From SAR86 cluster bacterium (lineage in GTDB: Bacteria; Pseudomonadota; Gammaproteobacteria; Magnimaribacterales; Magnimaribacteraceae): DNA of 64,000 nucleotides. The stretch covers positions 1 through 64,000 of the forward strand of contig JAQWNM010000009.1 in assembly GCA_029268615.1 (NCBI GenBank). Direction: 5' to 3'. The position numbers and the translations under genes are program-made. The notes under the pieces are model-generated. The model searched no databases. It was given only the letters and a program-made list of their open reading frames with translations, and was not told the origin of the DNA. Below are positions 1 to 64,000 of the stretch, piece after piece; position 1 is the stretch's first letter, and each line of letters begins with the position of its first letter.

Positions 1-494
1 GTTATCACTTCACTCCAAGACATAGTGCCATATTTTTCTAATGCATGAGACAATCCAGCAACAGTTCCAGGAACTCCAGCTGAAAGAAGCGAAAATCTTG
101 CTTTTGTCTTGTCGTAATTTCCTGCAGAGTCTAAGAATAAATCTCTCGTAGCTCTCAAAGGAGCTTTTTCTCTATAATCAATAGCTATTGTTTTATCTTC
201 TTTAGCTAAGTAGACAAGCATAAAACCCCCTCCACCTAAGTTACCTGCTCGAGGTAAAACAACAGCTAAGGCAAATGCTGTAGCAACAGCTGCATCAACT
301 GCATTGCCACCCTTTTTAAGAATATCTGCACCAATTTTACTAGCTAATTCCCTTTGGCTAACCACCATCCCATTAGTACCAATAGTAGGATGATATACAG
401 ATTGATAATCGAATATAGGAAGTAAAGTTTTCTCAGCATAAGAATTTAAACTGAAAAAAAACAATATGAAAATTTTAAAAAGATTCTTAATCAT
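1..494 (-). CDS. Gamma-glutamyltransferase, N-terminal part (runs off left edge)
   Basis: Translating the minus strand from the ATG at 494 gives 164 residues that continue past the window edge. A hydrophobic signal peptide of about 20 residues ends near NSYA. Typical gamma-glutamyltranspeptidase N-terminal segments follow: GMVVSQRELAS, GGNAVDAAVATAFAL and GNLGGGGFML. This family matures into two subunits in the periplasm and transfers or hydrolyses gamma-glutamyl groups of glutathione. The nucleophilic Thr of the small subunit lies outside the window, so activity cannot be judged. The start is 2 nt after the stop of the upstream beta-lactamase-fold gene, so the two are probably cotranscribed. 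Family assignment is secure from the motifs; the exact substrate is unknown. Confidence 0.88.
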   Translation of the reverse strand, partial: MIKNLFKIFILFFFSLNSYAEKTLLPIFDYQSVYHPTIGTNGMVVSQRELASKIGADILKKGGNAVDAAVATAFALAVVLPRAGNLGGGGFMLVYLAKEDKTIAIDYREKAPLRATRDLFLDSAGNYDKTKARFSLLSAGVPGTVAGLSHALEKYGTMSWSEVI

Positions 495-496
495 GA

Positions 497-1837
497 TCAG
501 TCGTCTATTGCTTGATAGACAAGAGTTCTGTATCTATCGCCTAGATTTGGTGGGCCAGCCAATACTTGGGTCATAAATACTGCCGCCATTTCTTCCTCAT
601 TATCAACCCAAAAAGATGTACTCGCCGCACCACCCCAATAATAATTACCTTTAGAACCATACTCTGCAGCTTGCGCTGGATCTAGAGTCACTCCCACTGT
701 AATACCAAAACCCTTACCAGATGGATAACCTTCTTTTTGGGTTATAGTTTCTGAAAGATGGTTTGAGGATAATATTTCAATACTCTTTCTACTTAAGATT
801 CTTGTTTTGCCTAATTTTCCTTTATTTAATAACATTAACGCAAACTTCATATAATCTTCTGTTGATGAAATTAAACCTGATCCACCATCAAAGACTGTGG
901 GTTTCATTAAATAAGGATCTACTTCTCTTTTAGATAACAAGCCTGTTATAGTTCCTGGAGGAAATGCAGCTGCAAGACCAGGCATTAATCTATTTATTAA
1001 GGGCATATATCCATAAAGATTTGTGTACCTATCAACTTTATCTTTACCAACCATGAATGCGGTATCATCCATAGAAAGAGGATCAAAAATTCTTGTCTTC
1101 AAAAATTGGTTAAAAGGCATGCCAGAGGCGATTTCTATAACACAGCCCAATACATCCATTCCAACACTATAAGTCCAAGAACTACCTGGCTGGTGCTTTA
1201 AAGGAAGGGTAGAGAGCTCCTCAGCAAAAGCGCAAATATTTTTATAAGATTTAGTACCTAATGAAACGCCTTGAGAATCAACCATATAATAAGGAAAAAT
1301 ATTCTTTGCTCTATAAAGATCACTTACTGGATTTACTTTATTAATGGCATAACTCAATCCAGATGTATGTGTAGCTAAATCTCTCAAAGTGATAGGTCTA
1401 TTTAACGGTTCTGTAATCATCACACCTTCTTCAATTGTTTTATAAACTTCAGTATTAGCAAAACCAGGTATAAATTTTTCTACCGGATCTTCAAGTCTTA
1501 GTTTCCCATCTTCTATCAGGACCATTAAGGCAACTCCTGTTATTGGTTTTGTCATAGAATAAATTCTAAAAAGAGAGTCTTTTTTTAACGGCAGCTTATT
1601 TTCCATGTCTGCATAACCATAGACTTCAAATTGAGCCACCTTGCCTTTTCTAACAATCATGGAGATAAATCCTGGAATTATCTTACTATCAACATCCTGA
1701 GAAAATGTATTGATAATTTTCTTCAGTCTATCTTCAGACATACCAGCCTGTTTTGCTTCATAAGCTCCAGCACTTAAATTAAACGTCACAAATAAGATTA
1801 AATAAAACTGGAAAGTCTTAAGTAAAAAAGTTTTCAA
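497..1837 (-). CDS. Exported serine beta-lactamase-fold hydrolase (class C/EstB type)
   Basis: 446 residues with an N-terminal signal peptide (about 1-25, cleavage near SAGA-YE). The SxxK nucleophile motif is SMTK at residues 94-97. The second catalytic motif is Y223-S224 (YSV), and a WGGAAST segment near the C-terminus corresponds to the KTG/HxG region. This architecture covers penicillin-binding-protein-like esterases, D-aminopeptidases and class C enzymes. Nothing in the sequence fixes the substrate, and true antibiotic resistance is not implied. It lies 2 nt upstream of the gamma-glutamyltransferase gene on the same strand and is divergent from the SDR gene at 1931. The export signal and the partner suggest periplasmic peptide or ester hydrolysis (inference). 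Confidence 0.88.
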   Translation of the reverse strand: MKTFLLKTFQFYLILFVTFNLSAGAYEAKQAGMSEDRLKKIINTFSQDVDSKIIPGFISMIVRKGKVAQFEVYGYADMENKLPLKKDSLFRIYSMTKPITGVALMVLIEDGKLRLEDPVEKFIPGFANTEVYKTIEEGVMITEPLNRPITLRDLATHTSGLSYAINKVNPVSDLYRAKNIFPYYMVDSQGVSLGTKSYKNICAFAEELSTLPLKHQPGSSWTYSVGMDVLGCVIEIASGMPFNQFLKTRIFDPLSMDDTAFMVGKDKVDRYTNLYGYMPLINRLMPGLAAAFPPGTITGLLSKREVDPYLMKPTVFDGGSGLISSTEDYMKFALMLLNKGKLGKTRILSRKSIEILSSNHLSETITQKEGYPSGKGFGITVGVTLDPAQAAEYGSKGNYYWGGAASTSFWVDNEEEMAAVFMTQVLAGPPNLGDRYRTLVYQAIDD

Positions 1838-1930
1838 TTATTTCTCCAATAAAGGTTTTTCTAAAGGGCTTAATTTAATATATCCTAGTCATAATGTCTT
1901 TAAATAACAACAGGCAAAATAGTTAATAAT

Positions 1931-2722
1931 ATGGATTTTAAACTTAAAAATAAAACGGCTCTAGTTTGTGCATCAAGTGAAGGCTTGGGAAAAGCCGCTG
2001 CATTAGAACTTGCAAAAGAAGGTTGTAAAATATCAATGTGTGCTAGAAATAGTAAGAATTTAGAAAGAGCCGCATCGGAAATAAGATCTCAAGTAAAAAC
2101 AGATGTAATTACCTCTGCAATAGACCTAAATGACAAAGATTCTCTTAAATCATTAGTAAATAAAACTGAGCAAGAAATTGGTCCAATAGAGATCCTAGTT
2201 AATAATGCAGGAGGACCTCCTCCTGGATCTTTTGATAGCTTAAGTGATGAAGATTGGCAACAAACCTTTAACTTAACTTTAATGTCTGCAATCTCACTTT
2301 CAAAGTTAGTTCTTCCAAATATGAAGAAAGAGAATTGGGGAAGAATAATCAATATCCAATCAAGATCGGTAAAGTCACCAGTTCCGGGACTATTTCTTTC
2401 CAATAGCATGAGATTGGCTGCTGTTGGATGGGCCAAAGCCCTTTCAGATGAAGTTGCAGAACATGGAATTACTGTAAATACAGTCTGTCCTGGTGAAACT
2501 CGCACCCAAAGACTAGTTGATATATTTGCTAAGCAGGCCCAAGCAACAGATCAGAATCCAAATGATATAGAACAAGCTATAAATAATTCTATACCAGCTA
2601 AAAGGATAGGTGAACCAGAAGAGTTAGCTGCTTTAATTGCTTTTTTGGCGTCTGAACGATCTGGATTCACAACTGGCACAGTGATCCAGGTTGATGGAGG
2701 TGCTACAAGGTCTTTTTTCTAA
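1931..2722 (+). CDS. SDR-family oxidoreductase with unusual active site
   Basis: 263-residue single-domain short-chain dehydrogenase/reductase. The dinucleotide-binding loop reads ASSEGLG (14-20), NNAG is at 91-94, and the post-catalytic PGET is at 187-190. The C-terminus ends in the family-typical VDGG. The usual YxxxK catalytic pair is replaced: aligning on the helix that follows, the Tyr position is Ser157 and the Lys position is Arg161, while a Ser remains at about 144. FabG-like enzymes with this substitution form a recognisable SDR subgroup, so the gene is probably functional but mechanistically atypical. It stands alone, divergent from 1837 and meeting the next minus-strand gene with a 4-bp overlap. 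The substrate cannot be assigned. Confidence 0.9.
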   Translation: MDFKLKNKTALVCASSEGLGKAAALELAKEGCKISMCARNSKNLERAASEIRSQVKTDVITSAIDLNDKDSLKSLVNKTEQEIGPIEILVNNAGGPPPGSFDSLSDEDWQQTFNLTLMSAISLSKLVLPNMKKENWGRIINIQSRSVKSPVPGLFLSNSMRLAAVGWAKALSDEVAEHGITVNTVCPGETRTQRLVDIFAKQAQATDQNPNDIEQAINNSIPAKRIGEPEELAALIAFLASERSGFTTGTVIQVDGGATRSFF

Positions 2723-3054
2723 CTTAGATTTTTTTGAAACATTGTATCTAATTCACTTACTTCCTTTTTAGTCATTTTAATATACAAAGAGACTAATCCA
2801 GCAATAACTGCACCGAAGAGACAAGGTGTAAGAAAATAACCGATATAAAAATATAGATTTTGATCAACTGGCACTCCGCCCCCTGCAAGCTGCAAGCTTA
2901 TGAAGCTTATAAAACTAATCACAAAAGCTATGATTGTTTTTTTTCGCCTTTCTTTGTAGGCAGAACTTTCTTTGATGATGTCTTCAAGGGTAAATTGATG
3001 TTTAGATCCATCAACATCTACATGCAATTTACCTTCTGTATAATGCCATTTCAT
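2719..3054 (-). CDS. Small two-helix membrane protein, unknown function
   Basis: 111 residues with a soluble acidic/basic N-terminal part (about 1-38) and two membrane helices (about 39-60 and 70-98). A charged C-terminal tail ends MFQKNLS. The N-terminal segment carries WHYTEGKLHVDVDG, which looks like a small beta structure. I recognise no family. The stop overlaps the SDR stop in a tail-to-tail arrangement, and the gene lies 49 nt downstream of the ATP-grasp gene on the same strand, with which it may be cotranscribed. Confidence 0.6.
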   Translation of the reverse strand: MKWHYTEGKLHVDVDGSKHQFTLEDIIKESSAYKERRKKTIIAFVISFISFISLQLAGGGVPVDQNLYFYIGYFLTPCLFGAVIAGLVSLYIKMTKKEVSELDTMFQKNLS

Positions 3055-3103
3055 AAATTTAGAATTCTATTTTCTATAATTAGATTAGATATATTCTAAA
3101 CAA

Positions 3104-4405
3104 TTAAATAGTTTCCACAATTATTCTTTCGCAAGTAGGCATCTCTCCTTCACCCAGAAAACTTTCTTTGATTAATTTAAATTCCTCCAAGTCTCCAACT
3201 ATTACTTGCCAAACATTAACTTTTTCACCTTCAAGTTCAATTGTTTGAGGACTAAATCCCATAGGAGCTATAGAAAAATTATATGGCGACTTGCCATGCA
3301 AACAACTTTCTACAAAATCCAAATATATACCTAATTTTTCTCTTGAAACTACATCAAAAAAAGCAACAGAACCTATTTCGGTCGACGTTACTCCTATTCT
3401 CTTTAGAATCTCAGCAGGAAATAAACCGCCTGTATAACGGGCATTTACTTCTATGACTTTAATTTCATCTCCGTTTACAAAAAAATCTATTCCACAATTT
3501 AAACCTTCCTCTTCTGAATAACCTAAGCCCCTCATGCACTCTCCTACTTTTATCAAAGCTGCTAATTGTTGATCTGATAAGGATATTTTTGAATTTAGAT
3601 AATTTCCGATCCATATCCCTTCACTAAAAAGTATCTTTCTAGTGTTAGCGATAGAGATATCTAGATCATCAATGAGAAGGTCTACAGTCATTTCTGACCA
3701 CACGGAAGTATCTAATTTCTCTTGAAGAACTAGCTCTAAATCATCTTGATATTCATCTAAATATAATTTTGCTTCTGCTATAGAACTAATAGATATGACG
3801 TTTCTGGCACCGGATAAACCCATAACTTTTAACATAACTTGTGGAGAATATTTAGTCATAAACTCTTTTACGACTTGACTATCAAGAGAGCTCTTATCTG
3901 TTACAACAGTTTCTGGAACCGGTATATCATTTAGTTTAGCTATCTCAGCAAAGCGCATTTTAGAATTTACTTCCTGACTTATTCTCAATTTAGTTTTGTC
4001 AGAATGTAAACATTGATTAGAACCGCTGATCAGATGAATAGATACTAGTTCCGACTCTCCTTTGTCTGATTCTATAGATTGATAGAAACAATCTTGAGGA
4101 TAATAGTGTAAATTATCTAAAGATATAGGGTGCATACCCATTTCTTTAAAAAAATGATGGTATCGAAACAAAACTTCTGGCCATTCATCTTTTAAAAAAG
4201 CTTCATAGAAAGAAGTATGATCATTTGGTTTCCCAAAATATAAAGAAGCTACTTGCAAACAACACATTAAACTCTTATTTTCTAAGTCATCTATTAACTG
4301 CTTTTCAGTGAGGTCTTCCCTAGAAAAATGAAGTTCTAAGTCATCAGCTGATAAAGCATAAAACACAGATTTCTTTTGATTCGGAAAAAAGGAACTAACT
4401 TTCAT
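3104..4405 (-). CDS. ATP-grasp domain protein (orphan carboxylate-amine ligase)
   Basis: 433 residues. Residues 1-145 form a pre-ATP-grasp-like region that I do not recognise. Residues 150-340 are an ATP-grasp fold: MLKVMGLSGARN around K193 for ATP binding, a PETVVTD segment, and the metal-binding EVNARYTGG (E319, N321, R323). ATP-grasp enzymes join a carboxylate to an amine or thiol through an acyl phosphate. The C-terminal 90 residues may finish a substrate pocket. A strong Shine-Dalgarno sequence, GGGGAGGT at 4411-4418, supports this start. No peptide-biosynthesis, glutathione, biotin or purine partner is nearby, so the substrate is unknown. Possibilities are an amino-acid or dipeptide ligase or a peptide-tailoring enzyme. 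Confidence 0.8.
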   Translation of the reverse strand: MKVSSFFPNQKKSVFYALSADDLELHFSREDLTEKQLIDDLENKSLMCCLQVASLYFGKPNDHTSFYEAFLKDEWPEVLFRYHHFFKEMGMHPISLDNLHYYPQDCFYQSIESDKGESELVSIHLISGSNQCLHSDKTKLRISQEVNSKMRFAEIAKLNDIPVPETVVTDKSSLDSQVVKEFMTKYSPQVMLKVMGLSGARNVISISSIAEAKLYLDEYQDDLELVLQEKLDTSVWSEMTVDLLIDDLDISIANTRKILFSEGIWIGNYLNSKISLSDQQLAALIKVGECMRGLGYSEEEGLNCGIDFFVNGDEIKVIEVNARYTGGLFPAEILKRIGVTSTEIGSVAFFDVVSREKLGIYLDFVESCLHGKSPYNFSIAPMGFSPQTIELEGEKVNVWQVIVGDLEEFKLIKESFLGEGEMPTCERIIVETI

Positions 4406-4461
4406 AAAATACCTCCCCAGCTAATAAACATCTTTATGAAGAGTTATTTTACTATATATCT

Positions 4462-5763
4462 TCAAGAAGAAAGATATCTATAAAATTCTATAACTTGCGG
4501 ATCTAATTTAATATCTGAAACTCTTAATTCAGTATGAAGTTGCAAAGAACTTAGCGTCTTACACCTACTGAGGGCCACATAAGCCTGCCCTGGAGCAAAA
4601 GCGCCACTGCCTAGATCTACTGAACAACTCTCTAAAGTTAGCCCTTGAGATTTATGGATAGTAACTGACCAACCTAATTTTAATGGAAATTGTTCATAGA
4701 CAGCTATTTCTTCTGTATGTATCTCATCAGCTACTTCATCATAGATATAACTTTCTTTTACCCATTTCTCTCTTTCAACTTTATAAGGAATATTCTGAAT
4801 CTTTACCTCAATTTGCTTCTTAGAAGACACATCCAAAACTTTACCTATTGAACCATTAACCCATCTTCCTTCAGAATCATTCTTGGTAAAAATAACTTGG
4901 GCCTCCTTTTTTAGAATTAACTCCCTAGGAGCAGGCAATTCACTTTCCTTAAATTCTCCCCTTTCTTTTGCTTTAAATACTTTTTCCGAATTTTCTATCT
5001 GTTGAAGTTGATATTTATTCAAGTCCTCAGAACGTCTAGTTCTTGAAGTAACTGTCATAGCTGTCTCCTCTTCGGATTGAGGATCAAAACAAGCTCGATT
5101 AATTATTTTTACCGTCTCTTCTAAATTGAGACCTAAACGAATGTTATTTAATAGATCTAAAAAATTACTGTCGTCCTGTTGTCGAAAAGATTCGGTCAAT
5201 TCGTATACTTTAGGATCTTTTGTTTCATAAAAACAAGCAGCATCAAAAAAGAAAGGTGATTCATAGAGGTCTAGAATTATCTTTTCGTCATATTGATTCA
5301 TGACTGGTGGAAGTTGAAAAAGATCACCGCAAACTAAGACGCTGACTCCTCCAAAAGGTTTTTTTGATTTTCTATGTAATTGAAGGCTTCTAGAAATTGC
5401 ATCAAGTATTGGAGCTTTTACCATTGATATTTCATCTATAATTAAAATCTCTAAATTCTTTATGAGTTTTCTAAATCTAGGATCTTTATACTCCTTAACA
5501 GGTGGAATAGGTTCAAAACCTAAACGAAAAACTGAATGAATTGTTTTACCCCCTATATTCAATGCGGCTATACCAGTAGGCGCTACCACTATTTTCTTTT
5601 TTGTGACTTCTTTTTTTACGTCTTCAATTAAAGTTGATTTTCCTGTCCCAGCTGGCCCAGTGACAAAAATAAATTCTTGCTTCTTTTTACCAGAAGAATT
5701 CAATAAATCTACAACTGACTCTTTAATATCTTCGTAAGAAGAAAGCGGGCTTTTTGATATCAC
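4462..5763 (-). CDS. PIF1-family ATP-dependent DNA helicase
   Basis: 433-residue SF1 helicase. Walker A is GPAGTGKST (36-44) and Walker B is IIDEISM (D110, E111). Motif III is GDLFQLPP (146-153), and a UvrD_C_2-like C-terminal motif reads TIHKSQGLT followed by YVALSRC. The compact size and the AAPTGIAALN-like segment (APTGIAAL, 61-68) match PIF1-type 5'-3' helicases rather than RecD. Such enzymes unwind DNA at forks, G-quadruplexes or recombination intermediates. It lies between the ATP-grasp and rmuC genes on the same strand, with gaps of 56 and 80 nt. The pairing with RmuC suggests DNA maintenance (inference). Confidence 0.88.
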   Translation of the reverse strand: MISKSPLSSYEDIKESVVDLLNSSGKKKQEFIFVTGPAGTGKSTLIEDVKKEVTKKKIVVAPTGIAALNIGGKTIHSVFRLGFEPIPPVKEYKDPRFRKLIKNLEILIIDEISMVKAPILDAISRSLQLHRKSKKPFGGVSVLVCGDLFQLPPVMNQYDEKIILDLYESPFFFDAACFYETKDPKVYELTESFRQQDDSNFLDLLNNIRLGLNLEETVKIINRACFDPQSEEETAMTVTSRTRRSEDLNKYQLQQIENSEKVFKAKERGEFKESELPAPRELILKKEAQVIFTKNDSEGRWVNGSIGKVLDVSSKKQIEVKIQNIPYKVEREKWVKESYIYDEVADEIHTEEIAVYEQFPLKLGWSVTIHKSQGLTLESCSVDLGSGAFAPGQAYVALSRCKTLSSLQLHTELRVSDIKLDPQVIEFYRYLSS

Positions 5764-5843
5764 AAACAGGATACTATCCTATTTACCTAGAGATTTCTTA
5801 AAATATCAAACTTAGTCTTACAGAAATAGATTGCTAAAAAAAC

Positions 5844-6992
5844 CTATTCTTCTTTATCCATTCCAAGAGAATGAGTTTCCTCTGATGAAAGAGTTTCAAC
5901 TGACTTTAGTTCCTCAATACTATCTTTAGAATCAAGAGATATCAAAGATTCAAATTTTCTTGCTTGTGGCATTAGTCGAGAGTCCCATGAAGACTTTGCG
6001 CTATTAAATCCACTAACAGCATCACTAAGTCCTTTTTCTATCTTAGAAAACCTTGAAAGAAAGTTTTTTAATCTCTTATGCAATTCATTTCCAGCTTGTG
6101 CAACTTCTTTTGCATTATCTTCAAGATCCCTTTGAACCATAGCAAGCATGACTGTTTTTAAAGTTGCATATACCAAAACTGGCGGACATATAATTACTTT
6201 CAACTTTGCTGCTTGTTCTACTAAATCGGGTATTTCTTCAATGGCCGAAATAAAAAGAGCTACATTATGAAGATACATAATCGTAAAGTCTGGCGAACCA
6301 CCATCCAAGTCTTGATATTTCTTTGAACCTAACTGCTTAGCATGACTTAAGAGAGACTCAGCATGTTTCTTCATTAGCTTTTTCTTATCTATTTCATCAT
6401 CTACTTGCATAGCTTCTTGAAATGCATTTATAGGCACCTTGCTATCTATAAATATTATTCCACCATCTGCGGTATTAATTGTAAAATCAGGCCTAAACTG
6501 CTCCCCTTCTTGATTTTTAAAGGTCCTTTGAATATCAAAACTAACTCCTTCTACAAAGCCAGCATCTTTTAAAAGTGTTTTGAGTGACTCTTCACCTAAT
6601 GACCCTTGAATTCTAGTATTTGAAAGAGCTTCGGCCCAAGCTGTATGGGACTTAGATAAACCTTCAAAGCCTTTATCTAGTTTTTCGGTCTGAGTTTTCC
6701 ATGTTGTATCCGCCTTAGAAACAGCTTCTTCTAAATTTTTTATAGATTTTGTAATTGTTTTTTCGACATCTGCCATTTTAGAAGACATAACTAGGTCATG
6801 TTTTTCATTCTTATGGATAGCTTTTTTTTCTTCTTCCTCTGCAACATTTTCTAATACTGCTTTAGCTGTATCTGAGAATAAAGATTGGAAAGTACCTTTA
6901 ATTATTTTTGGTGAAAAGAAAAGACCTATGGATACCCCTAAAGTTAGAAATAAAAGACATAAGATTGACACTAGAAATATACTCATATTCAT
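5844..6992 (-). CDS. rmuC: DNA recombination protein RmuC homologue
   Basis: 382 residues. The N-terminal transmembrane anchor is at about 4-27. A long charged coiled-coil region follows (about 40-125), then the RmuC nuclease-like core (about 130-330) with QGSLGEESLKTLL, RPDFTIN, FIDSKVPINAF and LVYATLKTV. The D-x(n)-DSK pattern resembles the PD-(D/E)XK fold seen in the family. RmuC limits inversions at short inverted repeats in E. coli, and membrane-anchored homologues are widespread. An acidic serine-rich tail (about 355-382) ends the protein. It is the first gene of the minus-strand rmuC-helicase-ATP-grasp run. Confidence 0.92.
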   Translation of the reverse strand: MNMSIFLVSILCLLFLTLGVSIGLFFSPKIIKGTFQSLFSDTAKAVLENVAEEEEKKAIHKNEKHDLVMSSKMADVEKTITKSIKNLEEAVSKADTTWKTQTEKLDKGFEGLSKSHTAWAEALSNTRIQGSLGEESLKTLLKDAGFVEGVSFDIQRTFKNQEGEQFRPDFTINTADGGIIFIDSKVPINAFQEAMQVDDEIDKKKLMKKHAESLLSHAKQLGSKKYQDLDGGSPDFTIMYLHNVALFISAIEEIPDLVEQAAKLKVIICPPVLVYATLKTVMLAMVQRDLEDNAKEVAQAGNELHKRLKNFLSRFSKIEKGLSDAVSGFNSAKSSWDSRLMPQARKFESLISLDSKDSIEELKSVETLSSEETHSLGMDKEE

Positions 6993-7069
6993 ATATTACC
7001 TATATTCTTCAATGTCCTCCAAGTTTTGTTATTATCAATACTATAATTTAAGAATCAATAAAAAACTCC

Positions 7070-7426
7070 ATGCCTAAATTAATATCGCTGATCAAGAAAA
7101 AAAGTCAATTATCAGATGAAGATTTTGCATCATATTATGAAACTCATCACGCCCCTCTAATAAAAAATATTTTTCCAATGTTGAGTCGTTATGAAAGAAC
7201 TTTTTTACCTGCTTCAAGCATATTATTTGGTGAATTTTCTTTAGGATCAGAAAAAGAAGAAAAGCCGTATGATGTTATTACTGAGTTGTGGTTTAAAGAT
7301 GATTCTGATTTAGAAAGTTTTATGGCTCATGCTATTAAACCAGACATACTCGAAGTTATCAGGAATGATGAAGCTAAATTTTTACGCAGTGAATGTACCG
7401 TTACCTATAGAGTAAATACACCCTGA
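7070..7426 (+). CDS. EthD-domain protein
   Basis: 118 residues forming a single dimeric alpha/beta-barrel-like EthD domain. The N-terminal strand MPKLISLIKKK leads into LSDEDFASYYETHHAPL, with the conserved YYExxH signature, and then RYERTFLP. EthD proteins include the accessory factor of ethyl tert-butyl ether degradation and small decarboxylases or cyclases of polyketide-like substrates. The actual reaction here is unknown. It precedes a GPH-type transporter gene by 46 nt on the same strand. A related copy is encoded at 16980-17333. Confidence 0.8.
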   Translation: MPKLISLIKKKSQLSDEDFASYYETHHAPLIKNIFPMLSRYERTFLPASSILFGEFSLGSEKEEKPYDVITELWFKDDSDLESFMAHAIKPDILEVIRNDEAKFLRSECTVTYRVNTP

Positions 7427-7472
7427 TTAAAAATAATTTATTAAATATATAGACATAAATTAAACTACTAAG

Positions 7473-8828
7473 ATGAATAAATCACAGATTTTTTCTTTTG
7501 GAATTCCAGCTATTGGAGCTGGATATATGTATTTATTACTCAGTTTATATGTGATGAAATTCTCTACCGATGTACTTTTAATTGCTCCAGCAATTATGGG
7601 GCTAATATTTAGTATTTCAAGAATTTGGGATGCTATCTCCGATCCTCTAGTTGGCTATTTAAGCGACAGAACTAAAAATAAGTTTGGTCGAAGACGCAGT
7701 TGGATATTAGCTAGTTGTATACCTATATCAATCGGATTTTATGCAGTCTTTTCTCCTCCTGAAAATTTTCAGGGACAATATTTAATCTTTTGGATGGCCT
7801 TATCTATATTGACCTTTTATTCCGCAATGACATTATTCTTTGTACCTCATATGGCCCTAGGTGCAGAGCTTTCAAATGACTATCATGAAAGAAGCAAGTT
7901 ATTTGGCATACGCCATATTTGTTATACGATCGGGTCGAGTATTTCTCTAGGAACCATTTACTTATTAATTAACGAAGAACTCAGCTTAAATGGAGATGTA
8001 AGGCAGCTTGCAAAAGATCAAGCAATATTCGCTGTTCTGATAATGACCATACTAATCAGTCTTAGTGTTTTTAAATTACGCGAGAAAACTGAATTCCAAG
8101 GAAGGGTTAAAGCCAATCCCTTAAAAGCTTTTAGAGATGTTTGGCTTAACCCTCATGCAAAATTATTAATTATTGTAACTTTCATTGAAAATATTGGATC
8201 AGCTGCAATTGCTACTTTGACCCTATATATATCTCAATATGTTGTTGGAGCTCCTGCATGGGCACCTATTATTATTCTAGCCTACATGATCCCATCAATA
8301 CTTTCTGTACCTTTATGGCTTCCATTGTCTACTTACTTTGGGAAAATAAAAGTTTGGGTATCAAGCATGATGCTCACTGCAGCATCATTTGGAGGAATGT
8401 TCTTTTTACCTTTTATTAGTTCCATGGAGGAAAGGCTTACTCTTATAATTATTTTAGCTTTTTTTGCAGGACTTGCGTCTGGATGCGGAGGAACTATTGG
8501 ACCTTCAGTGCAAGGGGATGTAATTGACTATGATGAATACACAACCTATGAAAGAAAAGAAGGTACTTATTTTGCAGCTTGGAATTTTATTTTTAAAAGC
8601 GCCTACGGTGTCATGTTATTAATGACAGGTTTTGTATTGCAAATAGCAGGATTTATCCCTAATCAAGATCAAACCATGGAAGTTAAGATATCCATGGTCA
8701 GCCTTTATGGGTTGCTACCTTTAATTTGCTACACGATTGGTGCTATTTTATTTAGTAGGTTTAAATTAGATGAAAAAGCCTATTCAGTAATCAGAAAAGA
8801 TCTTGATATGAGAGTCTCTAAAAAATAA
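7473..8828 (+). CDS. GPH-type (MFS) cation-coupled transporter
   Basis: 451 residues with about 12 predicted membrane helices. The signature cytoplasmic loop SRIWDAISDPLVGYLSDRT followed by FGRRRSW is diagnostic of the glycoside-pentoside-hexuronide:cation symporter family (MelB/XynB-like). A second-half motif, GDVIDYDEYTTYERKEGTYF, corresponds to the conserved region after helix 10. Marine bacteria use such proteins for sugars, but related ones carry other organic solutes, so the substrate is not assigned. It directly follows the EthD gene. Its stop codon abuts the stop of the convergent gene at 8829 with no spacer. Confidence 0.88.
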   Translation: MNKSQIFSFGIPAIGAGYMYLLLSLYVMKFSTDVLLIAPAIMGLIFSISRIWDAISDPLVGYLSDRTKNKFGRRRSWILASCIPISIGFYAVFSPPENFQGQYLIFWMALSILTFYSAMTLFFVPHMALGAELSNDYHERSKLFGIRHICYTIGSSISLGTIYLLINEELSLNGDVRQLAKDQAIFAVLIMTILISLSVFKLREKTEFQGRVKANPLKAFRDVWLNPHAKLLIIVTFIENIGSAAIATLTLYISQYVVGAPAWAPIIILAYMIPSILSVPLWLPLSTYFGKIKVWVSSMMLTAASFGGMFFLPFISSMEERLTLIIILAFFAGLASGCGGTIGPSVQGDVIDYDEYTTYERKEGTYFAAWNFIFKSAYGVMLLMTGFVLQIAGFIPNQDQTMEVKISMVSLYGLLPLICYTIGAILFSRFKLDEKAYSVIRKDLDMRVSKK

Positions 8829-9374
8829 TTAGTTTATTTCACTGATTAAGAGACTTGAAGATTTAAGTTTAGGTTGAGTTTTAGTAAGCCAACCATCTTT
8901 CGTAATTAATTGATCAATGCCTAAAGAAATATTAGACAGGGTCTTGGCTTTCATTTTTCCCCAGTTAGTAAAATGAATAGCTCCAACTCTAAAAATTTCT
9001 AAAAACTCCTCCTCCCCTAAGAACGTAGAAGAAAAAAGAAATGATATGATTCTTGTAGTTTTTTCAGAAGAAAAACTATACCCCATATTATGATTTAAGA
9101 TTACTTGAAGTACGGAAGGCATATCTCCCATTTCTATTTCAGTTTTTTTACCTTGTTTTTGCCTAAGAAGTTTCATGGAATCAAAAATACTTAAAATGAA
9201 GCCTAATACAAAAACTAACTCGAAAACTTCTTTTTCAGTTTTAGATAAATCTATTTCTTGAAGATCTATGGAAATATTTTTTTTTAGGTAAGGGTACCAA
9301 TCTACAAACATCTCCCAGATGATTTGCTTTTCTTCTCTTACTAGATCACTTTCTTCTTTTATAAATTCAGTCAT
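8829..9374 (-). CDS. Conserved-looking hypothetical protein
   Basis: 181 residues, predicted mainly alpha-helical, with no signal peptide. A hydrophobic stretch, FELVFVLGFILSIFDS (about 51-66), could be a buried helix or a single membrane segment. No motif or family is recognised. The gene starts 20 nt after the yheS stop on the same strand, so it is likely in the same transcript, and it ends flush against the convergent transporter gene. Codon use and composition look like its neighbours. Confidence 0.6.
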   Translation of the reverse strand: MTEFIKEESDLVREEKQIIWEMFVDWYPYLKKNISIDLQEIDLSKTEKEVFELVFVLGFILSIFDSMKLLRQKQGKKTEIEMGDMPSVLQVILNHNMGYSFSSEKTTRIISFLFSSTFLGEEEFLEIFRVGAIHFTNWGKMKAKTLSNISLGIDQLITKDGWLTKTQPKLKSSSLLISEIN

Positions 9375-9394
9375 TTATCTTTAATTTTAAATAT

Positions 9395-11254
9395 TCAGAT
9401 AGAGGATTCTAATTTAGTGTTGAGATTTAGCCATTCTATTTCTGTCTCTTCTATTTCATTTTTTAGTTCCATCTGCGCTCTTAAATTATCCTGTAAATCA
9501 GATTTATCTTCATTAGCATAAATTTCAGAGGAACTAAGATTAAGTTCTACTTCACTTAACTTCTTGTGAAGGCGCTTTAATCTTTTTTCTATACCTTGAA
9601 TATCTTTCTTTAGTTGCCGTGTATCTTCTTTAGGTTTTTGTTCATTAGATGCAATATTTAAAGAGGTCTTTTGATTTAAAGAAAACGCATCTCCTGATCT
9701 CACATACTTTTCATAATCTATTAGATCGCCCTTAAATTCTTCTACTTTGCCTCTCTCTAATAGTAAAAATCTATCTACGTTATTTGCTAGTAGATGACGG
9801 TCATGGGAAATTAATAATAAAGCACCTTCAAAAGATTGAAGAGCTAGGGTTAAAGCTTGCCTCATGTCCATGTCTAAGTGATTCGTAGGCTCATCCATTA
9901 GTAAAAGGTTAGGTCTTTGAAAGGCTATCATAGCCAAGGCAAGCCTGGCCTTTTCTCCTCCAGAAAAAAGACGAACTGCATCTTTAACTTTATCTCCTTT
10001 AAAATTAAACCCTCCTAAAAAAGACCTAATCTCTTGTTCGCTAGCAGCTTTATCTAATAATTGAATATGATTATAAGCAGATTGCTCCAGATCAAGATCA
10101 TCTATTTGATGTTGAGAGAAATACCCTATTTTTAGATGCGTTCCCTTTGGGTTTTTTCCACTTAGTAAAGAAATTTCTCCTACCAAGCTTTTTATCAGAG
10201 TTGATTTACCTGCTCCATTAGGTCCTAATAATCCTATCCTATCTCCTGGATGTAACTGTATATTTACATTTTTTAATACAGGCAAAGAATAGCCAAGATT
10301 AGCTTTGTCTAAAGTTAATAATGGATTGGATACTTTCTTAGATTCAGGGATGATAAAACTAAAAGGTGAATCAATGTGTGCAGGAGCAATTAATTCCATT
10401 TTCTCTAGTGCTTTTATTCTACTTTGAGCCTGTCTTGCCTTAGTAGCCTTGGCTTTAAATCGTTTAATAAATTTTTGGATATGAGCTACTTCTCTTTGTT
10501 GCTTCTTGTAATTACTTTCTTGTTCAGCCAGTTTGGACGCTTTTAATTTTTCAAATTGAGAATAATTACCTGTAAATAATTCTATCCTCATTTGGTGAAG
10601 ATAAATAATACTATCCACGCAGTCATCTAAAAAATCACGATCATGAGAAATGAGTATCATGGCTCCTTGGTAACGTTTTATCCAATCACTCAACCAAATA
10701 ATTGCATCTAAGTCTAAATGGTTTGTAGGTTCGTCCAATAAGAGTAAATCTGAAGGCTGCATAAGTGCTCTAGCTAAATTTAATCTTACTCTCCAACCTC
10801 CCGAAAAATCCTTCAAGGATTTACTAAAATCATCTTCCGAGAAACCTAAACCTATCATTAGTTGTTCTGCCTTGGACTTCGATGTATAACCATCTAAGGT
10901 TTCAAATAGGTCGTGTAGGTCTCCTAATTTATCATACTCCTTGTTATCTTCCGCTTGTTTGATATTTTCTGAAACCTGCGTTAGTTTATGATCTCCCGCC
11001 AATACATAGTCCAATGACAATTCATTAGTTGAAGGCAGTTCTTGCGCTAAGTATGAAATACGGAGTGTTGAAGGATAAGTGAAATTTCCTTGATCAGATT
11101 CAAGCTCGCCTAAAATTAAATTAAATAAACTAGTTTTTCCCGTACCATTTGCGCCGACAAAGCCAACTTTCTTGTCTTGATGTATGGTGAGAGAAACATC
11201 TTCAAATAAAAGTTTTGAACCTCTTCTTAGTGCTAAATTTGTAAAAGAGAGCAT
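9395..11254 (-). CDS. yheS: ABC-F family ATPase YheS
   Basis: 619 residues with two ABC ATPase domains and no membrane helices. The first Walker A is GANGTGKTS (about 34-42) and the second is GPNGAGKST (about 345-353). Signature motifs are DFSGGWRVRLNLARAL and LFSGGEKARLALAMI, each followed by a DEPTNHLD Walker B. The P-site tRNA-interaction linker between the domains is rich in KFIKRFKAKATKARQ-type residues. A coiled-coil C-terminal extension (about 540-619) follows. The opening MLSFTNLALRRGSKLLFEDV matches the YheS branch, one of the four E. coli ABC-F translation factors. An inverted repeat and a -10-like palindrome lie directly in front of the start codon. Confidence 0.92.
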   Translation of the reverse strand: MLSFTNLALRRGSKLLFEDVSLTIHQDKKVGFVGANGTGKTSLFNLILGELESDQGNFTYPSTLRISYLAQELPSTNELSLDYVLAGDHKLTQVSENIKQAEDNKEYDKLGDLHDLFETLDGYTSKSKAEQLMIGLGFSEDDFSKSLKDFSGGWRVRLNLARALMQPSDLLLLDEPTNHLDLDAIIWLSDWIKRYQGAMILISHDRDFLDDCVDSIIYLHQMRIELFTGNYSQFEKLKASKLAEQESNYKKQQREVAHIQKFIKRFKAKATKARQAQSRIKALEKMELIAPAHIDSPFSFIIPESKKVSNPLLTLDKANLGYSLPVLKNVNIQLHPGDRIGLLGPNGAGKSTLIKSLVGEISLLSGKNPKGTHLKIGYFSQHQIDDLDLEQSAYNHIQLLDKAASEQEIRSFLGGFNFKGDKVKDAVRLFSGGEKARLALAMIAFQRPNLLLMDEPTNHLDMDMRQALTLALQSFEGALLLISHDRHLLANNVDRFLLLERGKVEEFKGDLIDYEKYVRSGDAFSLNQKTSLNIASNEQKPKEDTRQLKKDIQGIEKRLKRLHKKLSEVELNLSSSEIYANEDKSDLQDNLRAQMELKNEIEETEIEWLNLNTKLESSI

Positions 11255-11256
11255 AG

Positions 11257-11289
11257 ATGCGCTTTGTTAAAAAAAGCGCATTATAATGC
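11257..11289 (-). promoter_or_regulatory. Inverted repeat and palindromic -10 element before yheS
   Basis: Two overlapping symmetric elements lie just upstream of the yheS ATG (11252-11254). Perfect 9-bp arms ATGCGCTTT (11257-11265) and AAAGCGCAT (11273-11281) are separated by 7 nt. The 12-bp perfect palindrome GCATTATAATGC (11278-11289) contains TATAAT readable on both strands. A -10 at 11280-11285 on the minus strand would start transcription within the repeat, so the element looks like an operator over a promoter rather than an RNA hairpin. No good -35 is visible. The function is inferred. Confidence 0.4.
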
Positions 11290-11455
11290 AAGAAATTTTA
11301 TATCTTCTATAAAATCTTAACTGGTTTCTGAATCGTGCAAACTGACAGCGGAACATTTGCTCATTTCATGCGACAATTGAGTAAAAGGAATGAAGGAACC
11401 TTTTTAGCTTTATCCAGATAAAAAATGAATACTCCATTGATTGAAAAATTTTCAT
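11290..11455. other. Intergenic region between yheS and tRNA-Asp
   Basis: AT-rich and without a plausible ORF of useful size. I see no clear hairpin with a T-run that would end the tRNA transcript. Apart from the yheS upstream element next to it, nothing in it can be identified. Confidence 0.5.
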
Positions 11456-11533
11456 TGGCGGACCGGACGAGACTCGAACTCGCGACCTCCGCCGTGACAG
11501 GGCGGCGTTCTAACCAAACTGAACTACCGGTCC
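11456..11533 (-). tRNA. tRNA-Asp (anticodon GUC)
   Basis: The minus strand folds as a cloverleaf. The 7-bp acceptor stem pairs GGACCGG (from 11533) with CCGGTCC. The anticodon loop CCTGTCACG has GTC as the anticodon, and the T-arm contains GTTCGAGTC. The discriminator is G, and CCA is encoded at 11456-11458. A TAGAAT hexamer at 11546-11551 could be the -10 box; no convincing -35 is seen. A short CCCCT/AGGGG inverted repeat lies further upstream at about 11562-11580. Confidence 0.97.
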
Positions 11534-11597
11534 AAAGAAAAGTGCATTCTAACAGGTCTTAGCCCCTAATAAGAAGGGGGTATTTAAAAAAATATTT

Positions 11598-12293
11598 TTA
11601 ACTAATGTCTTTTTTTGTAAAAGGGTTTTCGGCCACTTTATTATTCTGCTTAACAACGTTGTATGAATTCTTATTCTTGTCAAATCCAACTGCAAGATGA
11701 ACTTCTCCATTTAAAAGATGTAATGCACATCCGCCATCAATTGCATAGCATGAAATCATCTTATTTCCATTAATAAACTTGTGAAGCGAAGGCCTTCTTT
11801 CTTTCTCCTCATCATAGTGAGGACAACAATTGCCATCAACAAACCCCAAGCAGTCCATAATATTTAATTTATCTTCCCAGGAATCAGTAATTCCTTTTTG
11901 AAACCAACAAATAGCGCCTGCACTGACACCACACATAATCACTCCTCTGTCATAAGCTTCTCTTAAAATTAAGTCTAAACCCCAATCCTTCCAAACAGCA
12001 AGCATACTTTTTGTATTACCTCCGCCCACATAAATAATGTCTTGGTCCTGAATAAGCTTTTCTAGATCAGGAGTCCGTTTGAAAAAATCAAGGTGAACTG
12101 GGGAACAGTTTAATTGGCTAAATGCACTATAAAAATTGACTTTATAAGCTTCATTATCACCTGTAGCAGTTGGTATAAAACATATATTTGGATTCTTCGC
12201 CTCGGATTGCTCTAAGATATATTTCTCGATAATCCTTTTACCAGGATCTCTTCCAAACCCACCTCCTCCAATAGCAATAATCTGTTTCTTCAT
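11598..12293 (-). CDS. Peptidase E-like protein (family S51)
   Basis: 231 residues of the class I glutamine-amidotransferase-like fold. The opening IIAIGGGGFGRDPG, the middle YVGGGNTKSM (88-97) and the nucleophile elbow CGVSAGA with Ser124 are the hallmarks of the S51 peptidase E family. Peptidase E cleaves N-terminal Asp from dipeptides in the cytoplasm; relatives include cyanophycinase. No signal peptide is present. The gene is divergent from the M20 amidohydrolase at 12332 with only 38 nt between the start codons, so the two promoters must overlap. Both neighbours being peptide or amide hydrolases suggests a shared nutritional role (inference). Confidence 0.88.
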   Translation of the reverse strand: MKKQIIAIGGGGFGRDPGKRIIEKYILEQSEAKNPNICFIPTATGDNEAYKVNFYSAFSQLNCSPVHLDFFKRTPDLEKLIQDQDIIYVGGGNTKSMLAVWKDWGLDLILREAYDRGVIMCGVSAGAICWFQKGITDSWEDKLNIMDCLGFVDGNCCPHYDEEKERRPSLHKFINGNKMISCYAIDGGCALHLLNGEVHLAVGFDKNKNSYNVVKQNNKVAENPFTKKDIS

Positions 12294-12317
12294 TTAGTGA
12301 TACACTTATTATGGTTC

Positions 12318-12327
12318 ATAGGAGGAG
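12318..12327 (+). promoter_or_regulatory. Ribosome binding site fixing the start of the M20 amidohydrolase
   Basis: ATAGGAGGAG lies 4 nt before the ATG at 12332. A longer frame opens at 12311, but that ATG precedes this Shine-Dalgarno and would add residues in front of an otherwise perfect signal peptide. The 12332 start is therefore preferred. Confidence 0.75.
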
Positions 12328-12331
12328 TAGT

Positions 12332-13759
12332 ATGAATAAAATTATTTTCTATACAAGCTTATTAACTTCATTCTTAATGGTCAGTCAAAATACTTTTGCT
12401 GATAATAATATAGAGGAAAATATTGCTAAGCATCAAGAGCAATTTGAAGAGGTGGCAATGAAAATCTGGGATTATGCAGAAGTTGGCTATCAAGAGTATC
12501 AAAGTTCTGATCTTCTAAAAAAAGAACTTTCTAATGAAGGTTTTATAATAAAAGATAATGTAGCCAACATACCTACCGCATTTACGGCTGAGTATGGGAG
12601 AGGCTATCCAATTATTGCAATTCTTGGAGAGTTTGATGCTCTTCCAGGAGTAATACAAAGCGCCTCCCCTTTCAAAGAAAAATATAAAAATAATACGGCA
12701 GGACATGCTTGCGGACATCACCTATTTGGAGCTGGATCAGCATGGGCTTCAGTTGCCATTAAAGAATGGCTGGAAACTAATGATAAACAAGGAACTATAA
12801 GATTCTATGGAACGCCCGCTGAAGAAGGCGGTTCAGGTAAAGTTTACATGGTAAGAGAAGGACTGTTTGATGATGTTAATGTAGTTCTGCACTGGCACCC
12901 AGGAAGTGTAAATCATGCTTCGCCAAGAACTTCAAACTCCAATAAATCAGCTAAATTTAATTTTCAAGGTATTTCTGCGCATGCGGCAAGTGCTCCTGAT
13001 AAAGGTAGATCTGCTTTGGATGGAGTTGAGTCCATGAATATGATGGTCAATCTAATGCGTGAACATGTACCTCAGGACTCTAGAATTCATTATGTCATTA
13101 CTAAAGGAGGCCTAGCCCCTAATGTAATACCTGACGAAGCAGAAGTTTATTATTATGTTAGGCATCCAAAACGTCAAATGGTCAAGCAACTTTTTAATAG
13201 AGTTGTGAAGGCTGCAGAAGGAGCAGCTTTAGGAACTGGTACAACAATGACTTTTGAAGTAATGCACGGCAATTACTCATTATTGCCAAATAATATCCTT
13301 CAAAAAATAATGCATGATAAATTAAGTGAATTAGGAGGTATATCTTATTCTCAAGAAGAGAATGAATATGCTAAAACTTTGCATAGAACACTCTTAAATC
13401 CAAGTGCTGAAGTTGGTGATCAAGAAAATATTCTAACTTTTCAACCTAAACATGGATATGGTTCTACCGATGTAGGAGATCTTAGTTGGCTAGTCCCAAC
13501 GGCAGGAGCAAGGATAGCAACCTGGGTGCCAGGGACTTCTGCACACTCTTGGCAGGCAGTTGCTGCTGGAGGAACTTCCATAGGCCTTAAAGGGACTAAA
13601 CTGGCTGCGCAGGTTTTATCTAAAACGGCACAAGAAATTTTCTTAAATCCAGAAATTGTTAAAAAAGCAAAAGCTGAATTAATTGAAAATGTGGGCAAGA
13701 ATTTTAAATATGAAGCTCTCCTTGGAGACAGAAAACCACCATTAGACTATAGAAACTGA
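12332..13759 (+). CDS. Exported M20-family amidohydrolase (AbgB-like)
   Basis: 475 residues from the ATG at 12332. A signal peptide (about 1-24, ending NTFA-DN) marks it as exported. Metal-binding motifs are LGEFDALPG and GHACGHHLFGAG (C127 and H129 region), then GTPAEEGGSGK and a second-half H near HGYGSTDVGDLSW. This pattern matches the M20D peptidases, including the p-aminobenzoyl-glutamate hydrolase subunit B and amino-acid amide hydrolases. Two metals would deprotonate water for amide cleavage in the periplasm. The natural substrate is not determined. It is divergent from the peptidase E-like gene and ends 6 nt before the convergent VOC gene. Confidence 0.87.
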   Translation: MNKIIFYTSLLTSFLMVSQNTFADNNIEENIAKHQEQFEEVAMKIWDYAEVGYQEYQSSDLLKKELSNEGFIIKDNVANIPTAFTAEYGRGYPIIAILGEFDALPGVIQSASPFKEKYKNNTAGHACGHHLFGAGSAWASVAIKEWLETNDKQGTIRFYGTPAEEGGSGKVYMVREGLFDDVNVVLHWHPGSVNHASPRTSNSNKSAKFNFQGISAHAASAPDKGRSALDGVESMNMMVNLMREHVPQDSRIHYVITKGGLAPNVIPDEAEVYYYVRHPKRQMVKQLFNRVVKAAEGAALGTGTTMTFEVMHGNYSLLPNNILQKIMHDKLSELGGISYSQEENEYAKTLHRTLLNPSAEVGDQENILTFQPKHGYGSTDVGDLSWLVPTAGARIATWVPGTSAHSWQAVAAGGTSIGLKGTKLAAQVLSKTAQEIFLNPEIVKKAKAELIENVGKNFKYEALLGDRKPPLDYRN

Positions 13760-13765
13760 GCCAGA

Positions 13766-14065
13766 TTAACTTTTAGGAAGCTCCAGCATTTCTATACTAT
13801 TTCCAGCAGGATCTTCAATATAAATTGATGCAGTTCCATCTCGATGCTTTATTAATTTACCATATTCTGAAGCATTGTCTGATTCTACTGCAAAATGGCC
13901 GGGATGCTTATCTGGAAGAACTAAAGCAAGCTTCATGTTTTCAAATTGGATCATTGCCCAGCTATCATCTTGGTATAGGATTTTGATATCAAATTCTTTT
14001 TCATACCACTCCAATGATTCTGATAAGTTTTCTACCTGTACTGCGATATGATGAATCTTATCCAT
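13766..14065 (-). CDS. VOC-superfamily (glyoxalase-like) protein
   Basis: 99 residues from the ATG at 14065; a frame three residues longer opens at 14074. The pattern IHHIAVQVENLSESLEWYEKEF then LALVLPDKHPGHFAVES and YIEDPAGNSIEMLEL is the single beta-alpha-beta-beta-beta module pair of glyoxalase/bleomycin-resistance/dioxygenase proteins. Candidate metal ligands are H6, H53 and the Glu of SIEML. The chosen start overlaps the stop of the upstream small membrane protein gene (ATGGATAA), implying translational coupling. The reaction is unknown. Confidence 0.82.
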   Translation of the reverse strand: MDKIHHIAVQVENLSESLEWYEKEFDIKILYQDDSWAMIQFENMKLALVLPDKHPGHFAVESDNASEYGKLIKHRDGTASIYIEDPAGNSIEMLELPKS

Positions 14066-14294
14066 GCGATACAACCAACGCCGTCACAAAGACGATTCCA
14101 ACTATTAGAACGCCTGGAATACTTATCATTAATAGTTTTCCTAAGTAAATTAAATCTTTAAAGATTATTTTGTCTGCATCTTGTTCTCTCTTTGAAGCAT
14201 TAAATATGGTTAAACACCAGTTCACTAAAAAGGTTATTCCGCCTAAAAGAAAAATTAAAGTTATAGTAGATGATTCCATGTCAGCATAGTACAC
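14058..14294 (-). CDS. Small two-helix membrane protein
   Basis: 78 residues, or 73 if the ATG at 14279 is used, which leaves MESSTITLIFLL at the N-terminus. Two membrane helices are at about 9-28 and 50-74, with a charged loop NASKREQDADK between them. No family is recognised. It is translationally coupled to the downstream VOC gene and divergent from the GST gene at 14344. Confidence 0.55.
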   Translation of the reverse strand: MYYADMESSTITLIFLLGGITFLVNWCLTIFNASKREQDADKIIFKDLIYLGKLLMISIPGVLIVGIVFVTALVVSHG

Positions 14295-14343
14295 ATTTGT
14301 TTGACTAGAAAAAAGTATTACAATTAAAGAAAAACCCTGAATA

Positions 14344-14970
14344 ATGATTGAAGTTCACCACCTAAACAATTCTAGATCGCAAAGAATTCTTTGGCTTTTA
14401 GAAGAATTGAATGCTCCTTATACGTTAATAAAACATCTTCGAGACCCACAAACAAACTTAGCTCCAGATGCTTTAAAAGAAATTCATCCATTAGGCAAAT
14501 CTCCTGTCATTGTAGATAACGGAGAAGTGATCATGGAATCTGCAGCAATTTGCACTTACATAATAGATAAATATGCCCCAAAGGACTTTAGTCCTAACCC
14601 GGATGACAAAGATTACTATCAATATCATGAACTCATGCATTATGCTGAAGGTTCAGCCATGCTGCCTTTTTTACTTTTCTTGTACTCAAGTGTTTTAGGT
14701 GCAGCGGCAGCTCCTTTGGTTGATCGTATTTTTTCTGAGATGCAAAATCATATTGGATACCTATCTACTAGACTTGGTTCAAATGATTTTTTCTTTAGAA
14801 ACACTTTTTCAGGAACAGATATTATGCTCTCATTTGTCCTAGAAGCTGCAGATGTGTCAGATCAATTAAAAGACTTTCCCAACCTCAAAAACACTCTAGC
14901 TATTTATCAATCGAGGTCAGACTATCAAGTTGCTCTAGAGAAAGGAGGTGAATACAAATTAGGAGGATAA
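14344..14970 (+). CDS. Glutathione S-transferase family protein
   Basis: 208 residues. The thioredoxin-like N-terminal domain reads SRSQRILWLLEELNAPY (about 9-25). The gamma-glutamyl-binding motif VIMESAAICTYI contains E-S at about 64-65, and the cis-Pro is in LGKSPVIVDNG. The C-terminal helical domain (about 90-208) includes the N-capping-like region GTDIMLSFVLEA. The protein is cytosolic. The likely role is glutathione conjugation or reduction of electrophiles. It is a monocistronic gene meeting a convergent small gene 3 nt downstream. Confidence 0.9.
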   Translation: MIEVHHLNNSRSQRILWLLEELNAPYTLIKHLRDPQTNLAPDALKEIHPLGKSPVIVDNGEVIMESAAICTYIIDKYAPKDFSPNPDDKDYYQYHELMHYAEGSAMLPFLLFLYSSVLGAAAAPLVDRIFSEMQNHIGYLSTRLGSNDFFFRNTFSGTDIMLSFVLEAADVSDQLKDFPNLKNTLAIYQSRSDYQVALEKGGEYKLGG

Positions 14971-14973
14971 ATC

Positions 14974-15201
14974 TTATTTCTTTCTAAGATCATAATATCT
15001 CTTCACATCTTCTTTAGTTATTAACCCATTTTTACCAGTCCCATAAACATTAGAAATTTCAATACCCAATTTTTTGGCGAATCTTTGAGTGGGCGGATAA
15101 GCCTTTACTTTTTTGATAGACAGCAAATCAGGCATTTCAATTGCATTAGGAACCAAGTGCAAAGAAGTCTTTCTGATGGGATGAATATATTTTTCTTTCA
15201 T
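14974..15201 (-). CDS. Free-standing E3-binding (peripheral subunit-binding) domain mini-protein
   Basis: 75 residues from the ATG at 15201; a longer frame opens at 15240 without support. Residues about 35-73 read YPPTQRFAKKLGIEISNVYG then TGKNGLITKEDVKRYYD. This matches the small three-helix domain of 2-oxoacid dehydrogenase E2 subunits that grips E3. No lipoyl or catalytic E2 domain is attached and no dehydrogenase genes are near. Either it is a stand-alone adaptor or an E2 remnant kept under selection. The N-terminal half (HPIRKTSLHLVPNAIEM) is of unknown role. Confidence 0.65.
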   Translation of the reverse strand: MKEKYIHPIRKTSLHLVPNAIEMPDLLSIKKVKAYPPTQRFAKKLGIEISNVYGTGKNGLITKEDVKRYYDLRKK

Positions 15202-15285
15202 AAAATATATATGGGGACTAACTGTACAAAAATCAATCAATTGAGAGTTTTATTTTTAGAAGTTATTTTTTTTAGTTTATTACTT

Positions 15286-15291
15286 TATAAT
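15286..15291 (+). promoter_or_regulatory. Possible -10 box for the small lipoprotein gene
   Basis: A perfect TATAAT lies 31 nt upstream of the ATG at 15323, within a very AT-rich stretch. The expected -35 position holds only TTATTT, so the promoter is tentative. A Shine-Dalgarno-like AAAAGGAAC follows at about 15305. Confidence 0.35.
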
Positions 15292-15322
15292 ACTGTAAAT
15301 TTTTAAAAGGAACTAAAAATAC

Positions 15323-15589
15323 ATGAAAATATATTATGTTTTAATTTCGATTATCTTCTTTGCTATTAGTTGTGCATCGAGTGATAAAAACTCATCAAAT
15401 AATGTCCAATCTAATCAATCTGCAAATCTAATCTGCGAAAAGGTTATAACAGCTGGTTCAAGACTTCCTAAGAGAGTCTGTTATGAAAAAGGAATGAAAG
15501 AGACTATTGAAAAGAAAAGTAAAGAGGCCCTTAAAAGAGAACAGAATAGAAACAGGACAAGGGTAAGCTCTCCTGTTGATGGCACCTAA
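15323..15589 (+). CDS. Small lipoprotein with TGSRLPK-like motif
   Basis: 88 residues. A lipoprotein signal peptide ends in the lipobox FAISC, giving a lipidated Cys17. The mature part has a Ser/Asn-rich linker, then CEKVITAGSRLPKRVC with two cysteines flanking a GSRLPK core. A strongly charged helix (KETIEKKSKEALKREQNRNR) follows. Short gammaproteobacterial proteins with a CEx(4)TGSRxPxxxC pattern are familiar, but their role is unknown. The cysteine pair could form a disulfide in the periplasm. It stands 93 nt upstream of the alkaline phosphatase gene. Confidence 0.72.
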   Translation: MKIYYVLISIIFFAISCASSDKNSSNNVQSNQSANLICEKVITAGSRLPKRVCYEKGMKETIEKKSKEALKREQNRNRTRVSSPVDGT

Positions 15590-15682
15590 AGATTAAGCTC
15601 CTATTAATATATTATTTCTTATTTATATATAAATTTGATTATTATGAGGAGTTAGTTAATAAAAAAACTAAAGTTACTGAAT

Positions 15683-16957
15683 ATGAATGCCAAGCAAATA
15701 TTTATTCCTTTATCTCTTTTACTGACAGGTCTAATTGGAGGTCATTTCTTTTCTGACCTTTTGGGGCTTCAAACTAAACTAGAAAAAGATTTTAATATCA
15801 AAAAAATAGTCCTTGATATAGAAGTACCCAAAAAAGAATTAAAGGATATAAAAAACCCTGCGAAAAATGTAATTCTTTTAATTGGAGATGGAATGAGCGT
15901 AAGCCAGATTTCAGTTTATAGATTGCTTAAAGGAGGCCCAAATCACAGAGTTTCTTTTGATAGGTTCCCTTTCAGCGGTATCGTACTAACTCACTCTGAG
16001 GATGCTTTAATAACTGATTCTGCATCTTCCGCAACAGCCTATAGCACTGGTCAAAAAACTAAAAATAGGTACTTGGGTTTAGATTCAAAAAATAATTCTC
16101 TTGAGAATTTAACAGAGACTCTTGATCGGTATAAATTTGTAAGCTCTTTAATTGCAACTTCAGAGATAACGCATGCTACGCCTGCAGCATTTGCCTCTCA
16201 TGTTGAATCTAGATGGGACACAGATCAAATATCTAAAGATTTAGTCAGTTCTAAAGTGGCAACGCTTCTAGGTGGTGGAAGAAACGTATTTAATACTGAA
16301 TCAAATGGAGGAGTAAGAAAAGATAAGGAAGACTTATACGAAACTCTTAAATCCTCTACTAATCTCTTAACTACCAAACAGGGTTTAATGAATTTTGATC
16401 TCTCTAAAGAAGGGAGAGTTTTTGGATTATTTGCTGATAATCATCTTAGGGATATGGAAGACTTATCAAATCATCCCAAGGAGCCTTCTTTATCAGAAAT
16501 GCTCCAATTTGCTTTGGATCGTTTTGATCATCATAAGGAAAGAGGTTGTGAAGGTTTTTTTATCATGGCCGAAGGCTCTCAAGTAGACTGGTCAGGCCAT
16601 ACAAATAACTTAAAATATCTTGAAAGAGAAATGGATGACCTTGATGATGCAATTAATTTATCTTATAAGTTCGCATTAGATAATCAAGAAACCCTAGTCA
16701 TAGTTACGTCAGATCATGAAACGGGTGGACTTTTAATAGAAAGTGAAGGACTTTCTTATACAGGAAATAAAGTAAAGTTTTCCTATAACACGGACATCGG
16801 CAAAGGAAATCATACAGGAGTTCCTGTTCCTGTATATGCCTTTGGGCCTGGAGCTGAAAATTTTACTGGAACTCTAGACAACACAGACATATATCATGCA
16901 ATTATTAAATCACTTGGCATAGGTCAACAATCTGTAAAAGGAAGCTGTATTAGATAG
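15683..16957 (+). CDS. Exported alkaline phosphatase
   Basis: 424 residues of the PhoA superfamily. An N-terminal hydrophobic signal or anchor (about 6-28) directs it to the periplasm. NVILLIGDGMS supplies the metal ligand D69. The nucleophile is Ser113 in TDSASSATAYSTG. HATPAAFASH and EGSQVDWSGH give further ligands, and TSDHETGG near the C-terminus closes the dinuclear zinc site. It hydrolyses phosphomonoesters, in oligotrophs usually for phosphate acquisition. No Pho box or phosphate transporter is visible nearby. The start ATG has no close Shine-Dalgarno; a GAGGAG sits about 30 nt upstream. Confidence 0.92.
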   Translation: MNAKQIFIPLSLLLTGLIGGHFFSDLLGLQTKLEKDFNIKKIVLDIEVPKKELKDIKNPAKNVILLIGDGMSVSQISVYRLLKGGPNHRVSFDRFPFSGIVLTHSEDALITDSASSATAYSTGQKTKNRYLGLDSKNNSLENLTETLDRYKFVSSLIATSEITHATPAAFASHVESRWDTDQISKDLVSSKVATLLGGGRNVFNTESNGGVRKDKEDLYETLKSSTNLLTTKQGLMNFDLSKEGRVFGLFADNHLRDMEDLSNHPKEPSLSEMLQFALDRFDHHKERGCEGFFIMAEGSQVDWSGHTNNLKYLEREMDDLDDAINLSYKFALDNQETLVIVTSDHETGGLLIESEGLSYTGNKVKFSYNTDIGKGNHTGVPVPVYAFGPGAENFTGTLDNTDIYHAIIKSLGIGQQSVKGSCIR

Positions 16958-16979
16958 TTTTTCTTAGAACTTAATATTT

Positions 16980-17333
16980 TTATAGATCAGATTCATGTTC
17001 ATCTACAATATAAGTTCTCATATACCTTGTATCAAAAAGTTTTTCTTCATCTTCTCGGATTTCTTTGATTACATCGGGTTCACTTAGTTTTTCCTTACAA
17101 GCATTGAACGTTTCCATATCTGGATACCAAATCTCAAGAAGTACATCAAATTCTGCTTCACTTAATTTTCCAGATCTATCCATTAAAGGGTCAGTAAAAC
17201 GTCTCATATATTTTACTGCAAAACCATGCAAATACTTTTCACCAATAATCTTATGTCTTGTTTCATAGTACTCTCTAAAGTCTTTTACAGACATTCCTGA
17301 CCTTCTTTTCATCGGGCTTATTACTTTAATCAT
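16980..17333 (-). CDS. EthD-domain protein (second copy)
   Basis: 117 residues from the ATG at 17333. The frame could extend to 17366, but the shorter start lines up exactly with the N-terminus of the EthD protein at 7070. The segment SVKDFREYYETRHKIIGEKYL carries the YYExxH signature, followed by KYMRRFTDP and a C-terminal FDTRYMRTYIVDEH. As with other EthD proteins, a small-substrate decarboxylase or cyclase role is possible but unproven. It is convergent with the alkaline phosphatase gene. Confidence 0.8.
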   Translation of the reverse strand: MIKVISPMKRRSGMSVKDFREYYETRHKIIGEKYLHGFAVKYMRRFTDPLMDRSGKLSEAEFDVLLEIWYPDMETFNACKEKLSEPDVIKEIREDEEKLFDTRYMRTYIVDEHESDL

Positions 17334-17402
17334 ATCTACTACTGTTAAATAATATAAATATAACATTCTTTAAAAAAGTGTCTGATAAAATAGTGCTTAA
17401 TA

Positions 17403-17705
17403 ATGAAAAAGTTTTTAAGATATTTTGCCTTATTTTGTATTTGGACTACCCCTTTTCAGGTAGTACTTGTTTTTTGGGGGACATGGATTGTTTTAACAAC
17501 AGATTTCAGCCTTCTATCCCTTAGCCAAATTGAATTTATAGATAATTATCTAAATTTTTTAAAGGTTATTATTAACTGGCTTTATGTTTGGATTTGGAAT
17601 CCTTACCTTGATTTTATTCTTTCTTTACCTTTAATTTTAACTCAAACATTTAGGGCAATATTCTCAACCTGGCTAGGGTTTTGGATACTCAAGAAATTAA
17701 AGTAA
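17403..17705 (+). CDS. Small hydrophobic membrane protein, unknown
   Basis: 100 residues, Trp- and Phe-rich, with helices at about 5-35 and 50-95 and a basic C-terminus (LKKLK). No signal peptidase site or family motif is recognised. It is isolated between divergent and convergent neighbours, so no operon partner suggests a role. The hydrophobic periodicity and single clean frame favour a real gene. Confidence 0.5.
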   Translation: MKKFLRYFALFCIWTTPFQVVLVFWGTWIVLTTDFSLLSLSQIEFIDNYLNFLKVIINWLYVWIWNPYLDFILSLPLILTQTFRAIFSTWLGFWILKKLK

Positions 17706-17783
17706 GAACTAAAAAAATTTTTGTTTATTCTGATATTGATAATACCCTTCTAAAGAATCATTAAATTAGCTTAATAATTCCTA

Positions 17784-18116
17784 TCAATGCTCATGAGTAA
17801 CTATTTTATCCCCTAATAATTCTTGGGCCTCGATCAACCCACCGGCATTTGTAAGATTTGAATACCCTAATTTATTTAAAATCTTTAGAGCTTTTCCAGA
17901 CCGAGTGCCGCTTCGACAATAAAGAGTAATTTGTTGATTTCTATCTAATATTAAATCTTGTATTTGTGCTATCTCTTGCCATTCGATTCTTACAGCCGAG
18001 GATAAATGACCTTCATTCCATTCATCTAATGTACGAACATCTATAACTAAGTTCTTAGAGCTTAGAGCAAGGGCAAACATAAGGCTCAATAATAAAAAAA
18101 TATTTCTTCTTATCAT
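17784..18116 (-). CDS. Exported rhodanese-domain protein
   Basis: 110 residues. The signal peptide (about 1-19) is followed by a single rhodanese domain: VIDVRTLDEWNEGHLSSA, then the active loop YCRSGTRSG with Cys67. Single-domain exported rhodaneses such as PspE transfer sulfane sulfur in the periplasm. The active-site loop is intact. It is divergent from the beta-lactamase-fold gene at 18188 with about 70 nt between them. Confidence 0.88.
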   Translation of the reverse strand: MIRRNIFLLLSLMFALALSSKNLVIDVRTLDEWNEGHLSSAVRIEWQEIAQIQDLILDRNQQITLYCRSGTRSGKALKILNKLGYSNLTNAGGLIEAQELLGDKIVTHEH

Positions 18117-18187
18117 CTGTTAACTATATCAAATATGTCATACGATGCTAATTTAATAGTATTATCAAAAAAAAGTGAGGCGTTTCG

Positions 18188-19315
18188 ATGAAAATAGAAG
18201 GTAAATGCGACGACCAATTTAAACCTGTAAAAGAACTATTTACAGATCTCCATTCAAGCGGGAAAGAAAATGGTTCATCTTTTGCTCTCTATAAAGATGG
18301 AAAACCTATAATTGATCTTTGGGGTGGTTATTTTGATGCAAAAAAAACTCAACCATGGAAAAGAAATACTTTAGCAACTGTTTGGTCAACTACTAAAGGG
18401 GTTGCTGCCTTAACTTGTGCTCTTGCAGTAGAACGCGGTCTTTTAGACTATGATCAAAAAGTTGCCCATTATTGGCCTGAATTTTCTTGCAACGGTAAAG
18501 AGAACATTACAGTGGGAATGCTCTTATCTCACCAAGCAGGAATATGTGGGGCTGAAACAATGAATATAGAAGACTATTATAATCAAGAATTAATGTCTTC
18601 TAAATTAGCCAATATGACCCCTATTTGGCAACCTGGTACTGCATCTGGTTATCACTCCATGACATATGGGTGGTTGGTTTCAGAATTAATATTAAGAGTG
18701 ACCGGTAAAAACCTTGGTACTTATTATCAGGAAGAAATATCAAATCCAAATGGAATAGATTTTTACATAGGACTGCCTGAAGAAGAGGATCATCGTTCAG
18801 CTGAAATGATTCCGATGGAAAGGAACAATCAAAAAAAAGTTCAAAGAACTGAAATACAAAAAGCTTCAGACCTTGGACCCAATCTATTGGCTGCTCAAAA
18901 TACTAGAGAATGGAGGGCGGCGGAGATTGCTTCTGCGAATGGACAAGGAAATGCTTCAAACTTAGCAAAACTTTATAGTCTAGTTGTAACTAATGACTTA
19001 TCTATTAAGATTCTTCAAGAACACACAATCTCTAAGATGACTTCATCTCAAATCCAAGGAAGAGATTTAGTATTAGGTGTGGTAACAAGCTGGGGAGCAG
19101 GTTTTGTAATGAATATGCATAAGATTATATATGGCCCCGAAGAAAACACATTTGGCCACTCAGGCTATGGGGGTTCGTGTGCCTTTGGAGATCCAAAAAA
19201 TAATCTTGGCATCTCTTATGTCATGAATAAAATGGAAGGAAACTTTGCAGGGGACAGTCGATCCATTGCTCTTATTAATAAAACTTATGAATGCATTGGC
19301 GAATTAAATATATAG
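18188..19315 (+). CDS. Serine beta-lactamase-fold esterase (EstB type)
   Basis: 375 residues without a signal peptide, so probably cytosolic. The SxxK motif is S67-T-T-K70 in VWSTTKGVAAL. The second motif is Y155-H-S in GYHSMTYGW, and the third is GHSGYGGS near the C-terminus. It belongs to the class C-related esterase/PBP-like hydrolases. A Shine-Dalgarno GTGAGG precedes the ATG. It differs from the exported relative at 497-1837 in lacking an export signal, so the two are unlikely to share a substrate pool. Confidence 0.88.
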   Translation: MKIEGKCDDQFKPVKELFTDLHSSGKENGSSFALYKDGKPIIDLWGGYFDAKKTQPWKRNTLATVWSTTKGVAALTCALAVERGLLDYDQKVAHYWPEFSCNGKENITVGMLLSHQAGICGAETMNIEDYYNQELMSSKLANMTPIWQPGTASGYHSMTYGWLVSELILRVTGKNLGTYYQEEISNPNGIDFYIGLPEEEDHRSAEMIPMERNNQKKVQRTEIQKASDLGPNLLAAQNTREWRAAEIASANGQGNASNLAKLYSLVVTNDLSIKILQEHTISKMTSSQIQGRDLVLGVVTSWGAGFVMNMHKIIYGPEENTFGHSGYGGSCAFGDPKNNLGISYVMNKMEGNFAGDSRSIALINKTYECIGELNI

Positions 19316-19319
19316 TTTT

Positions 19320-20567
19320 TTATTTACCTTTTGTGTTTTGTAAAAATCTCTTCTTAGATAAATATTTTTTTTGTCCAGAACTTCCTTTTGGATTTCTTCG
19401 TTTCTTTTTTTGTTTTGGTGGTCCAAATTTTAAATTATGATCTGGTTCAAAACCTTCAATGACCTTCCTAGGTATAGCTACTTTGAGTAAACGCTCTATA
19501 TCATGCAGTAATTTATGCTCGTCAGCACTTACTAAGGAGATGGCTTTTCCTTCTTGTCCAGCTCTAGCCGTCCTGCCTATTCTATGAATATAATCTTCCG
19601 GAACATAAGGTAGATCAAAATTAACTACCTGTGGGAGTAAATTAATATCAATTCCCCTTGCAGCTATGTCAGTAGCTACCAATACTTGTGTTTTTGAATC
19701 TTTAAAATCTCTGAGAGCCCTTGATCTTGTAGCTTGTGATTTATTTCCATGGAATGCAGCTGCATTTATTCGTTTCTTAATTAGCTGCTGAGATAACTTA
19801 TTTGCTCCACGTTTTGTTTTAACAAAAACCAATACTTGAAACCAACCCTCTTCTTTTATGCAATGAGAAAGCAAATCTGCTTTCCTAGATTTGTCCACAG
19901 GATGTACTATTTGAGTTACCTTATCGGCAGTTTGATTATCAGAAGAAACTTGTATTTTTTTTGGGGCATTTAAGAGGTTATTAGCTAAGGACCTAATTTC
20001 CTTTGGAAAGGTGGCAGAAAAAAGAAGATTTTGTTTTTTAGAAGGAAGAGACTTTAAGATTTTTTTAATATCTCGAATAAAGCCCATATCAAGCATTCTG
20101 TCTGCTTCATCTAAAACAAGAAATTCTATCTCAGACAAATTTACAGTCTGACGGTCCAAATGATCTAAAAGTCTACCAGTTGTAGCAACCACAATATCAA
20201 CACCTTTTTTAAGCTTTGCTATTTGTGTATTTATGCTCACACCTCCATATAGAACTGATGTTTTAAATCTTAAGGTATCGCCATAATCTCTAAAACTTTC
20301 TCCTACCTGAACTGCCAGTTCTCTCGTGGGAACTAAAATTAAAGCCCTTATTTTCCTGTTTTTAGATTCTGAGTCTTGTAGCATTTTTAGAATGGGTAAT
20401 GCAAAAGCAGCGGTCTTGCCGGTTCCTGTTTGTGCTCCACCCAAAATATCGTGACCTTTTAATATTTCAGGAATAGCTAGCAATTGAATTTCTGAAGGCT
20501 TGGAATATCCTTTATTTTTAACTGCTTCCAAAAGCTCTTGAGTAAGACCTAGTTCAGTAAATTGCAT
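19320..20567 (-). CDS. DEAD-box RNA helicase (RhlE-like)
   Basis: 415 residues. The Q motif is GYSKPSEIQ, motif I GAQTGTGKTAAF, motif II VLDEADRMLD, motif III SATFP and motif VI HRIGRTARAG. The basic C-terminal tail (about 370-415, rich in Lys and Arg) is typical of RhlE-type helicases that bind structured RNA in ribosome assembly or cold adaptation. Its 3' end lies 4 nt from the convergent esterase stop. A 270-nt non-coding stretch lies upstream; that size is unusual here and could hold a cold-shock-like leader. Confidence 0.9.
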   Translation of the reverse strand: MQFTELGLTQELLEAVKNKGYSKPSEIQLLAIPEILKGHDILGGAQTGTGKTAAFALPILKMLQDSESKNRKIRALILVPTRELAVQVGESFRDYGDTLRFKTSVLYGGVSINTQIAKLKKGVDIVVATTGRLLDHLDRQTVNLSEIEFLVLDEADRMLDMGFIRDIKKILKSLPSKKQNLLFSATFPKEIRSLANNLLNAPKKIQVSSDNQTADKVTQIVHPVDKSRKADLLSHCIKEEGWFQVLVFVKTKRGANKLSQQLIKKRINAAAFHGNKSQATRSRALRDFKDSKTQVLVATDIAARGIDINLLPQVVNFDLPYVPEDYIHRIGRTARAGQEGKAISLVSADEHKLLHDIERLLKVAIPRKVIEGFEPDHNLKFGPPKQKKKRRNPKGSSGQKKYLSKKRFLQNTKGK

Positions 20568-20725
20568 TTAATTTTAATTTGAGTGATGGGTGATGCAGAA
20601 CTTTAACCTGTATCTGCAACCACATAAAGGTCTTAATATTCCTTTAAAACTTTTTTTGGTAAATCATTGCAATATATTAATATCTTATTTTGTTACTTAC
20701 TATGTATAACATGTCTGACTTTAAT
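20568..20725. other. Intergenic region between rhlE-like and CYP153-like genes
   Basis: Part of a 272-nt stretch separating divergent genes. AT-rich, with a small ATGT/ACAT inverted repeat at about 20702-20712. No ORF or RNA gene is recognised. It presumably contains the helicase promoter. Confidence 0.4.
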
Positions 20726-20782
20726 CTCAGTATTCATTTATAAAGTAAGCTTGTAAAATAACTTGAATGAATAAAAGCTGAG
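20726..20782 (+). promoter_or_regulatory. Long imperfect inverted repeat in the CYP153-like gene leader
   Basis: Three nested pairs of arms: CTCAG (20726-20730) with CTGAG (20778-20782), TATTCATT (20731-20738) with AATGAATA (20766-20773), and AAGT (20743-20746) with ACTT (20761-20764). As RNA this makes a 57-nt stem-loop with small bulges, ending 57 nt before the start codon. As DNA the 8-bp arms could be paired operator half-sites. There is no T-run immediately downstream, so it is not a standard terminator. Confidence 0.4.
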
Positions 20783-20839
20783 TAATTGCCTAGTTCTTGG
20801 CATAATACTTCTTTTTTTCCTCTAATTAGGTGATTATTT

Positions 20840-22165
20840 ATGAGTACAGAAAATGATAAAGATCCAACATTTGAATATATTTCAAATGCAGAAGTGAAAC
20901 AAAAATGGGGCTTGCCTGAAGATGCTGACCCTAAAACCATTGCACTTGAAAACATTAATCCAGGCAATACTGATTGGTTTGCCAGAAATCAAGAACTAGA
21001 AGTATTTGAGAGATTAAGGAATGAAGATCCCGTCCACTTAACTGAAGACAGTCAATTTGGTTCTTATTGGTCTATAACTTCTTACGAAGATATTAAATCT
21101 ATAGACATGGATCATGGAAACTTTTCTTCAGATATTATGAATGGCGGCATTAGATTGGGAGGTCTGCCAATGCAAGAACCTCCTGATGAACTTTTTCATC
21201 TTCCTATGTTTATTATGCAGGACCAACCGAAACATACAGAACAAAGAAAAGAAGTCGCTCCGATGTTCACTGAAGCAAACTTAACAAAATTTGAAGAGCT
21301 AATAAGATCTAGAACTTGTGGAATTCTTGATAATCTTCCTGATGGAAAGACATTTAACTGGGTTCAGGAAGTATCAGTTGAGCTTACAAGTAGAATGTTG
21401 GCTTCTTTATTTGACGTCCCGCAAGAGGATAGACTTAAATTGGTTCATTGGTCCGATACAGTTGAAAGAATTTCTGACCCTAACTTCTTTGAAACTCCAG
21501 AAGAGGGATTTCAAGAACTTTGGAAAATGTTTGAATACTTCAACTCTGTCTGGGAAGAAAGAAAAGCAAATGACTCTGGGGGAAATGATCTTATTTCCAT
21601 GCTAGCCAGAGGAGATGCTACAAAAAATATGTCGCCAAACGAATTTCTAGGAAATGTACTGCTTCTAATCGTTGCCGGGAATGATACTACTAGGAACTCG
21701 ATGAGTGGAGGCATTAGTGCCTTTAGCTCTTTCCCTGAACAATTAGAAAAAGTTAAATTAAATAGCTCTCTAATTCCTGGTATGGTTTCTGAAATAATAA
21801 GATGGCAATCGCCAGTTGCACACATGTGTAGAACTGCAATGTCAGATATAGAAATTAAAGGAAAAAAGATTAAAAAATGGGACAAAGTTGCAATCTGGTA
21901 TGTTTCAGGAAATAGAGATATATCTAAATTTAATGATCCTAACCATCTACTAATAAATAGGAAAGATGTTCGTCAACATTTATCCTTTGGATTTGGTATT
22001 CATAGATGTCTTGGAAATAGATTAGCGGAATTACAGCTTAAAATTTTGTGGGAAGAAATATTAAATAGATTTTCTCATATTGAGATAACAGGTGAACAGG
22101 AATATTTATCGTCTAGCTTCATAAGGGGTATCACAAATCTTCCGGTTCAGGTTCATAGGCTTTAA
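20840..22165 (+). CDS. Cytochrome P450, CYP153-like (terminal hydroxylase)
   Basis: 441 residues. The I-helix oxygen-binding motif is AGNDTTRNSM, the ExxR is in EIIRWQSP, and the heme loop is FGFGIHRCLGNRLAE with Cys390 as thiolate ligand. DPVHLTEDSQFGSYWSI, MQDQPKHTEQRKEV and VSVELTSRMLASLFD closely resemble CYP153 alkane/fatty-acid omega-hydroxylases. Such soluble bacterial P450s use a ferredoxin and reductase, neither of which is encoded nearby. An AGGTGA lies before the ATG. A stem-loop-forming leader precedes the gene. Family P450 is certain; the CYP153 assignment is recognition from motifs. Confidence 0.85.
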   Translation: MSTENDKDPTFEYISNAEVKQKWGLPEDADPKTIALENINPGNTDWFARNQELEVFERLRNEDPVHLTEDSQFGSYWSITSYEDIKSIDMDHGNFSSDIMNGGIRLGGLPMQEPPDELFHLPMFIMQDQPKHTEQRKEVAPMFTEANLTKFEELIRSRTCGILDNLPDGKTFNWVQEVSVELTSRMLASLFDVPQEDRLKLVHWSDTVERISDPNFFETPEEGFQELWKMFEYFNSVWEERKANDSGGNDLISMLARGDATKNMSPNEFLGNVLLLIVAGNDTTRNSMSGGISAFSSFPEQLEKVKLNSSLIPGMVSEIIRWQSPVAHMCRTAMSDIEIKGKKIKKWDKVAIWYVSGNRDISKFNDPNHLLINRKDVRQHLSFGFGIHRCLGNRLAELQLKILWEEILNRFSHIEITGEQEYLSSSFIRGITNLPVQVHRL

Positions 22166-22258
22166 ACTTATTATTCTAGATGAGTAGATAAATTAGATTA
22201 AATAACTTGCTCTATCTTAATTAATGAACTTAATGGAATAATTATTCTTGTAGATCTC

Positions 22259-22936
22259 ATGGTTTTTTATTTATTTATTTTTTTTATTGTTTTTTTCCTT
22301 CCTAAAATATGGCTCTCTTACGCAATGAAAAAAAATGATAAAGAACTTGAAAATATGCCTTTTAATGCAGCTGAATTTGGAAAACTAATTTTAAAAGAAA
22401 ATAGTATTTCTGACGTCATAATTGAAGAAACAGAGCTGATTGATCACTACGACCTAAATGAAAAAAAAGTGAGAGTTCAAAAAGGTCGGCTGGCAAAAAA
22501 AAGCCTTACTTCGATTGCAATAGTGTGTCACGAAATAGGGCATGCAATTCAGCATAAAGAGCAATACGGACCTTTGATGAAAAGAACAAAGATAGTTGAG
22601 AAGACTCAATGGATATCCAGAATTGGTGGAGTTATTCTATACAGCGGGTTACCCTTAATTCTAGCTACAGGCTCTTTTGGCTTGATAAAAATATGTTTGA
22701 TAGCAGTGTTAGTATCAGTACTTTTAGGGGTGTTCATTCACTTGATTACACTGGATGTTGAAATTGATGCAAGCTTTAAAAAAGCCATGCCTATCTTGCA
22801 AGAAAAAATTCCTTCTGAATATCATCAGCAATGCAAATCTGTTCTAAATGCAGCTGCATTTACTTACATAATAGGCGCCTTAACTAGCTTCCTTTCTCTA
22901 AGGTATATTTGGCTTTTGCTCACTCGCCTAAGATAA
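22259..22936 (+). CDS. YugP-type membrane zinc metallopeptidase
   Basis: 225 residues. The N-terminal membrane helix (about 2-20) leads into a domain with the HExxH motif CHEIGHAIQH (H91, E92, H95). Two further helices at about 120-165 and one at the C-terminus (about 195-222) follow. The NAAEFGKLILKEN segment matches the neutral zinc metallopeptidase YugP family. It presumably degrades membrane-associated proteins. The gene is monocistronic, 93 nt after the P450. Another possible third ligand sits in the DVEIDASFKKA segment. Confidence 0.83.
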   Translation: MVFYLFIFFIVFFLPKIWLSYAMKKNDKELENMPFNAAEFGKLILKENSISDVIIEETELIDHYDLNEKKVRVQKGRLAKKSLTSIAIVCHEIGHAIQHKEQYGPLMKRTKIVEKTQWISRIGGVILYSGLPLILATGSFGLIKICLIAVLVSVLLGVFIHLITLDVEIDASFKKAMPILQEKIPSEYHQQCKSVLNAAAFTYIIGALTSFLSLRYIWLLLTRLR

Positions 22937-23018
22937 ATCATATTCTTCACAAACGATATATTTTAAAATTTTTAACTTCCATCCTATAAAAGCAAGAAAT
23001 CACGACCTTAATTTATTA

Positions 23019-24068
23019 TTAGATTTTTTCCTTGGCAAATACGCCATCTAAGAAATTAATCATCATCTCGATTGCTTCCGGGGCATCTTCTTCAAAACTG
23101 GAGTCTAAGAAAAAGTTAGAACCTGAATCTAGAAAAGCATGATTTCTATCTTTATATTCCCAATATTGAGCTTCATGTCCAAAAGATTGCAGCTTATATA
23201 GATAATCCTTTACAGAGGCTGGGGTAGTTAGTTTATCCTTTGATCCAACTAGAATAAATTGAGGAGGAAGAGTCATATATTCTTGCTTTGGAATATTGTA
23301 GATAGGCGAAAGAGCCTTATACATTTGTGGATTTTTTGTAGCATTATATTGATTTCCAAATACACCCCTGGCTTTAGACTTTGAGATTAACCAGAAAGGG
23401 TTCTTAAAAGTTTCAAACCCTTCAAGAGCTGAATTATAAATATCAAAAGTGCCATAGCTTAAAATGGCAGCTTGCACACTAAGGTCATTATCTAAACCAG
23501 TTTGCTCAGCTGTCTTACCTTTTGGGAGATAAGTAGGCGTAAAGCTTAAACTGTTTTCAAATCTTCCTTGTGAACTAAGTTTGACTCCTGAATTTACAAT
23601 CATGGCTGATAAATGAGCTCCTGCGCTATCTCCAGTAACAGCTATTTTTGAATTATCTCCTTTATATCTTGATATATTATGCTTAATCCAAATTAGCGCC
23701 CCAAAAGCATCTTCAACAATCTCATTTAGAGTTATGGTGTTATCCTTATCTGATAACAATCTATAATTCACATTGCATATTACATATTCACTATTAGTAG
23801 CTAGGTATTGAGACATTTGATCCATAATAGAATTATCGTTAACTAGCCAGCCTCCTCCATGAAATATAACTAAAACAGGATAAGATTTTTTATTGGAACT
23901 AGGTGTATAAATATCTAAAGTGAGATCAAACCCTTCAGGAGAAGCCCATACAATATCTTCTTCTAATACATATTTCTGTGGATCATTATTCTCTAATGAA
24001 TCTTCATGCTTTGAACAACAAGACAAAAGCCAAAATGCTAATAAGAAGATAGTTTTATTTAACATCAT
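23019..24068 (-). CDS. Alpha/beta-hydrolase lipoprotein (HSL/carboxylesterase type)
   Basis: 349 residues. The lipoprotein signal WLLSCC gives a lipidated Cys17 or Cys18. The oxyanion motif is HGGGW (70-74), and the nucleophile elbow GDSAGAH has Ser148. The acid is in VGSKDKLTTP and the His in KDRNHAFLD. This is the hormone-sensitive-lipase/carboxylesterase branch acting on short-chain esters, here anchored to a membrane facing the periplasm or the outside. It is monocistronic, lying downstream of tRNA-Val on the same strand. Confidence 0.88.
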   Translation of the reverse strand: MMLNKTIFLLAFWLLSCCSKHEDSLENNDPQKYVLEEDIVWASPEGFDLTLDIYTPSSNKKSYPVLVIFHGGGWLVNDNSIMDQMSQYLATNSEYVICNVNYRLLSDKDNTITLNEIVEDAFGALIWIKHNISRYKGDNSKIAVTGDSAGAHLSAMIVNSGVKLSSQGRFENSLSFTPTYLPKGKTAEQTGLDNDLSVQAAILSYGTFDIYNSALEGFETFKNPFWLISKSKARGVFGNQYNATKNPQMYKALSPIYNIPKQEYMTLPPQFILVGSKDKLTTPASVKDYLYKLQSFGHEAQYWEYKDRNHAFLDSGSNFFLDSSFEEDAPEAIEMMINFLDGVFAKEKI

Positions 24069-24146
24069 TTAACTATACGCCTCTATCAAATCCTTGAAAA
24101 CTCAAGACTTACTTTATTTTTTAAGCTTATTTAGAAAGGCTTTTAA

Positions 24147-24222
24147 TGGTGGGCGATACAGGACTTGAACCTGTAACTTCCACCGTGTAAAGGTGGCACT
24201 CTACCAATTGAGTTAATCGCCC
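24147..24222 (-). tRNA. tRNA-Val (anticodon UAC)
   Basis: The minus strand reads GGGCGAT at the 5' acceptor, paired with ATCGCCC, then discriminator A and an encoded CCA (24147-24149). The D-arm is CTCAATTGGTAGAG. The anticodon loop CTTTACACG gives TAC, and the T-arm is AGGTTCAAGTCCT. All stems close, giving a 76-nt cloverleaf. Confidence 0.97.
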
Positions 24223-24235
24223 AGAAGAAGCGAGA

Positions 24236-24264
24236 ATTATATTATCCAAGTTTCTAGAAGTCAC
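24236..24264 (-). promoter_or_regulatory. Promoter of tRNA-Val
   Basis: On the minus strand a -35-like GTGACT (24259-24264) is followed after exactly 17 nt by a perfect TATAAT (24236-24241). Transcription would begin about 7 nt later, just before the mature tRNA 5' end at 24222. Confidence 0.6.
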
Positions 24265-24335
24265 GAGTTCGTTTTTAGATTGAGCTTTCTCTAAGTTTTA
24301 ATAATTTAATTAAAGGGTATAGTTTGGTGAGTGAT

Positions 24336-24716
24336 TTATAAAAATAAAACTGCTTGATATATACAACTAAAAGATAAAATAGAAATAAGAAGGAAAGTAC
24401 CTTGTGCCCCTATTAGTCTGGGGTAGTTTGCTCCTTCGTATTTACTCATGCCCCATGCATGAAGTAATCTAAATAAAACTAAAAAGACACCAAAAAGATG
24501 TGTGGCAAGAAAAGCACCAGAAGAGAATTCGAATATAAATAATAAAAGAACTGCCAAAGGAACATTCTCAACAAAATTTGCTTGCACTCTTTCTGTTGCA
24601 TGTGCTCGCCATGATTCCTCTGATTTCCCCTTGACTCTTACTAACATAACTTGGTTAGCAAGAAGCACTGATAATAACCCTAAAATACCAGCGTATAATA
24701 AGGTAATAGGAATCAC
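24336..24716 (-). CDS. MAPEG-family membrane protein
   Basis: 126 residues if translation starts at the GTG at 24716. That codon overlaps the stop of the upstream gene as GTGA and removes an implausible 20-residue hydrophilic extension starting at 24776. Four membrane helices are predicted. The signature ERVQANFVENVPLAVLLLF is the MAPEG motif, with GANYPRLIGAQGT near the last helices. MAPEG proteins are membrane-associated eicosanoid/glutathione-metabolism relatives; bacterial members often have glutathione transferase or peroxidase activity. It is coupled to the small membrane protein gene upstream. Confidence 0.85.
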   Translation of the reverse strand: MIPITLLYAGILGLLSVLLANQVMLVRVKGKSEESWRAHATERVQANFVENVPLAVLLLFIFEFSSGAFLATHLFGVFLVLFRLLHAWGMSKYEGANYPRLIGAQGTFLLISILSFSCIYQAVLFL

Positions 24717-24946
24717 AATATAGCTCCCACAGTAATTGAAATCAATCCAAGCAGGATCAAAATAAACCCAATCCAAGCGTACTGATTAAACCAAAACGCC
24801 ATAAATGCTTCCTTGCTTCCTTCTGAGTAAACTCTTGAATCTTTAATAGATTGTAATTGCTTAGGAAGTCCGGCTATCCAAATTATTTGGAAACCAAGCC
24901 AGAGGCTTCCTAGGCCCACAACTATTGAATAAAATACTGCGTCCAA
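24713..24946 (-). CDS. Small two-helix membrane protein coupled to MAPEG protein
   Basis: 77 residues with helices at about 4-27 and 52-76 and a polar loop (LPKQLQSIKDSRVYSEGSKE) between them. No family is recognised. The stop codon overlaps the inferred GTG start of the MAPEG gene (GTGA), so the two are translationally coupled. It begins 12 nt downstream of the PDZ-protein gene stop on the same strand. It may be a partner subunit of the MAPEG protein (inference). Confidence 0.6.
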   Translation of the reverse strand: MDAVFYSIVVGLGSLWLGFQIIWIAGLPKQLQSIKDSRVYSEGSKEAFMAFWFNQYAWIGFILILLGLISITVGAIL

Positions 24947-24958
24947 CTATATGAATAT

Positions 24959-25684
24959 CTATCTTGAAATAGTATAACCTTGTTGTTCAAGTATAAAACG
25001 ATCTTCAGTTAATGCGCCAAATTCCGACACCATGCCATTTTCATTGAATACAAATCTTGTGACTTTGTATGCTTTATAAGGGAGACCAGTAGCCTGCTCT
25101 GTTCTTGTTGACCTATCAAGCACATATACAATATTACCTTTGCTGAGAACTTCCATAATTTCAAACTCATCGGCAGCCCAATTATCTCCATCACCACTAT
25201 TTATATTATCTAAAATACCAGATTTAGAATATTCCCCAGCTATAACTCCTCTGGCAACTTCTATATTCATGGCTCTTCCATCACGTTTAATGCGAGCTTT
25301 TACTTTCTCTCCTGGCTTTCCTCTAAAAGAAAGTTTATCCATATTCCCTTCTCTTACTTGCACTCCTCTAACTGAAACAAATTCATCGCCTACTTTTAGT
25401 ACCTCTGAAGCTGGACTTCCTGGAGTTATGTAAGTAACTTTCATTTTTCCCTTATCAGCATTTGGATCAAACTGAAAACCAAAACCTACATATCTACCTG
25501 GGGACTGAATTCCATCATCCGCTAAATGATTAGTCACCATAGATCTTGTTTCTTCTTTGCCGGTAAAGGTAGCAGCCACCCATTCTTCTGCTATTGCTTC
25601 TGGACTGGTTGCATGCCCCATAGAGAGCACATTCAAGGATAGAGATCCTATTGAAATTATAATTAGCAATTTTATTTTTTTCAT
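24959..25684 (-). CDS. Exported PDZ-domain protein
   Basis: 241 residues from the ATG at 25684. The frame opens further up at 25732, but an AGAGGA Shine-Dalgarno lies just before 25684. A signal peptide (about 1-25, ending VLSMGHA) exports it. The PDZ domain (about 65-150) contains YVGFGFQFD, TYITPGSPASEVLKVGDEF and LSFRGKPGEKVKARIKR. The C-terminal part (about 165-241) has a FVFNENGMVSEFG pattern suggestive of an NTF2/SnoaL-like fold. No protease domain is present, so it is probably a periplasmic adaptor. It heads the run PDZ protein, small protein, MAPEG. Confidence 0.78.
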   Translation of the reverse strand: MKKIKLLIIISIGSLSLNVLSMGHATSPEAIAEEWVAATFTGKEETRSMVTNHLADDGIQSPGRYVGFGFQFDPNADKGKMKVTYITPGSPASEVLKVGDEFVSVRGVQVREGNMDKLSFRGKPGEKVKARIKRDGRAMNIEVARGVIAGEYSKSGILDNINSGDGDNWAADEFEIMEVLSKGNIVYVLDRSTRTEQATGLPYKAYKVTRFVFNENGMVSEFGALTEDRFILEQQGYTISR

Positions 25685-25690
25685 TTTTTT

Positions 25691-25696
25691 TCCTCT
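25691..25696 (-). promoter_or_regulatory. Ribosome binding site fixing the PDZ-protein start
   Basis: AGAGGA on the minus strand lies 6 nt before the A-run-flanked ATG at 25684, ahead of a standard Lys-rich signal peptide. It rules against the upstream ATG at 25732. Confidence 0.7.
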
Positions 25697-25781
25697 TTTT
25701 AGAAATTTACTTAATCTGATGTTGTCATACATAAAAAATATGTAAAGCTTTTCTCACTAAGACTTAATTAAATCAATTAGT

Positions 25782-25816
25782 TTGAAACTGGTAATATTTA
25801 TATTAAGATATTACCA
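25782..25816 (+). promoter_or_regulatory. Promoter with overlapping operator-like palindrome before the Atu-type operon
   Basis: TTGAAA at 25782-25787 is a good -35 and TAAGAT at 25804-25809 a fair -10 (spacing 16). Perfect 9-bp arms TGGTAATAT (25789-25797) and ATATTACCA (25808-25816) flank a 10-nt spacer, covering the promoter spacer and the -10. This geometry is typical of a repressor operator. The TetR-family regulator encoded at 30562 in the same operon is the obvious candidate ligand (inference). A Shine-Dalgarno AGAGGAGAG follows at 25835-25843. Confidence 0.5.
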
Positions 25817-25847
25817 TATAGAAAAATCATTTTAAGAGGAGAGAATT

Positions 25848-26963
25848 ATGGCTATCAAAAGCAGGATTTGTGACACTTTTGGAATTAAATATCCCATCTT
25901 TTTAGCTGGCATGGGAGGAGCTGCTAATCCGGCATTAGCAGCAGCCGTTTCTAATGCAGGAGGCCTAGGCGTACTAGGAGCTGCAGCTTGCACACCCGAG
26001 CAAATGAGGCGATGGATAAAAGAAACTAGGGAGTTAACTGACAAACCTTTTGGTGTAGATACTTTACTTCCCATGTCTGTAAGAGGAGGAGGAAATATTA
26101 AGCAAAATCAAGGTCAAGACCCTGCGGATCTTGTAGCTGATTATAAGAAAATGGCTATGCAATTCATGACTGAACAAGGACTTAAGATAGTTGAGGAAGA
26201 CAGGGAAGCAACTGCCATTGAAAGTGTAGGTCTGTTTACAAAAGAATTTTTTGAAGCCCAAATGGAAGTAGTAATTGAGGAAAAAGTTCCTGTCTATGCA
26301 GCTGGATTAGGTAACCCTGACCCTTGGATGGAAAGAATGAGAGCAAATAATACTAAAGTAATGACTGTTGTCGGCGCTGTCAGGCATACAGTTAAAGTAG
26401 CAGCTGCAAATGTTGATGCAATTGTAGCCCAAGGTCACGATGCTGGAGGCCATAATTCTCCAATAGGTACCATGGCTTTACTGCCTCAAGTTGTAGATGC
26501 AGCTAATGGAATACCAGTTCTAGGAGCAGGTGGTATCAGTGACGGAAGAGGTATAGCAGCTGCACTCATGCTAGGCGCTGAGGGAGTATGGATTGGTTCA
26601 GCTTTTTTGGCCGCTGAAGAATCAGGAATTCATCCACACCAAAAACAAGCAATTGTAGATTCTACTGAAGAAGGAACGGTTATTTCTCGTTCTATTACTG
26701 GAAAACCAGCCAGAATTATAAGGAGTGCATGGACAGATTTTTGGGAAAGATCTGATCATGACCCCCTTCCTATGCCCTATCAATCTGCTATTGCCGGCAA
26801 GGTGTTAGCAGCTGCAGATATTGATGGCAGACAAGATATTAATCCTGGTTTTGCAGGACAAGGTATAGGCATGATTAAAAAAGTTAGGCCAGCCGCAGAA
26901 ATCATGGCTGAATTAGTTGAAGGCCTTGAAAGGACTCTGCAAGACTCAAAAAAATTGACCTAG
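25848..26963 (+). CDS. Nitronate monooxygenase (2-nitropropane dioxygenase family)
   Basis: 371-residue FMN-binding TIM barrel. KYPIFLAGMGGAANPALAAA and NAGGLGVLGAA are the N-terminal flavin-site motifs. GHDAGGHN contains the putative catalytic His, and LGAGGISDGRGIAAALMLGA is the phosphate-binding loop. The family oxidises alkyl nitronates or acts as NAD(P)H:quinone reductase. It is the first gene of a long plus-strand operon, 28 nt before the carboxyltransferase gene. Its role next to acyl-CoA carboxylase genes is unclear; detoxifying propionate-3-nitronate-like inhibitors is one possibility. Confidence 0.88.
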   Translation: MAIKSRICDTFGIKYPIFLAGMGGAANPALAAAVSNAGGLGVLGAAACTPEQMRRWIKETRELTDKPFGVDTLLPMSVRGGGNIKQNQGQDPADLVADYKKMAMQFMTEQGLKIVEEDREATAIESVGLFTKEFFEAQMEVVIEEKVPVYAAGLGNPDPWMERMRANNTKVMTVVGAVRHTVKVAAANVDAIVAQGHDAGGHNSPIGTMALLPQVVDAANGIPVLGAGGISDGRGIAAALMLGAEGVWIGSAFLAAEESGIHPHQKQAIVDSTEEGTVISRSITGKPARIIRSAWTDFWERSDHDPLPMPYQSAIAGKVLAAADIDGRQDINPGFAGQGIGMIKKVRPAAEIMAELVEGLERTLQDSKKLT

Positions 26964-26991
26964 ATTTAATAATTAAAAAATAAAAAAAATT

Positions 26992-28632
26992 ATGTCGCTT
27001 GCACCTCCAATCATAACTAATCTAAATACTAGTTCCGAAGCATTTGAAAAGAATAAGCAATCAATGCTTGAGAAACTTGAAAATATAGAAGACCTTTTGG
27101 ATTATGTTGAACTTGGTGGTGGCATGCATCACCACGAAAGATTAGCTGCACGAGGAAAGATGCCGGTTCGGGAGAGAATCGCTAATTTTCTTGATCCTGA
27201 TACACCTTTTTTAGAGATCAGCGCTTTAGCTGCTTATGATTCAGATTATCCTGTTGGTGGAGGCTGCGTAGCTGGTATTGGTATTATAGCCGGAACTGAA
27301 TGTGTAATATTTGCTAATGATCCTACTGTCCTTGCGGGAGCCATGCACGCTTATTCAGGAAAAAAATGGACACGAGCTATGGAAATCTCCAGAGTAAATA
27401 AGTTGCCTTATGTCCAATTTGTAGAATCTGCTGGAGGCGATCTAAGGATGGGAGGCGGTAAAGGGAAAGAAAGAGGTACTATGCTTGGAGGAGGCCATTT
27501 TGCTGAATCAGGAAGAACATTCTATGACGTGACAGAATTATCTAAACTAAGAATACCAACCATCTCAATTGTTTTTGGATCTTCAACAGCTGGAGGTGCC
27601 TATCAACCTGGGATGTCAGATTATAATATTTTTATAAAAAAACAGTCTAAGGTTTTCTTAGGAGGTCCTCCATTGGTAAAAATGGCAACGGGAGAGGAAT
27701 CAGATGATGAAACTTTAGGCGGAGGTCAAATGCATGCCGAGAAATCTGGATTAGCAGACTATTTAGCCGAAGATGAAATGGATGCTCTCAGGATTGCCAG
27801 AGAAGTAGTTTCTCATCTTAATTGGAGAAAAGAAGGTAACAAACCTCTCCACAGATCTGAAGAACCAATAAATGAGATAGAGGATTTACTTGGTTTAGTG
27901 GATCCAGATTTAAAAAGACCTTTTGATGTCAAAGAAGTCATTAGCCGTGTCGTTGACGGATCAAGATTTGAAGAATTTAAACCTTTATTTGGATCTACAA
28001 TGGTTTGCGGTTTTGCGTCTATACATGGCTACACAGTTGGAATTTTAGGAAATAATGGTCCTATTTTTCCAGACACGGCCTCTAAAGGAGCTCACTTTGT
28101 CCAGCTATGTAACCAGATTGATGTGCCCATTATTTTTCTGCAGAATATAACTGGATTTGTAGTAGGCAAAGACTATGAAAAAGATGGTCAAATAAAAAAA
28201 GGGGCTCAATTCTTAAATGCAGTTTCAAATTCTACCGTTCCTCATTTGACTATAATTTTAGGAAATTCATACGGGGCTGGAACGTATGCAATGTCTGGAA
28301 GAGCATTTGATAATAGATTTACGTTTCTATGGCCTTCTGCAAAAATTGCTGTTATGGGCCCGCAGCAAATAGCCGGTGTTATGTCTATTGTAAGGAGAGC
28401 TAGAGCAGCAAGAACTGGTGAAAAATTTGATGAAAAAGAAGACGCTAAAATGGTTGCTTTTGCAGAGAAAATTCAAGAAGAAGGTTCTTTAGCTCTAAGG
28501 GCAACTGGAGCTATTAGTGATGATGGAATTATTGACCCAAGAGATACTAGAACTGTACTGGGTATGTGCTTATCAATTGTAAATGGGAAACTTGTTGAAG
28601 GTACATCGGGTTACGGAGTGTATAGACTATGA
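26992..28632 (+). CDS. Biotin-dependent acyl-CoA carboxylase, carboxyltransferase (beta) subunit
   Basis: 546 residues with tandem crotonase-fold carboxyltransferase domains. The first half has GGGMHHHERLAARGKMPVRE and FVESAGGDLRMGGG, then GSSTAGGAYQPGMSDY. The second half has RVVDGSRFEEFKP, NNGPIFPDTASKGAHF and GNSYGAGTYAMSGRAFD. This is the methylcrotonyl/geranyl-CoA-type beta subunit, which moves CO2 from carboxybiotin to an acyl-CoA. The neighbouring AtuA-family and hydratase genes make a geranyl-CoA (AtuC-like) or related branched substrate plausible; methylcrotonyl-CoA cannot be excluded. The stop overlaps the alpha-subunit start as ATGA. Confidence 0.92.
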   Translation: MSLAPPIITNLNTSSEAFEKNKQSMLEKLENIEDLLDYVELGGGMHHHERLAARGKMPVRERIANFLDPDTPFLEISALAAYDSDYPVGGGCVAGIGIIAGTECVIFANDPTVLAGAMHAYSGKKWTRAMEISRVNKLPYVQFVESAGGDLRMGGGKGKERGTMLGGGHFAESGRTFYDVTELSKLRIPTISIVFGSSTAGGAYQPGMSDYNIFIKKQSKVFLGGPPLVKMATGEESDDETLGGGQMHAEKSGLADYLAEDEMDALRIAREVVSHLNWRKEGNKPLHRSEEPINEIEDLLGLVDPDLKRPFDVKEVISRVVDGSRFEEFKPLFGSTMVCGFASIHGYTVGILGNNGPIFPDTASKGAHFVQLCNQIDVPIIFLQNITGFVVGKDYEKDGQIKKGAQFLNAVSNSTVPHLTIILGNSYGAGTYAMSGRAFDNRFTFLWPSAKIAVMGPQQIAGVMSIVRRARAARTGEKFDEKEDAKMVAFAEKIQEEGSLALRATGAISDDGIIDPRDTRTVLGMCLSIVNGKLVEGTSGYGVYRL

Positions 28633-30557
28633 CGTTTCATAAATTACTTATTGCAAATAGAGGTGAAATTGCTTGCAGAATTATAAGAAGTGCACATGAA
28701 ATGGGCATAACATGTGTTGCTGTTTATGTTGATGCTGATACTAATTCTCCATATGTGAAACAAGCAGATGAGGCCATTAAACTAAAAGAAGATTATCTAG
28801 ATGGTAAAGAAATCATAGAAGCAGCTCTTTGTTGTGGAGCTCAAGCTATTCATCCAGGATATGGTTTTTTATCAGAAAATGCTAAATTTTCAAGAGACGT
28901 TATCAAATCTGGACTTATCTGGGTTGGCCCGAGTTCTAGGGTCATATCTTCGATGGGAGACAAACTTAAAGCAAAAGAAATAGCTGACAAAGTGGGCGTA
29001 CCAACTTTGCCAATGACTACTGATCCTAAAAAAGCTAAAAATATTGGCTATCCCATACTCATCAAGGCTGCAGCTGGAGGAGGTGGTAAAGGAATGAGGA
29101 TAGTTAAATCAGAAAAAGATCTTAAAGAAGCAATTATTGGAGCAAAGAGAGAAGCTTTGACAGGATTTGCGGATGATAGGATTTTTATTGAGCGTTATGT
29201 TGACGCCTCAAGACATATTGAGATGCAAATATTAGGAGACTCTAAAGGTAACATAGTTCACTTAGGTGAAAGAGAATGTTCTATCCAAAGACGGCATCAA
29301 AAAATTATTGAGGAATCTCCTTCTCCTAGAGTAGATCTCGAAATGAGAAATGCCATGGGTGAAGCAGCCATAAAACTTGCTAAGAAATTAAAATATGAAT
29401 CCGCCGGAACTATTGAATTCTTAGTAGATGATAAAACAGGAGAATTTTGGTTTTTAGAAGTTAACACTCGACTTCAAGTTGAGCATCCAGTGACGGAAGG
29501 AGTCACAGGTAAAGATTTAGTCTATGAACAATTGAGGATCGCAAGAGGCGAAGAATTAGGTTACTCGCAAGAAGATATATCTTGGAGCGGCTCATCAATA
29601 GAAGCAAGGCTATACGCCGAGGATCCAGCTAATGACTTCTTGCCGGCTACCGGAGAACTAATAGCTTTTGAAGCTAATCCCGATATTAAAGTTAGATGGG
29701 ATACTGGTGTAGAAAAAGGGTCCATAATAGGCACAGACTTTGATCCAATGATAGCAAAAGTTATATCTACGGCTCGTACTCGAACTGATGCCGCAAATAA
29801 GCTTGCTTTTGCACTAGAAACTCTTCACATTGGAGGACTAACCACTAATAGAGATTTTTTAGTGGCATCTTTAAGAACAAAACAATTTCATAAAGGGCTT
29901 ACTACTTCTGATTTCATTAAGAAAGCTAACCCCAAAAGATCTATCATTTTAAAGGGGAAAGATCTCAATCATGCTACTTCAATAGCTGCATTATGGATTC
30001 AAGGTGAAAATAGGAATGATGCTCTCTTATTAAATGAAATACCTTCTGGATGGAGAAACTCTAGACTTCCTCTACAAACGACCTCATTTAAGTACCTAGA
30101 ACAGGATATTACTGTTGCATACCGATCTAATCGAAATGGTTTTTTTGATCTTAATAAAAACTCAACGGCAAGGATTATTAAGTGGAGCAAAAAAGAAATA
30201 GACGTTGAAATAGATAATAAACGCTTCTCTTCAAAAGTTACAAAAAAGGGAAATAGAATTTTAGTTCACATGCCTTGGGGAGATGTTTTATTAGAGATTC
30301 TTCCTCGTTTTCTAGTTCCTGGATCAGACATAGAAACAGGAGGTCTAAAAGCTCCAATGCCAGGAAAAGTTATAGACTTGAAGATAAAAGTTGGTAGTAA
30401 AGTAAAGAAAGGAGATATTCTAGTTATTTTAGAAGCTATGAAAATGGAACATCAGATAACTGCAACAGAAAATGGAAAAGTTACTGAAGTATTTATAAAA
30501 GAAGGTAACCAAATAGAAAATGGTGCATTGCTAATGGTGGTTGAAGCAAATCAATAA
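28629..30557 (+). CDS. Biotin-dependent acyl-CoA carboxylase, biotin carboxylase/BCCP (alpha) subunit
   Basis: 642 residues. The biotin carboxylase domain (1-450) carries LLIANRGEIACRIIRSA, the glycine-rich ATP loop AAAGGGGKGMRIV, RECSIQRRHQK and FLEVNTRLQVEHPVTE. A linker domain (about 450-565) follows, then the biotinyl domain, where EAMKMEH contains the biotinylated Lys605. The protein loads CO2 onto biotin using ATP and bicarbonate for the beta subunit at 26992. Length and domain order match MccA/AtuF-type subunits. It overlaps the beta-subunit gene by 4 nt. Confidence 0.93.
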   Translation: MTFHKLLIANRGEIACRIIRSAHEMGITCVAVYVDADTNSPYVKQADEAIKLKEDYLDGKEIIEAALCCGAQAIHPGYGFLSENAKFSRDVIKSGLIWVGPSSRVISSMGDKLKAKEIADKVGVPTLPMTTDPKKAKNIGYPILIKAAAGGGGKGMRIVKSEKDLKEAIIGAKREALTGFADDRIFIERYVDASRHIEMQILGDSKGNIVHLGERECSIQRRHQKIIEESPSPRVDLEMRNAMGEAAIKLAKKLKYESAGTIEFLVDDKTGEFWFLEVNTRLQVEHPVTEGVTGKDLVYEQLRIARGEELGYSQEDISWSGSSIEARLYAEDPANDFLPATGELIAFEANPDIKVRWDTGVEKGSIIGTDFDPMIAKVISTARTRTDAANKLAFALETLHIGGLTTNRDFLVASLRTKQFHKGLTTSDFIKKANPKRSIILKGKDLNHATSIAALWIQGENRNDALLLNEIPSGWRNSRLPLQTTSFKYLEQDITVAYRSNRNGFFDLNKNSTARIIKWSKKEIDVEIDNKRFSSKVTKKGNRILVHMPWGDVLLEILPRFLVPGSDIETGGLKAPMPGKVIDLKIKVGSKVKKGDILVILEAMKMEHQITATENGKVTEVFIKEGNQIENGALLMVVEANQ

Positions 30558-30561
30558 AAAT

Positions 30562-31254
30562 ATGGCCGTAAGATCATCTTCTCTTAAAAATCACTTTATT
30601 GTATCTAAGAACCTTAGAGCACCTCGCCCTCTTTTATCAAAGAAAGATGAAAATAATTTAACTAAACGCCAACTTGAAGCTCTAAATGAATTAGAAAATC
30701 TTATAAAAACAGGTATCCCAGACCTCACTATGTCTCAAATAGCCAATAAATTGAAAGTATCCTTAAGGACACTTTATGAGTTAGCTCCGAGTAAGGAAGA
30801 ATTAGTCTTAATAGCCGTAGATAGGCTTTTATTTAAAATTGGTAAAGAAGCTCAAAATTCAATAAATTTAAATGATTCTCCTCTTACTCAACTTAAAAAG
30901 TATTTAAATATAACCACTAAGGCATTACATCCTACTACCCTTGCCTTTTCTAGAGATTTTAGCGAATTGAAAGGTGCCAAAGAGCTTGTTGATGCCCATG
31001 AAAATTTCGTAATAGCTTTTACTCAAAGCCTCCTAAAAGAAGCAATAAAAGAAAAAGAAATAAGAGATGTAGATACAGCTGCTTTTGCTCATGTCTTGTC
31101 AGGACTTGGAAGGGACTTTAATCGTCAGTATGCAAACTCCTCTTTTGAGCAAGATCCAGTTAGCACAGCTATGGCTATAAGTGAGATTATCTTTATTGGT
31201 TTAGAAGAAAAAACTCATGTACTGAGTTTAAATAAGGAGGAAAGCTGTGAGTAA
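30562..31254 (+). CDS. TetR-family transcriptional regulator
   Basis: 230 residues from the ATG at 30562, 4 nt after the carboxylase stop; a TTG at 30541 would overlap it. The N-terminal helix-turn-helix reads LTMSQIANKLKVSLRTLYELAPSKEELVLIAVD in outline (about residues 55-90), typical of TetR. The C-terminal all-helical ligand domain would sense an acyl-CoA or terpenoid intermediate. It lies inside the operon it probably controls, and a 9-bp-arm palindrome overlies the operon promoter at 25782-25816. It overlaps the AtuA-family start by 8 nt. Confidence 0.86.
   Translation: MAVRSSSLKNHFIVSKNLRAPRPLLSKKDENNLTKRQLEALNELENLIKTGIPDLTMSQIANKLKVSLRTLYELAPSKEELVLIAVDRLLFKIGKEAQNSINLNDSPLTQLKKYLNITTKALHPTTLAFSRDFSELKGAKELVDAHENFVIAFTQSLLKEAIKEKEIRDVDTAAFAHVLSGLGRDFNRQYANSSFEQDPVSTAMAISEIIFIGLEEKTHVLSLNKEESCE
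31234..31240 (+). promoter_or_regulatory. Ribosome binding site supporting the GTG start of the AtuA-family gene
   Basis: AAGGAGG sits 6 nt before the GTG at 31247, inside the 3' end of the TetR gene. Its strength and spacing justify the non-ATG start and the 8-nt overlap. Confidence 0.75.
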
Positions 31255-33013
31255 TAAAATAATAATAGGTAATTGCAGTGGCTTCTATGGAGATAGACTT
31301 TCTGCGGCAAAAGATATGGTTGACGGCGGTCCTCTTGACATTTTAACAGGAGATTATTTAGCTGAATTAACTATGACAATACTTTATGGCCAAAAAATGA
31401 AAAGAGGTGATGAACATGGTTATGTCGGGACTTTTCTAAAACAATTCAAAGAAATAGCTACAACCTGCCAAGAAAAAAATATAAAAGTTGTAACTAATGC
31501 TGGAGGATTGAATCCAGAATCCATGGCTCAAAAAATAGAAGAAATTATTAATGATCTAAATTTATCTTTGAAAGTAGCATATATTGATGGAGATGATCTA
31601 ATACCTAGACTCGATGAATTACACGACAAGGGAGTATTGCTGAAAAGTATAGAAAAAGATATTTCACTTAAAGATTATGGAAAAAGTGCATTGACTGCAA
31701 ATGCATATTTTGGAGCTTGGGGAATCAAGGAAGCTCTTGATAATGGTGCAGATATTGTTGTTTGTCCAAGGGTAACAGATGCTGCTGTAGTTATAGGGCC
31801 TGCTGCATGGAGATTTAATTGGTCCAGAGATAACTATGATGCACTAGCAGGATCCTTAGCAGCTGGTCATATTATAGAATGTGGAGCTCAAGCAACAGGA
31901 GGAAATTACTCTTTCTTCGAAGAAGTTCCTTCTTTCTTTAATATTGGATACCCAATAGCAGAAATATTTGAAGATGGCAGCTTTACTATAACAAAACATC
32001 CCAATACTGGTGGCCTAGTTTCTGTTGGAACTGTTACAGCTCAGCTACTTTATGAGATTAATTCTCCGGCCTACTTAAACCCAGATGTTATTGGCCATTT
32101 TGATACTTTAAAAATAGAACAAGAGCAAGATAATAGAGTACATGTCTCGGGCTGTAGAGGAAGCAGCGCCCCTCAAACTCATAAAGTTTGTATTAATCTT
32201 CAAGGTGGTTTTAGAAACGGTACAGAAATTTTGTTAACTGGACTTGATATAGAAGAAAAATCTAAGTTAGTTACTGATCTTATTTTTGATAATTTAGGTG
32301 GAAAGGAGCAATTTGATAAAGTAGATATTCAACTAAATAGAACTGAGAAAATAAACCCCTTTTCGAATGAAGAAGCGCAAGCATCTTTGAGAATCTCTGT
32401 TATGTCTAAAAATCCTGATCTAGTAGGGAGATTATTCAACGCAAAAATTACAGAATTGGCTTTAGCAAGTATCCCTGGTTACACTGGGAGAGCGGGCATG
32501 CCATCAGGAGCATATATAGAGTATTGGCCTGCTTTGGTAGACAGTCAATATATTAAAGAAAAAGTACACCTTGATGGGAAAACTATTGAAATTATCCCAA
32601 CTAGCCAACTTGGATTAGATGAAGTTTCTTACCAAAAAATACCTTATAAAAATGAATTACCAGAGATAGAAACAACAAAAAATATTCCGTTTGGAAAACT
32701 TTATGGAACGAGGTCAGGAGATAAAGGGGGCTGTGCAAATCTAGGAGTTTGGGCTAAAACAGCTGATTCTTATTCCTACTTATACGAATTCTTGACAGTA
32801 GAAAAAGTTAAAGAATTATTACCAGATCTTCAGGAATTTAATATAGATCGATATGAACTACCTAATATACTTTCTCTAAATTTCTATGTACATGACATTC
32901 TACAAGATGGTGTATCTTCATCTACTAGGCTAGATGGGCAAGCTAAATCACTTGGGGAGTATATTAGAGCAAAGAATATTGAAGTTCCTGATTTTTTATT
33001 AGATGAGAACTAG
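31247..33013 (+). CDS. AtuA-family (DUF1446) protein of acyclic terpene/branched acyl-CoA catabolism
   Basis: 588 residues, starting with GTG behind a strong Shine-Dalgarno. The N-terminal DUF1446/AtuA domain (about 1-450) reads IGNCSGFYGDRLSAAKDMV, LTGDYLAELTM and VVTNAGGLNPES. The C-terminal AtuA-like ferredoxin-fold region (about 485-588) reads LYGTRSGDKGGCANLGVW. In Pseudomonas the equivalent gene belongs to the citronellol/geraniol (atu) cluster; its reaction is not established. Here both domains are fused. It precedes the enoyl-CoA hydratase gene by 8 nt, and the cluster lacks recognisable atuB, atuD, atuG and atuH neighbours. Confidence 0.85.
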   Translation: MSNKIIIGNCSGFYGDRLSAAKDMVDGGPLDILTGDYLAELTMTILYGQKMKRGDEHGYVGTFLKQFKEIATTCQEKNIKVVTNAGGLNPESMAQKIEEIINDLNLSLKVAYIDGDDLIPRLDELHDKGVLLKSIEKDISLKDYGKSALTANAYFGAWGIKEALDNGADIVVCPRVTDAAVVIGPAAWRFNWSRDNYDALAGSLAAGHIIECGAQATGGNYSFFEEVPSFFNIGYPIAEIFEDGSFTITKHPNTGGLVSVGTVTAQLLYEINSPAYLNPDVIGHFDTLKIEQEQDNRVHVSGCRGSSAPQTHKVCINLQGGFRNGTEILLTGLDIEEKSKLVTDLIFDNLGGKEQFDKVDIQLNRTEKINPFSNEEAQASLRISVMSKNPDLVGRLFNAKITELALASIPGYTGRAGMPSGAYIEYWPALVDSQYIKEKVHLDGKTIEIIPTSQLGLDEVSYQKIPYKNELPEIETTKNIPFGKLYGTRSGDKGGCANLGVWAKTADSYSYLYEFLTVEKVKELLPDLQEFNIDRYELPNILSLNFYVHDILQDGVSSSTRLDGQAKSLGEYIRAKNIEVPDFLLDEN

Positions 33014-33021
33014 GTGAATTT

Positions 33022-33831
33022 ATGAATACAACAAAAAAATTATCATTAGATGGATTAGTTTTTGAAGCAACAAAATTAAATATTGAAGGAAATATTCTTA
33101 CAATTATTTTAGACAGACCGGAAAGAAAAAATGCATTAAATTCTGTTATGACAAATGAAATTAATTACGCTCTAGCTTTTGCAAAGCAAGAAAGATCTAT
33201 TAGGGTTGTGATTCTAGCTGCTGAAGGTGATGTATTTTGCGCTGGAGCTGATTTAAAGAATATGTCAGGTAGAGAAAAACAGCCGAAATCTGCTGTACCT
33301 CAATTAAAAGGAAATTCAGATATAAGTTTATCAATTAGACATCTAAATAAGCCAGTAATTGCTAAAATTCAAGGAAAAGTCTTGGCCGGAGCTTTATTAA
33401 TGGTCACTAATTCTACTCACGCTATTGCAGCAGATCATGCAACCTTTTCTGCTCCAGAAATATTAAGAGGCATTTGGCCTTTTATGGTTATGGCAGGTTT
33501 GTTTAGAGTTATGCCAAAAAGAGCGGGGTTAGATTTTGTAATGAGAGGTATGGCGATTGACTCTAAACAAGCTGAATCATGGGGCTTGGTAAATCAATCT
33601 GTACCTAAAGAAAAACTAGATGAAGTAGTCGATGACCTAGCTAAAGAACTAGCCAATTTAGCTCCTACTACCATGCAAATGGGCTTATCAGCATATAATG
33701 AACAAGATGCAATGAGTTTTGATGAAGCTCTTCCTTTTTTGCAAAAACAAATAGCTGCTTGTGTTCAAAGCGATGATGCCAAAGAAGGTATCACAGCCTT
33801 TCTAGAAAAAAGGAAACCTAATTGGGACTAG
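33022..33831 (+). CDS. Enoyl-CoA hydratase/isomerase family protein (possible AtuE-like)
   Basis: 269-residue crotonase fold. LDRPERKNALNSVM, the oxyanion segment VFCAGADLKNM, and KIQGKVLAGALLMVTNSTHAIAADHATFSAPE appear in the usual order; the Gly of AGALL lines up with the second oxyanion hole. In the atu pathway this enzyme would hydrate the glutaconyl-type product of the carboxylase. It is the last gene of the plus-strand operon and overlaps the convergent DMT transporter gene by 14 nt. Confidence 0.87.
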   Translation: MNTTKKLSLDGLVFEATKLNIEGNILTIILDRPERKNALNSVMTNEINYALAFAKQERSIRVVILAAEGDVFCAGADLKNMSGREKQPKSAVPQLKGNSDISLSIRHLNKPVIAKIQGKVLAGALLMVTNSTHAIAADHATFSAPEILRGIWPFMVMAGLFRVMPKRAGLDFVMRGMAIDSKQAESWGLVNQSVPKEKLDEVVDDLAKELANLAPTTMQMGLSAYNEQDAMSFDEALPFLQKQIAACVQSDDAKEGITAFLEKRKPNWD

Positions 33832-34711
33832 TCTTCTCGGTTGCATTGGCCAGATATATGCTTGAGAGGACTACTACCCCTCCTATAATTTGCCATTTAT
33901 TAACAAATTCACCTAATAACACAATTCCAAAAATAGTTGCCGCTATAGGCTGAACTAATAAGGTCAATGAAGAAAAATGAGCTGATAGTCTAGAAATACC
34001 AAATGTTATTAATCCCTGAGCAAAAACTTGACTAACTAGAGCATAGCCAAAAAGTATCTGCCAACCTAAATATGATGAAGAGAAAAAATCTCCTGATTCA
34101 ATAAGGCTTACAGGTAAAAGAAATAAAGCAGTAAAAAAAGTTGAGACTAGAAGCACCTGTGGAGGCTCTACAATAACTGTTAATCTTTTAATGCTTAAAA
34201 TATATCCAGCATAAAATATAGCGGCAAAAAGACCGAAAGAGTCTCCCAAAAGTCTAGAACTATTAGACCCGCTACCTGCACCTATAACAATGATGACTCC
34301 TAATAATCCTAATATTAGAGCTATAAAAAAAATTGGCTGAATGTGATTACGTAAAATAAAAAAACTTATCAAACATACAAAAACAGGGGCAGTATTTGCC
34401 ATTAAAGTTGCATGAGCAACGGAAGTAAAATAAATTGACCAATTCCATAAAGCCATATCTACACCAAAAAATGCTCCGGATAGTATAAAAAATATCCACG
34501 TTTTTTTTTCAAAGTTAAAACTAACCTTCTTTTTTGAAGTTCCAAAATAAACCCATAGTAAAAGAAAAGGAAGGGCAAGCAGAGCTCTATAAAATGCAGT
34601 AATAGATGGAGAGGCTTCACTCCAACGAACAAAAATTGCAGAAAGCCCAAGTAAGGTAGCACCAGCCAATATAGCTGTTAGTGCCCAAGCAGAATTTTTT
34701 GTTTTTTCCAT
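33818..34711 (-). CDS. EamA/DMT-family transporter
   Basis: 297 residues with ten predicted membrane helices in two EamA repeats. The first repeat begins ALTAILAGATLLGLSAIFVRWSE in outline, with the family TAFYRALLALP motif. The second repeat has GLFAAIFYAGYIL and ends near GGVVVLSSIY. The family exports metabolites such as amino acids or imports small solutes; the substrate is unknown. Its start is 40 nt from the divergent xseA start. Confidence 0.88.
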   Translation of the reverse strand: MEKTKNSAWALTAILAGATLLGLSAIFVRWSEASPSITAFYRALLALPFLLLWVYFGTSKKKVSFNFEKKTWIFFILSGAFFGVDMALWNWSIYFTSVAHATLMANTAPVFVCLISFFILRNHIQPIFFIALILGLLGVIIVIGAGSGSNSSRLLGDSFGLFAAIFYAGYILSIKRLTVIVEPPQVLLVSTFFTALFLLPVSLIESGDFFSSSYLGWQILFGYALVSQVFAQGLITFGISRLSAHFSSLTLLVQPIAATIFGIVLLGEFVNKWQIIGGVVVLSSIYLANATEKTSPN

Positions 34712-34751
34712 TAATGAAATATTTTAACTCTCAGTTATACTGCCTATTATC

Positions 34752-36107
34752 ATGGAAAACTATCTAGATAACAGCCAAGAAATAATTTCTGTATCAGAAG
34801 TTAATAAAAGGTCTAGGAACATACTGGAAAAAGAATTTTTCCAAACATGGATTGAAGGGGAAATTTCTAGCTTTACAGCCTATTCATCCGGCCATTGGTA
34901 TTTCACAATTAAAGATGAAAGATCTTCTCTCAGTTGTGTAATGTTGAGCTATGAAAATAATAAAATGCAATTTGAACCAAAAGTTGGAGACCGTCTAATT
35001 CTTAATGGAAAAATAAGTATCTATCAACCTACAGGAAAATACCAATTAAATGTCAAACATATTGAGCTTGCTGGTGAAGGGGCCTTGCTCAGAGCCTTTG
35101 AAGATCTTAAGAAAAAATTAGATCAAGAAGGTTTATTTGATACAAGTAATAAACAAGAAATTCCTATTTCTGCATTTAGAGTTGCTGCCATAACTTCTCC
35201 AGATGGAGCAGTACTGCAAGATATTATCAATGTTCTAGGAAGACGATCGCCGATGTTAGAACTTATATTAATACCTACCTTGGTCCAGGGTGAAAAAGCA
35301 TCTAAAAATATCTGCAAAGCCATTGAACTTGCATCTAAGTCTAGTCAGATAGATTTAATTATTTTAGCAAGAGGAGGAGGATCAATAGAAGATCTTTGGG
35401 CTTTCAATACTGAATCTGTGGCAAGAAGTATCTTTTTATGCAAGATACCTATCATTAGTGCAATTGGACATGAAACAGATTTTACTATTGCTGATTTTGT
35501 AGCTGATCTAAGAGCTCCCACTCCATCTGCAGCTGCAGAAATTATTAGTCAGTCTCAAAGCATTTTGCCAGATCTACTTGAAAAAAAGAAAATTAATCTG
35601 TCAAAATCATTACACTCCATCTTATCCAGAAAAAATGATTTATTAAAGAACCTTTCGAAATTGATTCGACATCCGGGAGATCGTTTAAGAGAAATCTCAC
35701 AAAGAGTAGATGAAAACGAAAGTAAAATTAAAAAGGAGATAAATTCAATTTTTATCTATAAAAATCAAACAACTAAAAACCTAATTAGCAGGCTTACTTT
35801 TGCCTCCCCTAAAGAATCTATCTCATCTAAAGAACTTCTTGTTAATTCAGGACTAGTTCGAATGAAAGGTTTAATAGAGAAAATAATTGATAGTCATAAA
35901 TCTAAACTAAGTAATCAAATAGCTACTCTAGATGCTGTAAGTCCTTTAGCTGTTCTTTCAAGAGGTTACTCAATTTTGACAACTCCTGATGGTCAAATTA
36001 TTAGATCGAAAGATAATACAGCTGAAGGTAAGAATATTATTGCAAGACTAACTGATGGTAAAATTAAAGCAAAAGTTATTTCAAAAGAATCAATTGAAGA
36101 TTCTTAG
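34752..36107 (+). CDS. xseA: Exodeoxyribonuclease VII large subunit
   Basis: 451 residues. The N-terminal OB-fold (about 10-105) starts ISVSEVNKRSRNILE and includes SGHWYFTIKDERSSLSCVM. The catalytic domain includes RVAAITSPDGAVLQDI, ARGGGSIEDLWAFN and SAIGHETDFTIADFVADLRAPTPSAAAE. The C-terminal coiled-coil region binds XseB copies. Length is normal for the family. The small subunit xseB is not adjacent. The last 14 nt overlap the following M23 gene if its TTG start is used. Confidence 0.95.
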   Translation: MENYLDNSQEIISVSEVNKRSRNILEKEFFQTWIEGEISSFTAYSSGHWYFTIKDERSSLSCVMLSYENNKMQFEPKVGDRLILNGKISIYQPTGKYQLNVKHIELAGEGALLRAFEDLKKKLDQEGLFDTSNKQEIPISAFRVAAITSPDGAVLQDIINVLGRRSPMLELILIPTLVQGEKASKNICKAIELASKSSQIDLIILARGGGSIEDLWAFNTESVARSIFLCKIPIISAIGHETDFTIADFVADLRAPTPSAAAEIISQSQSILPDLLEKKKINLSKSLHSILSRKNDLLKNLSKLIRHPGDRLREISQRVDENESKIKKEINSIFIYKNQTTKNLISRLTFASPKESISSKELLVNSGLVRMKGLIEKIIDSHKSKLSNQIATLDAVSPLAVLSRGYSILTTPDGQIIRSKDNTAEGKNIIARLTDGKIKAKVISKESIEDS

Positions 36108-36924
36108 CTCATTTCTTTTAATATATATATTAACGAGTTGCGTGCTGAGCGTTAAATCTTATGTTAATTGTCAGTTTCCCTCTCACTCACCTTTTCCAGG
36201 AGGATTGGTAAATTACAAAGTAGATTTATTAAGTTTTGACTATGATAGTAAGAACACCTCAACAGATGATCAACTTCTATGTATAGAATCTTCTAATCAA
36301 CTTCGCATCATTAAACCAATTCCTTTATCTTATAAAGACAAAACCATTCGTGTAAAAATTAATTTTGATTCCTATAAAGATTTTTTAATTACTCCTAAAG
36401 AATACAGAATATCAAAGATAGAAATTACCAATAATGATTTCAATGCCCCTTCCAAAGATAATCTTATTAGAGCCTCTAAAGAGCGCGCCTTAATTTCAGA
36501 AATTATTAATTATAATTCTTCAAATGTATTTTTCTCTGACCTCAGGATGAGACTACCTGTAGAAGGTATCATAAGTAGTGAGTTTGGCGTAAGAAGATAT
36601 ATAAATGGAACTCCAAGAAGCAATCATTTAGGAACTGATATTGTAGCTGATACTGGAACTGCAATTAAAGCTCCTATGGCAGGAAAAGTATTGCTAATAG
36701 GTAATTTTTTCTATAGAGGAAAGGTAATTTTTATAGATCATGGCCAGGGTCTTATATCTTCATATTCCCATTTAAATAAAATAAATGTGAGAAAAAATCA
36801 AAAAGTTATTCCGGGAACAACTTTAGGTGAAGTTGGTCAAACTGGAAGGGTTACCGGACCTCATCTTCATTGGCAAATTTACCTAAAAGGAACCTCTATA
36901 GATCCAGAAATATTCTTGCTATGA
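36094..36924 (+). CDS. M23-family lipoprotein peptidase (LytM/NlpD-like)
   Basis: 276 residues if translation starts at TTG 36094, which gives a clean lipoprotein signal ending YILTSC. An ATG at 36055 would add 13 basic residues and overlap xseA by 53 nt; both remain possible. The C-terminal LytM domain has NHLGTDIVADTGT (first H and D zinc ligands), YSHLNK and GPHLHWQI (final HxH). All zinc ligands look intact, so it may cleave peptidoglycan peptide crosslinks rather than be a degenerate activator. It is coupled to xseA by overlap. Confidence 0.85.
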   Translation: MKILSSFLLIYILTSCVLSVKSYVNCQFPSHSPFPGGLVNYKVDLLSFDYDSKNTSTDDQLLCIESSNQLRIIKPIPLSYKDKTIRVKINFDSYKDFLITPKEYRISKIEITNNDFNAPSKDNLIRASKERALISEIINYNSSNVFFSDLRMRLPVEGIISSEFGVRRYINGTPRSNHLGTDIVADTGTAIKAPMAGKVLLIGNFFYRGKVIFIDHGQGLISSYSHLNKINVRKNQKVIPGTTLGEVGQTGRVTGPHLHWQIYLKGTSIDPEIFLL

Positions 36925-36926
36925 GG

Positions 36927-37394
36927 CTACTTAACTTTAAGTTTTTTTAGAATGGCCTCTAATGATTCTCTAGTTTGAGGCCCAATTAGTACTTCTTTTA
37001 CCTCGCCATTGGGATCTATGAAATAGGTAGCCGGAAGACTTTCTGGCATAGGCCAGCCGAACAAGTCTTTAGGATCAGTTAGCAAACTTGGAATATTTAC
37101 TTTAAATCTCAAAATTTGTTCGTTCAACTCCTCTCCTTCTAACTGATCAAAGTTGTGAGCTAAAACTAAGACTTCTTGTTGATTGGCATTATAAAAAGAT
37201 TCTAATTCAGGCATTTCTTTAATGCATGGAGGACACCAATCAGCCCAATAATTGATTACCAACCATTTATCTTTAAAATCTTCTAGAGACCCATTTTTTC
37301 CATCTAAAAGACGATAATCAGGTTCAGAACAAGAATAAAATAATCCAATAATTAACAAGAAAGTAAATTTGGCACTTAATTTAAAAAAATACAT
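36927..37394 (-). CDS. TlpA-like thioredoxin-fold lipoprotein
   Basis: 155 residues. The lipobox GLFYSC places a lipidated Cys22. The thioredoxin motif YWADWCPPC has C54 and C57, followed by KEMPELESFY. The cis-Pro segment is SLPATYFIDPNGEV. TlpA/ResA-type proteins reduce disulfides in the periplasm, for example in cytochrome c assembly. It is convergent with the M23 gene (2-nt gap) and divergent from arsC. Confidence 0.88.
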   Translation of the reverse strand: MYFFKLSAKFTFLLIIGLFYSCSEPDYRLLDGKNGSLEDFKDKWLVINYWADWCPPCIKEMPELESFYNANQQEVLVLAHNFDQLEGEELNEQILRFKVNIPSLLTDPKDLFGWPMPESLPATYFIDPNGEVKEVLIGPQTRESLEAILKKLKVK

Positions 37395-37433
37395 AGTTTT
37401 TTGTAGTATATTTATGTTTTATCAGGAATAACG

Positions 37434-37787
37434 TTGAATAATTTTACCATTTATCACAACTCTAGATGCAGTAAATCTAGACAAACTCTAGATATTTTAT
37501 TAAAAAATAATTTTGATCCTATTATAGTTTTATATATTCAAGATCCATTATCCTCTGCTGAAATCCAAGAAATTTTAATAAAACTTAATAAAAATCCAAG
37601 AGATATTTTACGAAAATCTGAACAAAAGTATAAAGAGCTAAAACTTTCTAATAAGAATCTATCAGATAATGAATTAATAGAATTCATGCAAAAAAACCCT
37701 AAACTTATCGAAAGGCCTATAGTAACAAGAGGTAACCTTGCTATAGTAGGCAGACCTCCAGAAAATGTTTTTAAATTAATAAATTAA
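37434..37787 (+). CDS. arsC: ArsC-family (glutaredoxin-type) arsenate reductase
   Basis: 117 residues starting with TTG at 37434, preceded by CAGGAA. IYHNSRCSKSRQTLDIL carries the catalytic Cys12. ERPIVTRGNLAIVGRPPENV holds the family Arg residues. The fold is the ArsC/Spx/YffB group; the RCSKSR motif favours arsenate reductase. No ars operon partners are nearby, as is common for housekeeping copies. The sppA ATG follows immediately after the stop. Confidence 0.87.
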   Translation: MNNFTIYHNSRCSKSRQTLDILLKNNFDPIIVLYIQDPLSSAEIQEILIKLNKNPRDILRKSEQKYKELKLSNKNLSDNELIEFMQKNPKLIERPIVTRGNLAIVGRPPENVFKLIN

Positions 37788-37788
37788 A

Positions 37789-39618
37789 ATGAATACAGAA
37801 ATAAAGAAGACATCTAGAGTTTGGAATTTCATATCATCTGTCAGGGTTTTTATATCTAATACCTTTTTTCTTATTATTACTATTCTTATAGTTTTAAGCA
37901 TTCTATTTTCTATCTTTTCTGATTCGACTAAAGATCCGTCTAATAAAGCTTTATTTTTTTCTCCAAACGGCCCAATTGTTGAGCAAATAACGGGCAATGC
38001 TAATCCTTTTTCTGAATTATTTGCAGACAATCAATCAATAGAATTAAGTTCAAGAAAAGCATTAGACGTTCTTACTGCAGTTAAAGATGATCCTAGAATA
38101 GGATATATAGTTTTAAAGTTAGATAATATACAGGGTACTGGTCAAACTGTACTTTTTGATCTAGGTCAGGCTTTAAAAAAGGCAAAAGATTCAGGAAAAA
38201 AAATACTTGCTATAGGAGATTCTTATAGTCAAAGTGCTTATTACCTTGCATCCTATGCCGATGAAGTCATTGTAAATCCTGATGGAGTTGTATTAATAGA
38301 AGGATATTCTAGATATAGAAATTACTATAAAAGCTTCTTAGATAAATTAAAAATAAGTATTAATTTATTTAAAGTAGGTTCTTATAAGTCTGCGATGGAA
38401 CCATTTATTAGGGATACTATGTCTGCTGAAGATAAAGAAGCTAGTATGTTTTGGATGGGTGATTTATGGTCATCATGGAAAGAAGACGTATCAATTAATA
38501 GAGGCTTAGAACCAGCTGATATTCAGTTCTATGCAGATAATGCTAATATTTTGATAAAGGATCAATTTGGAGACATGGCAAAAGCTGCTAAGAAAGCTAA
38601 CTTAATTGATAAAATTCTAAACAGAACCCAAATCAGGGAATATCTTGAGGAATTAGTAGGATCTAACTCTGAACAAGGCAATGAATCCTTTGACAATATT
38701 TCTATTAATGAATATTGGCAAGTCATTGAATCTGAAAAAGATAAGCCAAACTTAAAGAACATAGCTGTAATTGTTGCCAAGGGCGAAATTGTTTATGGCA
38801 ACCAACCTCCGGGACAAATAGGTGGCGATTCAACAGCAAGACTCATCAGAGATGCTAGAAATAATAAAGATGTAAAAGCCATAGTTTTAAGAATAGACTC
38901 AGGAGGAGGTAGCGCTTTTGCTTCTGAGGTGATTAGAGAAGAGATAATTGAGGCCAAAAAACAAAATATTCCAGTTATTGCCTCTATGTCAAATGTAGCA
39001 GCATCAGGAGGATACTGGATAGCTGCAAGCGCAGATGAGATTTGGGCTTCACACGATACGATAACTGGTTCTATTGGGATTTTTGGAGCATTTCCAACCT
39101 TTGAAAAAAGCTTGGATCATATTGGAATTCACTCTGATGGCATAGGTACTAGCGAGCTTGCTGGGAGTCAAAACCTTTCTAGAAGTATAAATCCAAAAAT
39201 TTCTGAAATCTTTCAATCCTCTGTTGAATATGGGTATAAAAGATTTATTACTTTAGTTGCAGAAGAAAGGAATCTATCAACGGAAGAGGTAGAAAAAATT
39301 GCACAAGGAAGAGTTTGGTCAGGTAATCAAGCATTGAATATTGGCCTAGTGGATAACTTAGGTAATCTTTCAGATGCAATTAGTAAAGCAGCTAATTTAG
39401 CTGAATTAATAGAATATCAACCGTTCTTTCCTGAAGAATCGTCAGATTGGAAAGAATTACTTCTTGAAGGGTTATTAAGTAAATCCATTAAATCCATATT
39501 GAGCATGCTAGATTTAGATTTAATGATTGAACAACCTAGCCTTATTATTAAAGATTTCAAAAAATTTAAAGACCCAAGGGGAATTTATGCTATTTGTTCA
39601 GATTGCCTTACTTATTGA
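37789..39618 (+). CDS. sppA: Signal peptide peptidase SppA (protease IV, 67K type)
   Basis: 609 residues with one N-terminal membrane helix (about 20-42) and two S49 domains. The catalytic Lys is in FKVGSYKSAMEPF of the N-terminal repeat. The nucleophile Ser is in SNVAASGGYWIAASADE of the second. It forms a periplasmic tetramer degrading cleaved signal peptides in the membrane. Its 3' end overlaps the convergent hda gene by 11 nt. Confidence 0.93.
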   Translation: MNTEIKKTSRVWNFISSVRVFISNTFFLIITILIVLSILFSIFSDSTKDPSNKALFFSPNGPIVEQITGNANPFSELFADNQSIELSSRKALDVLTAVKDDPRIGYIVLKLDNIQGTGQTVLFDLGQALKKAKDSGKKILAIGDSYSQSAYYLASYADEVIVNPDGVVLIEGYSRYRNYYKSFLDKLKISINLFKVGSYKSAMEPFIRDTMSAEDKEASMFWMGDLWSSWKEDVSINRGLEPADIQFYADNANILIKDQFGDMAKAAKKANLIDKILNRTQIREYLEELVGSNSEQGNESFDNISINEYWQVIESEKDKPNLKNIAVIVAKGEIVYGNQPPGQIGGDSTARLIRDARNNKDVKAIVLRIDSGGGSAFASEVIREEIIEAKKQNIPVIASMSNVAASGGYWIAASADEIWASHDTITGSIGIFGAFPTFEKSLDHIGIHSDGIGTSELAGSQNLSRSINPKISEIFQSSVEYGYKRFITLVAEERNLSTEEVEKIAQGRVWSGNQALNIGLVDNLGNLSDAISKAANLAELIEYQPFFPEESSDWKELLLEGLLSKSIKSILSMLDLDLMIEQPSLIIKDFKKFKDPRGIYAICSDCLTY

Positions 39619-40315
39619 GTAATAATTCTCTTACCAGAGGTATGGTCAAATTTCTTTTCTTTTCGAGTGAAAATCCATCTAATTCAGTTATCAAATTCAT
39701 CAGATCAGTTAGGCTTCTCGATGTATGGGTTAATATATAGTCAATAGTCCTTTCATCGATGCTTAACCCTTTCCTTTCAGAAAATTCACTAAGTGCCGAT
39801 GCTTTTTCATTATCAGAAATTTCAGGTATTTCAACCGCAGTAAAGGCAAGGAGTCTTGACCTTAAATCAGGAAGTTCAATTTCTAAATCCATCACAACCT
39901 TACCGGAACTAATAAACATCTTTATGCCATTTAATAGACTAGTATTTATAAGATTAAATATCGCCCTTTCCCAATCTTTAGTTTGAGGCATTAAATGTAA
40001 GTCTTGGATAAATATTACATCTAAAAAATCGAATCCTTGAGTTGCCTCTAAAGGATCAATTATTGGTTTTGAAAAGGATATAAATCCAGTCTTTTTTAAA
40101 GCATCTATGCACCCCCTGTTTACCGCCTCCAAAAGATAATGTTTTCCAGTTCCTGATAGACCCCAAAGAAACAAGGAAGTTATCATAGCGCCATCCTCAA
40201 GAAAATTATTAAGGGCTTTTAAAGTGAGGTGGGTTGAACTGCAAGAAATAAAATTATCTAAACAAACTGCCTCATCCAACTTAACATCTAAATATAGTTG
40301 TCTAGGATAGCCCAT
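39608..40315 (-). CDS. hda: DnaA-related regulatory protein Hda
   Basis: 235 residues. The N-terminal RQLYLDVKL resembles the clamp-binding QLxLxL motif of Hda. The AAA+ domain has GLSGTGKHYLL (Walker A, 52-62), DVIFIQDLHLMPQ (Walker B region) and LPDLRSRLLAF with the Arg finger region. There is no DnaA-type DNA-binding domain IV. With the clamp on DNA it stimulates DnaA-ATP hydrolysis after initiation. It is 3 nt after pgsA on the same strand. Confidence 0.9.
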   Translation of the reverse strand: MGYPRQLYLDVKLDEAVCLDNFISCSSTHLTLKALNNFLEDGAMITSLFLWGLSGTGKHYLLEAVNRGCIDALKKTGFISFSKPIIDPLEATQGFDFLDVIFIQDLHLMPQTKDWERAIFNLINTSLLNGIKMFISSGKVVMDLEIELPDLRSRLLAFTAVEIPEISDNEKASALSEFSERKGLSIDERTIDYILTHTSRSLTDLMNLITELDGFSLEKKRNLTIPLVRELLLNK

Positions 40316-40318
40316 GAC

Positions 40319-40864
40319 TTAAATTATCTGCTTAAAGATAGCCTTACCTTCTGCTAAAAAATAATTAGTGATGCTAAGGAAAATAAATATTAAAACTCCT
40401 CCAGTCGCAATATATTCCAAGAATAATGGAATTTCAGGATTTATTCCTCTTAATAAAACTATTACAAATAAAGCAATAGTCCAGCCAGTATAGTGCTTAC
40501 CCCATCTATTTGGCAGCAAGTTATATGATTCAAATAATAATAAATGCAATAAAACACCTATGACTATTATTCCATCTCTAGCTAATAAAGTTGTTACGAG
40601 CCACATAGGAAGTCTTCCAGAAAATGCCAGCGCTAATAAAGTAGTTATAATTAAACATTTATCTGCGAGAGGATCAGCAAATTCACCAAACTTACTTTGC
40701 CAGCCATATCTCCTGGCTAAAAAGCCATCCATTCCATCTGATATTCCTGCTAAAGCAAATAAAATCAAAGCCAATAAATCATTGCCCTGAAAAATGGCAA
40801 CACTTATAGGGACAACTAGAATAAATCTAAATGTTGTTATTATATTTGGTAAAGCAGCAATCAT
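40319..40864 (-). CDS. pgsA: CDP-alcohol phosphatidyltransferase (PgsA-like)
   Basis: 181 residues with about six membrane helices. The CDP-alcohol phosphotransferase motif DGMDGFLARR through FGEFADPLADK contains the D-G-x2-G-x-AR...D...D pattern that binds two metals and CDP-diacylglycerol. The opening LPNIITTFRFILVVP is typical of phosphatidylglycerophosphate synthase. It is sandwiched between DUF2066 and hda, the standard gammaproteobacterial order. Confidence 0.9.
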   Translation of the reverse strand: MIAALPNIITTFRFILVVPISVAIFQGNDLLALILFALAGISDGMDGFLARRYGWQSKFGEFADPLADKCLIITTLLALAFSGRLPMWLVTTLLARDGIIVIGVLLHLLLFESYNLLPNRWGKHYTGWTIALFVIVLLRGINPEIPLFLEYIATGGVLIFIFLSITNYFLAEGKAIFKQII

Positions 40865-40869
40865 TGATT

Positions 40870-41916
40870 TTAGGGAGATACTCTTTCTATAGGTCGGTAT
40901 AAGAATGTTAACATCTTGCCTCCCAGTCTCATATTATTCTGATCGAATGGCTCTAAGTTTAATTTTAGAACCTTTTCTAAGTCTTTATAATCAGAGTTTA
41001 TAGAAATAATAAAGGAAACATCTGACCCATTGAGCCCTGCTAAATTAAAGGAGTCTATTACTAACAATGAGGATAAAAGCTTCTCAAGATCTTGATAACT
41101 TGTGTAATTTAAAACATTCTTTATTGTCACCGGAATATCTTGCTTAGAATCTGAAGATATAAATAGTTGAGAATCTCTGGATATATTATCAACTAATAAG
41201 GATATGGCCTCTTTATAAGGGCTCTTAATATTATTATTTGCATTAGATTGACAAAAGGGTTGATCCAGTCTTTCTCCGAACTCATTTTTTATAAAACAAG
41301 CCAACCAATGCTCTAACCCATAACGGGCTCCTATTTTATCTAGAGAAAAGGAAAGTTGTTCTGAATCAAATATATTCACTGAAGATATATCAAGAAAATC
41401 TAATGCAGGTTTAATCATAATTATAGATCTCAATTCTGATTGTTTAATTAACTCTGTTTCTATATCTAAACATAGGTCGTGGAACAATTCATTTGCTCCT
41501 TGATCTAAAGATATATCGTTACTACAAGGTAAATAAAATAAAACTTGAGTCCCTTGACCTATCCATAATGGTAGATTATTTCTTTCTATCAATTCTTTTA
41601 CCAAAGCCTCGTTAAAAGAAAAAATGACCTGTGTCTGCGAAGTAGTATCTGAGGTGATTAATGCATATTCATCTACATAATCTTCTGCGTCGATAATCCC
41701 TTGTTTGACTCCTTTTTTAGTTAATATCAATGAATTACCAGTTAACCTAAGGAGTAAACCCTTAAAAGATTCAGACATTGCTTCATTTATTGCTAATCTT
41801 TCGGTTGAAGTAATATCATATTTGAAAGAAAAGATCCTATCTTCCAAGATAGGCTCCTCTAAAAGTACTAGAGGGCTAAAAAATATACATGCTATAAAAA
41901 AAGTGATTCTTTTCAT
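40870..41916 (-). CDS. DUF2066-family exported protein
   Basis: 348 residues with a signal peptide (about 1-18). The N-terminal region has ERLAINEAMSESFKGLLLRLTGNS, a recognised DUF2066 feature, followed by LPLWIGQGTQVLFYLPC. The function of the family is unknown. It occurs upstream of pgsA-hda and divergent from purM in many gammaproteobacteria, exactly as here, which supports the call. The gap to purM is about 80 nt and must contain both promoters. Confidence 0.85.
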   Translation of the reverse strand: MKRITFFIACIFFSPLVLLEEPILEDRIFSFKYDITSTERLAINEAMSESFKGLLLRLTGNSLILTKKGVKQGIIDAEDYVDEYALITSDTTSQTQVIFSFNEALVKELIERNNLPLWIGQGTQVLFYLPCSNDISLDQGANELFHDLCLDIETELIKQSELRSIIMIKPALDFLDISSVNIFDSEQLSFSLDKIGARYGLEHWLACFIKNEFGERLDQPFCQSNANNNIKSPYKEAISLLVDNISRDSQLFISSDSKQDIPVTIKNVLNYTSYQDLEKLLSSLLVIDSFNLAGLNGSDVSFIISINSDYKDLEKVLKLNLEPFDQNNMRLGGKMLTFLYRPIERVSP

Positions 41917-41996
41917 TTAAAAATTCTTATCTCAAAGTCATTATAGGATAATCTACTATTTGTTGATGGTTTCATCTAAAATAAATATAAGTCGCA

Positions 41997-43049
41997 ATGT
42001 CAAAAAGAAAACAAAGCCAAATAACTTATAAAAGAGCTGGAGTAAATGTTGATAAAGGCTATGAATTAGTAAAAAAAATAAAATCGTCTGTTTCTAAAAC
42101 TAAACGACCTGAAATACTATCCGGATTGGGCTCTTTCGCTGCACTCAGTAGATTACCTAAGAATATAAAAAACCCTTTACTTGTAAGTTGTACTGACGGT
42201 GTAGGTACTAAAGTAGAGATAGCTAAGCAAGTAAAGAATTATAAAACAATTGGTATTGATCTCGTGGCCATGTGCGTAAATGACCTTATTACTTGTGGTG
42301 GAGAACCTCTCCTTTTCTTAGATTACTATGTTACAGACAAATTAAATGTTAAGACCGCGTCTGAAGTAATAGCTGGAATAGCCCATGGATGCAAAATTGC
42401 TAATTGCTCTTTAGTAGGTGGAGAAACAGCTGAACATCCTGGTACTTTTCCTAAAAATAGTTTTGATTTAGCAGGCTTTTCAGTTGGAATAGTTGATGAA
42501 AAAAAAATTATTGATGGAAGTTTAGTGAAAGATGGTGATGACTTAATTGGAATTAGCTCTTCTGGAATTCATTCAAATGGATTCTCTTTGATAAGAAAAT
42601 TAATCTTAGATAGAAAAATAAATCTAAATCAGAAAATAGATGGAAAAAAAATTGGTGATAGGCTTTTAGAGCCAACTAAGATCTATGTTAAGCACATTCT
42701 TAACCTTTCTAAAAAGATAAGTTTACATGGCATATCCCATATAACTGGAGGCGGCTTAACAGAAAATATTCCTAGGATGACAGGCAATAATCTATCATTC
42801 ATTATAGAATTTGATTCAAAAGATTGGCCGAATCAACCCCTGTTTAATACTATAAAAGAAGCTTCAAACCTTTCTTTAGGCTCTATGTTTGCAACATTTA
42901 ATTGCGGAATAGGCATGGTCTTGGCCTGCGACCCTAAAGATACTAAATCAGTAATAAATAATCTACGTAAAAAAGGAGAAGTAGCAAATAAATTAGGTTA
43001 TGTAAGAAAAAGAGAAAAAAAAGAATCACAAATTATTTTTAAAAAATAA
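41997..43049 (+). CDS. purM: Phosphoribosylformylglycinamidine cyclo-ligase (AIR synthase)
   Basis: 350 residues. ITYKRAGVNVDKGYELV and SGLGSFAALSRLP open the protein, followed by LVSCTDGVGTKVEIA and LVGGETAEHPG. The C-terminal half has SSGIHSNGFSLIRK and HITGGGLTENIPRM. It makes aminoimidazole ribonucleotide from FGAM with ATP in purine biosynthesis. It lies 3 nt before purN. The C-terminal end is Lys-rich (RKREKKESQ), slightly unusual but plausible. Confidence 0.96.
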   Translation: MSKRKQSQITYKRAGVNVDKGYELVKKIKSSVSKTKRPEILSGLGSFAALSRLPKNIKNPLLVSCTDGVGTKVEIAKQVKNYKTIGIDLVAMCVNDLITCGGEPLLFLDYYVTDKLNVKTASEVIAGIAHGCKIANCSLVGGETAEHPGTFPKNSFDLAGFSVGIVDEKKIIDGSLVKDGDDLIGISSSGIHSNGFSLIRKLILDRKINLNQKIDGKKIGDRLLEPTKIYVKHILNLSKKISLHGISHITGGGLTENIPRMTGNNLSFIIEFDSKDWPNQPLFNTIKEASNLSLGSMFATFNCGIGMVLACDPKDTKSVINNLRKKGEVANKLGYVRKREKKESQIIFKK

Positions 43050-43052
43050 AGA

Positions 43053-43709
43053 ATGTGGAATAGAAGGGCTTCTATTGTAATATTAATTTCAGGTAATGGT
43101 TCCAATCTCCAGGCCATCATCGATGCTATTTCCAATAAACAAATAAATGGGTATATTGCTTGTGTAATAAGTAATAATGAATCGGCATATGGCCTGGAAA
43201 GAGCAAAAGCGGCTAATATTAAAAATATAATAGTTGACCATAAAAATTTTCCTTCAAGAGAGGAATTTGACAAGGTATTGTTGAAAAAAATAGAACCATT
43301 CTCCCCAGACATAATAGTCTTGGCTGGGTTTATGAGAATTCTCAGCCAAACATTTATAGAAAAATTTGAAGGAAAGATTATTAATATACACCCTTCTCTT
43401 CTTCCAAAATATCCAGGATTAAATACTCATGATCAGGCAATTAAGGCTAAAGATAAAATACATGGCGTTACTGTTCATTATGTTAATGAACATCTAGATA
43501 GTGGAGCTATATGTGCACAATCTATTCTAAACATTAAGACTTCGAATCCTGTAGAATTAGAACATGAAGTACACATGCTTGAATATAAAATATATCCTGA
43601 AGTAATAAGTTGGATAGCGCGAGGAGATATGCGAATAAACAATAATAAAGTTACATTCTTAAATAAAGATATAGAAAATGAAGTAATCATCTTTGAGGAT
43701 CTAAGATGA
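43053..43709 (+). CDS. purN: Phosphoribosylglycinamide formyltransferase
   Basis: 218 residues. The SGNGSNLQAI phosphate loop is at about 14-23. The catalytic segment has VLAGFMRILS then NIHPSLLPKYPG with the Asn-His pair, and GVTVHYVNEHLDSGAI. It transfers the formyl group of 10-formyl-THF to GAR. The end overlaps the DUF3108 gene as ATGA. It forms the purM-purN-DUF3108 operon. Confidence 0.95.
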   Translation: MWNRRASIVILISGNGSNLQAIIDAISNKQINGYIACVISNNESAYGLERAKAANIKNIIVDHKNFPSREEFDKVLLKKIEPFSPDIIVLAGFMRILSQTFIEKFEGKIINIHPSLLPKYPGLNTHDQAIKAKDKIHGVTVHYVNEHLDSGAICAQSILNIKTSNPVELEHEVHMLEYKIYPEVISWIARGDMRINNNKVTFLNKDIENEVIIFEDLR

Positions 43710-44407
43710 AACAGTTTTTAAGCATATTGATCTTGATTTTTCCATTATGGATCTTTTCTGAACCTTTTAATACCATAGACGCCGAAGTAGCAAGTCTAAA
43801 AATGTCGGGCGGTAAGATGGATGTAGAAATGATTAATGTTGAAGGAAATAAGTGGAAAATTAAATCTATTATAAAGGCAGGAGGAGGAATATTTTCAAGA
43901 ACTGAGAGTGCCTCATTTGAGATTAATGCTGACTCAATCAAACCTTTAAGATGGAGTAGAAAAGAAAGAATTCTATTTAGTAAAAAGAATTATCTAGTTA
44001 CTTTTGATTGGTTAAATTCTGTTATTAGTTTTAATGAAGATGGTAATAAAGGTAAATTAGACCTTCTACCTAATTATCTTGGTCCTGCAACTGGACCATT
44101 ATTACTAAGACTCAAATTAAGAAAATCAGGTCTTGATAATCTTCCGGAAAAAATAGAACTTGATGTATATTTTAAAGGAGAAATAAAGCATAGAAATTTT
44201 TCTATAAAAGGATTAGAAACCGTCAACACATCATTAGGTACATTCCAAGCCATAAAAGTAGTCCGAGTTAGATCTGAAGCAGATCCAAGAGAACAAGAAT
44301 TTTGGTTTGCACCTGATCTAGATTTTGCCCTTATTAAAGTTATAAATGATGATGGACAAGAAAAAAGAGAACTAATGATTTCTTCTTACGAGGATATTGG
44401 AAGTTAA
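43706..44407 (+). CDS. DUF3108-family exported protein
   Basis: 233 residues with an N-terminal signal peptide (about 1-18, LWIFSEP). The mature part is beta-rich, for example [21 protein letters not shown] and [21 protein letters not shown], ending with [22 protein letters not shown]3108 proteins are periplasmic or outer-membrane-associated with unproven function and often follow purN. It is translationally coupled to purN and overlaps dcd tail-to-tail by 4 nt. Confidence 0.85.
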
Positions 44408-44976
44408 GCTTTAGGCAAAGTTACTCCTTTTTGGCCTTGATATTTTCCATTCCTGTCTTTATAGCTTGTTTCACAAACTTCATCTGACTCTAAAAATAAC
44501 ATCTGGGCTACGCCTTCATTAGCATATATTTTAGCAGGTAAGCTAGTTGTGTTTGAAAACTCAAGCGTAACATGGCCCTCCCATTCTGGCTCCAAAGGAG
44601 TTACGTTAACTATAATTCCACATCTTGCATAAGTTGACTTTCCTACGCAAATTGTCAGAACATTCCTGGGAATTTTAAAATACTCAACTGTTCTTGCAAG
44701 GACAAAAGAATTAGGAGGGATAACACAAACTTCTCCTTTTAAATCTACAAAACTTTTTTCATCAAAAAATTTTGGGTCTACGGTTGCTGAATTTATATTT
44801 GTAAATATCTTAAATTCATCTGAACATCTCACATCATAACCATAAGATGAAGTGCCATAAGAAATTATTTTGGATTTATCTTCGTTGTTGTGCTTTATTT
44901 GATTTGGTTCATAAGGATTAATCATTTCATGATCATTTGACATCCTCTTAATCCATTTATCAGATTTTATTGTCAT
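44404..44976 (-). CDS. dcd: dCTP deaminase
   Basis: 190 residues. [51 protein letters not shown] and the C-terminal [18 protein letters not shown] are the diagnostic segments. Glu in EWEGH is the expected catalytic acid. It deaminates dCTP to dUTP for thymidylate synthesis. It lies 10 nt after a small membrane-protein gene on the same strand and shares the DUF3108 stop region. Confidence 0.95.
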
Positions 44977-44986
44977 ATTTTATCTA

Positions 44987-45397
44987 CTAAGATGCGCCTA
45001 AGTGCTTAGGTTTAATAAATTGGGCTAAAATAATTGAAAGTATAAACCAGACCAAAGCATCAAAGGCAAGGCCTAAATACAAATTGATCCAAGGTTGTCC
45101 TGATAACAAGATAGCACTTCTTGAATACAAAGAAAAAATTATGCCCAAAATAAAGATAAATAAAACTCTTTTTCTAGGTTTATCTAAAAGGGGCATCACC
45201 TTTGTTATCATCCATGTCAAGAGAGATATCACGATTAAATTATTGATAAAATAAAGAACATATCCTGAAAGAATTTTTTCTGATGAATTCTGAATACCAT
45301 AAAAATCATATCCAAAATATAAAAACAACTTATTACCTAAAACGCCTAAAAAGAATAAAATGAATGTTGATAAAAAAACTCCAATATAAATTTTCAT
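44987..45397 (-). CDS. Four-helix membrane protein, unknown
   Basis: 136 residues with helices at about 5-28, 43-68, 75-98 and 105-128. A basic cytoplasmic loop (LDKPRKRV) follows helix 2. No family is recognised. It sits between recR and dcd, 6 nt and 10 nt away, so it is transcribed with DNA-metabolism genes. A functional link to them is not implied by sequence. Confidence 0.6.
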   Translation of the reverse strand: MKIYIGVFLSTFILFFLGVLGNKLFLYFGYDFYGIQNSSEKILSGYVLYFINNLIVISLLTWMITKVMPLLDKPRKRVLFIFILGIIFSLYSRSAILLSGQPWINLYLGLAFDALVWFILSIILAQFIKPKHLGAS

Positions 45398-45403
45398 TTG
45401 ATA

Positions 45404-46018
45404 TTAAATACCCTGATCTAATACTTTTCTCTGCTGAAAAGCATGAGTTAATGTCCCCTCATCTAAATACTCGATTTCACTGCTAAGAGGTACCCCTCTG
45501 GCTAATGAGCTTATTGTAAGGTCATCTAAATCTTTCATTGAGTTATAAATATAATGTGAAGTGGCCTCACCTTCAAGTGAAGGATTAATTGCTAGCACTA
45601 ACTCTTTAGATTTATTTAATAAAACAAGTTCATGTAGTGCATCCAAGCCTAAGTCTTCAGGTCCCACGCCATCTATTGGCGATAGATAACCATGTAAGAC
45701 AAAATAAATACCATTAAAATGACTACTTTCTTCAATAGCTATTAAATCTGTTGAGGATTCAACGACACAAATCAAAGAATTATCTCTCATTTGACTTCTA
45801 CATATAATGCATAGTTCCTTTTCTGTAAAAAATCTACATTGTTTACATTTACTTATTTCATCTAAGGCTAGCTTAATAGAATCAGATAAAATAACACCGC
45901 CATCCCTTCCTCGATCTAAAAGATATAAAGCCAACCTTCTAGCTGATTTAGGTCCAATGCCTGGAAGACATTGAAGAGATGATATCAATTGTTCTATGAC
46001 AGGACTTAAGTAATTCAT
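45404..46018 (-). CDS. recR: Recombination mediator protein RecR
   Basis: 204 residues. The helix-hairpin-helix LPGIGPKSARRLALYLL is at about 18-34. The zinc finger CKQCRFFTEKELCIIC has four Cys. The Toprim domain starts CVVESSTDLIAIEE and continues to LAINPSLEGEATSHYI. RecR acts with RecO/RecF to load RecA on gapped DNA. It overlaps dnaX by 4 nt. The ybaB gene usually found between dnaX and recR is absent. Confidence 0.95.
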   Translation of the reverse strand: MNYLSPVIEQLISSLQCLPGIGPKSARRLALYLLDRGRDGGVILSDSIKLALDEISKCKQCRFFTEKELCIICRSQMRDNSLICVVESSTDLIAIEESSHFNGIYFVLHGYLSPIDGVGPEDLGLDALHELVLLNKSKELVLAINPSLEGEATSHYIYNSMKDLDDLTISSLARGVPLSSEIEYLDEGTLTHAFQQRKVLDQGI

Positions 46019-47700
46019 TTAATTTCTTTAATTGAAGAATCTAAAACACTAGCCCCCAACTCATCTATCATTAATTTAACCTTTGGATCATTTTTTATTG
46101 AATCTTCTAAATCTTGTTTCTTTTTCAATGCATCTTTCTCTTTAATTGCATTTGGTGAATCTGTCTTCTTGGAGGCTGGCTCATAGAATAAGTTAACAGT
46201 TTGATTAAGTGCTTTTGAAAGGCTTTCTTGGAAATCTTTCCTGTGCGATCCGGACAAAAGATTCAACTTATCTTCTGGCATTGAAAAATAAATTATTGAG
46301 TCTTCTTTTTTTACAAAAGAACAATGAGAAATAAGTTGTCTAGTTCCAGCCGGCAATTCTAAGGATAGAAAAACTTCATTCCAAGAATTCTTATCGAGTG
46401 GTATTGATGAAGATATATTGGAGTGATTTTGGGTTTCCTCTACTTTTGTATTATCTTCATCTGAAGGATCTAATTTATTAATTTGATCTTTTGCCTTTTT
46501 AGCCTGAGACCCATGAACTTCATTACCTGCAATTATAGTTTCAGAATTTCTTAGTTTTTCTAACGAAGCAACATCTTCTACCTCGGCCTTAATTTCTCCC
46601 TCGGGGTCTTTGTCTAAAGTGGGTAAAAATAACATCATCCTAATTAAAGCCATTTCAAAGCCGCTTGCTAAATCTGGAGCTAAATCTAGATCTCGCTTTG
46701 CCATAATTCCTATTTGATAAAGAACTTGCGCATCCTCTTGCGATATTTCGGAACTTAATTTAATAATCTCTTCTTTGTTAACAGGTGCATTAACTAAGGC
46801 ATCTTCTTCTATTTGAGCAATAGAAATGAATTGAATGCTTTCTAATATTAAGTCTAATAATCGATGATAATCTATAGAAAATTCTGATATTTCCTGTAAT
46901 TTTTGAAATAACAGGTCAGATTTACCAGATATAATAAAATTAAGAAGCCTATAGACTTCATCGTATGGAAGAATACCTAACATTTCTGAAATTTTCTGAC
47001 TCGTTAATACATTATCTGCATAGGCAATAGCTTGATCTAATAAAGTAAGCGCATCTCTTAAACTACCTCTCCCTGCTCTTGCTATCAAGGCAACGCTTCC
47101 AGCATCAAAATCAATATTTTCTTCAGTTAAAATATGCTCTATTTGCTGCACAAGTAATTGAGGGGCTAAATTCTTAAGATGAAACTGTAAGCATCTTGAA
47201 AGAACTGTCGCTGGCACGCTTTCTGGTTCCGTAGTTGCTAAAATAAAGATGATATGGGGTGGAGGCTCTTCTAAAGTTTTTAAAAGAGCATTAAAGCTAT
47301 GCTTGGTCAGCATGTGGACTTCATCTATTAGATATATCTTATATCTAGAAGATCCAGGCATATGAACCACTGTCTCTAAAAGGCTCTGCATCTCTTCCAC
47401 TCCACGCCTAGATGCTGCATCTACCTCTTGAAAATCCATAGAAGTTCCTTGAGCTATCGATAGACATGTACTGCATTCATCACAAGGAGAATCAGTTAGC
47501 CCAGTTTCACAATTTAAGCATTTTGTTAGAATCCTAGCAATTGAGGTTTTACCAACACCTCTGGTGCCCGTTAGGAGGTAAGCATGATGAAGTTTATCTT
47601 GCGTCAAAGAATTAGAGAGAGCTTTCACAACATGGTCTTGTCCTACCACTTCTTTGAAAGATGCAGGCCGCCATTTCCTTGCCAATACTTGGTAACTCAT
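46015..47700 (-). CDS. dnaX: DNA polymerase III subunits gamma/tau
   Basis: 561 residues. Walker A is GTRGVGKTS (45-53). The zinc module has C63, C73, C76 and C79. Walker B is LIDEVHML, the SRC motif is at 168-170, and sensor II is GSLRDALTLLDQ. Domains I-III end near 365. The C-terminal tau part is Lys/Asp-rich then structured (ELPAGTRQLISHC). A TAAAAAG sequence at codons 401-402 could allow a -1 shift giving a shorter gamma-like product of about 407 residues. Length is below E. coli tau (643) but within range. Confidence 0.95.
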   Translation of the reverse strand: MSYQVLARKWRPASFKEVVGQDHVVKALSNSLTQDKLHHAYLLTGTRGVGKTSIARILTKCLNCETGLTDSPCDECSTCLSIAQGTSMDFQEVDAASRRGVEEMQSLLETVVHMPGSSRYKIYLIDEVHMLTKHSFNALLKTLEEPPPHIIFILATTEPESVPATVLSRCLQFHLKNLAPQLLVQQIEHILTEENIDFDAGSVALIARAGRGSLRDALTLLDQAIAYADNVLTSQKISEMLGILPYDEVYRLLNFIISGKSDLLFQKLQEISEFSIDYHRLLDLILESIQFISIAQIEEDALVNAPVNKEEIIKLSSEISQEDAQVLYQIGIMAKRDLDLAPDLASGFEMALIRMMLFLPTLDKDPEGEIKAEVEDVASLEKLRNSETIIAGNEVHGSQAKKAKDQINKLDPSDEDNTKVEETQNHSNISSSIPLDKNSWNEVFLSLELPAGTRQLISHCSFVKKEDSIIYFSMPEDKLNLLSGSHRKDFQESLSKALNQTVNLFYEPASKKTDSPNAIKEKDALKKKQDLEDSIKNDPKVKLMIDELGASVLDSSIKEIK

Positions 47701-47745
47701 TATTCTTTTAATCTATTCCCTATGTTATGTGACTGACTATTTTCT

Positions 47746-48225
47746 TTAGTTATCAATTAAAACGTCCTTCTTCATTGCTGCGTTAATAGCTTCAAAACTG
47801 AACCCTCTAGAGCCAAGAAAACGTTGTTTTTTAAGTTTAAGTTTTTGAATCTCTTCATAACTCTCAGCATTTATATGTCCAAATTTCTTTACCAATGCTT
47901 TATGAGCATTTATTACCCACGTTTCTTCATGAAGTAACGTCGCAGCTAGAATAACATTATCATTTATCCCCTTATTTCTGAGTTCAGCTTTGATCTTTAA
48001 AGGCCCATTTCCACGAAAAACCCTTGCATTTACATAATCTTCCGCAAATCTCTGTTCGTTTATGTAGCCTTCTACTTCTAATTTATCAATCTCTGTTAAT
48101 AATAATTCTAATGAGCTTACTTTAGAAGTCATTTTTTTTAATATCTCTTTTTTAGAGTGATCCCTTCTTGCCAGATAATCCATTATCTTTACTCTTATAT
48201 CTTTTGAAGAATCTAATTCCATCAT
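47746..48225 (-). CDS. recX: Regulatory protein RecX
   Basis: 159 residues of three-helix repeats. IMDYLARRDHSKKEILKKM, LEVEGYINEQRFAEDYVNAR, and GPLKIKAELRNKGIND are the RecX repeat signatures. A C-terminal KLKKQRFLGSRGFSFEAI completes the third repeat. RecX dampens RecA filament growth. It usually follows recA; here no recA is nearby, and it instead precedes dnaX on the same strand by 45 nt. Confidence 0.88.
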   Translation of the reverse strand: MMELDSSKDIRVKIMDYLARRDHSKKEILKKMTSKVSSLELLLTEIDKLEVEGYINEQRFAEDYVNARVFRGNGPLKIKAELRNKGINDNVILAATLLHEETWVINAHKALVKKFGHINAESYEEIQKLKLKKQRFLGSRGFSFEAINAAMKKDVLIDN

Positions 48226-48360
48226 TAACTTAAGTATAGGTAATAAATATTCACTAAGTAAGAAAAATCTAATTATATTTAAAGATAAATTTAATTATCA
48301 GATCTCACTATTCCTTTTATCTATATCCATGTAAACTTTAAATCAATATTTTAAATATTA

Positions 48361-49497
48361 ATGACAAATTTAAACTTTATTAATAGTCCTTTTTTTGATT
48401 ATGGCGCTCTTGATCAAATCTCAAACATTCTTGAACATCATAATATTAAAAAACCTCTTATCTGTTCGGATCCAGGCATTAAAGATGCAGGTCTTTTAGA
48501 TAAGCTAAATAATCAAATCTCTAATAAGTTTTCTCCCATACTTTTTGATAAAACTCCAGCTAACCCAACAGAGGAAGCAGTATTAATAGCTTTAGAAGCT
48601 TACAAATCAGAGGGTTGTGATGGAGTTATAGGTTTTGGAGGTGGCTCTAGTATAGATCTGGCAAAAGCGGTTTGCTTAATGGCAAACCACAGCGGTTGCT
48701 TAAGTGATTATTCTGCTAACGAAGGGGGAATGGAAAAAATAAAGAAAACAGCACCATTAATTGCTATACCAACAACATCTGGAACCGGAAGTGAAGTCTC
48801 GAGCGGATCAGTTATCGTAATGAATGACGGCAGAAAATTAATCCTAGTCAGTAAAGAATTGATACCTGCATCAGCTATATGCGATCCATCTCTTACTCTT
48901 GGACTTCCAACTGCAATGACAGCTGGAGGTGGAATGGATGCTTTAACTCATTGCATAGAGGCAATACTCTCACCGGTCATCGATCCTCCTGCAGAAGGTG
49001 TTGGCTTGGATGGAATTGAAAAGGTTGTCAGGGAAGGGAATTTAATAAAGGCAGTGCAAGATGGAAGCAATACTGAAGCGAGATGGAATATGATGATGGC
49101 AGCAACGGAAGGCGCCATGGCTTTTACTAAGGGTCTTGGAGCAGTCCATTCTATGAGTCATGCCTTAGGAGCTAACCAAGAACTAAGATTACATCATGGA
49201 ACTTTAAATGGGGTAATTCTTCCTACCATATTACGCTTTAATTATGGGCATGTTGGTAATAAATATGAAAGAATAGCAAGAGCAATGGGCAAGGATGAGT
49301 CTGTAGATCTATCTGAAGAAATAGAGAAACTAAATCAGCAAATAGGTCTTCCTGCTAATTTAAAAGAAATGGGTGTAACTAATGATATGATTCCTGGTCT
49401 GGTAGAACATTCAATGGCTGATGTATGCAACTTTACCAACCCAAGATCAGTCACAGTTCAAGATTATGAAAAACTTTTTATGGAGGCCATTGGATGA
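48361..49497 (+). CDS. Iron-containing alcohol dehydrogenase
   Basis: 378 residues. The NAD-binding GFGGGSSIDLAKAV is at about 98-111, and IPTTSGTGSEVSSGSVI is typical of the family. Metal ligands are expected in GGGMDALTHCIEA, HSMSHALGAN and LHHGTLNGVILP. Type III dehydrogenases interconvert primary alcohols and aldehydes. The stop overlaps the start of the P450 gene (ATGA), so it probably oxidises the hydroxylated product of that P450 (inference). No Shine-Dalgarno is visible in its AT-rich leader. Confidence 0.9.
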   Translation: MTNLNFINSPFFDYGALDQISNILEHHNIKKPLICSDPGIKDAGLLDKLNNQISNKFSPILFDKTPANPTEEAVLIALEAYKSEGCDGVIGFGGGSSIDLAKAVCLMANHSGCLSDYSANEGGMEKIKKTAPLIAIPTTSGTGSEVSSGSVIVMNDGRKLILVSKELIPASAICDPSLTLGLPTAMTAGGGMDALTHCIEAILSPVIDPPAEGVGLDGIEKVVREGNLIKAVQDGSNTEARWNMMMAATEGAMAFTKGLGAVHSMSHALGANQELRLHHGTLNGVILPTILRFNYGHVGNKYERIARAMGKDESVDLSEEIEKLNQQIGLPANLKEMGVTNDMIPGLVEHSMADVCNFTNPRSVTVQDYEKLFMEAIG

Positions 49498-50852
49498 GCA
49501 CAACATCAGAATCATATGATCAAAGAAAAGATAATAGAGAATTAAAAGATTTTGATGGGGATTACGGCTATCCGTTTCTAGGCAAGACTGTCTCCTTAGT
49601 CAAAGATCCTTATATATTAATGCAAGATCATTATGACAAATATGGTCCAGTTTCTAGAATGGCATTTGTAAGAGGTCAGAGGTCCTTATTGATGCTAGGA
49701 CCAGAATACAATCAACCAATTTTATTTGATAGAGATAGAAATTTTAGTTCCAAAACAGGATATGCTGGCAGCTTAGGACACTTTTATGAAGAAGGTTTAC
49801 TTTTAAAAGACTTTGATGAACATAAAAAACTAAGAAGAGCTACGCAACCAGCTTTTAAAACAGACTCATTGAAAGACTACGTAAGAATGGTCCAACCAAT
49901 CCAAGAGTCTCATATAGATAAACTCCCGACAAATGAAGAGATTAGCCTTTTTCCTTTAGTAAAAGAAACTTTGTTAGATGTAGCCTCTAATGTTTTTGTT
50001 GGAATTAACGCTTCAGATAAAGAAGCTAAAGAATTAAGTAAGAACTTTATTAAAGTCAGTGATGGTCTAATAACACCACTTCCCTACCCTATTCCATTCT
50101 CTAAATATTGGAAAGGACAAAAGGCTAAACTTAAATTAAAGGCATTCTTCGAAGAAAAAATTAATGTTAGAAGAGATTCTGACAATCCAGATATTTTTAC
50201 CCAAGTCACTAAAGCCAAGACTGAAGAAGATGAATATTTAACAAATCAAGAAATATCAGGTCATATGTCTTTTCTACTTTTTGCTGCTCACGATACCACG
50301 ACTAGCACTTTATTAAATCTGATGTTTTATCTTGGCAAGAATAAGAATTGGCAAGACAGGCTAAGAGAAGAAGTGCTTTCGATTAATAAAAAAGAGCTTG
50401 ATTATGAAGATTTAAATTCCATGTCAGATACTGAGCTAGCCTTCAAGGAAACACTCAGATTACATCCGTCAGTAATGATGTTAACAAGAAGGAATATAAA
50501 TAAAACAGAAATTGAAGGTCATAAAATACCTGCGGACACAATTTTAACTCTATCTCCAAGCTTTGTTCACAGAATGCCAGAATGGTGGGATGATCCTTTG
50601 AAATTTGATCCCGAAAGATTTAGTGATTCAAGGGCAGAAGATAAACGGCATCCATTTAGCTATATACCATTTGGAGGAGGAGCACATAAATGTATAGGAA
50701 TGCATTTTGCCTTGCTTAACTTGAGAATATTTATATTCCAAACCTTAAAAAAATATTCTATAGAGATAGATGAAGATTATAATCCCTACTTTCAATCCTT
50801 CCCAATGCCCATGCCTTCAGATGGGTTAAAAGTTAAATTGAAGAAACTTTAG
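49494..50852 (+). CDS. Cytochrome P450 (second, class E-type)
   Basis: 452 residues. The I-helix motif is FAAHDTTTSTLLN, the K-helix ExxR KETLRLHP, the PERF-type segment FDPERF and the heme loop FGGGAHKCIGMHFA with Cys400. These patterns match cyanobacterial or eukaryote-like CYPs such as CYP110/CYP120 or CYP51-like groups rather than CYP153. Substrates of such enzymes include long-chain fatty acids, terpenoids and sterols. No membrane anchor is evident. It is translationally coupled to the iron alcohol dehydrogenase. Redox partners are not nearby. Confidence 0.9.
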   Translation: MSTTSESYDQRKDNRELKDFDGDYGYPFLGKTVSLVKDPYILMQDHYDKYGPVSRMAFVRGQRSLLMLGPEYNQPILFDRDRNFSSKTGYAGSLGHFYEEGLLLKDFDEHKKLRRATQPAFKTDSLKDYVRMVQPIQESHIDKLPTNEEISLFPLVKETLLDVASNVFVGINASDKEAKELSKNFIKVSDGLITPLPYPIPFSKYWKGQKAKLKLKAFFEEKINVRRDSDNPDIFTQVTKAKTEEDEYLTNQEISGHMSFLLFAAHDTTTSTLLNLMFYLGKNKNWQDRLREEVLSINKKELDYEDLNSMSDTELAFKETLRLHPSVMMLTRRNINKTEIEGHKIPADTILTLSPSFVHRMPEWWDDPLKFDPERFSDSRAEDKRHPFSYIPFGGGAHKCIGMHFALLNLRIFIFQTLKKYSIEIDEDYNPYFQSFPMPMPSDGLKVKLKKL

Positions 50853-50853
50853 A

Positions 50854-50988
50854 CTATTTTCTCCTAAACCATTTAATTTTATTTTCTCTATTTCTTTGAC
50901 TTTCTGAGGCCTTGAATTTCCCCAAATATAAAAAGATTACTAAAGAGACAAAAGTTATGCCTCCAAAGATAAGAGTATTAATATCCAT
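50854..50988 (-). CDS. 44-residue single-helix membrane micro-protein
   Basis: Found by reading the minus strand between the P450 stop and the Bax1-like gene. It translates as MDINTLIFGGITFVSLVIFL and then YLGKFKASESQRNRENKIKW, ending FRRK. There is one membrane helix (about 5-22) and a strongly basic cytoplasmic tail. The ATG lies 2 nt after the Bax1-like stop, consistent with coupled translation; no separate Shine-Dalgarno is seen. The stop is 1 nt from the convergent P450 stop, so the gene fills the gap exactly. No family is recognised. Confidence 0.55.
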   Translation of the reverse strand: MDINTLIFGGITFVSLVIFLYLGKFKASESQRNRENKIKWFRRK

Positions 50989-50990
50989 TT

Positions 50991-51770
50991 TTATCGAGAT
51001 CTTAACTTAGCTAGGAGTCTAAGTATTTCTAAATACAACCAAACTAAAGTTACCATCAGGCTGAAAGCTGCAAACCATTCCATGTATTTAGGCAGCCCTC
51101 TTTCTGATCCTTCTTCTATAAAATCAAAATCCAATACTAAATTCAAAGCTGCTATAGCGACCACAAATAGGCTAAAACCAATACCGAATAATCCATTTGA
51201 ATGGATAAACCCTATTCCTGAACCGAAAAAACTCATTACAAAACTAATTAAATAAAGCACCATGATTCCGCCAGTAGCTGAAACAATCATCAGTTTAAAA
51301 TTTTCAGTAGGTTTAATGAGGCCTGTTTTATAGGCTAAAAGTAATACTGCTAAAGTACCAAAAGTTAAGCCTACCGCCTGAATAACTATTCCAGAATATT
51401 GGGCTTCAAATATTGCAGAAATACCTCCCAAAGCAAAACCTTCTAGAAGCGCATAAATAGGTGCAGTAATTGGTGCCCAAGTTTTCTTAAAGATCGTTAC
51501 TAATGCAGCAATTAAGCCTCCTATAGCCCCCATCATTGTGAGACCCATTACAGAAGCTGGATCTCCAGTCAAAAAAAATTGATTCCAAGTCCAAGTTGCT
51601 GTGATCAGGCAAAGGATTAAAAGAGTAGCAGTTTTATTAACAGACCCTGCTAAAGTCATCTTCTCAGATATAGGTAAATCCTTGAATTGAGCATCTTCTT
51701 GAAATGAATTAGCTCTAAACATAGGATTACCTGATCTACCAAAAGTAGAGAGGGCATTATGTTTTGTCAT
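50991..51770 (-). CDS. Bax inhibitor-1/YccA-family membrane protein
   Basis: 259 residues. After a soluble N-terminus (about 1-42) seven membrane helices follow. PIYALLEGFALGGISA and ALNLVLDFDFIEEG are the diagnostic segments; the DFDFIE acidic pair resembles the pH-sensing Asp pair of BsYetJ-type calcium-leak channels. The function in bacteria is a calcium leak or stress modulator. It lies 15 nt downstream of the DedA gene and 2 nt before the small ORF at 50988. Confidence 0.9.
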   Translation of the reverse strand: MTKHNALSTFGRSGNPMFRANSFQEDAQFKDLPISEKMTLAGSVNKTATLLILCLITATWTWNQFFLTGDPASVMGLTMMGAIGGLIAALVTIFKKTWAPITAPIYALLEGFALGGISAIFEAQYSGIVIQAVGLTFGTLAVLLLAYKTGLIKPTENFKLMIVSATGGIMVLYLISFVMSFFGSGIGFIHSNGLFGIGFSLFVVAIAALNLVLDFDFIEEGSERGLPKYMEWFAAFSLMVTLVWLYLEILRLLAKLRSR

Positions 51771-51785
51771 TTCTATATCCTTAAA

Positions 51786-52298
51786 TTATGAAAAAAATAA
51801 AACAATATTATCTATTCCTAACAAGATTAATGCTAGTGAAATTGCCCATAAAAAACATGCAAAGAAATCACTTAAAATAAAAATTCTCCAAGGCATAGAT
51901 GAAAGACCTGTAAAAAAAGGAATAAATGGCCTGATGGCTGGAATAAATCTACCTAAGAAAACAGCTCCCCAACCATATTTAGTTATAAAGGCTTCTGTTT
52001 TATTTATTTGGGTTTCTCTTTTTTTAAGAAAATTTGTTTTTTTTATTTGAGGCCCTAAGGAAAGACCTAAATAATAACTCAATACATCTCCGATCAAAGA
52101 TCCCAGGCCAGCATAAATACTTAGAATAACAATATTTAAACCAGCCTCATTAAGAGCCATAGCAACTAAAAGTAAAATAATACTTGGCCAAAATGTTCCG
52201 ACTAAAATAAAAGATTCAAAAAATCCAACTAAGCCAATACTTAAACTTCCGTATTCCGGATTTTGAGATATCCAATTAATGATTTCTTCAAAACTCAT
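51786..52298 (-). CDS. DedA-family membrane protein
   Basis: 170 residues with four to five helices. GLVGFFESFILVGTFWPS opens the protein. GRFIPAIRPFIPFFTGLS is the conserved DedA motif with Arg and Pro residues. LGSLIGDVLSYYLG has the acidic position. Family members translocate undecaprenyl phosphate or other lipids and maintain proton motive force. Length is at the short end of the family (about 200). It is divergent from the Nudix gene at 52370. Confidence 0.86.
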   Translation of the reverse strand: MSFEEIINWISQNPEYGSLSIGLVGFFESFILVGTFWPSIILLLVAMALNEAGLNIVILSIYAGLGSLIGDVLSYYLGLSLGPQIKKTNFLKKRETQINKTEAFITKYGWGAVFLGRFIPAIRPFIPFFTGLSSMPWRIFILSDFFACFLWAISLALILLGIDNIVLFFS

Positions 52299-52369
52299 AA
52301 AATCTGCTCTTTTAAAGATTATAATTACATAACTAAACTACTATTTTTACTTATATACTAAAAATTAAT

Positions 52370-52918
52370 ATGGTCAGTAAATGGAAAACACTGAGTTCGA
52401 AAACTCTTATACATAATAAACTTTTTGATTTAAAAGAAGAAAAAGTTTTATCACCAGAAAATAATGAATTTCCCGTCTGGGTTATGGAGTCACCAGCTTG
52501 GATTAATATAATTCCTATCACTAAAGACCGGGAAGTGATCATGATAAAGCAATATAGATTTGGGAATAAAGAAATTACCCTTGAAATACCGGGAGGAATG
52601 TCTGAGCAGGGAGAAGATCCTATGCAAGCTGCTATTAGAGAGATGCTTGAAGAAACTGGATATACCTCAACCAACGTTCTAGAAATTGGTTCAGCTTCTC
52701 CTAATCCTGCATTAATGTCCAATCAGGTAATTTCATACTTAGCTCTGGATGTGGAATTTATCGAAAAACAAAATTTAGACACCATGGAAGATATAGAGGT
52801 TGTCAAAATTAATCTAGGTGATATTCCTCTTTTAATAGATGATAAAACAATAGACCATTCTTTGGTAATAAGCGCTTTTTACTTTTACGAAAGATTTAAA
52901 AAAAATAATTACTTATAA
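52370..52918 (+). CDS. Nudix hydrolase, ADP-ribose pyrophosphatase type
   Basis: 182 residues. The Nudix box GEDPMQAAIREMLEETGY contains the REMLEE core with metal-binding Glu residues, preceded by EIPGGM. The N-terminal KWKTLSSKTLIHNKLFDL segment matches the ADP-ribose/GDP-mannose subgroup (NudF-like). The stop is followed 1 nt later by the AlgH gene. It likely hydrolyses a nucleoside diphosphate sugar. Confidence 0.88.
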   Translation: MVSKWKTLSSKTLIHNKLFDLKEEKVLSPENNEFPVWVMESPAWINIIPITKDREVIMIKQYRFGNKEITLEIPGGMSEQGEDPMQAAIREMLEETGYTSTNVLEIGSASPNPALMSNQVISYLALDVEFIEKQNLDTMEDIEVVKINLGDIPLLIDDKTIDHSLVISAFYFYERFKKNNYL

Positions 52919-52919
52919 A

Positions 52920-53492
52920 ATGTCAGGCAAAGATATAGGTTCTGATTATAAAGATAAAATTCTTTGCTTTTCCCCTACGGAAGAAGAAACCTCTTATTTC
53001 TCTAAAAGCCTGATATATATATGCGAGCATAGCGATGAAGGTACTCTTGGTCTTATCATTAACCGGCCATTACAAATTAGCATGACTGATTTCTTTAAAA
53101 GTATGAATATAAAAATTCTTGGTTCTTTGTCACAGGACTTTCTTCTTATGGGAGGACCGGTCAACCCTGGAGCTGTTTTTATTTTGCACAGCGCTGATAC
53201 AGAATGGGAGTCAACAATGCCCATAAATAAAGATGTGAGCTTAAGCACCTCCATAGATATATTGCGAGCCATTGCAAATGGAGACGGTCCGGCAGATTAT
53301 CTAATTACTTTAGGGTATACAGGTTGGGTTCAAGAACAATTAGAACAAGAGATTCTTGAAAATGCTTGGCTTGTAGCTCCTAGTAACTATAAAGTACTCT
53401 TTAAAATGAACCCTGAAGACAAGATTCGAGGGGTATCTGAAGTATTGGGATTTGATATTCAAATGGTTAGCCCTAAACCAGGTAAAGCTTAA
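52920..53492 (+). CDS. YqgE/AlgH family protein (UPF0301)
   Basis: 190 residues. The segments YICEHSDEGTLGLIINRPL, LLMGGPVNPGAVFILH, DILRAIANGDGP and LGYTGWVQEQLEQEI are the family hallmarks. The molecular function is unknown; AlgH in Pseudomonas affects gene expression and YqgE is widespread. It lies between the Nudix gene and the SGNH lipoprotein gene, 4 nt before the latter's ATG. Confidence 0.92.
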   Translation: MSGKDIGSDYKDKILCFSPTEEETSYFSKSLIYICEHSDEGTLGLIINRPLQISMTDFFKSMNIKILGSLSQDFLLMGGPVNPGAVFILHSADTEWESTMPINKDVSLSTSIDILRAIANGDGPADYLITLGYTGWVQEQLEQEILENAWLVAPSNYKVLFKMNPEDKIRGVSEVLGFDIQMVSPKPGKA

Positions 53493-53496
53493 TAGA

Positions 53497-54288
53497 ATGA
53501 AATTTATACACTTTCTACTAATTATTTTTTTAATCATGTCTTGTTCTGACGATTCATTCAACACGCTGACTGATCAAGAATATGAAAAAAGAATTTTAGA
53601 GGAAGCAACAATTTTAAATACAACTCTCACAAAAACAGAAATAAAAGAAAGAATTGATGAATTAAGAAAATACAGTGATATGAATAGATTTGATGATGAT
53701 ATTTCTAAATTTGTATTTGAAGATTCTAAAAAAATGCCGCCTCTGAATTCTTTTCTCTTTATAGGAAGTTCAAGCATAAGATACTGGGAATCCCTTAAGG
53801 AAGATATGGCACCATTTTTAGTGATTAACAGAGGCTTTGGTGGAGCCCATATTGCGCATGTAAACAAGCATTTCAGTAATATAGTTGAGCCTTATATGCC
53901 CAAAGCTATAATTTTTTTCTGTGGGAGTAATGATATAAATGCTCTTAAGAACCCCATGAAAGTAGTTGAAGAATTCAGAGATTTTTATGCCAAAACTCAG
54001 TTAGCTTTTGAAGACACAAAAGTCTTTGTTATTAGCATTAAACCGTCCATTGCACGTGATCATCAAAGAAAAAAACAAAATCTTTGGAATGAAGCAGTGA
54101 GGAGGTTTGCCAAAAACGAAGAAAATCTTGTTTTCATTGATATCGTTCCAAGCATGATGACTGATGGGAAAGCTAACCCTGTTTTTTTTACTGAAGATGG
54201 TTTGCACATGAATAAAGAAGGGTATGCACTTTGGACTAAGACAGTTAAACCAATTCTTAAAGAGCACTTTGAAGGAGAAACATTGTGA
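53497..54288 (+). CDS. SGNH/GDSL-type lipoprotein hydrolase
   Basis: 263 residues from the ATG at 53497. An upstream in-frame start (53452) would overlap AlgH and spoil a perfect lipoprotein signal ending FLIMSC. Block I is FIGSSSIRYWES with the nucleophile Ser, block II GFGGAHIAHV, block III CGSNDINAL, and block V EDGLHMNKEGYALW with the Asp-x-x-His pair. Lipidated SGNH esterases act on acyl or acetyl esters at the envelope. The stop overlaps the DsbD/ScsB-like start as GTGA. Confidence 0.87.
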   Translation: MKFIHFLLIIFLIMSCSDDSFNTLTDQEYEKRILEEATILNTTLTKTEIKERIDELRKYSDMNRFDDDISKFVFEDSKKMPPLNSFLFIGSSSIRYWESLKEDMAPFLVINRGFGGAHIAHVNKHFSNIVEPYMPKAIIFFCGSNDINALKNPMKVVEEFRDFYAKTQLAFEDTKVFVISIKPSIARDHQRKKQNLWNEAVRRFAKNEENLVFIDIVPSMMTDGKANPVFFTEDGLHMNKEGYALWTKTVKPILKEHFEGETL

Positions 54289-56339
54289 TAAGACTAAGAT
54301 CCTTAATTTCAAAATTTTATATTCTAATACTTTTAGGTTTAGCTTATGTTCCTTCCATGCAGGCTTATGAGTATCAGGATGCAGGTGAGTCTAGTATTGA
54401 AATAATTACAGAATCTAAAACACTAGTAGCAGGGGATGATCTTCTCATAGGTCTCAAATTTAAACTGAACCCTGGTTGGCATACCTATTGGAAAAACCCT
54501 GGTGATGCTGGTGAAGGTGCATCTATAACATGGACTTTACCAGACGGAGTAAATGCATCAGATATCCTTTGGCCAGGGCCGGAGACAATTCCTGTTGATC
54601 CATTAATGACTTTTGGTTACGAAGATGAAGTCATCTTGCTGACCCAAATATCTTCTGATCAGGATATAGACTTCCCTATCAACCTTTCAACAAAAGTAAG
54701 TTGGTTTACATGCAAGGATATTTGCATACCCCAAGAAGCAGAAGTAGATATTCAGATTATCGAAGGACAAAAAACCACGACTAAAAATACTCTCATCTTA
54801 GAAAAAGTATTAAATAGTTTATCCAAACCTTTTCCCTATGAATATAGATTAGAAGAACTTGATAATAATTACTTCCTGCAATTTCAATTTGATAAACCAG
54901 GTAACATTGTAGAAAGTTATTTTTTTCCTGAAGACTATGGAGTTATTAATTATTCAAAAATTCAAAATATTGAAAAAAACAATCTGAGCGTAAGTTTAGA
55001 ATTACCAATAGCAGATAACCAATCAGATCAGAAATTTTTAAAGGGCGTTCTATATATTCAAGAAATTGATAGCGTAAATTATTATGCAATAAAGAGTCCT
55101 TTAACAAATCAACCTGATAAAGGATTAGATCAATCCATAGGAGTCTTAACAGCAATTTTCTTTGCTTTTATAGGGGGCCTAATTCTTAATGTCATGCCGT
55201 GCGTATTCCCTATTCTATCTATCAAAATACTAAGCTTTATTGAGCAAAGCGATGGTTCAAGAAAAAAATTAGCTCAACATGGACTAATTTTTTCAGCAGG
55301 AGTCTTGTTTACTTTTCTGTTAATTGCAGGTTTATTACTGGCTATCAAGTCAACGGGGGAGTCAATTGGATGGGGTTATCAACTTCAATCTCCTATTGTT
55401 GTCTCAATATTAATTTACCTTTTTACTGCAATAGGAATTGTGTTTATGAATAACTTAGCAATAGGAGGTCAATTAGCGCAACTTGGAGGATTGACAAAAA
55501 ATTCGTCAGACCTTGGATCTTCTTTTTTTACTGGAATGTTGGCTGTCATTGTTGCTTCCCCTTGCACTGCACCTTTTATGGGCTCTGCTTTGGGCTTAGC
55601 TCTATTACAACCAGGCTTGTCCTCAATATCTATATTTGTAGGATTAGGTCTTGGTTTTTCTGCACCTTATTTAATCTTAAGTTTCAATCCATCTCTCTTA
55701 AAATCTCTTCCGAAACCAGGAGAGTGGATGGAAACCATGAAACAATTTATGGCATTTCCAATGTGGGCGTCGGCTATTTGGCTTCTTTGGGTTCTTAGCG
55801 GTCAAGTTGAGATTCTTTCAGTTATTTTAGTCCTTTTAGGCGCTCTAATTATTTCAGTAGGTCTATGGATCTTAGAAAAGACTCAATTAACAACTGGTTA
55901 TAAGAAAAGATTTGCGCAATTCTTTGCTTTGATTCTTGTTGTTTTTTCAATATGGCTTATTCCAACTGAGTATAGGAATAATGAGGCTTCATCTTTAAAT
56001 AGTAATTTTTATACTCCTGAAAAAGTATCTGCACTTCGTCAAGAAAATAAATCTATATTCTTAAATTTTACTGCTGATTGGTGTATTACTTGCAAAGTAA
56101 ATGAAGCAGTTGCCCTTAGTAGACAAAATGTTAAAAGTACTTTAACAGACAGAGAAATAACCTATTTAAAAGCAGACTGGACAAAAAAAGATGCTGTGAT
56201 TGCAAATAAACTTGCTGAGTATGGCCGAACAGGAGTACCTTTATACCTGTTATTTTCAAAAGGAAAAGAGCCGATAATTTTGCCTGAGATTCTAACTGAA
56301 GATATTTTGATGAAATATCTTATGGAGGTCCCGAAATGA
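54285..56339 (+). CDS. ScsB/DsbD-like protein-disulfide reductase
   Basis: 684 residues from a GTG start overlapping the previous stop. A signal peptide (about 1-28) precedes a ScsB-type N-terminal domain with WHTYWKNPGDAGEG and the redox pair in WFTCKDICIPQE. Eight membrane helices (about 280-560) carry NVMPCVFPILS and VASPCTAPFMGSALG, the two transmembrane Cys of DsbD. The C-terminal thioredoxin domain has WCITC (C600, C603). It moves reducing power from cytoplasmic thioredoxin to periplasmic acceptors. The likely acceptor is the coupled redoxin downstream. Confidence 0.88.
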   Translation: MIRLRSLISKFYILILLGLAYVPSMQAYEYQDAGESSIEIITESKTLVAGDDLLIGLKFKLNPGWHTYWKNPGDAGEGASITWTLPDGVNASDILWPGPETIPVDPLMTFGYEDEVILLTQISSDQDIDFPINLSTKVSWFTCKDICIPQEAEVDIQIIEGQKTTTKNTLILEKVLNSLSKPFPYEYRLEELDNNYFLQFQFDKPGNIVESYFFPEDYGVINYSKIQNIEKNNLSVSLELPIADNQSDQKFLKGVLYIQEIDSVNYYAIKSPLTNQPDKGLDQSIGVLTAIFFAFIGGLILNVMPCVFPILSIKILSFIEQSDGSRKKLAQHGLIFSAGVLFTFLLIAGLLLAIKSTGESIGWGYQLQSPIVVSILIYLFTAIGIVFMNNLAIGGQLAQLGGLTKNSSDLGSSFFTGMLAVIVASPCTAPFMGSALGLALLQPGLSSISIFVGLGLGFSAPYLILSFNPSLLKSLPKPGEWMETMKQFMAFPMWASAIWLLWVLSGQVEILSVILVLLGALIISVGLWILEKTQLTTGYKKRFAQFFALILVVFSIWLIPTEYRNNEASSLNSNFYTPEKVSALRQENKSIFLNFTADWCITCKVNEAVALSRQNVKSTLTDREITYLKADWTKKDAVIANKLAEYGRTGVPLYLLFSKGKEPIILPEILTEDILMKYLMEVPK

Positions 56340-56950
56340 AATTTATTAAATTTATTTTATTCTTTTTACTAAGCATTTATTTTACTGCTATTACAGCCAG
56401 CATTAAAACGAATACAGACGCTCCGGAATTTACTTTATTAGATTCATATGGCAAAAAAGTTTCTCTAAGTAAATATAAGGGAAAGACCATAATTCTTGAA
56501 TGGACTAATCATGGATGCCCCTTTGTGGCTAAGCACTATTCATCAGGTAATATGCAAAATACTCAAGACAGAGCCAAAGATTATGGAGCCGTCTGGATTA
56601 GCATCATTTCTTCTGCCGTTGGTACCCAAGGATATGTTACGAATAAAGAAGCTAATGAACTCACTCAATCTAGAAATGCTTCTCCTGATCATGTTCTTTT
56701 TGATGAGGAAGGAACGATCGGAAGACTTTATGATGCTAAGACAACTCCTCACATGTATGTTATTGACCCTCAGGGCTTTCTCAAGTACCAAGGAGCCATA
56801 GACGATGCAGGCGGGAGAGGTTTTATGTCCAAAAACTTACTTAAAGCCAATAATTATGTGTTAAATGCCTTAAATAATTTGACTAATAACCAAGAAATAA
56901 AAGATCACACAACTAAGCCTTACGGTTGTTCAGTAAAATATAAATCTTAA
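56336..56950 (+). CDS. Exported thioredoxin-like redoxin (AhpC/TSA type)
   Basis: 204 residues with a signal peptide (about 1-21). The redoxin fold opens APEFTLLDSYGKKVSLSKYKG. The active segment is NHGCPFVAKHYSS with Cys61 in a CPFV rather than a CxxC arrangement. A second Cys198 lies in the C-terminal GCSVKYKS and could be resolving. cis-Pro is in TTPHMYVIDPQG. It overlaps the ScsB/DsbD-like gene by 4 nt (ATGA), indicating a periplasmic reductase-redoxin pair. Confidence 0.86.
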   Translation: MKFIKFILFFLLSIYFTAITASIKTNTDAPEFTLLDSYGKKVSLSKYKGKTIILEWTNHGCPFVAKHYSSGNMQNTQDRAKDYGAVWISIISSAVGTQGYVTNKEANELTQSRNASPDHVLFDEEGTIGRLYDAKTTPHMYVIDPQGFLKYQGAIDDAGGRGFMSKNLLKANNYVLNALNNLTNNQEIKDHTTKPYGCSVKYKS

Positions 56951-56953
56951 CTG

Positions 56954-57274
56954 TTAGGCTTTAAAAACTTCGCCAAGTTTTTGGCCGAGAGCCATGTCAC
57001 CGTCAAATTTAACTTTGCCTTGCATAAATGCTTGCATTGCTGCCGCTTGATCTCCAGAAAATATTTTTGTTACCGTATCAAAAGTATCAAAAGTTAGAGT
57101 CAAACCTGGCGAGTCATGGGTTCCCTCTTCTATAGTCAATTTCCCATTATTAATATCCACATAGAAATTGGTTAGATCTTCAATATTTAGTTGAATTGTG
57201 GCCTCAATTCCTTCTGCTCCATCTGCATTAAATGAACTTTCCAATTGTGATTTAATTTCATCAAATGTTGCCAT
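56954..57274 (-). CDS. SCP2 sterol-binding domain protein
   Basis: 106 residues, a single SCP2 domain with no signal. IQLNIEDLTNFYVDINNGKLTI outlines strands 2-3, and LTLTFDTFDTVTKIFSGDQAAAMQAFMQGKVKFDGD outlines the rest in order. Such proteins bind lipids or fatty acyl-CoA in the cytosol. It fits the lipid-oriented content of the window. It is monocistronic and convergent with the redoxin. Confidence 0.88.
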   Translation of the reverse strand: MATFDEIKSQLESSFNADGAEGIEATIQLNIEDLTNFYVDINNGKLTIEEGTHDSPGLTLTFDTFDTVTKIFSGDQAAAMQAFMQGKVKFDGDMALGQKLGEVFKA

Positions 57275-57354
57275 ATTTATTCTCCGCTATTTATTTAATC
57301 TATTCTTACACACAATACTCCTCAAATAAATCTCAAAAATAAAAGGTGATTTAA

Positions 57355-57397
57355 TCTTGAGACATATATATCAAGAATAATGTTAGAATAGTTCTAA
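57355..57397 (+). promoter_or_regulatory. Two inverted repeats in the pyrB upstream region
   Basis: TCTTGA (57355-57360) and TCAAGA (57371-57376) form 6-bp arms around a 10-nt spacer. TTAGAA (57383-57388) and TTCTAA (57392-57397) form a perfect 6-3-6 palindrome. The TAGAAT inside the second could serve as a -10. No open leader peptide or U-tract typical of pyrB attenuation is seen. The role is inferred. Confidence 0.3.
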
Positions 57398-57414
57398 GTT
57401 CATAAAAAAATATA

Positions 57415-58428
57415 TTGAATTTTAGCGGTAACCATATTCTATCAATAGATCAATTCGAAAGATCTGACATCGAGACACTCTTCTCTGTTGCTAAAGAATT
57501 AGAACCTTTTGCCTTAAAAAAGAAAGTAACTAGGGTGCTAGAAGGCGCCATATTAGGAAATATGTTTTTTGAACCCAGCACGAGAACTCGTATCAGCTTT
57601 GGTTCAGCATTTAACTTACTTGGTGGAGCTGTAAGGGAAACAACCGAAGTAGGCTCCTCGTCTTTAGTTAAAGGAGAATCTTTGGTAGATACGGCTCAAG
57701 TTCTTAGTGGATATAGCGATATTATTGTTATGAGACATCCAGAAACTAACTCCGTAAAAGAGTTCTCTGAAGCTAGTAGAGTTCCTGTTATAAATGGAGG
57801 AGATGGTTCAAATGAACACCCTACCCAAGCATTATTAGATCTTTTTACCATACAGCAGGAATTAACAACCAATAATAAGAATATTGATTCTCTTAGAATA
57901 GCTCTTGTGGGTGATTTAAAATATGGAAGAGCTGTCCATTCGTTATGCAAAGTATTGTCACTCTATGAAAATGTTTCATTTAATCTCATCTCTCCTGATG
58001 GACTAAGACTTCCAGAAGAGTACAAAGATCTTTTAATGACCAGAGGTATTGCCATAGAAGAAACAGAAAATCTAGAAAAAGGAATTTCCGAAGTTGATAT
58101 TATTTACATGACTAGAATTCAAGAAGAAAGATTCAAAAATAAACAAGAAGCTAAAAAATATAAAGGTCTATTAAGCTTAAATAAGAATATTTATACCCAG
58201 AACTGCGAACCAAACACAGTGATCATGCACCCTCTTCCCAGAGATTCAAGAAAAGATGCAAATGAACTTAATGCAGATCTTTACAATAATCCAAACCTTG
58301 CGATTTATAGGCAAGCAGACAATGGAGTGCTGATTAGGATGGCTCTTTTTGCTCTTGTTTTAGATGTTGTTGATGAAATTGATACTAATACCAGGGACGT
58401 AAATTGGTACACACCATCTAAGTCTTGA
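57415..58428 (+). CDS. pyrB: Aspartate carbamoyltransferase catalytic subunit
   Basis: 337 residues beginning with TTG. The carbamoyl-phosphate loop is FFEPSTRTRISF (about 55-66). The segment GSSSLVKGESLVDTAQVL has the mobile-loop Ser/Lys. HPTQALLDLFTI and HPLPRDSRKDANEL are the aspartate-side motifs. It catalyses the first committed step of pyrimidine synthesis. Neither pyrI nor pyrC is adjacent. It is slightly longer than E. coli PyrB (311) owing to its C-terminal extension. Confidence 0.93.
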   Translation: MNFSGNHILSIDQFERSDIETLFSVAKELEPFALKKKVTRVLEGAILGNMFFEPSTRTRISFGSAFNLLGGAVRETTEVGSSSLVKGESLVDTAQVLSGYSDIIVMRHPETNSVKEFSEASRVPVINGGDGSNEHPTQALLDLFTIQQELTTNNKNIDSLRIALVGDLKYGRAVHSLCKVLSLYENVSFNLISPDGLRLPEEYKDLLMTRGIAIEETENLEKGISEVDIIYMTRIQEERFKNKQEAKKYKGLLSLNKNIYTQNCEPNTVIMHPLPRDSRKDANELNADLYNNPNLAIYRQADNGVLIRMALFALVLDVVDEIDTNTRDVNWYTPSKS

Positions 58429-59592
58429 TTAAGCCAGGGCTTGGTTTAAGTCATCTAGCAAATCATCTAAAGATTCTATACCAACTGAAATACGGACCAA
58501 GCCATCTACAACCCCTATTTCTTCTCTAAGTTTTTTTGGCATTGAAGCATGAGTCATGATGGCTGGATGTTCTATTAGACTCTCTACTCCTCCTAGACTT
58601 TCTGCCAATGAAAATATATTGGTCCTTTCTAAAAATTGAGAAGCTTTTTCTAATCCGCCTTTAATAATAATTGTGATCATACCCCCGAATAAAGGCATTT
58701 GTTTTCTTGCTATATCATTCTGAGGATGACTTTCTAATCCAGGGTAAATTACTTTCTCAATAGATTCATGCTTTTCAAGGAATTGAGCAATGGCCAAAGC
58801 ATTTTTACAATGACACTCCATCCTTACTGCTAACGTTTTTAAGCTGCGTAAGACTAAAAAGCTATCGAACGGTCCCATGACAGCACCAATGGCATTAGCT
58901 AAAAAAGTCATTTCCTTGGTTAAATCTTCTCTAGAAGGAGAAGTAACAACCATACCTCCAATTACATCTGAATGACCATTTAAATACTTAGTAGCAGAAT
59001 GCACGACGATATCAAAACCTAAATCAAGAGGTTTTTGGAGATAAGGAGAGCAAAAGGTATTATCGCATACAGATATTAGATTATGTTTCTTTGCAAAATT
59101 ACTTATCTCTTTGAGATCTACTATCTTTAATAAAGGATTTGTTGGAGATTCAACCCAAATCATTTTAGTATTAGGTTGAAGAGACGCTTCAAGATTTTCC
59201 AAAGAGCTTAAATCAGTAAAAGTAAAATCAAGACCAGAAGATCTTTTTTTTACGTCTTGAAATAGCCTGTATGTTCCTCCATAAAGATCATCCATTGCAA
59301 TGACATGATCTCCTGAACTTAAAATTTCTAAGATAGTAGACATTGCTGCCAAGCCCGAAGAGAAGGCAAAGCCAGATTCGCCATTTTCTAAAGAAGCCAT
59401 ACAATCTTCTAAAGCTTTTCTAGTTGGATTTCCGCTTCTTGAATAGTCATAACCTTTGTGCACTCCAGGACTCTCTTGCACATAAGTTGAAGTAGCAAAA
59501 ATTGGAGTCATGATGGCTCCAGTTGAAGGGTCAGGCTCTTGTCCGTCATGAATAGCCCTAGTTTCAAAACCTTGTTTATTTTTTTTACTCAT
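58429..59592 (-). CDS. Cys/Met-metabolism PLP enzyme (cystathionine gamma-lyase/synthase type)
   Basis: 387 residues from the ATG at 59592; a TTG at 59601 would extend it by three. The PLP Lys is in HSATKYLNGHSD. FETRAIHDGQEPDPSTGA and YSRSGNPTRKALE are the N-terminal hallmarks, and FSLAESLGGVESLIEHPAIMTH the C-terminal one. Coupling to a cystathionine beta-synthase gene suggests cystathionine gamma-lyase activity completing homocysteine-to-cysteine transsulfuration; gamma-synthase or beta-lyase remains possible. It lies 5 nt after the synthase stop. Confidence 0.9.
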   Translation of the reverse strand: MSKKNKQGFETRAIHDGQEPDPSTGAIMTPIFATSTYVQESPGVHKGYDYSRSGNPTRKALEDCMASLENGESGFAFSSGLAAMSTILEILSSGDHVIAMDDLYGGTYRLFQDVKKRSSGLDFTFTDLSSLENLEASLQPNTKMIWVESPTNPLLKIVDLKEISNFAKKHNLISVCDNTFCSPYLQKPLDLGFDIVVHSATKYLNGHSDVIGGMVVTSPSREDLTKEMTFLANAIGAVMGPFDSFLVLRSLKTLAVRMECHCKNALAIAQFLEKHESIEKVIYPGLESHPQNDIARKQMPLFGGMITIIIKGGLEKASQFLERTNIFSLAESLGGVESLIEHPAIMTHASMPKKLREEIGVVDGLVRISVGIESLDDLLDDLNQALA

Positions 59593-59597
59593 TTCTA

Positions 59598-60965
59598 TCA
59601 ATCAGGCCTCATTTTATTTCTATATCTGTTTATTAGATCTACCTTAGTTATAAAACCTAAGAAAATATCATTATCCATAATAATAGCTACTTTTCCTTGT
59701 TTCAGTATAGGCATGATACTTTGTTCTTTCTCATTTACCTGAAAAGACTCAAGTTGAGTAACCATAAAAGACTCAACCTTTGTTTGAAAATTATTTTTAT
59801 TTCCTTCGAGAGAGAAGAGTAAATCTTCTTCATCTACTATCCCAACTATTTGAGAATCTTTTAATACTGGGAGTTGCGAGACATCCAAACTTCTCATTCT
59901 GTTGTATGCAATTAATAATGTATCCGATGGCGACACACTAAGCATCTGATTCAAATCTGCCCTTCTATTTATTAAATCTAATAAATTTCCATGCGTCTTT
60001 TTATTAGTCAGATTATTATCAAAAAGCCAAGATTGATTGAATGCTTTGGAAAGATACTTATTCCCTGTATCGCAAATAAATGTCACTACTCTTTTAGGCG
60101 AGGTTTGTTTTTGACACCATTTTATAGCCCCTGCCAGCAAAGTGCCACTTGAAGAACCGCCTAAAATACCTTCATTTACAAGGAGTTTATTCAAAGTCGT
60201 AAAAGCATCTAGGTCTGAGACAGTGACAGCATCGTCTAATTTATTTAGATTTAAATTTGGTGGAATAAAATCTTCTCCAATACCTTCAACCAACCAACTC
60301 CCTCCTTCATATTTAAAATTTCCATTTTTTACCGCATCTGCTATTACTGAACCCTCTGGGTCAGCAACTACCATTTGGATGGAGTTATCTTTAACTTTCA
60401 AGAATTCTGCTAACCCTGTCAAGGTACCTCCTGAACCTACTCCAGCCACAACTGCGTCAAGCCTACCCTCCATTTGGTTCCATATCTCTGGACCTGTTGT
60501 AGTTTCATGCGCCAAGGGATTAGCAGGATTACTGAATTGATCCGCTATGAAAGAATCTGGTGTTTCTTCGGCAATTTTCTTTGCTAAATCTTGGTAATAT
60601 TCAGGATGTCCTATTGCAACATCAGATCTAGTTAAAATAATCTCTGCTCCCAATCCTTCTAAATGTAAGATCTTTTCCCTGCTCATTTTGTCAGGAATAA
60701 CTAAAATAATCTTATAACCCTTTAAAGCAGCTACTAGAGCTAAACCAATCCCAGTATTTCCTGCGGTTGCTTCAATTATGGTTCCGCCGGGTTTAAGATT
60801 GCCAGACTTTTCTGCCTCTTCAATAATAGAAAGTCCAATTCGATCTTTAATGGATCCACCTGGATTCTGGCATTCTAATTTAACATATAGATCACATAAG
60901 CCGGTATCAAAAGTTGAAAGTTTTAGTATGGGGGTATTTCCAATCAGATCTAATATTGAATTCAT
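59598..60965 (-). CDS. Cystathionine beta-synthase with C-terminal CBS pair
   Basis: 455 residues. The fold-type II PLP domain (1-320) has NPGGSIKDR with the Schiff-base Lys40, EATAGNTGIGLAL and GSGGTLTGLAEF, and the phosphate loop GGSSSGTLL. The tandem CBS domains (about 335-455) have LPVLKDSQIVGIVDEEDLL and IIMDNDIFLGFITKVDLINR. It condenses serine and homocysteine; the CBS pair would bind an adenosyl effector. It is coupled to the PLP lyase at 58429. O-acetylserine-type cysteine synthase is a less likely alternative because of the CBS pair. Confidence 0.88.
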   Translation of the reverse strand: MNSILDLIGNTPILKLSTFDTGLCDLYVKLECQNPGGSIKDRIGLSIIEEAEKSGNLKPGGTIIEATAGNTGIGLALVAALKGYKIILVIPDKMSREKILHLEGLGAEIILTRSDVAIGHPEYYQDLAKKIAEETPDSFIADQFSNPANPLAHETTTGPEIWNQMEGRLDAVVAGVGSGGTLTGLAEFLKVKDNSIQMVVADPEGSVIADAVKNGNFKYEGGSWLVEGIGEDFIPPNLNLNKLDDAVTVSDLDAFTTLNKLLVNEGILGGSSSGTLLAGAIKWCQKQTSPKRVVTFICDTGNKYLSKAFNQSWLFDNNLTNKKTHGNLLDLINRRADLNQMLSVSPSDTLLIAYNRMRSLDVSQLPVLKDSQIVGIVDEEDLLFSLEGNKNNFQTKVESFMVTQLESFQVNEKEQSIMPILKQGKVAIIMDNDIFLGFITKVDLINRYRNKMRPD

Positions 60966-61003
60966 CCTAAATTCCTATTAAAAGGAATAATTATACCTTG
61001 TAT

Positions 61004-61891
61004 TTAGATATTGATCATTGGGTTATAAGTAACCTTTTCCGGTATTTTTTCTGCTCCTGGAACGCCCCTAGCAATCAAAAAAGGTTTTAATAATTCAATT
61101 GCTTTAGGCTCATCAAAATGCCCAATACTTGGATGAAGGTGGTGGATAAAATGAAGTTGCATAGAGTGATTAATATATCGAGGCATCCAGTGACTCCAAA
61201 ATCTGGTGTCTTTATAACGACCTACATCTAATTGGTAATGTGGGTACCACGAAAAAAATACTGACGTATAAAAAGTACCAATTTTTCTAGGTATCCACCA
61301 TAAGAATAAGGTCTGTAGTGGAAATAGAATTACCAAAATTAATTGCGTTAAACCTAATATACTTGCTGCTATGGATCCTTTCTGAAAGGCCTTAATAAAC
61401 GCCTTGTCATTAGCAAAGTTTTCCATCATAGCGTCATATTTTTGAGCACCATCACACACTTTCAATGCCACTTCTCCTATATTCTTTGAGTCTTTTACAT
61501 CGTAATCAAAATCTTTATCCGGTTGATTAGTGTAGGCGTGATGCTTCATATGTGTGGCTCTCATAATTTCGTATGGAAAGCTAAGGGTAATTAGAGAAAT
61601 ATTTCCGATAAAAGAATCGAGCCATCGTAAATTTGCCTTGCCTCTTGAATAATTTCCATGCTGACTCTCATGCGAAGGCAAATAAGCCATGCAGGCACAT
61701 AAAATGGCAACCACAAAACCAAGCCAAAGAGGTAAAATCTCGTATATCACTAATGGCCATAGAGTAAGCCATATAAGTGCCTGTCCAAGACCTATTGCCA
61801 TCATCTCCCACTGAAATCTTTGGGATAGATTCTTAGCTATTTCCTTTTCTCGCTCAAAGGAAAACTCTGCAGCTATGTCTTCAGATGCCAT
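61004..61891 (-). CDS. Membrane fatty acid desaturase
   Basis: 295 residues from the ATG at 61891, which has AAGAGGG 8 nt upstream; longer starts at 61897 and 61948 lack this spacing. Three histidine boxes are present: HESQHG, HMKHH and, near the C-terminus, HFIHHLHP. Membrane helices occur at about 40-85 and 170-215. It would introduce a double bond using ferredoxin or cytochrome electrons. It overlaps the small membrane protein gene upstream by 19 nt. Confidence 0.86.
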   Translation of the reverse strand: MASEDIAAEFSFEREKEIAKNLSQRFQWEMMAIGLGQALIWLTLWPLVIYEILPLWLGFVVAILCACMAYLPSHESQHGNYSRGKANLRWLDSFIGNISLITLSFPYEIMRATHMKHHAYTNQPDKDFDYDVKDSKNIGEVALKVCDGAQKYDAMMENFANDKAFIKAFQKGSIAASILGLTQLILVILFPLQTLFLWWIPRKIGTFYTSVFFSWYPHYQLDVGRYKDTRFWSHWMPRYINHSMQLHFIHHLHPSIGHFDEPKAIELLKPFLIARGVPGAEKIPEKVTYNPMINI

Positions 61892-62094
61892 AACCATGTC
61901 CCTCTTATTTTCGCTACTAATCCTATTAAAAATCCAGCTCCAAAACAAACTAAAGTGAGATAAGGTTGATTTTCCAATATTCCAATTTTAGGAGCTACAG
62001 CATTAAAAATGCTTCCCCAAAAGATTAAACCAAACCAAACTTTTCGCCAGTTTGCAATGTGCGCGAATAAAATCTCTACTAACTTACTTGTCAT
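61873..62094 (-). CDS. Small two-helix membrane protein coupled to the desaturase
   Basis: 73 residues with helices at about 15-33 and 42-62 and a basic end (KIRGTWLWHLKT). No family is recognised. The 3' end overlaps the desaturase start by 19 nt. A TATAAT 5 nt before the ATG suggests a nearly leaderless transcript. Possible partner or anchor of the desaturase (inference). Confidence 0.55.
   Translation of the reverse strand: MTSKLVEILFAHIANWRKVWFGLIFWGSIFNAVAPKIGILENQPYLTLVCFGAGFLIGLVAKIRGTWLWHLKT
61900..61906 (-). promoter_or_regulatory. Ribosome binding site fixing the desaturase start
   Basis: AAGAGGG on the minus strand, inside the upstream small gene, is 8 nt before the ATG at 61891. 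It discriminates among three in-frame ATGs. Confidence 0.65.
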
Positions 62095-62099
62095 ATGTA

Positions 62100-62129
62100 A
62101 TTATATTAAACTTAACTATAATTTCTGAA
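62100..62129 (-). promoter_or_regulatory. Promoter of the small-membrane-protein/desaturase pair
   Basis: On the minus strand TTCAGA (62124-62129) and a perfect TATAAT (62100-62105) are separated by 18 nt. The ATG at 62094 follows after only 5 nt, so the mRNA would start at or next to the initiation codon. A second TATAAT on the plus strand at 62117-62122 could drive the divergent SnoaL-like gene. Confidence 0.45.
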
Positions 62130-62157
62130 AAGGTTTTAATCAAGAAGGGAGAAAGTA

Positions 62158-62694
62158 ATGAAAGATCATCTAGAATTGGCGGCTGAAAAAATAGCCATTA
62201 GCGATGTTGTCTACAAGTATTGCCGGGCAATTGATAGATTAGATCGAGAACTATTGGAATCTGTATTTCATGAAGATTCTGTTCACCATCACGGATCCTA
62301 TGAAGGTCCATCTGCCCAATTTTGCGACTTTGCCTTCGACATTCTTTCCAAACTAGACCAATCTCAGCATTTAATCGGAAATATTCTCATCGAAGTTGAT
62401 GGAGATTTTGCATGGTCTGAATCCTATTGGACGGCCTATCATCGCATTGCTAAAGGGCTTGAATCTGATGCAGGATTTATTGGAAAGCATGATGTCACCA
62501 TTGATGAAGACGTGTTTGTTGGCGGTAGGTATATCGATAAATTCGAAAAAAGAAGTGGGGAATGGAAGATAATTAAAAGACAAGGGATTCATGACTGGAC
62601 TCGATTTGAGCCGGCTTGTGATAAAGGCGAAGTAAACGATGAAGGCCCTAAAGGAATGCGTGACCGTAGTGATCCAGCCTACCAAAGAAATTAA
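62158..62694 (+). CDS. SnoaL/NTF2-like domain protein
   Basis: 178 residues. AAEKIAISDVVYKYCRAIDR and LDRELLESVFHEDSVHHHGSY are the opening helices and strand of the SnoaL_4-type (scytalone dehydratase-like) cone fold. The strand SESYWTAYHRI and the C-terminal RYIDKFEKRSGEWKIIKRQ complete it. Members are dehydratases, isomerases or ring-hydroxylating dioxygenase beta-subunit relatives; the reaction here is unknown. GGGAGAAAG precedes the ATG. The C-terminal tail (about 155-178) is charged and unstructured. Confidence 0.82.
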   Translation: MKDHLELAAEKIAISDVVYKYCRAIDRLDRELLESVFHEDSVHHHGSYEGPSAQFCDFAFDILSKLDQSQHLIGNILIEVDGDFAWSESYWTAYHRIAKGLESDAGFIGKHDVTIDEDVFVGGRYIDKFEKRSGEWKIIKRQGIHDWTRFEPACDKGEVNDEGPKGMRDRSDPAYQRN

Positions 62695-62735
62695 GATTTA
62701 ATATAATCTACTCTAATCAATATTAAACAAACCAA

Positions 62736-63560
62736 TTACGTAGATTGAAAGTTTATCGGTTTTGTTGAAATAAAAATCAGTCTAGTTTGCGTTTGATAAG
62801 TGCAGGGAAGAAATTTACATCCACTCTTATTCATTTGCACTAACCATGATTTTTCTTGTCGATCTCTTATCCAGCCTTTTGCTCTATGTATATATGGATT
62901 ACTCGACAAAAAGTCTTCCAGTTGGTCTTTATCAATTGATTCTTTAGAAATTAAGCTGCATGTTTTAAACGCGAAGTGATTTTTTTGAAAATTACCCACC
63001 TCTTTCTTTGAAAAAAAACTATCTTGTATGAATTCTGGATAATTTTGAATTTCTTGGTCCTTATAAATCTCAGAATTTAATTCTAACAACTTCTTCTGTA
63101 TGCCATCTTTATATCTATTTAATACTATTCTATCGGCTTGAATTAATTGATCTTTGACAGTAGTTTTTACATATTTATCATGCAATAAACTTTCAATACT
63201 TTGGCCATCAACAAGAGATAAGATGCCATTCAAAGAAAACCCTGGCCAACTAAGACCATAATTAGCAATTTTGACAGGTATAGCAACACCGCTTGCTTCC
63301 AGCAATACCCCTGATATATCTTTGTTTTTAATACTCTCTAGAGCCGCACCTGTGTCATCATTTAATTTGCAACACACACAGCCATTGGCAAGAGAATAGG
63401 TTAAGCCATCATCATTTTGGATTAAATCATAGTCTATAGCTAGATCCCCAAAATCATTCACAAGAATGCCTAAAGGAGATTTAGTTTCCTTCAAGACTTT
63501 ATTTATGAAAGTAGTCTTACCTGCGCCCAAATATCCAGCGACAATTGTTATGGGTATCAT
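62736..63560 (-). CDS. CobW/ZNG1-type GTP-dependent metallochaperone
   Basis: 274 residues. The GTPase P-loop is GYLGAGKTTF (9-18) and the metal-binding CxCC motif is NGCVCCKLNDD (C61, C63, C64). LVNDFGDLAID matches switch I. The G4 position reads LNRYKDG rather than a strict NKxD. The C-terminal CobW_C-like domain is short. Family members deliver Zn(II) or Co(II). It overlaps the stop of the amidohydrolase gene (ATGA), which makes that metalloenzyme the likely client (inference). Confidence 0.87.
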   Translation of the reverse strand: MIPITIVAGYLGAGKTTFINKVLKETKSPLGILVNDFGDLAIDYDLIQNDDGLTYSLANGCVCCKLNDDTGAALESIKNKDISGVLLEASGVAIPVKIANYGLSWPGFSLNGILSLVDGQSIESLLHDKYVKTTVKDQLIQADRIVLNRYKDGIQKKLLELNSEIYKDQEIQNYPEFIQDSFFSKKEVGNFQKNHFAFKTCSLISKESIDKDQLEDFLSSNPYIHRAKGWIRDRQEKSWLVQMNKSGCKFLPCTYQTQTRLIFISTKPINFQST

Positions 63561-64000
63561 GATGATTTTATATCAAAGACCTTTCCTTCAAATACAGTGG
63601 CTTCAATTCTAATATCTTTAATGTCTATAGGATTTATTTCCAATGGATCTTCTGCAAGCACTGTAAAATCTGCTTTTTTACCTGCTCTAATACTTCCAAT
63701 CTCATGATCTAGACCTAAAACTCTAGCAGCATTTATAGTAATAGCCTCTAGGCCTTGTTGGGGAGTTATGCACTCCTCTTTTCCCATAACCTTGCCCTTC
63801 TCATTTATTCTATTTACTGCCACCCACATACTCATTAAAGGTTGTGCAGGCGCCATCGTAAAATCAGAATGGAATGTGGTTGTAATACCTTCCCTGAAGC
63901 TTGTCCCAATTCTTGCCATGGATGAAGCTCGTTCAAAGCCAACAGAATTATTGGCATAAATATTAGATAATTCATGAAGATAATAAACATTTGCAGAAAT
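63557..64000 (-). CDS. Amidohydrolase family 3 (YtcJ-like), C-terminal part
   Basis: The frame is open from the right window edge and covers 147 residues plus the stop. GITTTFHSDFTMAPAQPLMSM contains the His-Ser-Asp segment with the catalytic/metal Asp. ITINAARVLGLDHEIGSIRA and GKKADFTVLAEDPLEI are the typical amidohydrolase C-terminus, followed by VFEGKVFD. The N-terminal metal-binding HxH lies outside the window. Members hydrolyse amide or carbamate bonds with bound zinc. It is translationally coupled to the CobW-type gene. Confidence 0.85.
   Translation of the reverse strand: MSANVYYLHELSNIYANNSVGFERASSMARIGTSFREGITTTFHSDFTMAPAQPLMSMWVAVNRINEKGKVMGKEECITPQQGLEAITINAARVLGLDHEIGSIRAGKKADFTVLAEDPLEINPIDIKDIRIEATVFEGKVFDIKSS

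Follow-up and report, generated by a model that had tools for sequence, protein, structure and literature searches.

A predicted TetR operator over the promoter of a carboxylase operon in a SAR86 bacterium

The palindrome and the promoter around it

Which protein, if any, reads the palindrome that lies in front of a carboxylase operon in this SAR86 genome? The window, by which we mean the whole stretch of 64,000 nucleotides analysed, holds a tight one-strand run of genes, NMO-CTb-BCa-TetR-AtuA-ECH, in which neighbours overlap or lie a few bases apart (Table 1). Upstream of it, the arms TGGTAATAT and ATATTACCA form a perfect 9-bp inverted repeat with a 10-nt spacer, 28 bp overall and with the arm centres 19 bp apart, and TTGAAA and TAAGAT are separated by 16 nt. 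A preliminary description had proposed this palindrome as the autoregulatory site of the TetR, and its letters, coordinates, hexamers and palindromic arms all proved correct in the sequence. It had also placed the TetR gene within the same operon, where it is indeed the fourth gene of the packed run. The ATG of TetR at 30562 comes 4 nt after the stop codon of BCa (30557) and its end overlaps AtuA, which leaves little space for a separate TetR promoter. Gene packing and conserved hexamers together point to a single transcript from a single promoter.

Table 1 Coordinates of the putative operator, promoter elements and operon genes in the window
Feature	Positions	Strand	Basis or remark
-35 hexamer TTGAAA (putative promoter)	25782..25787	+	site positions -7 to -2, conserved
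Left operator arm TGGTAATAT	25789..25797	.	read in sequence; kept in relatives
-10 hexamer TAAGAT (putative)	25804..25809	+	site positions 15-20; overlaps spacer and right arm
Right operator arm ATATTACCA	25808..25816	.	read in sequence; kept in relatives
Ribosome-binding-site-like AGAGGAG before NMO start codon	25835..25841	+	read in sequence
NMO, nitronate monooxygenase-like, first gene of the operon in this genome	25848..26963	+	PF03060, 241 bits
CTb, acyl-CoA carboxylase beta subunit	26992..28632	+	
BCa, acyl-CoA carboxylase alpha subunit (biotin carboxylase and biotin carrier)	28629..30557	+	
TetR-family regulator, proposed operator binder	30562..31254 (ATG; alternative TTG 30541)	+	PF00440
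AtuA (DUF1446)	31247..33013	+	PF07287, 530 bits
ECH, enoyl-CoA hydratase/isomerase	33022..33831	+	

Considered on its own, the palindrome does not exceed chance and carries no statistical weight. The window contained 11 perfect inverted repeats with arms of at least 9 bp and a loop of up to 20 nt, against 11.4 expected (range 4–20) from 40 first-order Markov sequences, and the probability of at least one such repeat in the 115-nt intergenic region was 0.056. Three promoter-like sites were found in 25700–25900, compared with a mean of 1.3 in shuffles, which by itself is a weak match. Because the sequence by itself lends no support, the argument depends on comparison. With at most one mismatch, the motif occurred twice in the window's genome, namely at the operon promoter and upstream of an acyl-CoA dehydrogenase (ACAD) gene. 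With up to two mismatches, it was matched in 92 of 203 genomes of the order, compared with 6 of 203 for the reversed pattern used as a control, so a few of the two-mismatch sites will be chance hits. That the repeat is an accident of A+T-rich DNA agrees with the repeat count of the window, which equals expectation, but such an accident would not recur at the same place in dozens of relatives with this excess over the reversed pattern, and we consider this explanation refuted.

The site check of matches in relatives covered 27 loci. Two sites with three mismatches in the window's own genome (L003 and L004) were dropped because they lie inside open reading frames. Other matches with two or three mismatches lay in reading frames as well (G004 C61 and C4, G193 C3:52913, G179 C1, G177 C7, G166, G152 C7, G038 C1:777358 and G056).

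We collected 102 contexts of the site, 78 of them before CTb, 18 before NMO and 6 before ACAD matches; some of the NMO contexts are the CTb site viewed from a divergent NMO. The arms were near invariant over these contexts, many of which had been picked by exact match; since the palindrome itself brought them in, the perfection of the arms is partly a selection artefact. Conservation of the flank (site positions -7 to -2) and of spacer positions 15–18 is not subject to that selection. In the 90 contexts of full length, from which position frequencies were taken, the flank had T at -7 (0.86), T at -6 (0.62) and A at -2 (0.89), giving a TTWWTA-like -35 region in relatives, and the spacer had T (0.76), A (0.83), A/T and T (0.77) at positions 15–18, within a -10 region (15–20) that reads TAWTAT. 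The two hexamers of the preliminary description thus fall on positions conserved across relatives. Their register ranked third, with 7.2 of 12 consensus matches (all registers: mean 4.3, sd 1.2); the top register (7.7) shares this -35 and places the -10 three bases further on, where it is mostly fixed by the right arm. As the conserved flank and spacer correspond to TTGAAA and TAAGAT of the window, the predicted operator appears to lie within and over the likely core promoter.

Further out, at positions -17 to -12 of the site, ATWWTA is also conserved. On the reverse strand it resembles a -10 element (TAWWAT), with a -35 at +6 to +11 (6.9 of 12). This element is not kept in the window itself. 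In family f2 (e.g. L066:1458-1557), a conserved reverse-strand TAWWAT lies 12–17 nt left of the operator and would face a divergent GST-like gene. The operator of this family may therefore sit between divergent promoters and govern both directions.

The location of the site bears on two rival readings. In the first, the TetR binds the site and activates the operon. Some TetR proteins activate, and the sign of regulation is unreadable from sequence; yet the site lies between and over the conserved -35 and -10 elements, where a bound protein would block the polymerase, and operons that have no TetR keep their enzyme genes, as expected after the loss of a repressor. Activation is therefore unlikely. 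In the second, the palindrome acts as an RNA hairpin in the 5' untranslated region, as an attenuator or in control of the ribosome site. A transcript starting upstream would fold the repeat into a 9-bp stem with a 10-nt loop, and the distance to CTb, 20–65 nt before its start in all contexts collected, would suit such a role. Nevertheless, the 65 distinct sites, with nine arm pairs, included no two-sided change that restores pairing, and several of them break pairs; fixed letters without compensatory pairs form the pattern of DNA read by a protein. Moreover, no terminator-like site was found in 25700–25900, and the presence of the palindrome tracks a gene for a DNA-binding protein. A hairpin is thus highly improbable, and the reading as a TetR operator is followed below through relatives that carry or have lost the regulator.

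The site in relatives with and without the TetR gene

All 24 loci of the SAR86 order with a TetR match at E <1e-30 were taken as relatives' loci, so that they were chosen by the TetR and not by the palindrome. The promoter of CTb, the first carboxylase gene, was on the contig in 19 of them, and all 19 carried TGGTAATAT-N10-ATATTACCA with no mismatch (12 operons), one (1 operon) or two (6 operons). Absence of the palindrome upstream of orthologous operons, which the preliminary description had named as evidence against its reading, was thus looked for, and the palindrome was present each time. Among the remaining loci, three (G004, G013 and G032) had a site with one or two mismatches 55–56 nt before CTb on another contig, the front of one operon (G001) was unassembled, and one (G026) represents a relocated TetR.

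Across the 203 genomes of the order (TetR at E up to 1e-20, motif at up to two mismatches), 80 had both TetR and site, 4 only TetR, 12 only the site and 107 neither; these counts are non-independent because TetR and operator travel together with the operon. In the four genomes with TetR only, the contig ends within the operon before the promoter. Of the 12 motif-only genomes, G169 has a contig that ends inside a TetR gene (52 residues) and G155 has its TetR in pieces in the slot, both being missed at E 1e-20. In G119 and G050 the contig stops within BCa, before the TetR slot is reached. The match in G056 is inside a reading frame; in G054, G058, G096 and G103 it lies elsewhere, because the best match at the CTb promoter has eight mismatches. 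The last two, G104 and G076, have no CTb match. G020 combines a two-mismatch site with an empty TetR slot, which is read here as a recent loss of TetR.

A scan for the exact motif in species genomes (84,980 species, one genome each) returned 78 stretches, in 59 of which a CTb orthologue starts 23–52 nt downstream. In one more (L194), CTb starts just downstream and falls below the score limit of that count, and two SAR86 stretches (L205 and L231) had no CTb match within the stretch examined. Four (L166, L171, L197 and L217) came from two Gammaproteobacteria genomes, each also with an operon site (L224 and L232), and the other 12 came from unrelated taxa or had no related gene in view (L210 is cut at the edge). 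The unbiased sets are the 19 loci chosen by TetR and the counts for the 203 genomes; the named exact-motif records may repeat species already counted among them.

Operon structure varies among these relatives. In f2, another family of the SAR86 order, the run is CTb-BCa-TetR-AtuA-ECH-ACAD. L049 (G077), and also L170 and L216, have a CTb and a BCa like those of the window's family (85% and 74% identity at L049) together with a TetR and an AtuA like those of family f2 (43% and 69%). This mosaic is apparently the result of recombination inside the operon, with TetR and operator kept.

Some other DNA-binding protein, such as another TetR or a global regulator, might read the palindrome, its link to the operon's TetR being indirect. 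TetR and site share an operon, so their co-occurrence is partly inheritance, and breaks in the linkage are the stronger tests. CTb was present in 154 of the 203 genomes, 73 of them without a TetR match. We sampled 43 of these 73 (17 of 17 in family f1, 10 of 12 in f2, 10 of 35 in f3 and 6 of 9 in f4) together with the second operon of G026. Three genomes cut at contig ends (G007, G012 and G063, with 6, 4 and 7 mismatches) and the two whose contigs end inside BCa were left out, and G169 was counted as TetR-bearing. An empty TetR slot could be read in 37 genomes and G026, i.e. at 38 loci. At 29 of these, BCa and AtuA are neighbours, with a gap of -1 to 40 nt; at the other 9, all in f3, AtuA is not beside BCa on the same strand, and an empty slot there means that no TetR follows BCa. 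On the TetR-bearing side of this comparison, 26 of the 46 loci (25 exact-motif stretches and L319) had been brought in by the palindrome.

Of the 38 operons without TetR, 37 had three or more mismatches at the best match and one had two or fewer (G020, 2; G003, 3; G031, 4; the other 35 loci, 5–8). In genera g4 and g7 of family f1, several sites look like remnants in which the left arm is kept or nearly so. At five TetR-less or truncated loci of f1 (L279, L281, L286, L290 and L296), the left arm TGGTAATAT is intact and the right arm degraded. The intact left arm at TetR-less loci of this family may serve as part of the promoter.

G026 separates the regulator from the enzymes in another way. Here a TetR homologue follows a TonB receptor gene and is itself followed by genes for a serine hydrolase and an amidohydrolase (L053:834-7230; the last name was assigned by reading of the sequence), and a one-mismatch site precedes the TonB receptor gene by 23 nt. 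At this genome's carboxylase operon, which has no TetR, the best match has five mismatches.

A CTb tree was used to follow these changes, with identical CTb proteins merged (84 loci of known TetR state, giving 79 rows) and 34 loci of unknown TetR state left out. TetR presence changes five times on the tree, compared with a shuffled mean of 26.5, and the operator six times. In four independent pairs (starred branches), the operator followed TetR in an average of 3.9 and went against it in 0.0. The sign test on independent pairs gave a median p of 0.125; as the tree yields only 4–5 such pairs, p = 0.05 is out of reach. Although this small number leaves room for inheritance in the co-occurrence, another reader of the palindrome would not explain why, in G026, the site precedes the TetR-bearing operon and is degraded at the TetR-less one, nor why enzyme genes persist without TetR while their sites decay. 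This rival is improbable, and the operon's own TetR is the better candidate for the protein that reads the site.

A second target and a possible wider regulon

The second operator copy in the window's genome (L002) stands in front of an unlinked acyl-CoA dehydrogenase gene, 16 nt from its start codon, and two more acyl-CoA dehydrogenase genes follow closely. In family f2, the orthologue of this dehydrogenase comes after ECH in the operon run, so a gene that is unlinked here is part of the run there. The proposal of an autoregulatory site is supported, with a qualification: the 19 TetR operons, the absent or degraded sites at TetR-less ones and the relocated pair in G026 all support it, but the site is not only autoregulatory, given the copy at the dehydrogenase gene. 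In family f1, a site upstream of the dehydrogenase gene was present in 2 of 5 genomes with TetR and 0 of 20 without, one genome (G010, with a truncated match, 1 of 26) being left out; the site at the dehydrogenase gene of G013 has three mismatches. On the whole, comparison among relatives establishes the predicted operator, its position, its linkage to the operon's TetR and its second target.

Other genes are also preceded by the site in some lineages. In genus g18 (five loci), a second site is located 14 nt before an NMO homologue. At three g18 loci (L142:2742-2769, L143 and L152), this second site has two mismatches and also lies approximately 65 nt from a divergent gene, which at L142 encodes a luciferase-like monooxygenase. 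Furthermore, the two Gammaproteobacteria genomes returned by the exact-motif scan have three exact sites each. These sites are found before the carboxylase operon (L224 and L232), before acyl-CoA dehydrogenase genes (L171 and L197) and, at L217, before a run of thiolase and FadB-like genes with a divergent SDR gene. The arrangement in these genomes looks like an expanded regulon.

Taken further, these observations could describe a portable TetR-operator module in SAR86, controlling a branched-acid, possibly terpenoid, regulon. Such a module would have been lost repeatedly with graded decay of the operator, the left arm outlasting the right, would have moved to a TonB-receptor/hydrolase operon in one genome, and would have spread to thiolase/beta-oxidation and dehydrogenase operons in two other gammaproteobacterial genomes. 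We consider the chances of this broader account to be evenly balanced.

The regulator, its probable ligand and known systems

The TetR protein scored 24.2 bits against PF00440 (TetR_N helix-turn-helix), above the cut-off of 24. Its predicted model (mean pLDDT 82.6) matched TetR-family structures, the best with Z 16.2 and rmsd 2.8 over 181 residues. The ketosteroid regulator KstR2 (Z 14.0) and Bacillus FadR (Z 13.5) were also matched, and this similarity names no ligand because they are tied with many other TetR structures. Orthologues are 37–57% identical to the window's TetR; of their 20 invariant columns, 11 fall in the helix-turn-helix. Sites of single dimers of the family (TetR, SimR and DesT) span 15–17 bp, and dimer-of-dimers operators span 28 bp in QacR, 32 bp in CgmR, 31 bp in MS6564 and 22 bp in CprB (PMC4150764). 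Given these lengths, the 28-bp site and its arm-centre distance, two dimers per site are likelier than one, and we infer that the site would be filled by two TetR dimers. The likeness to QacR and the other dimer-of-dimers operators is one of site length only (PMC4150764); the genes apparently regulated here are catabolic.

The genes themselves suggest what the TetR may sense. Over the whole protein, CTb scored 490–494 bits for methylcrotonyl-CoA carboxylase (MCC), compared with 446 bits for geranyl-CoA carboxylase (GCC). The selectivity position of these carboxylases is Gly162, a small residue, in GCC and Phe191 in MCC (PMC4673880), and CTb appears to have Ser at that place (HFAESGRTF), read from the HMMER alignment to 5ikl_B. 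A carboxylase with AtuA, a hydratase and a dehydrogenase fits a pathway that degrades a branched acyl-CoA, which could be leucine/isovalerate-like or terpenoid. The control genomes contained no AtuA. As the gene set fits such a pathway, the ligand of the TetR is most likely an acyl-CoA intermediate.

Putting these lines together, the palindrome is very probably the operator of the TetR that the operon itself encodes as its fourth gene, and this TetR would repress the operon and the dehydrogenase gene and be released by an acyl-CoA. Physical binding, and repression rather than activation, are what we infer from the position and history of the site. In this scheme, without inducer, the TetR would occupy TGGTAATAT-N10-ATATTACCA over the -35 and -10 elements and block RNA polymerase. 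It would thus repress NMO-CTb-BCa-TetR-AtuA-ECH and limit its own supply, and through the second site it would also repress the unlinked dehydrogenase gene. Its release would be brought about by a branched-acid pathway intermediate, in all likelihood an acyl-CoA.

The nearest known systems are the TetR repressors AtuR and RdmA, which control the atu and dmg clusters in Pseudomonas (PMC9973270, PMC4847356). The likeness consists of a TetR gene near genes for AtuA, a carboxylase, a hydratase and a dehydrogenase, and of inverted repeats in the promoter (PMC9973270, PMC4847356). AtuR and RdmA bind two 13-bp repeats, AGCAAGCGCTTGG and CCAAGCGCTTGCT, separated by 40 or 42 bp, and the rdmA gene runs in the direction opposite to dmgA-H (PMC9973270). 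Here, in contrast, there is one 28-bp dyad with A+T-rich arms, and the TetR gene is inside the operon on the same strand. No AtuR 13-bp repeat was found in 25700–25850, and the 64 kb hold 9 at up to three mismatches, compared with 9.87 expected. By these two tests, promoter repeats and gene arrangement, the regulator is not AtuR.

Membership of the TetR family and control of fatty-acid or branched-acid genes are shared with PsrA, FadP, LiuQ and KstR, of which the first three are listed as TetR family in PMC5343134. Identity with KstR was rejected, as the protein scored 29.7 bits against NCBIfam NF033703 at a cut-off of 280. Around the site, PsrA-like and KstR-like consensus sequences gave matches at chance level only; one KstR-like match with one mismatch overlaps the operator (25783–25796), where 1.66 are expected in 3 kb. 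On present evidence, the TetR-operator pair appears real and ordinary in kind, and it is well supported by natural co-loss and relocation. It would work as other local TetR repressors of catabolic operons do.

SAR86 ranks among the most abundant groups of uncultured bacteria in surface seawater. In the open-access literature, among the matches listed, we found no regulator/operator pair described for SAR86 and no description of the operator or of AtuA in this group; both arm strings together appeared, among the matches listed there, only under titles on unrelated subjects. The predicted pair is specific enough to be tested in the tube without culturing the organism. Furthermore, the operator may serve as a tag for genome searches that ties unlinked genes for a dehydrogenase, an NMO-like protein and a thiolase to the carboxylase operon, and so narrows the pathway. 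The losses of TetR with decaying operators would document, in nature, the erosion of a regulatory site after its protein is gone.
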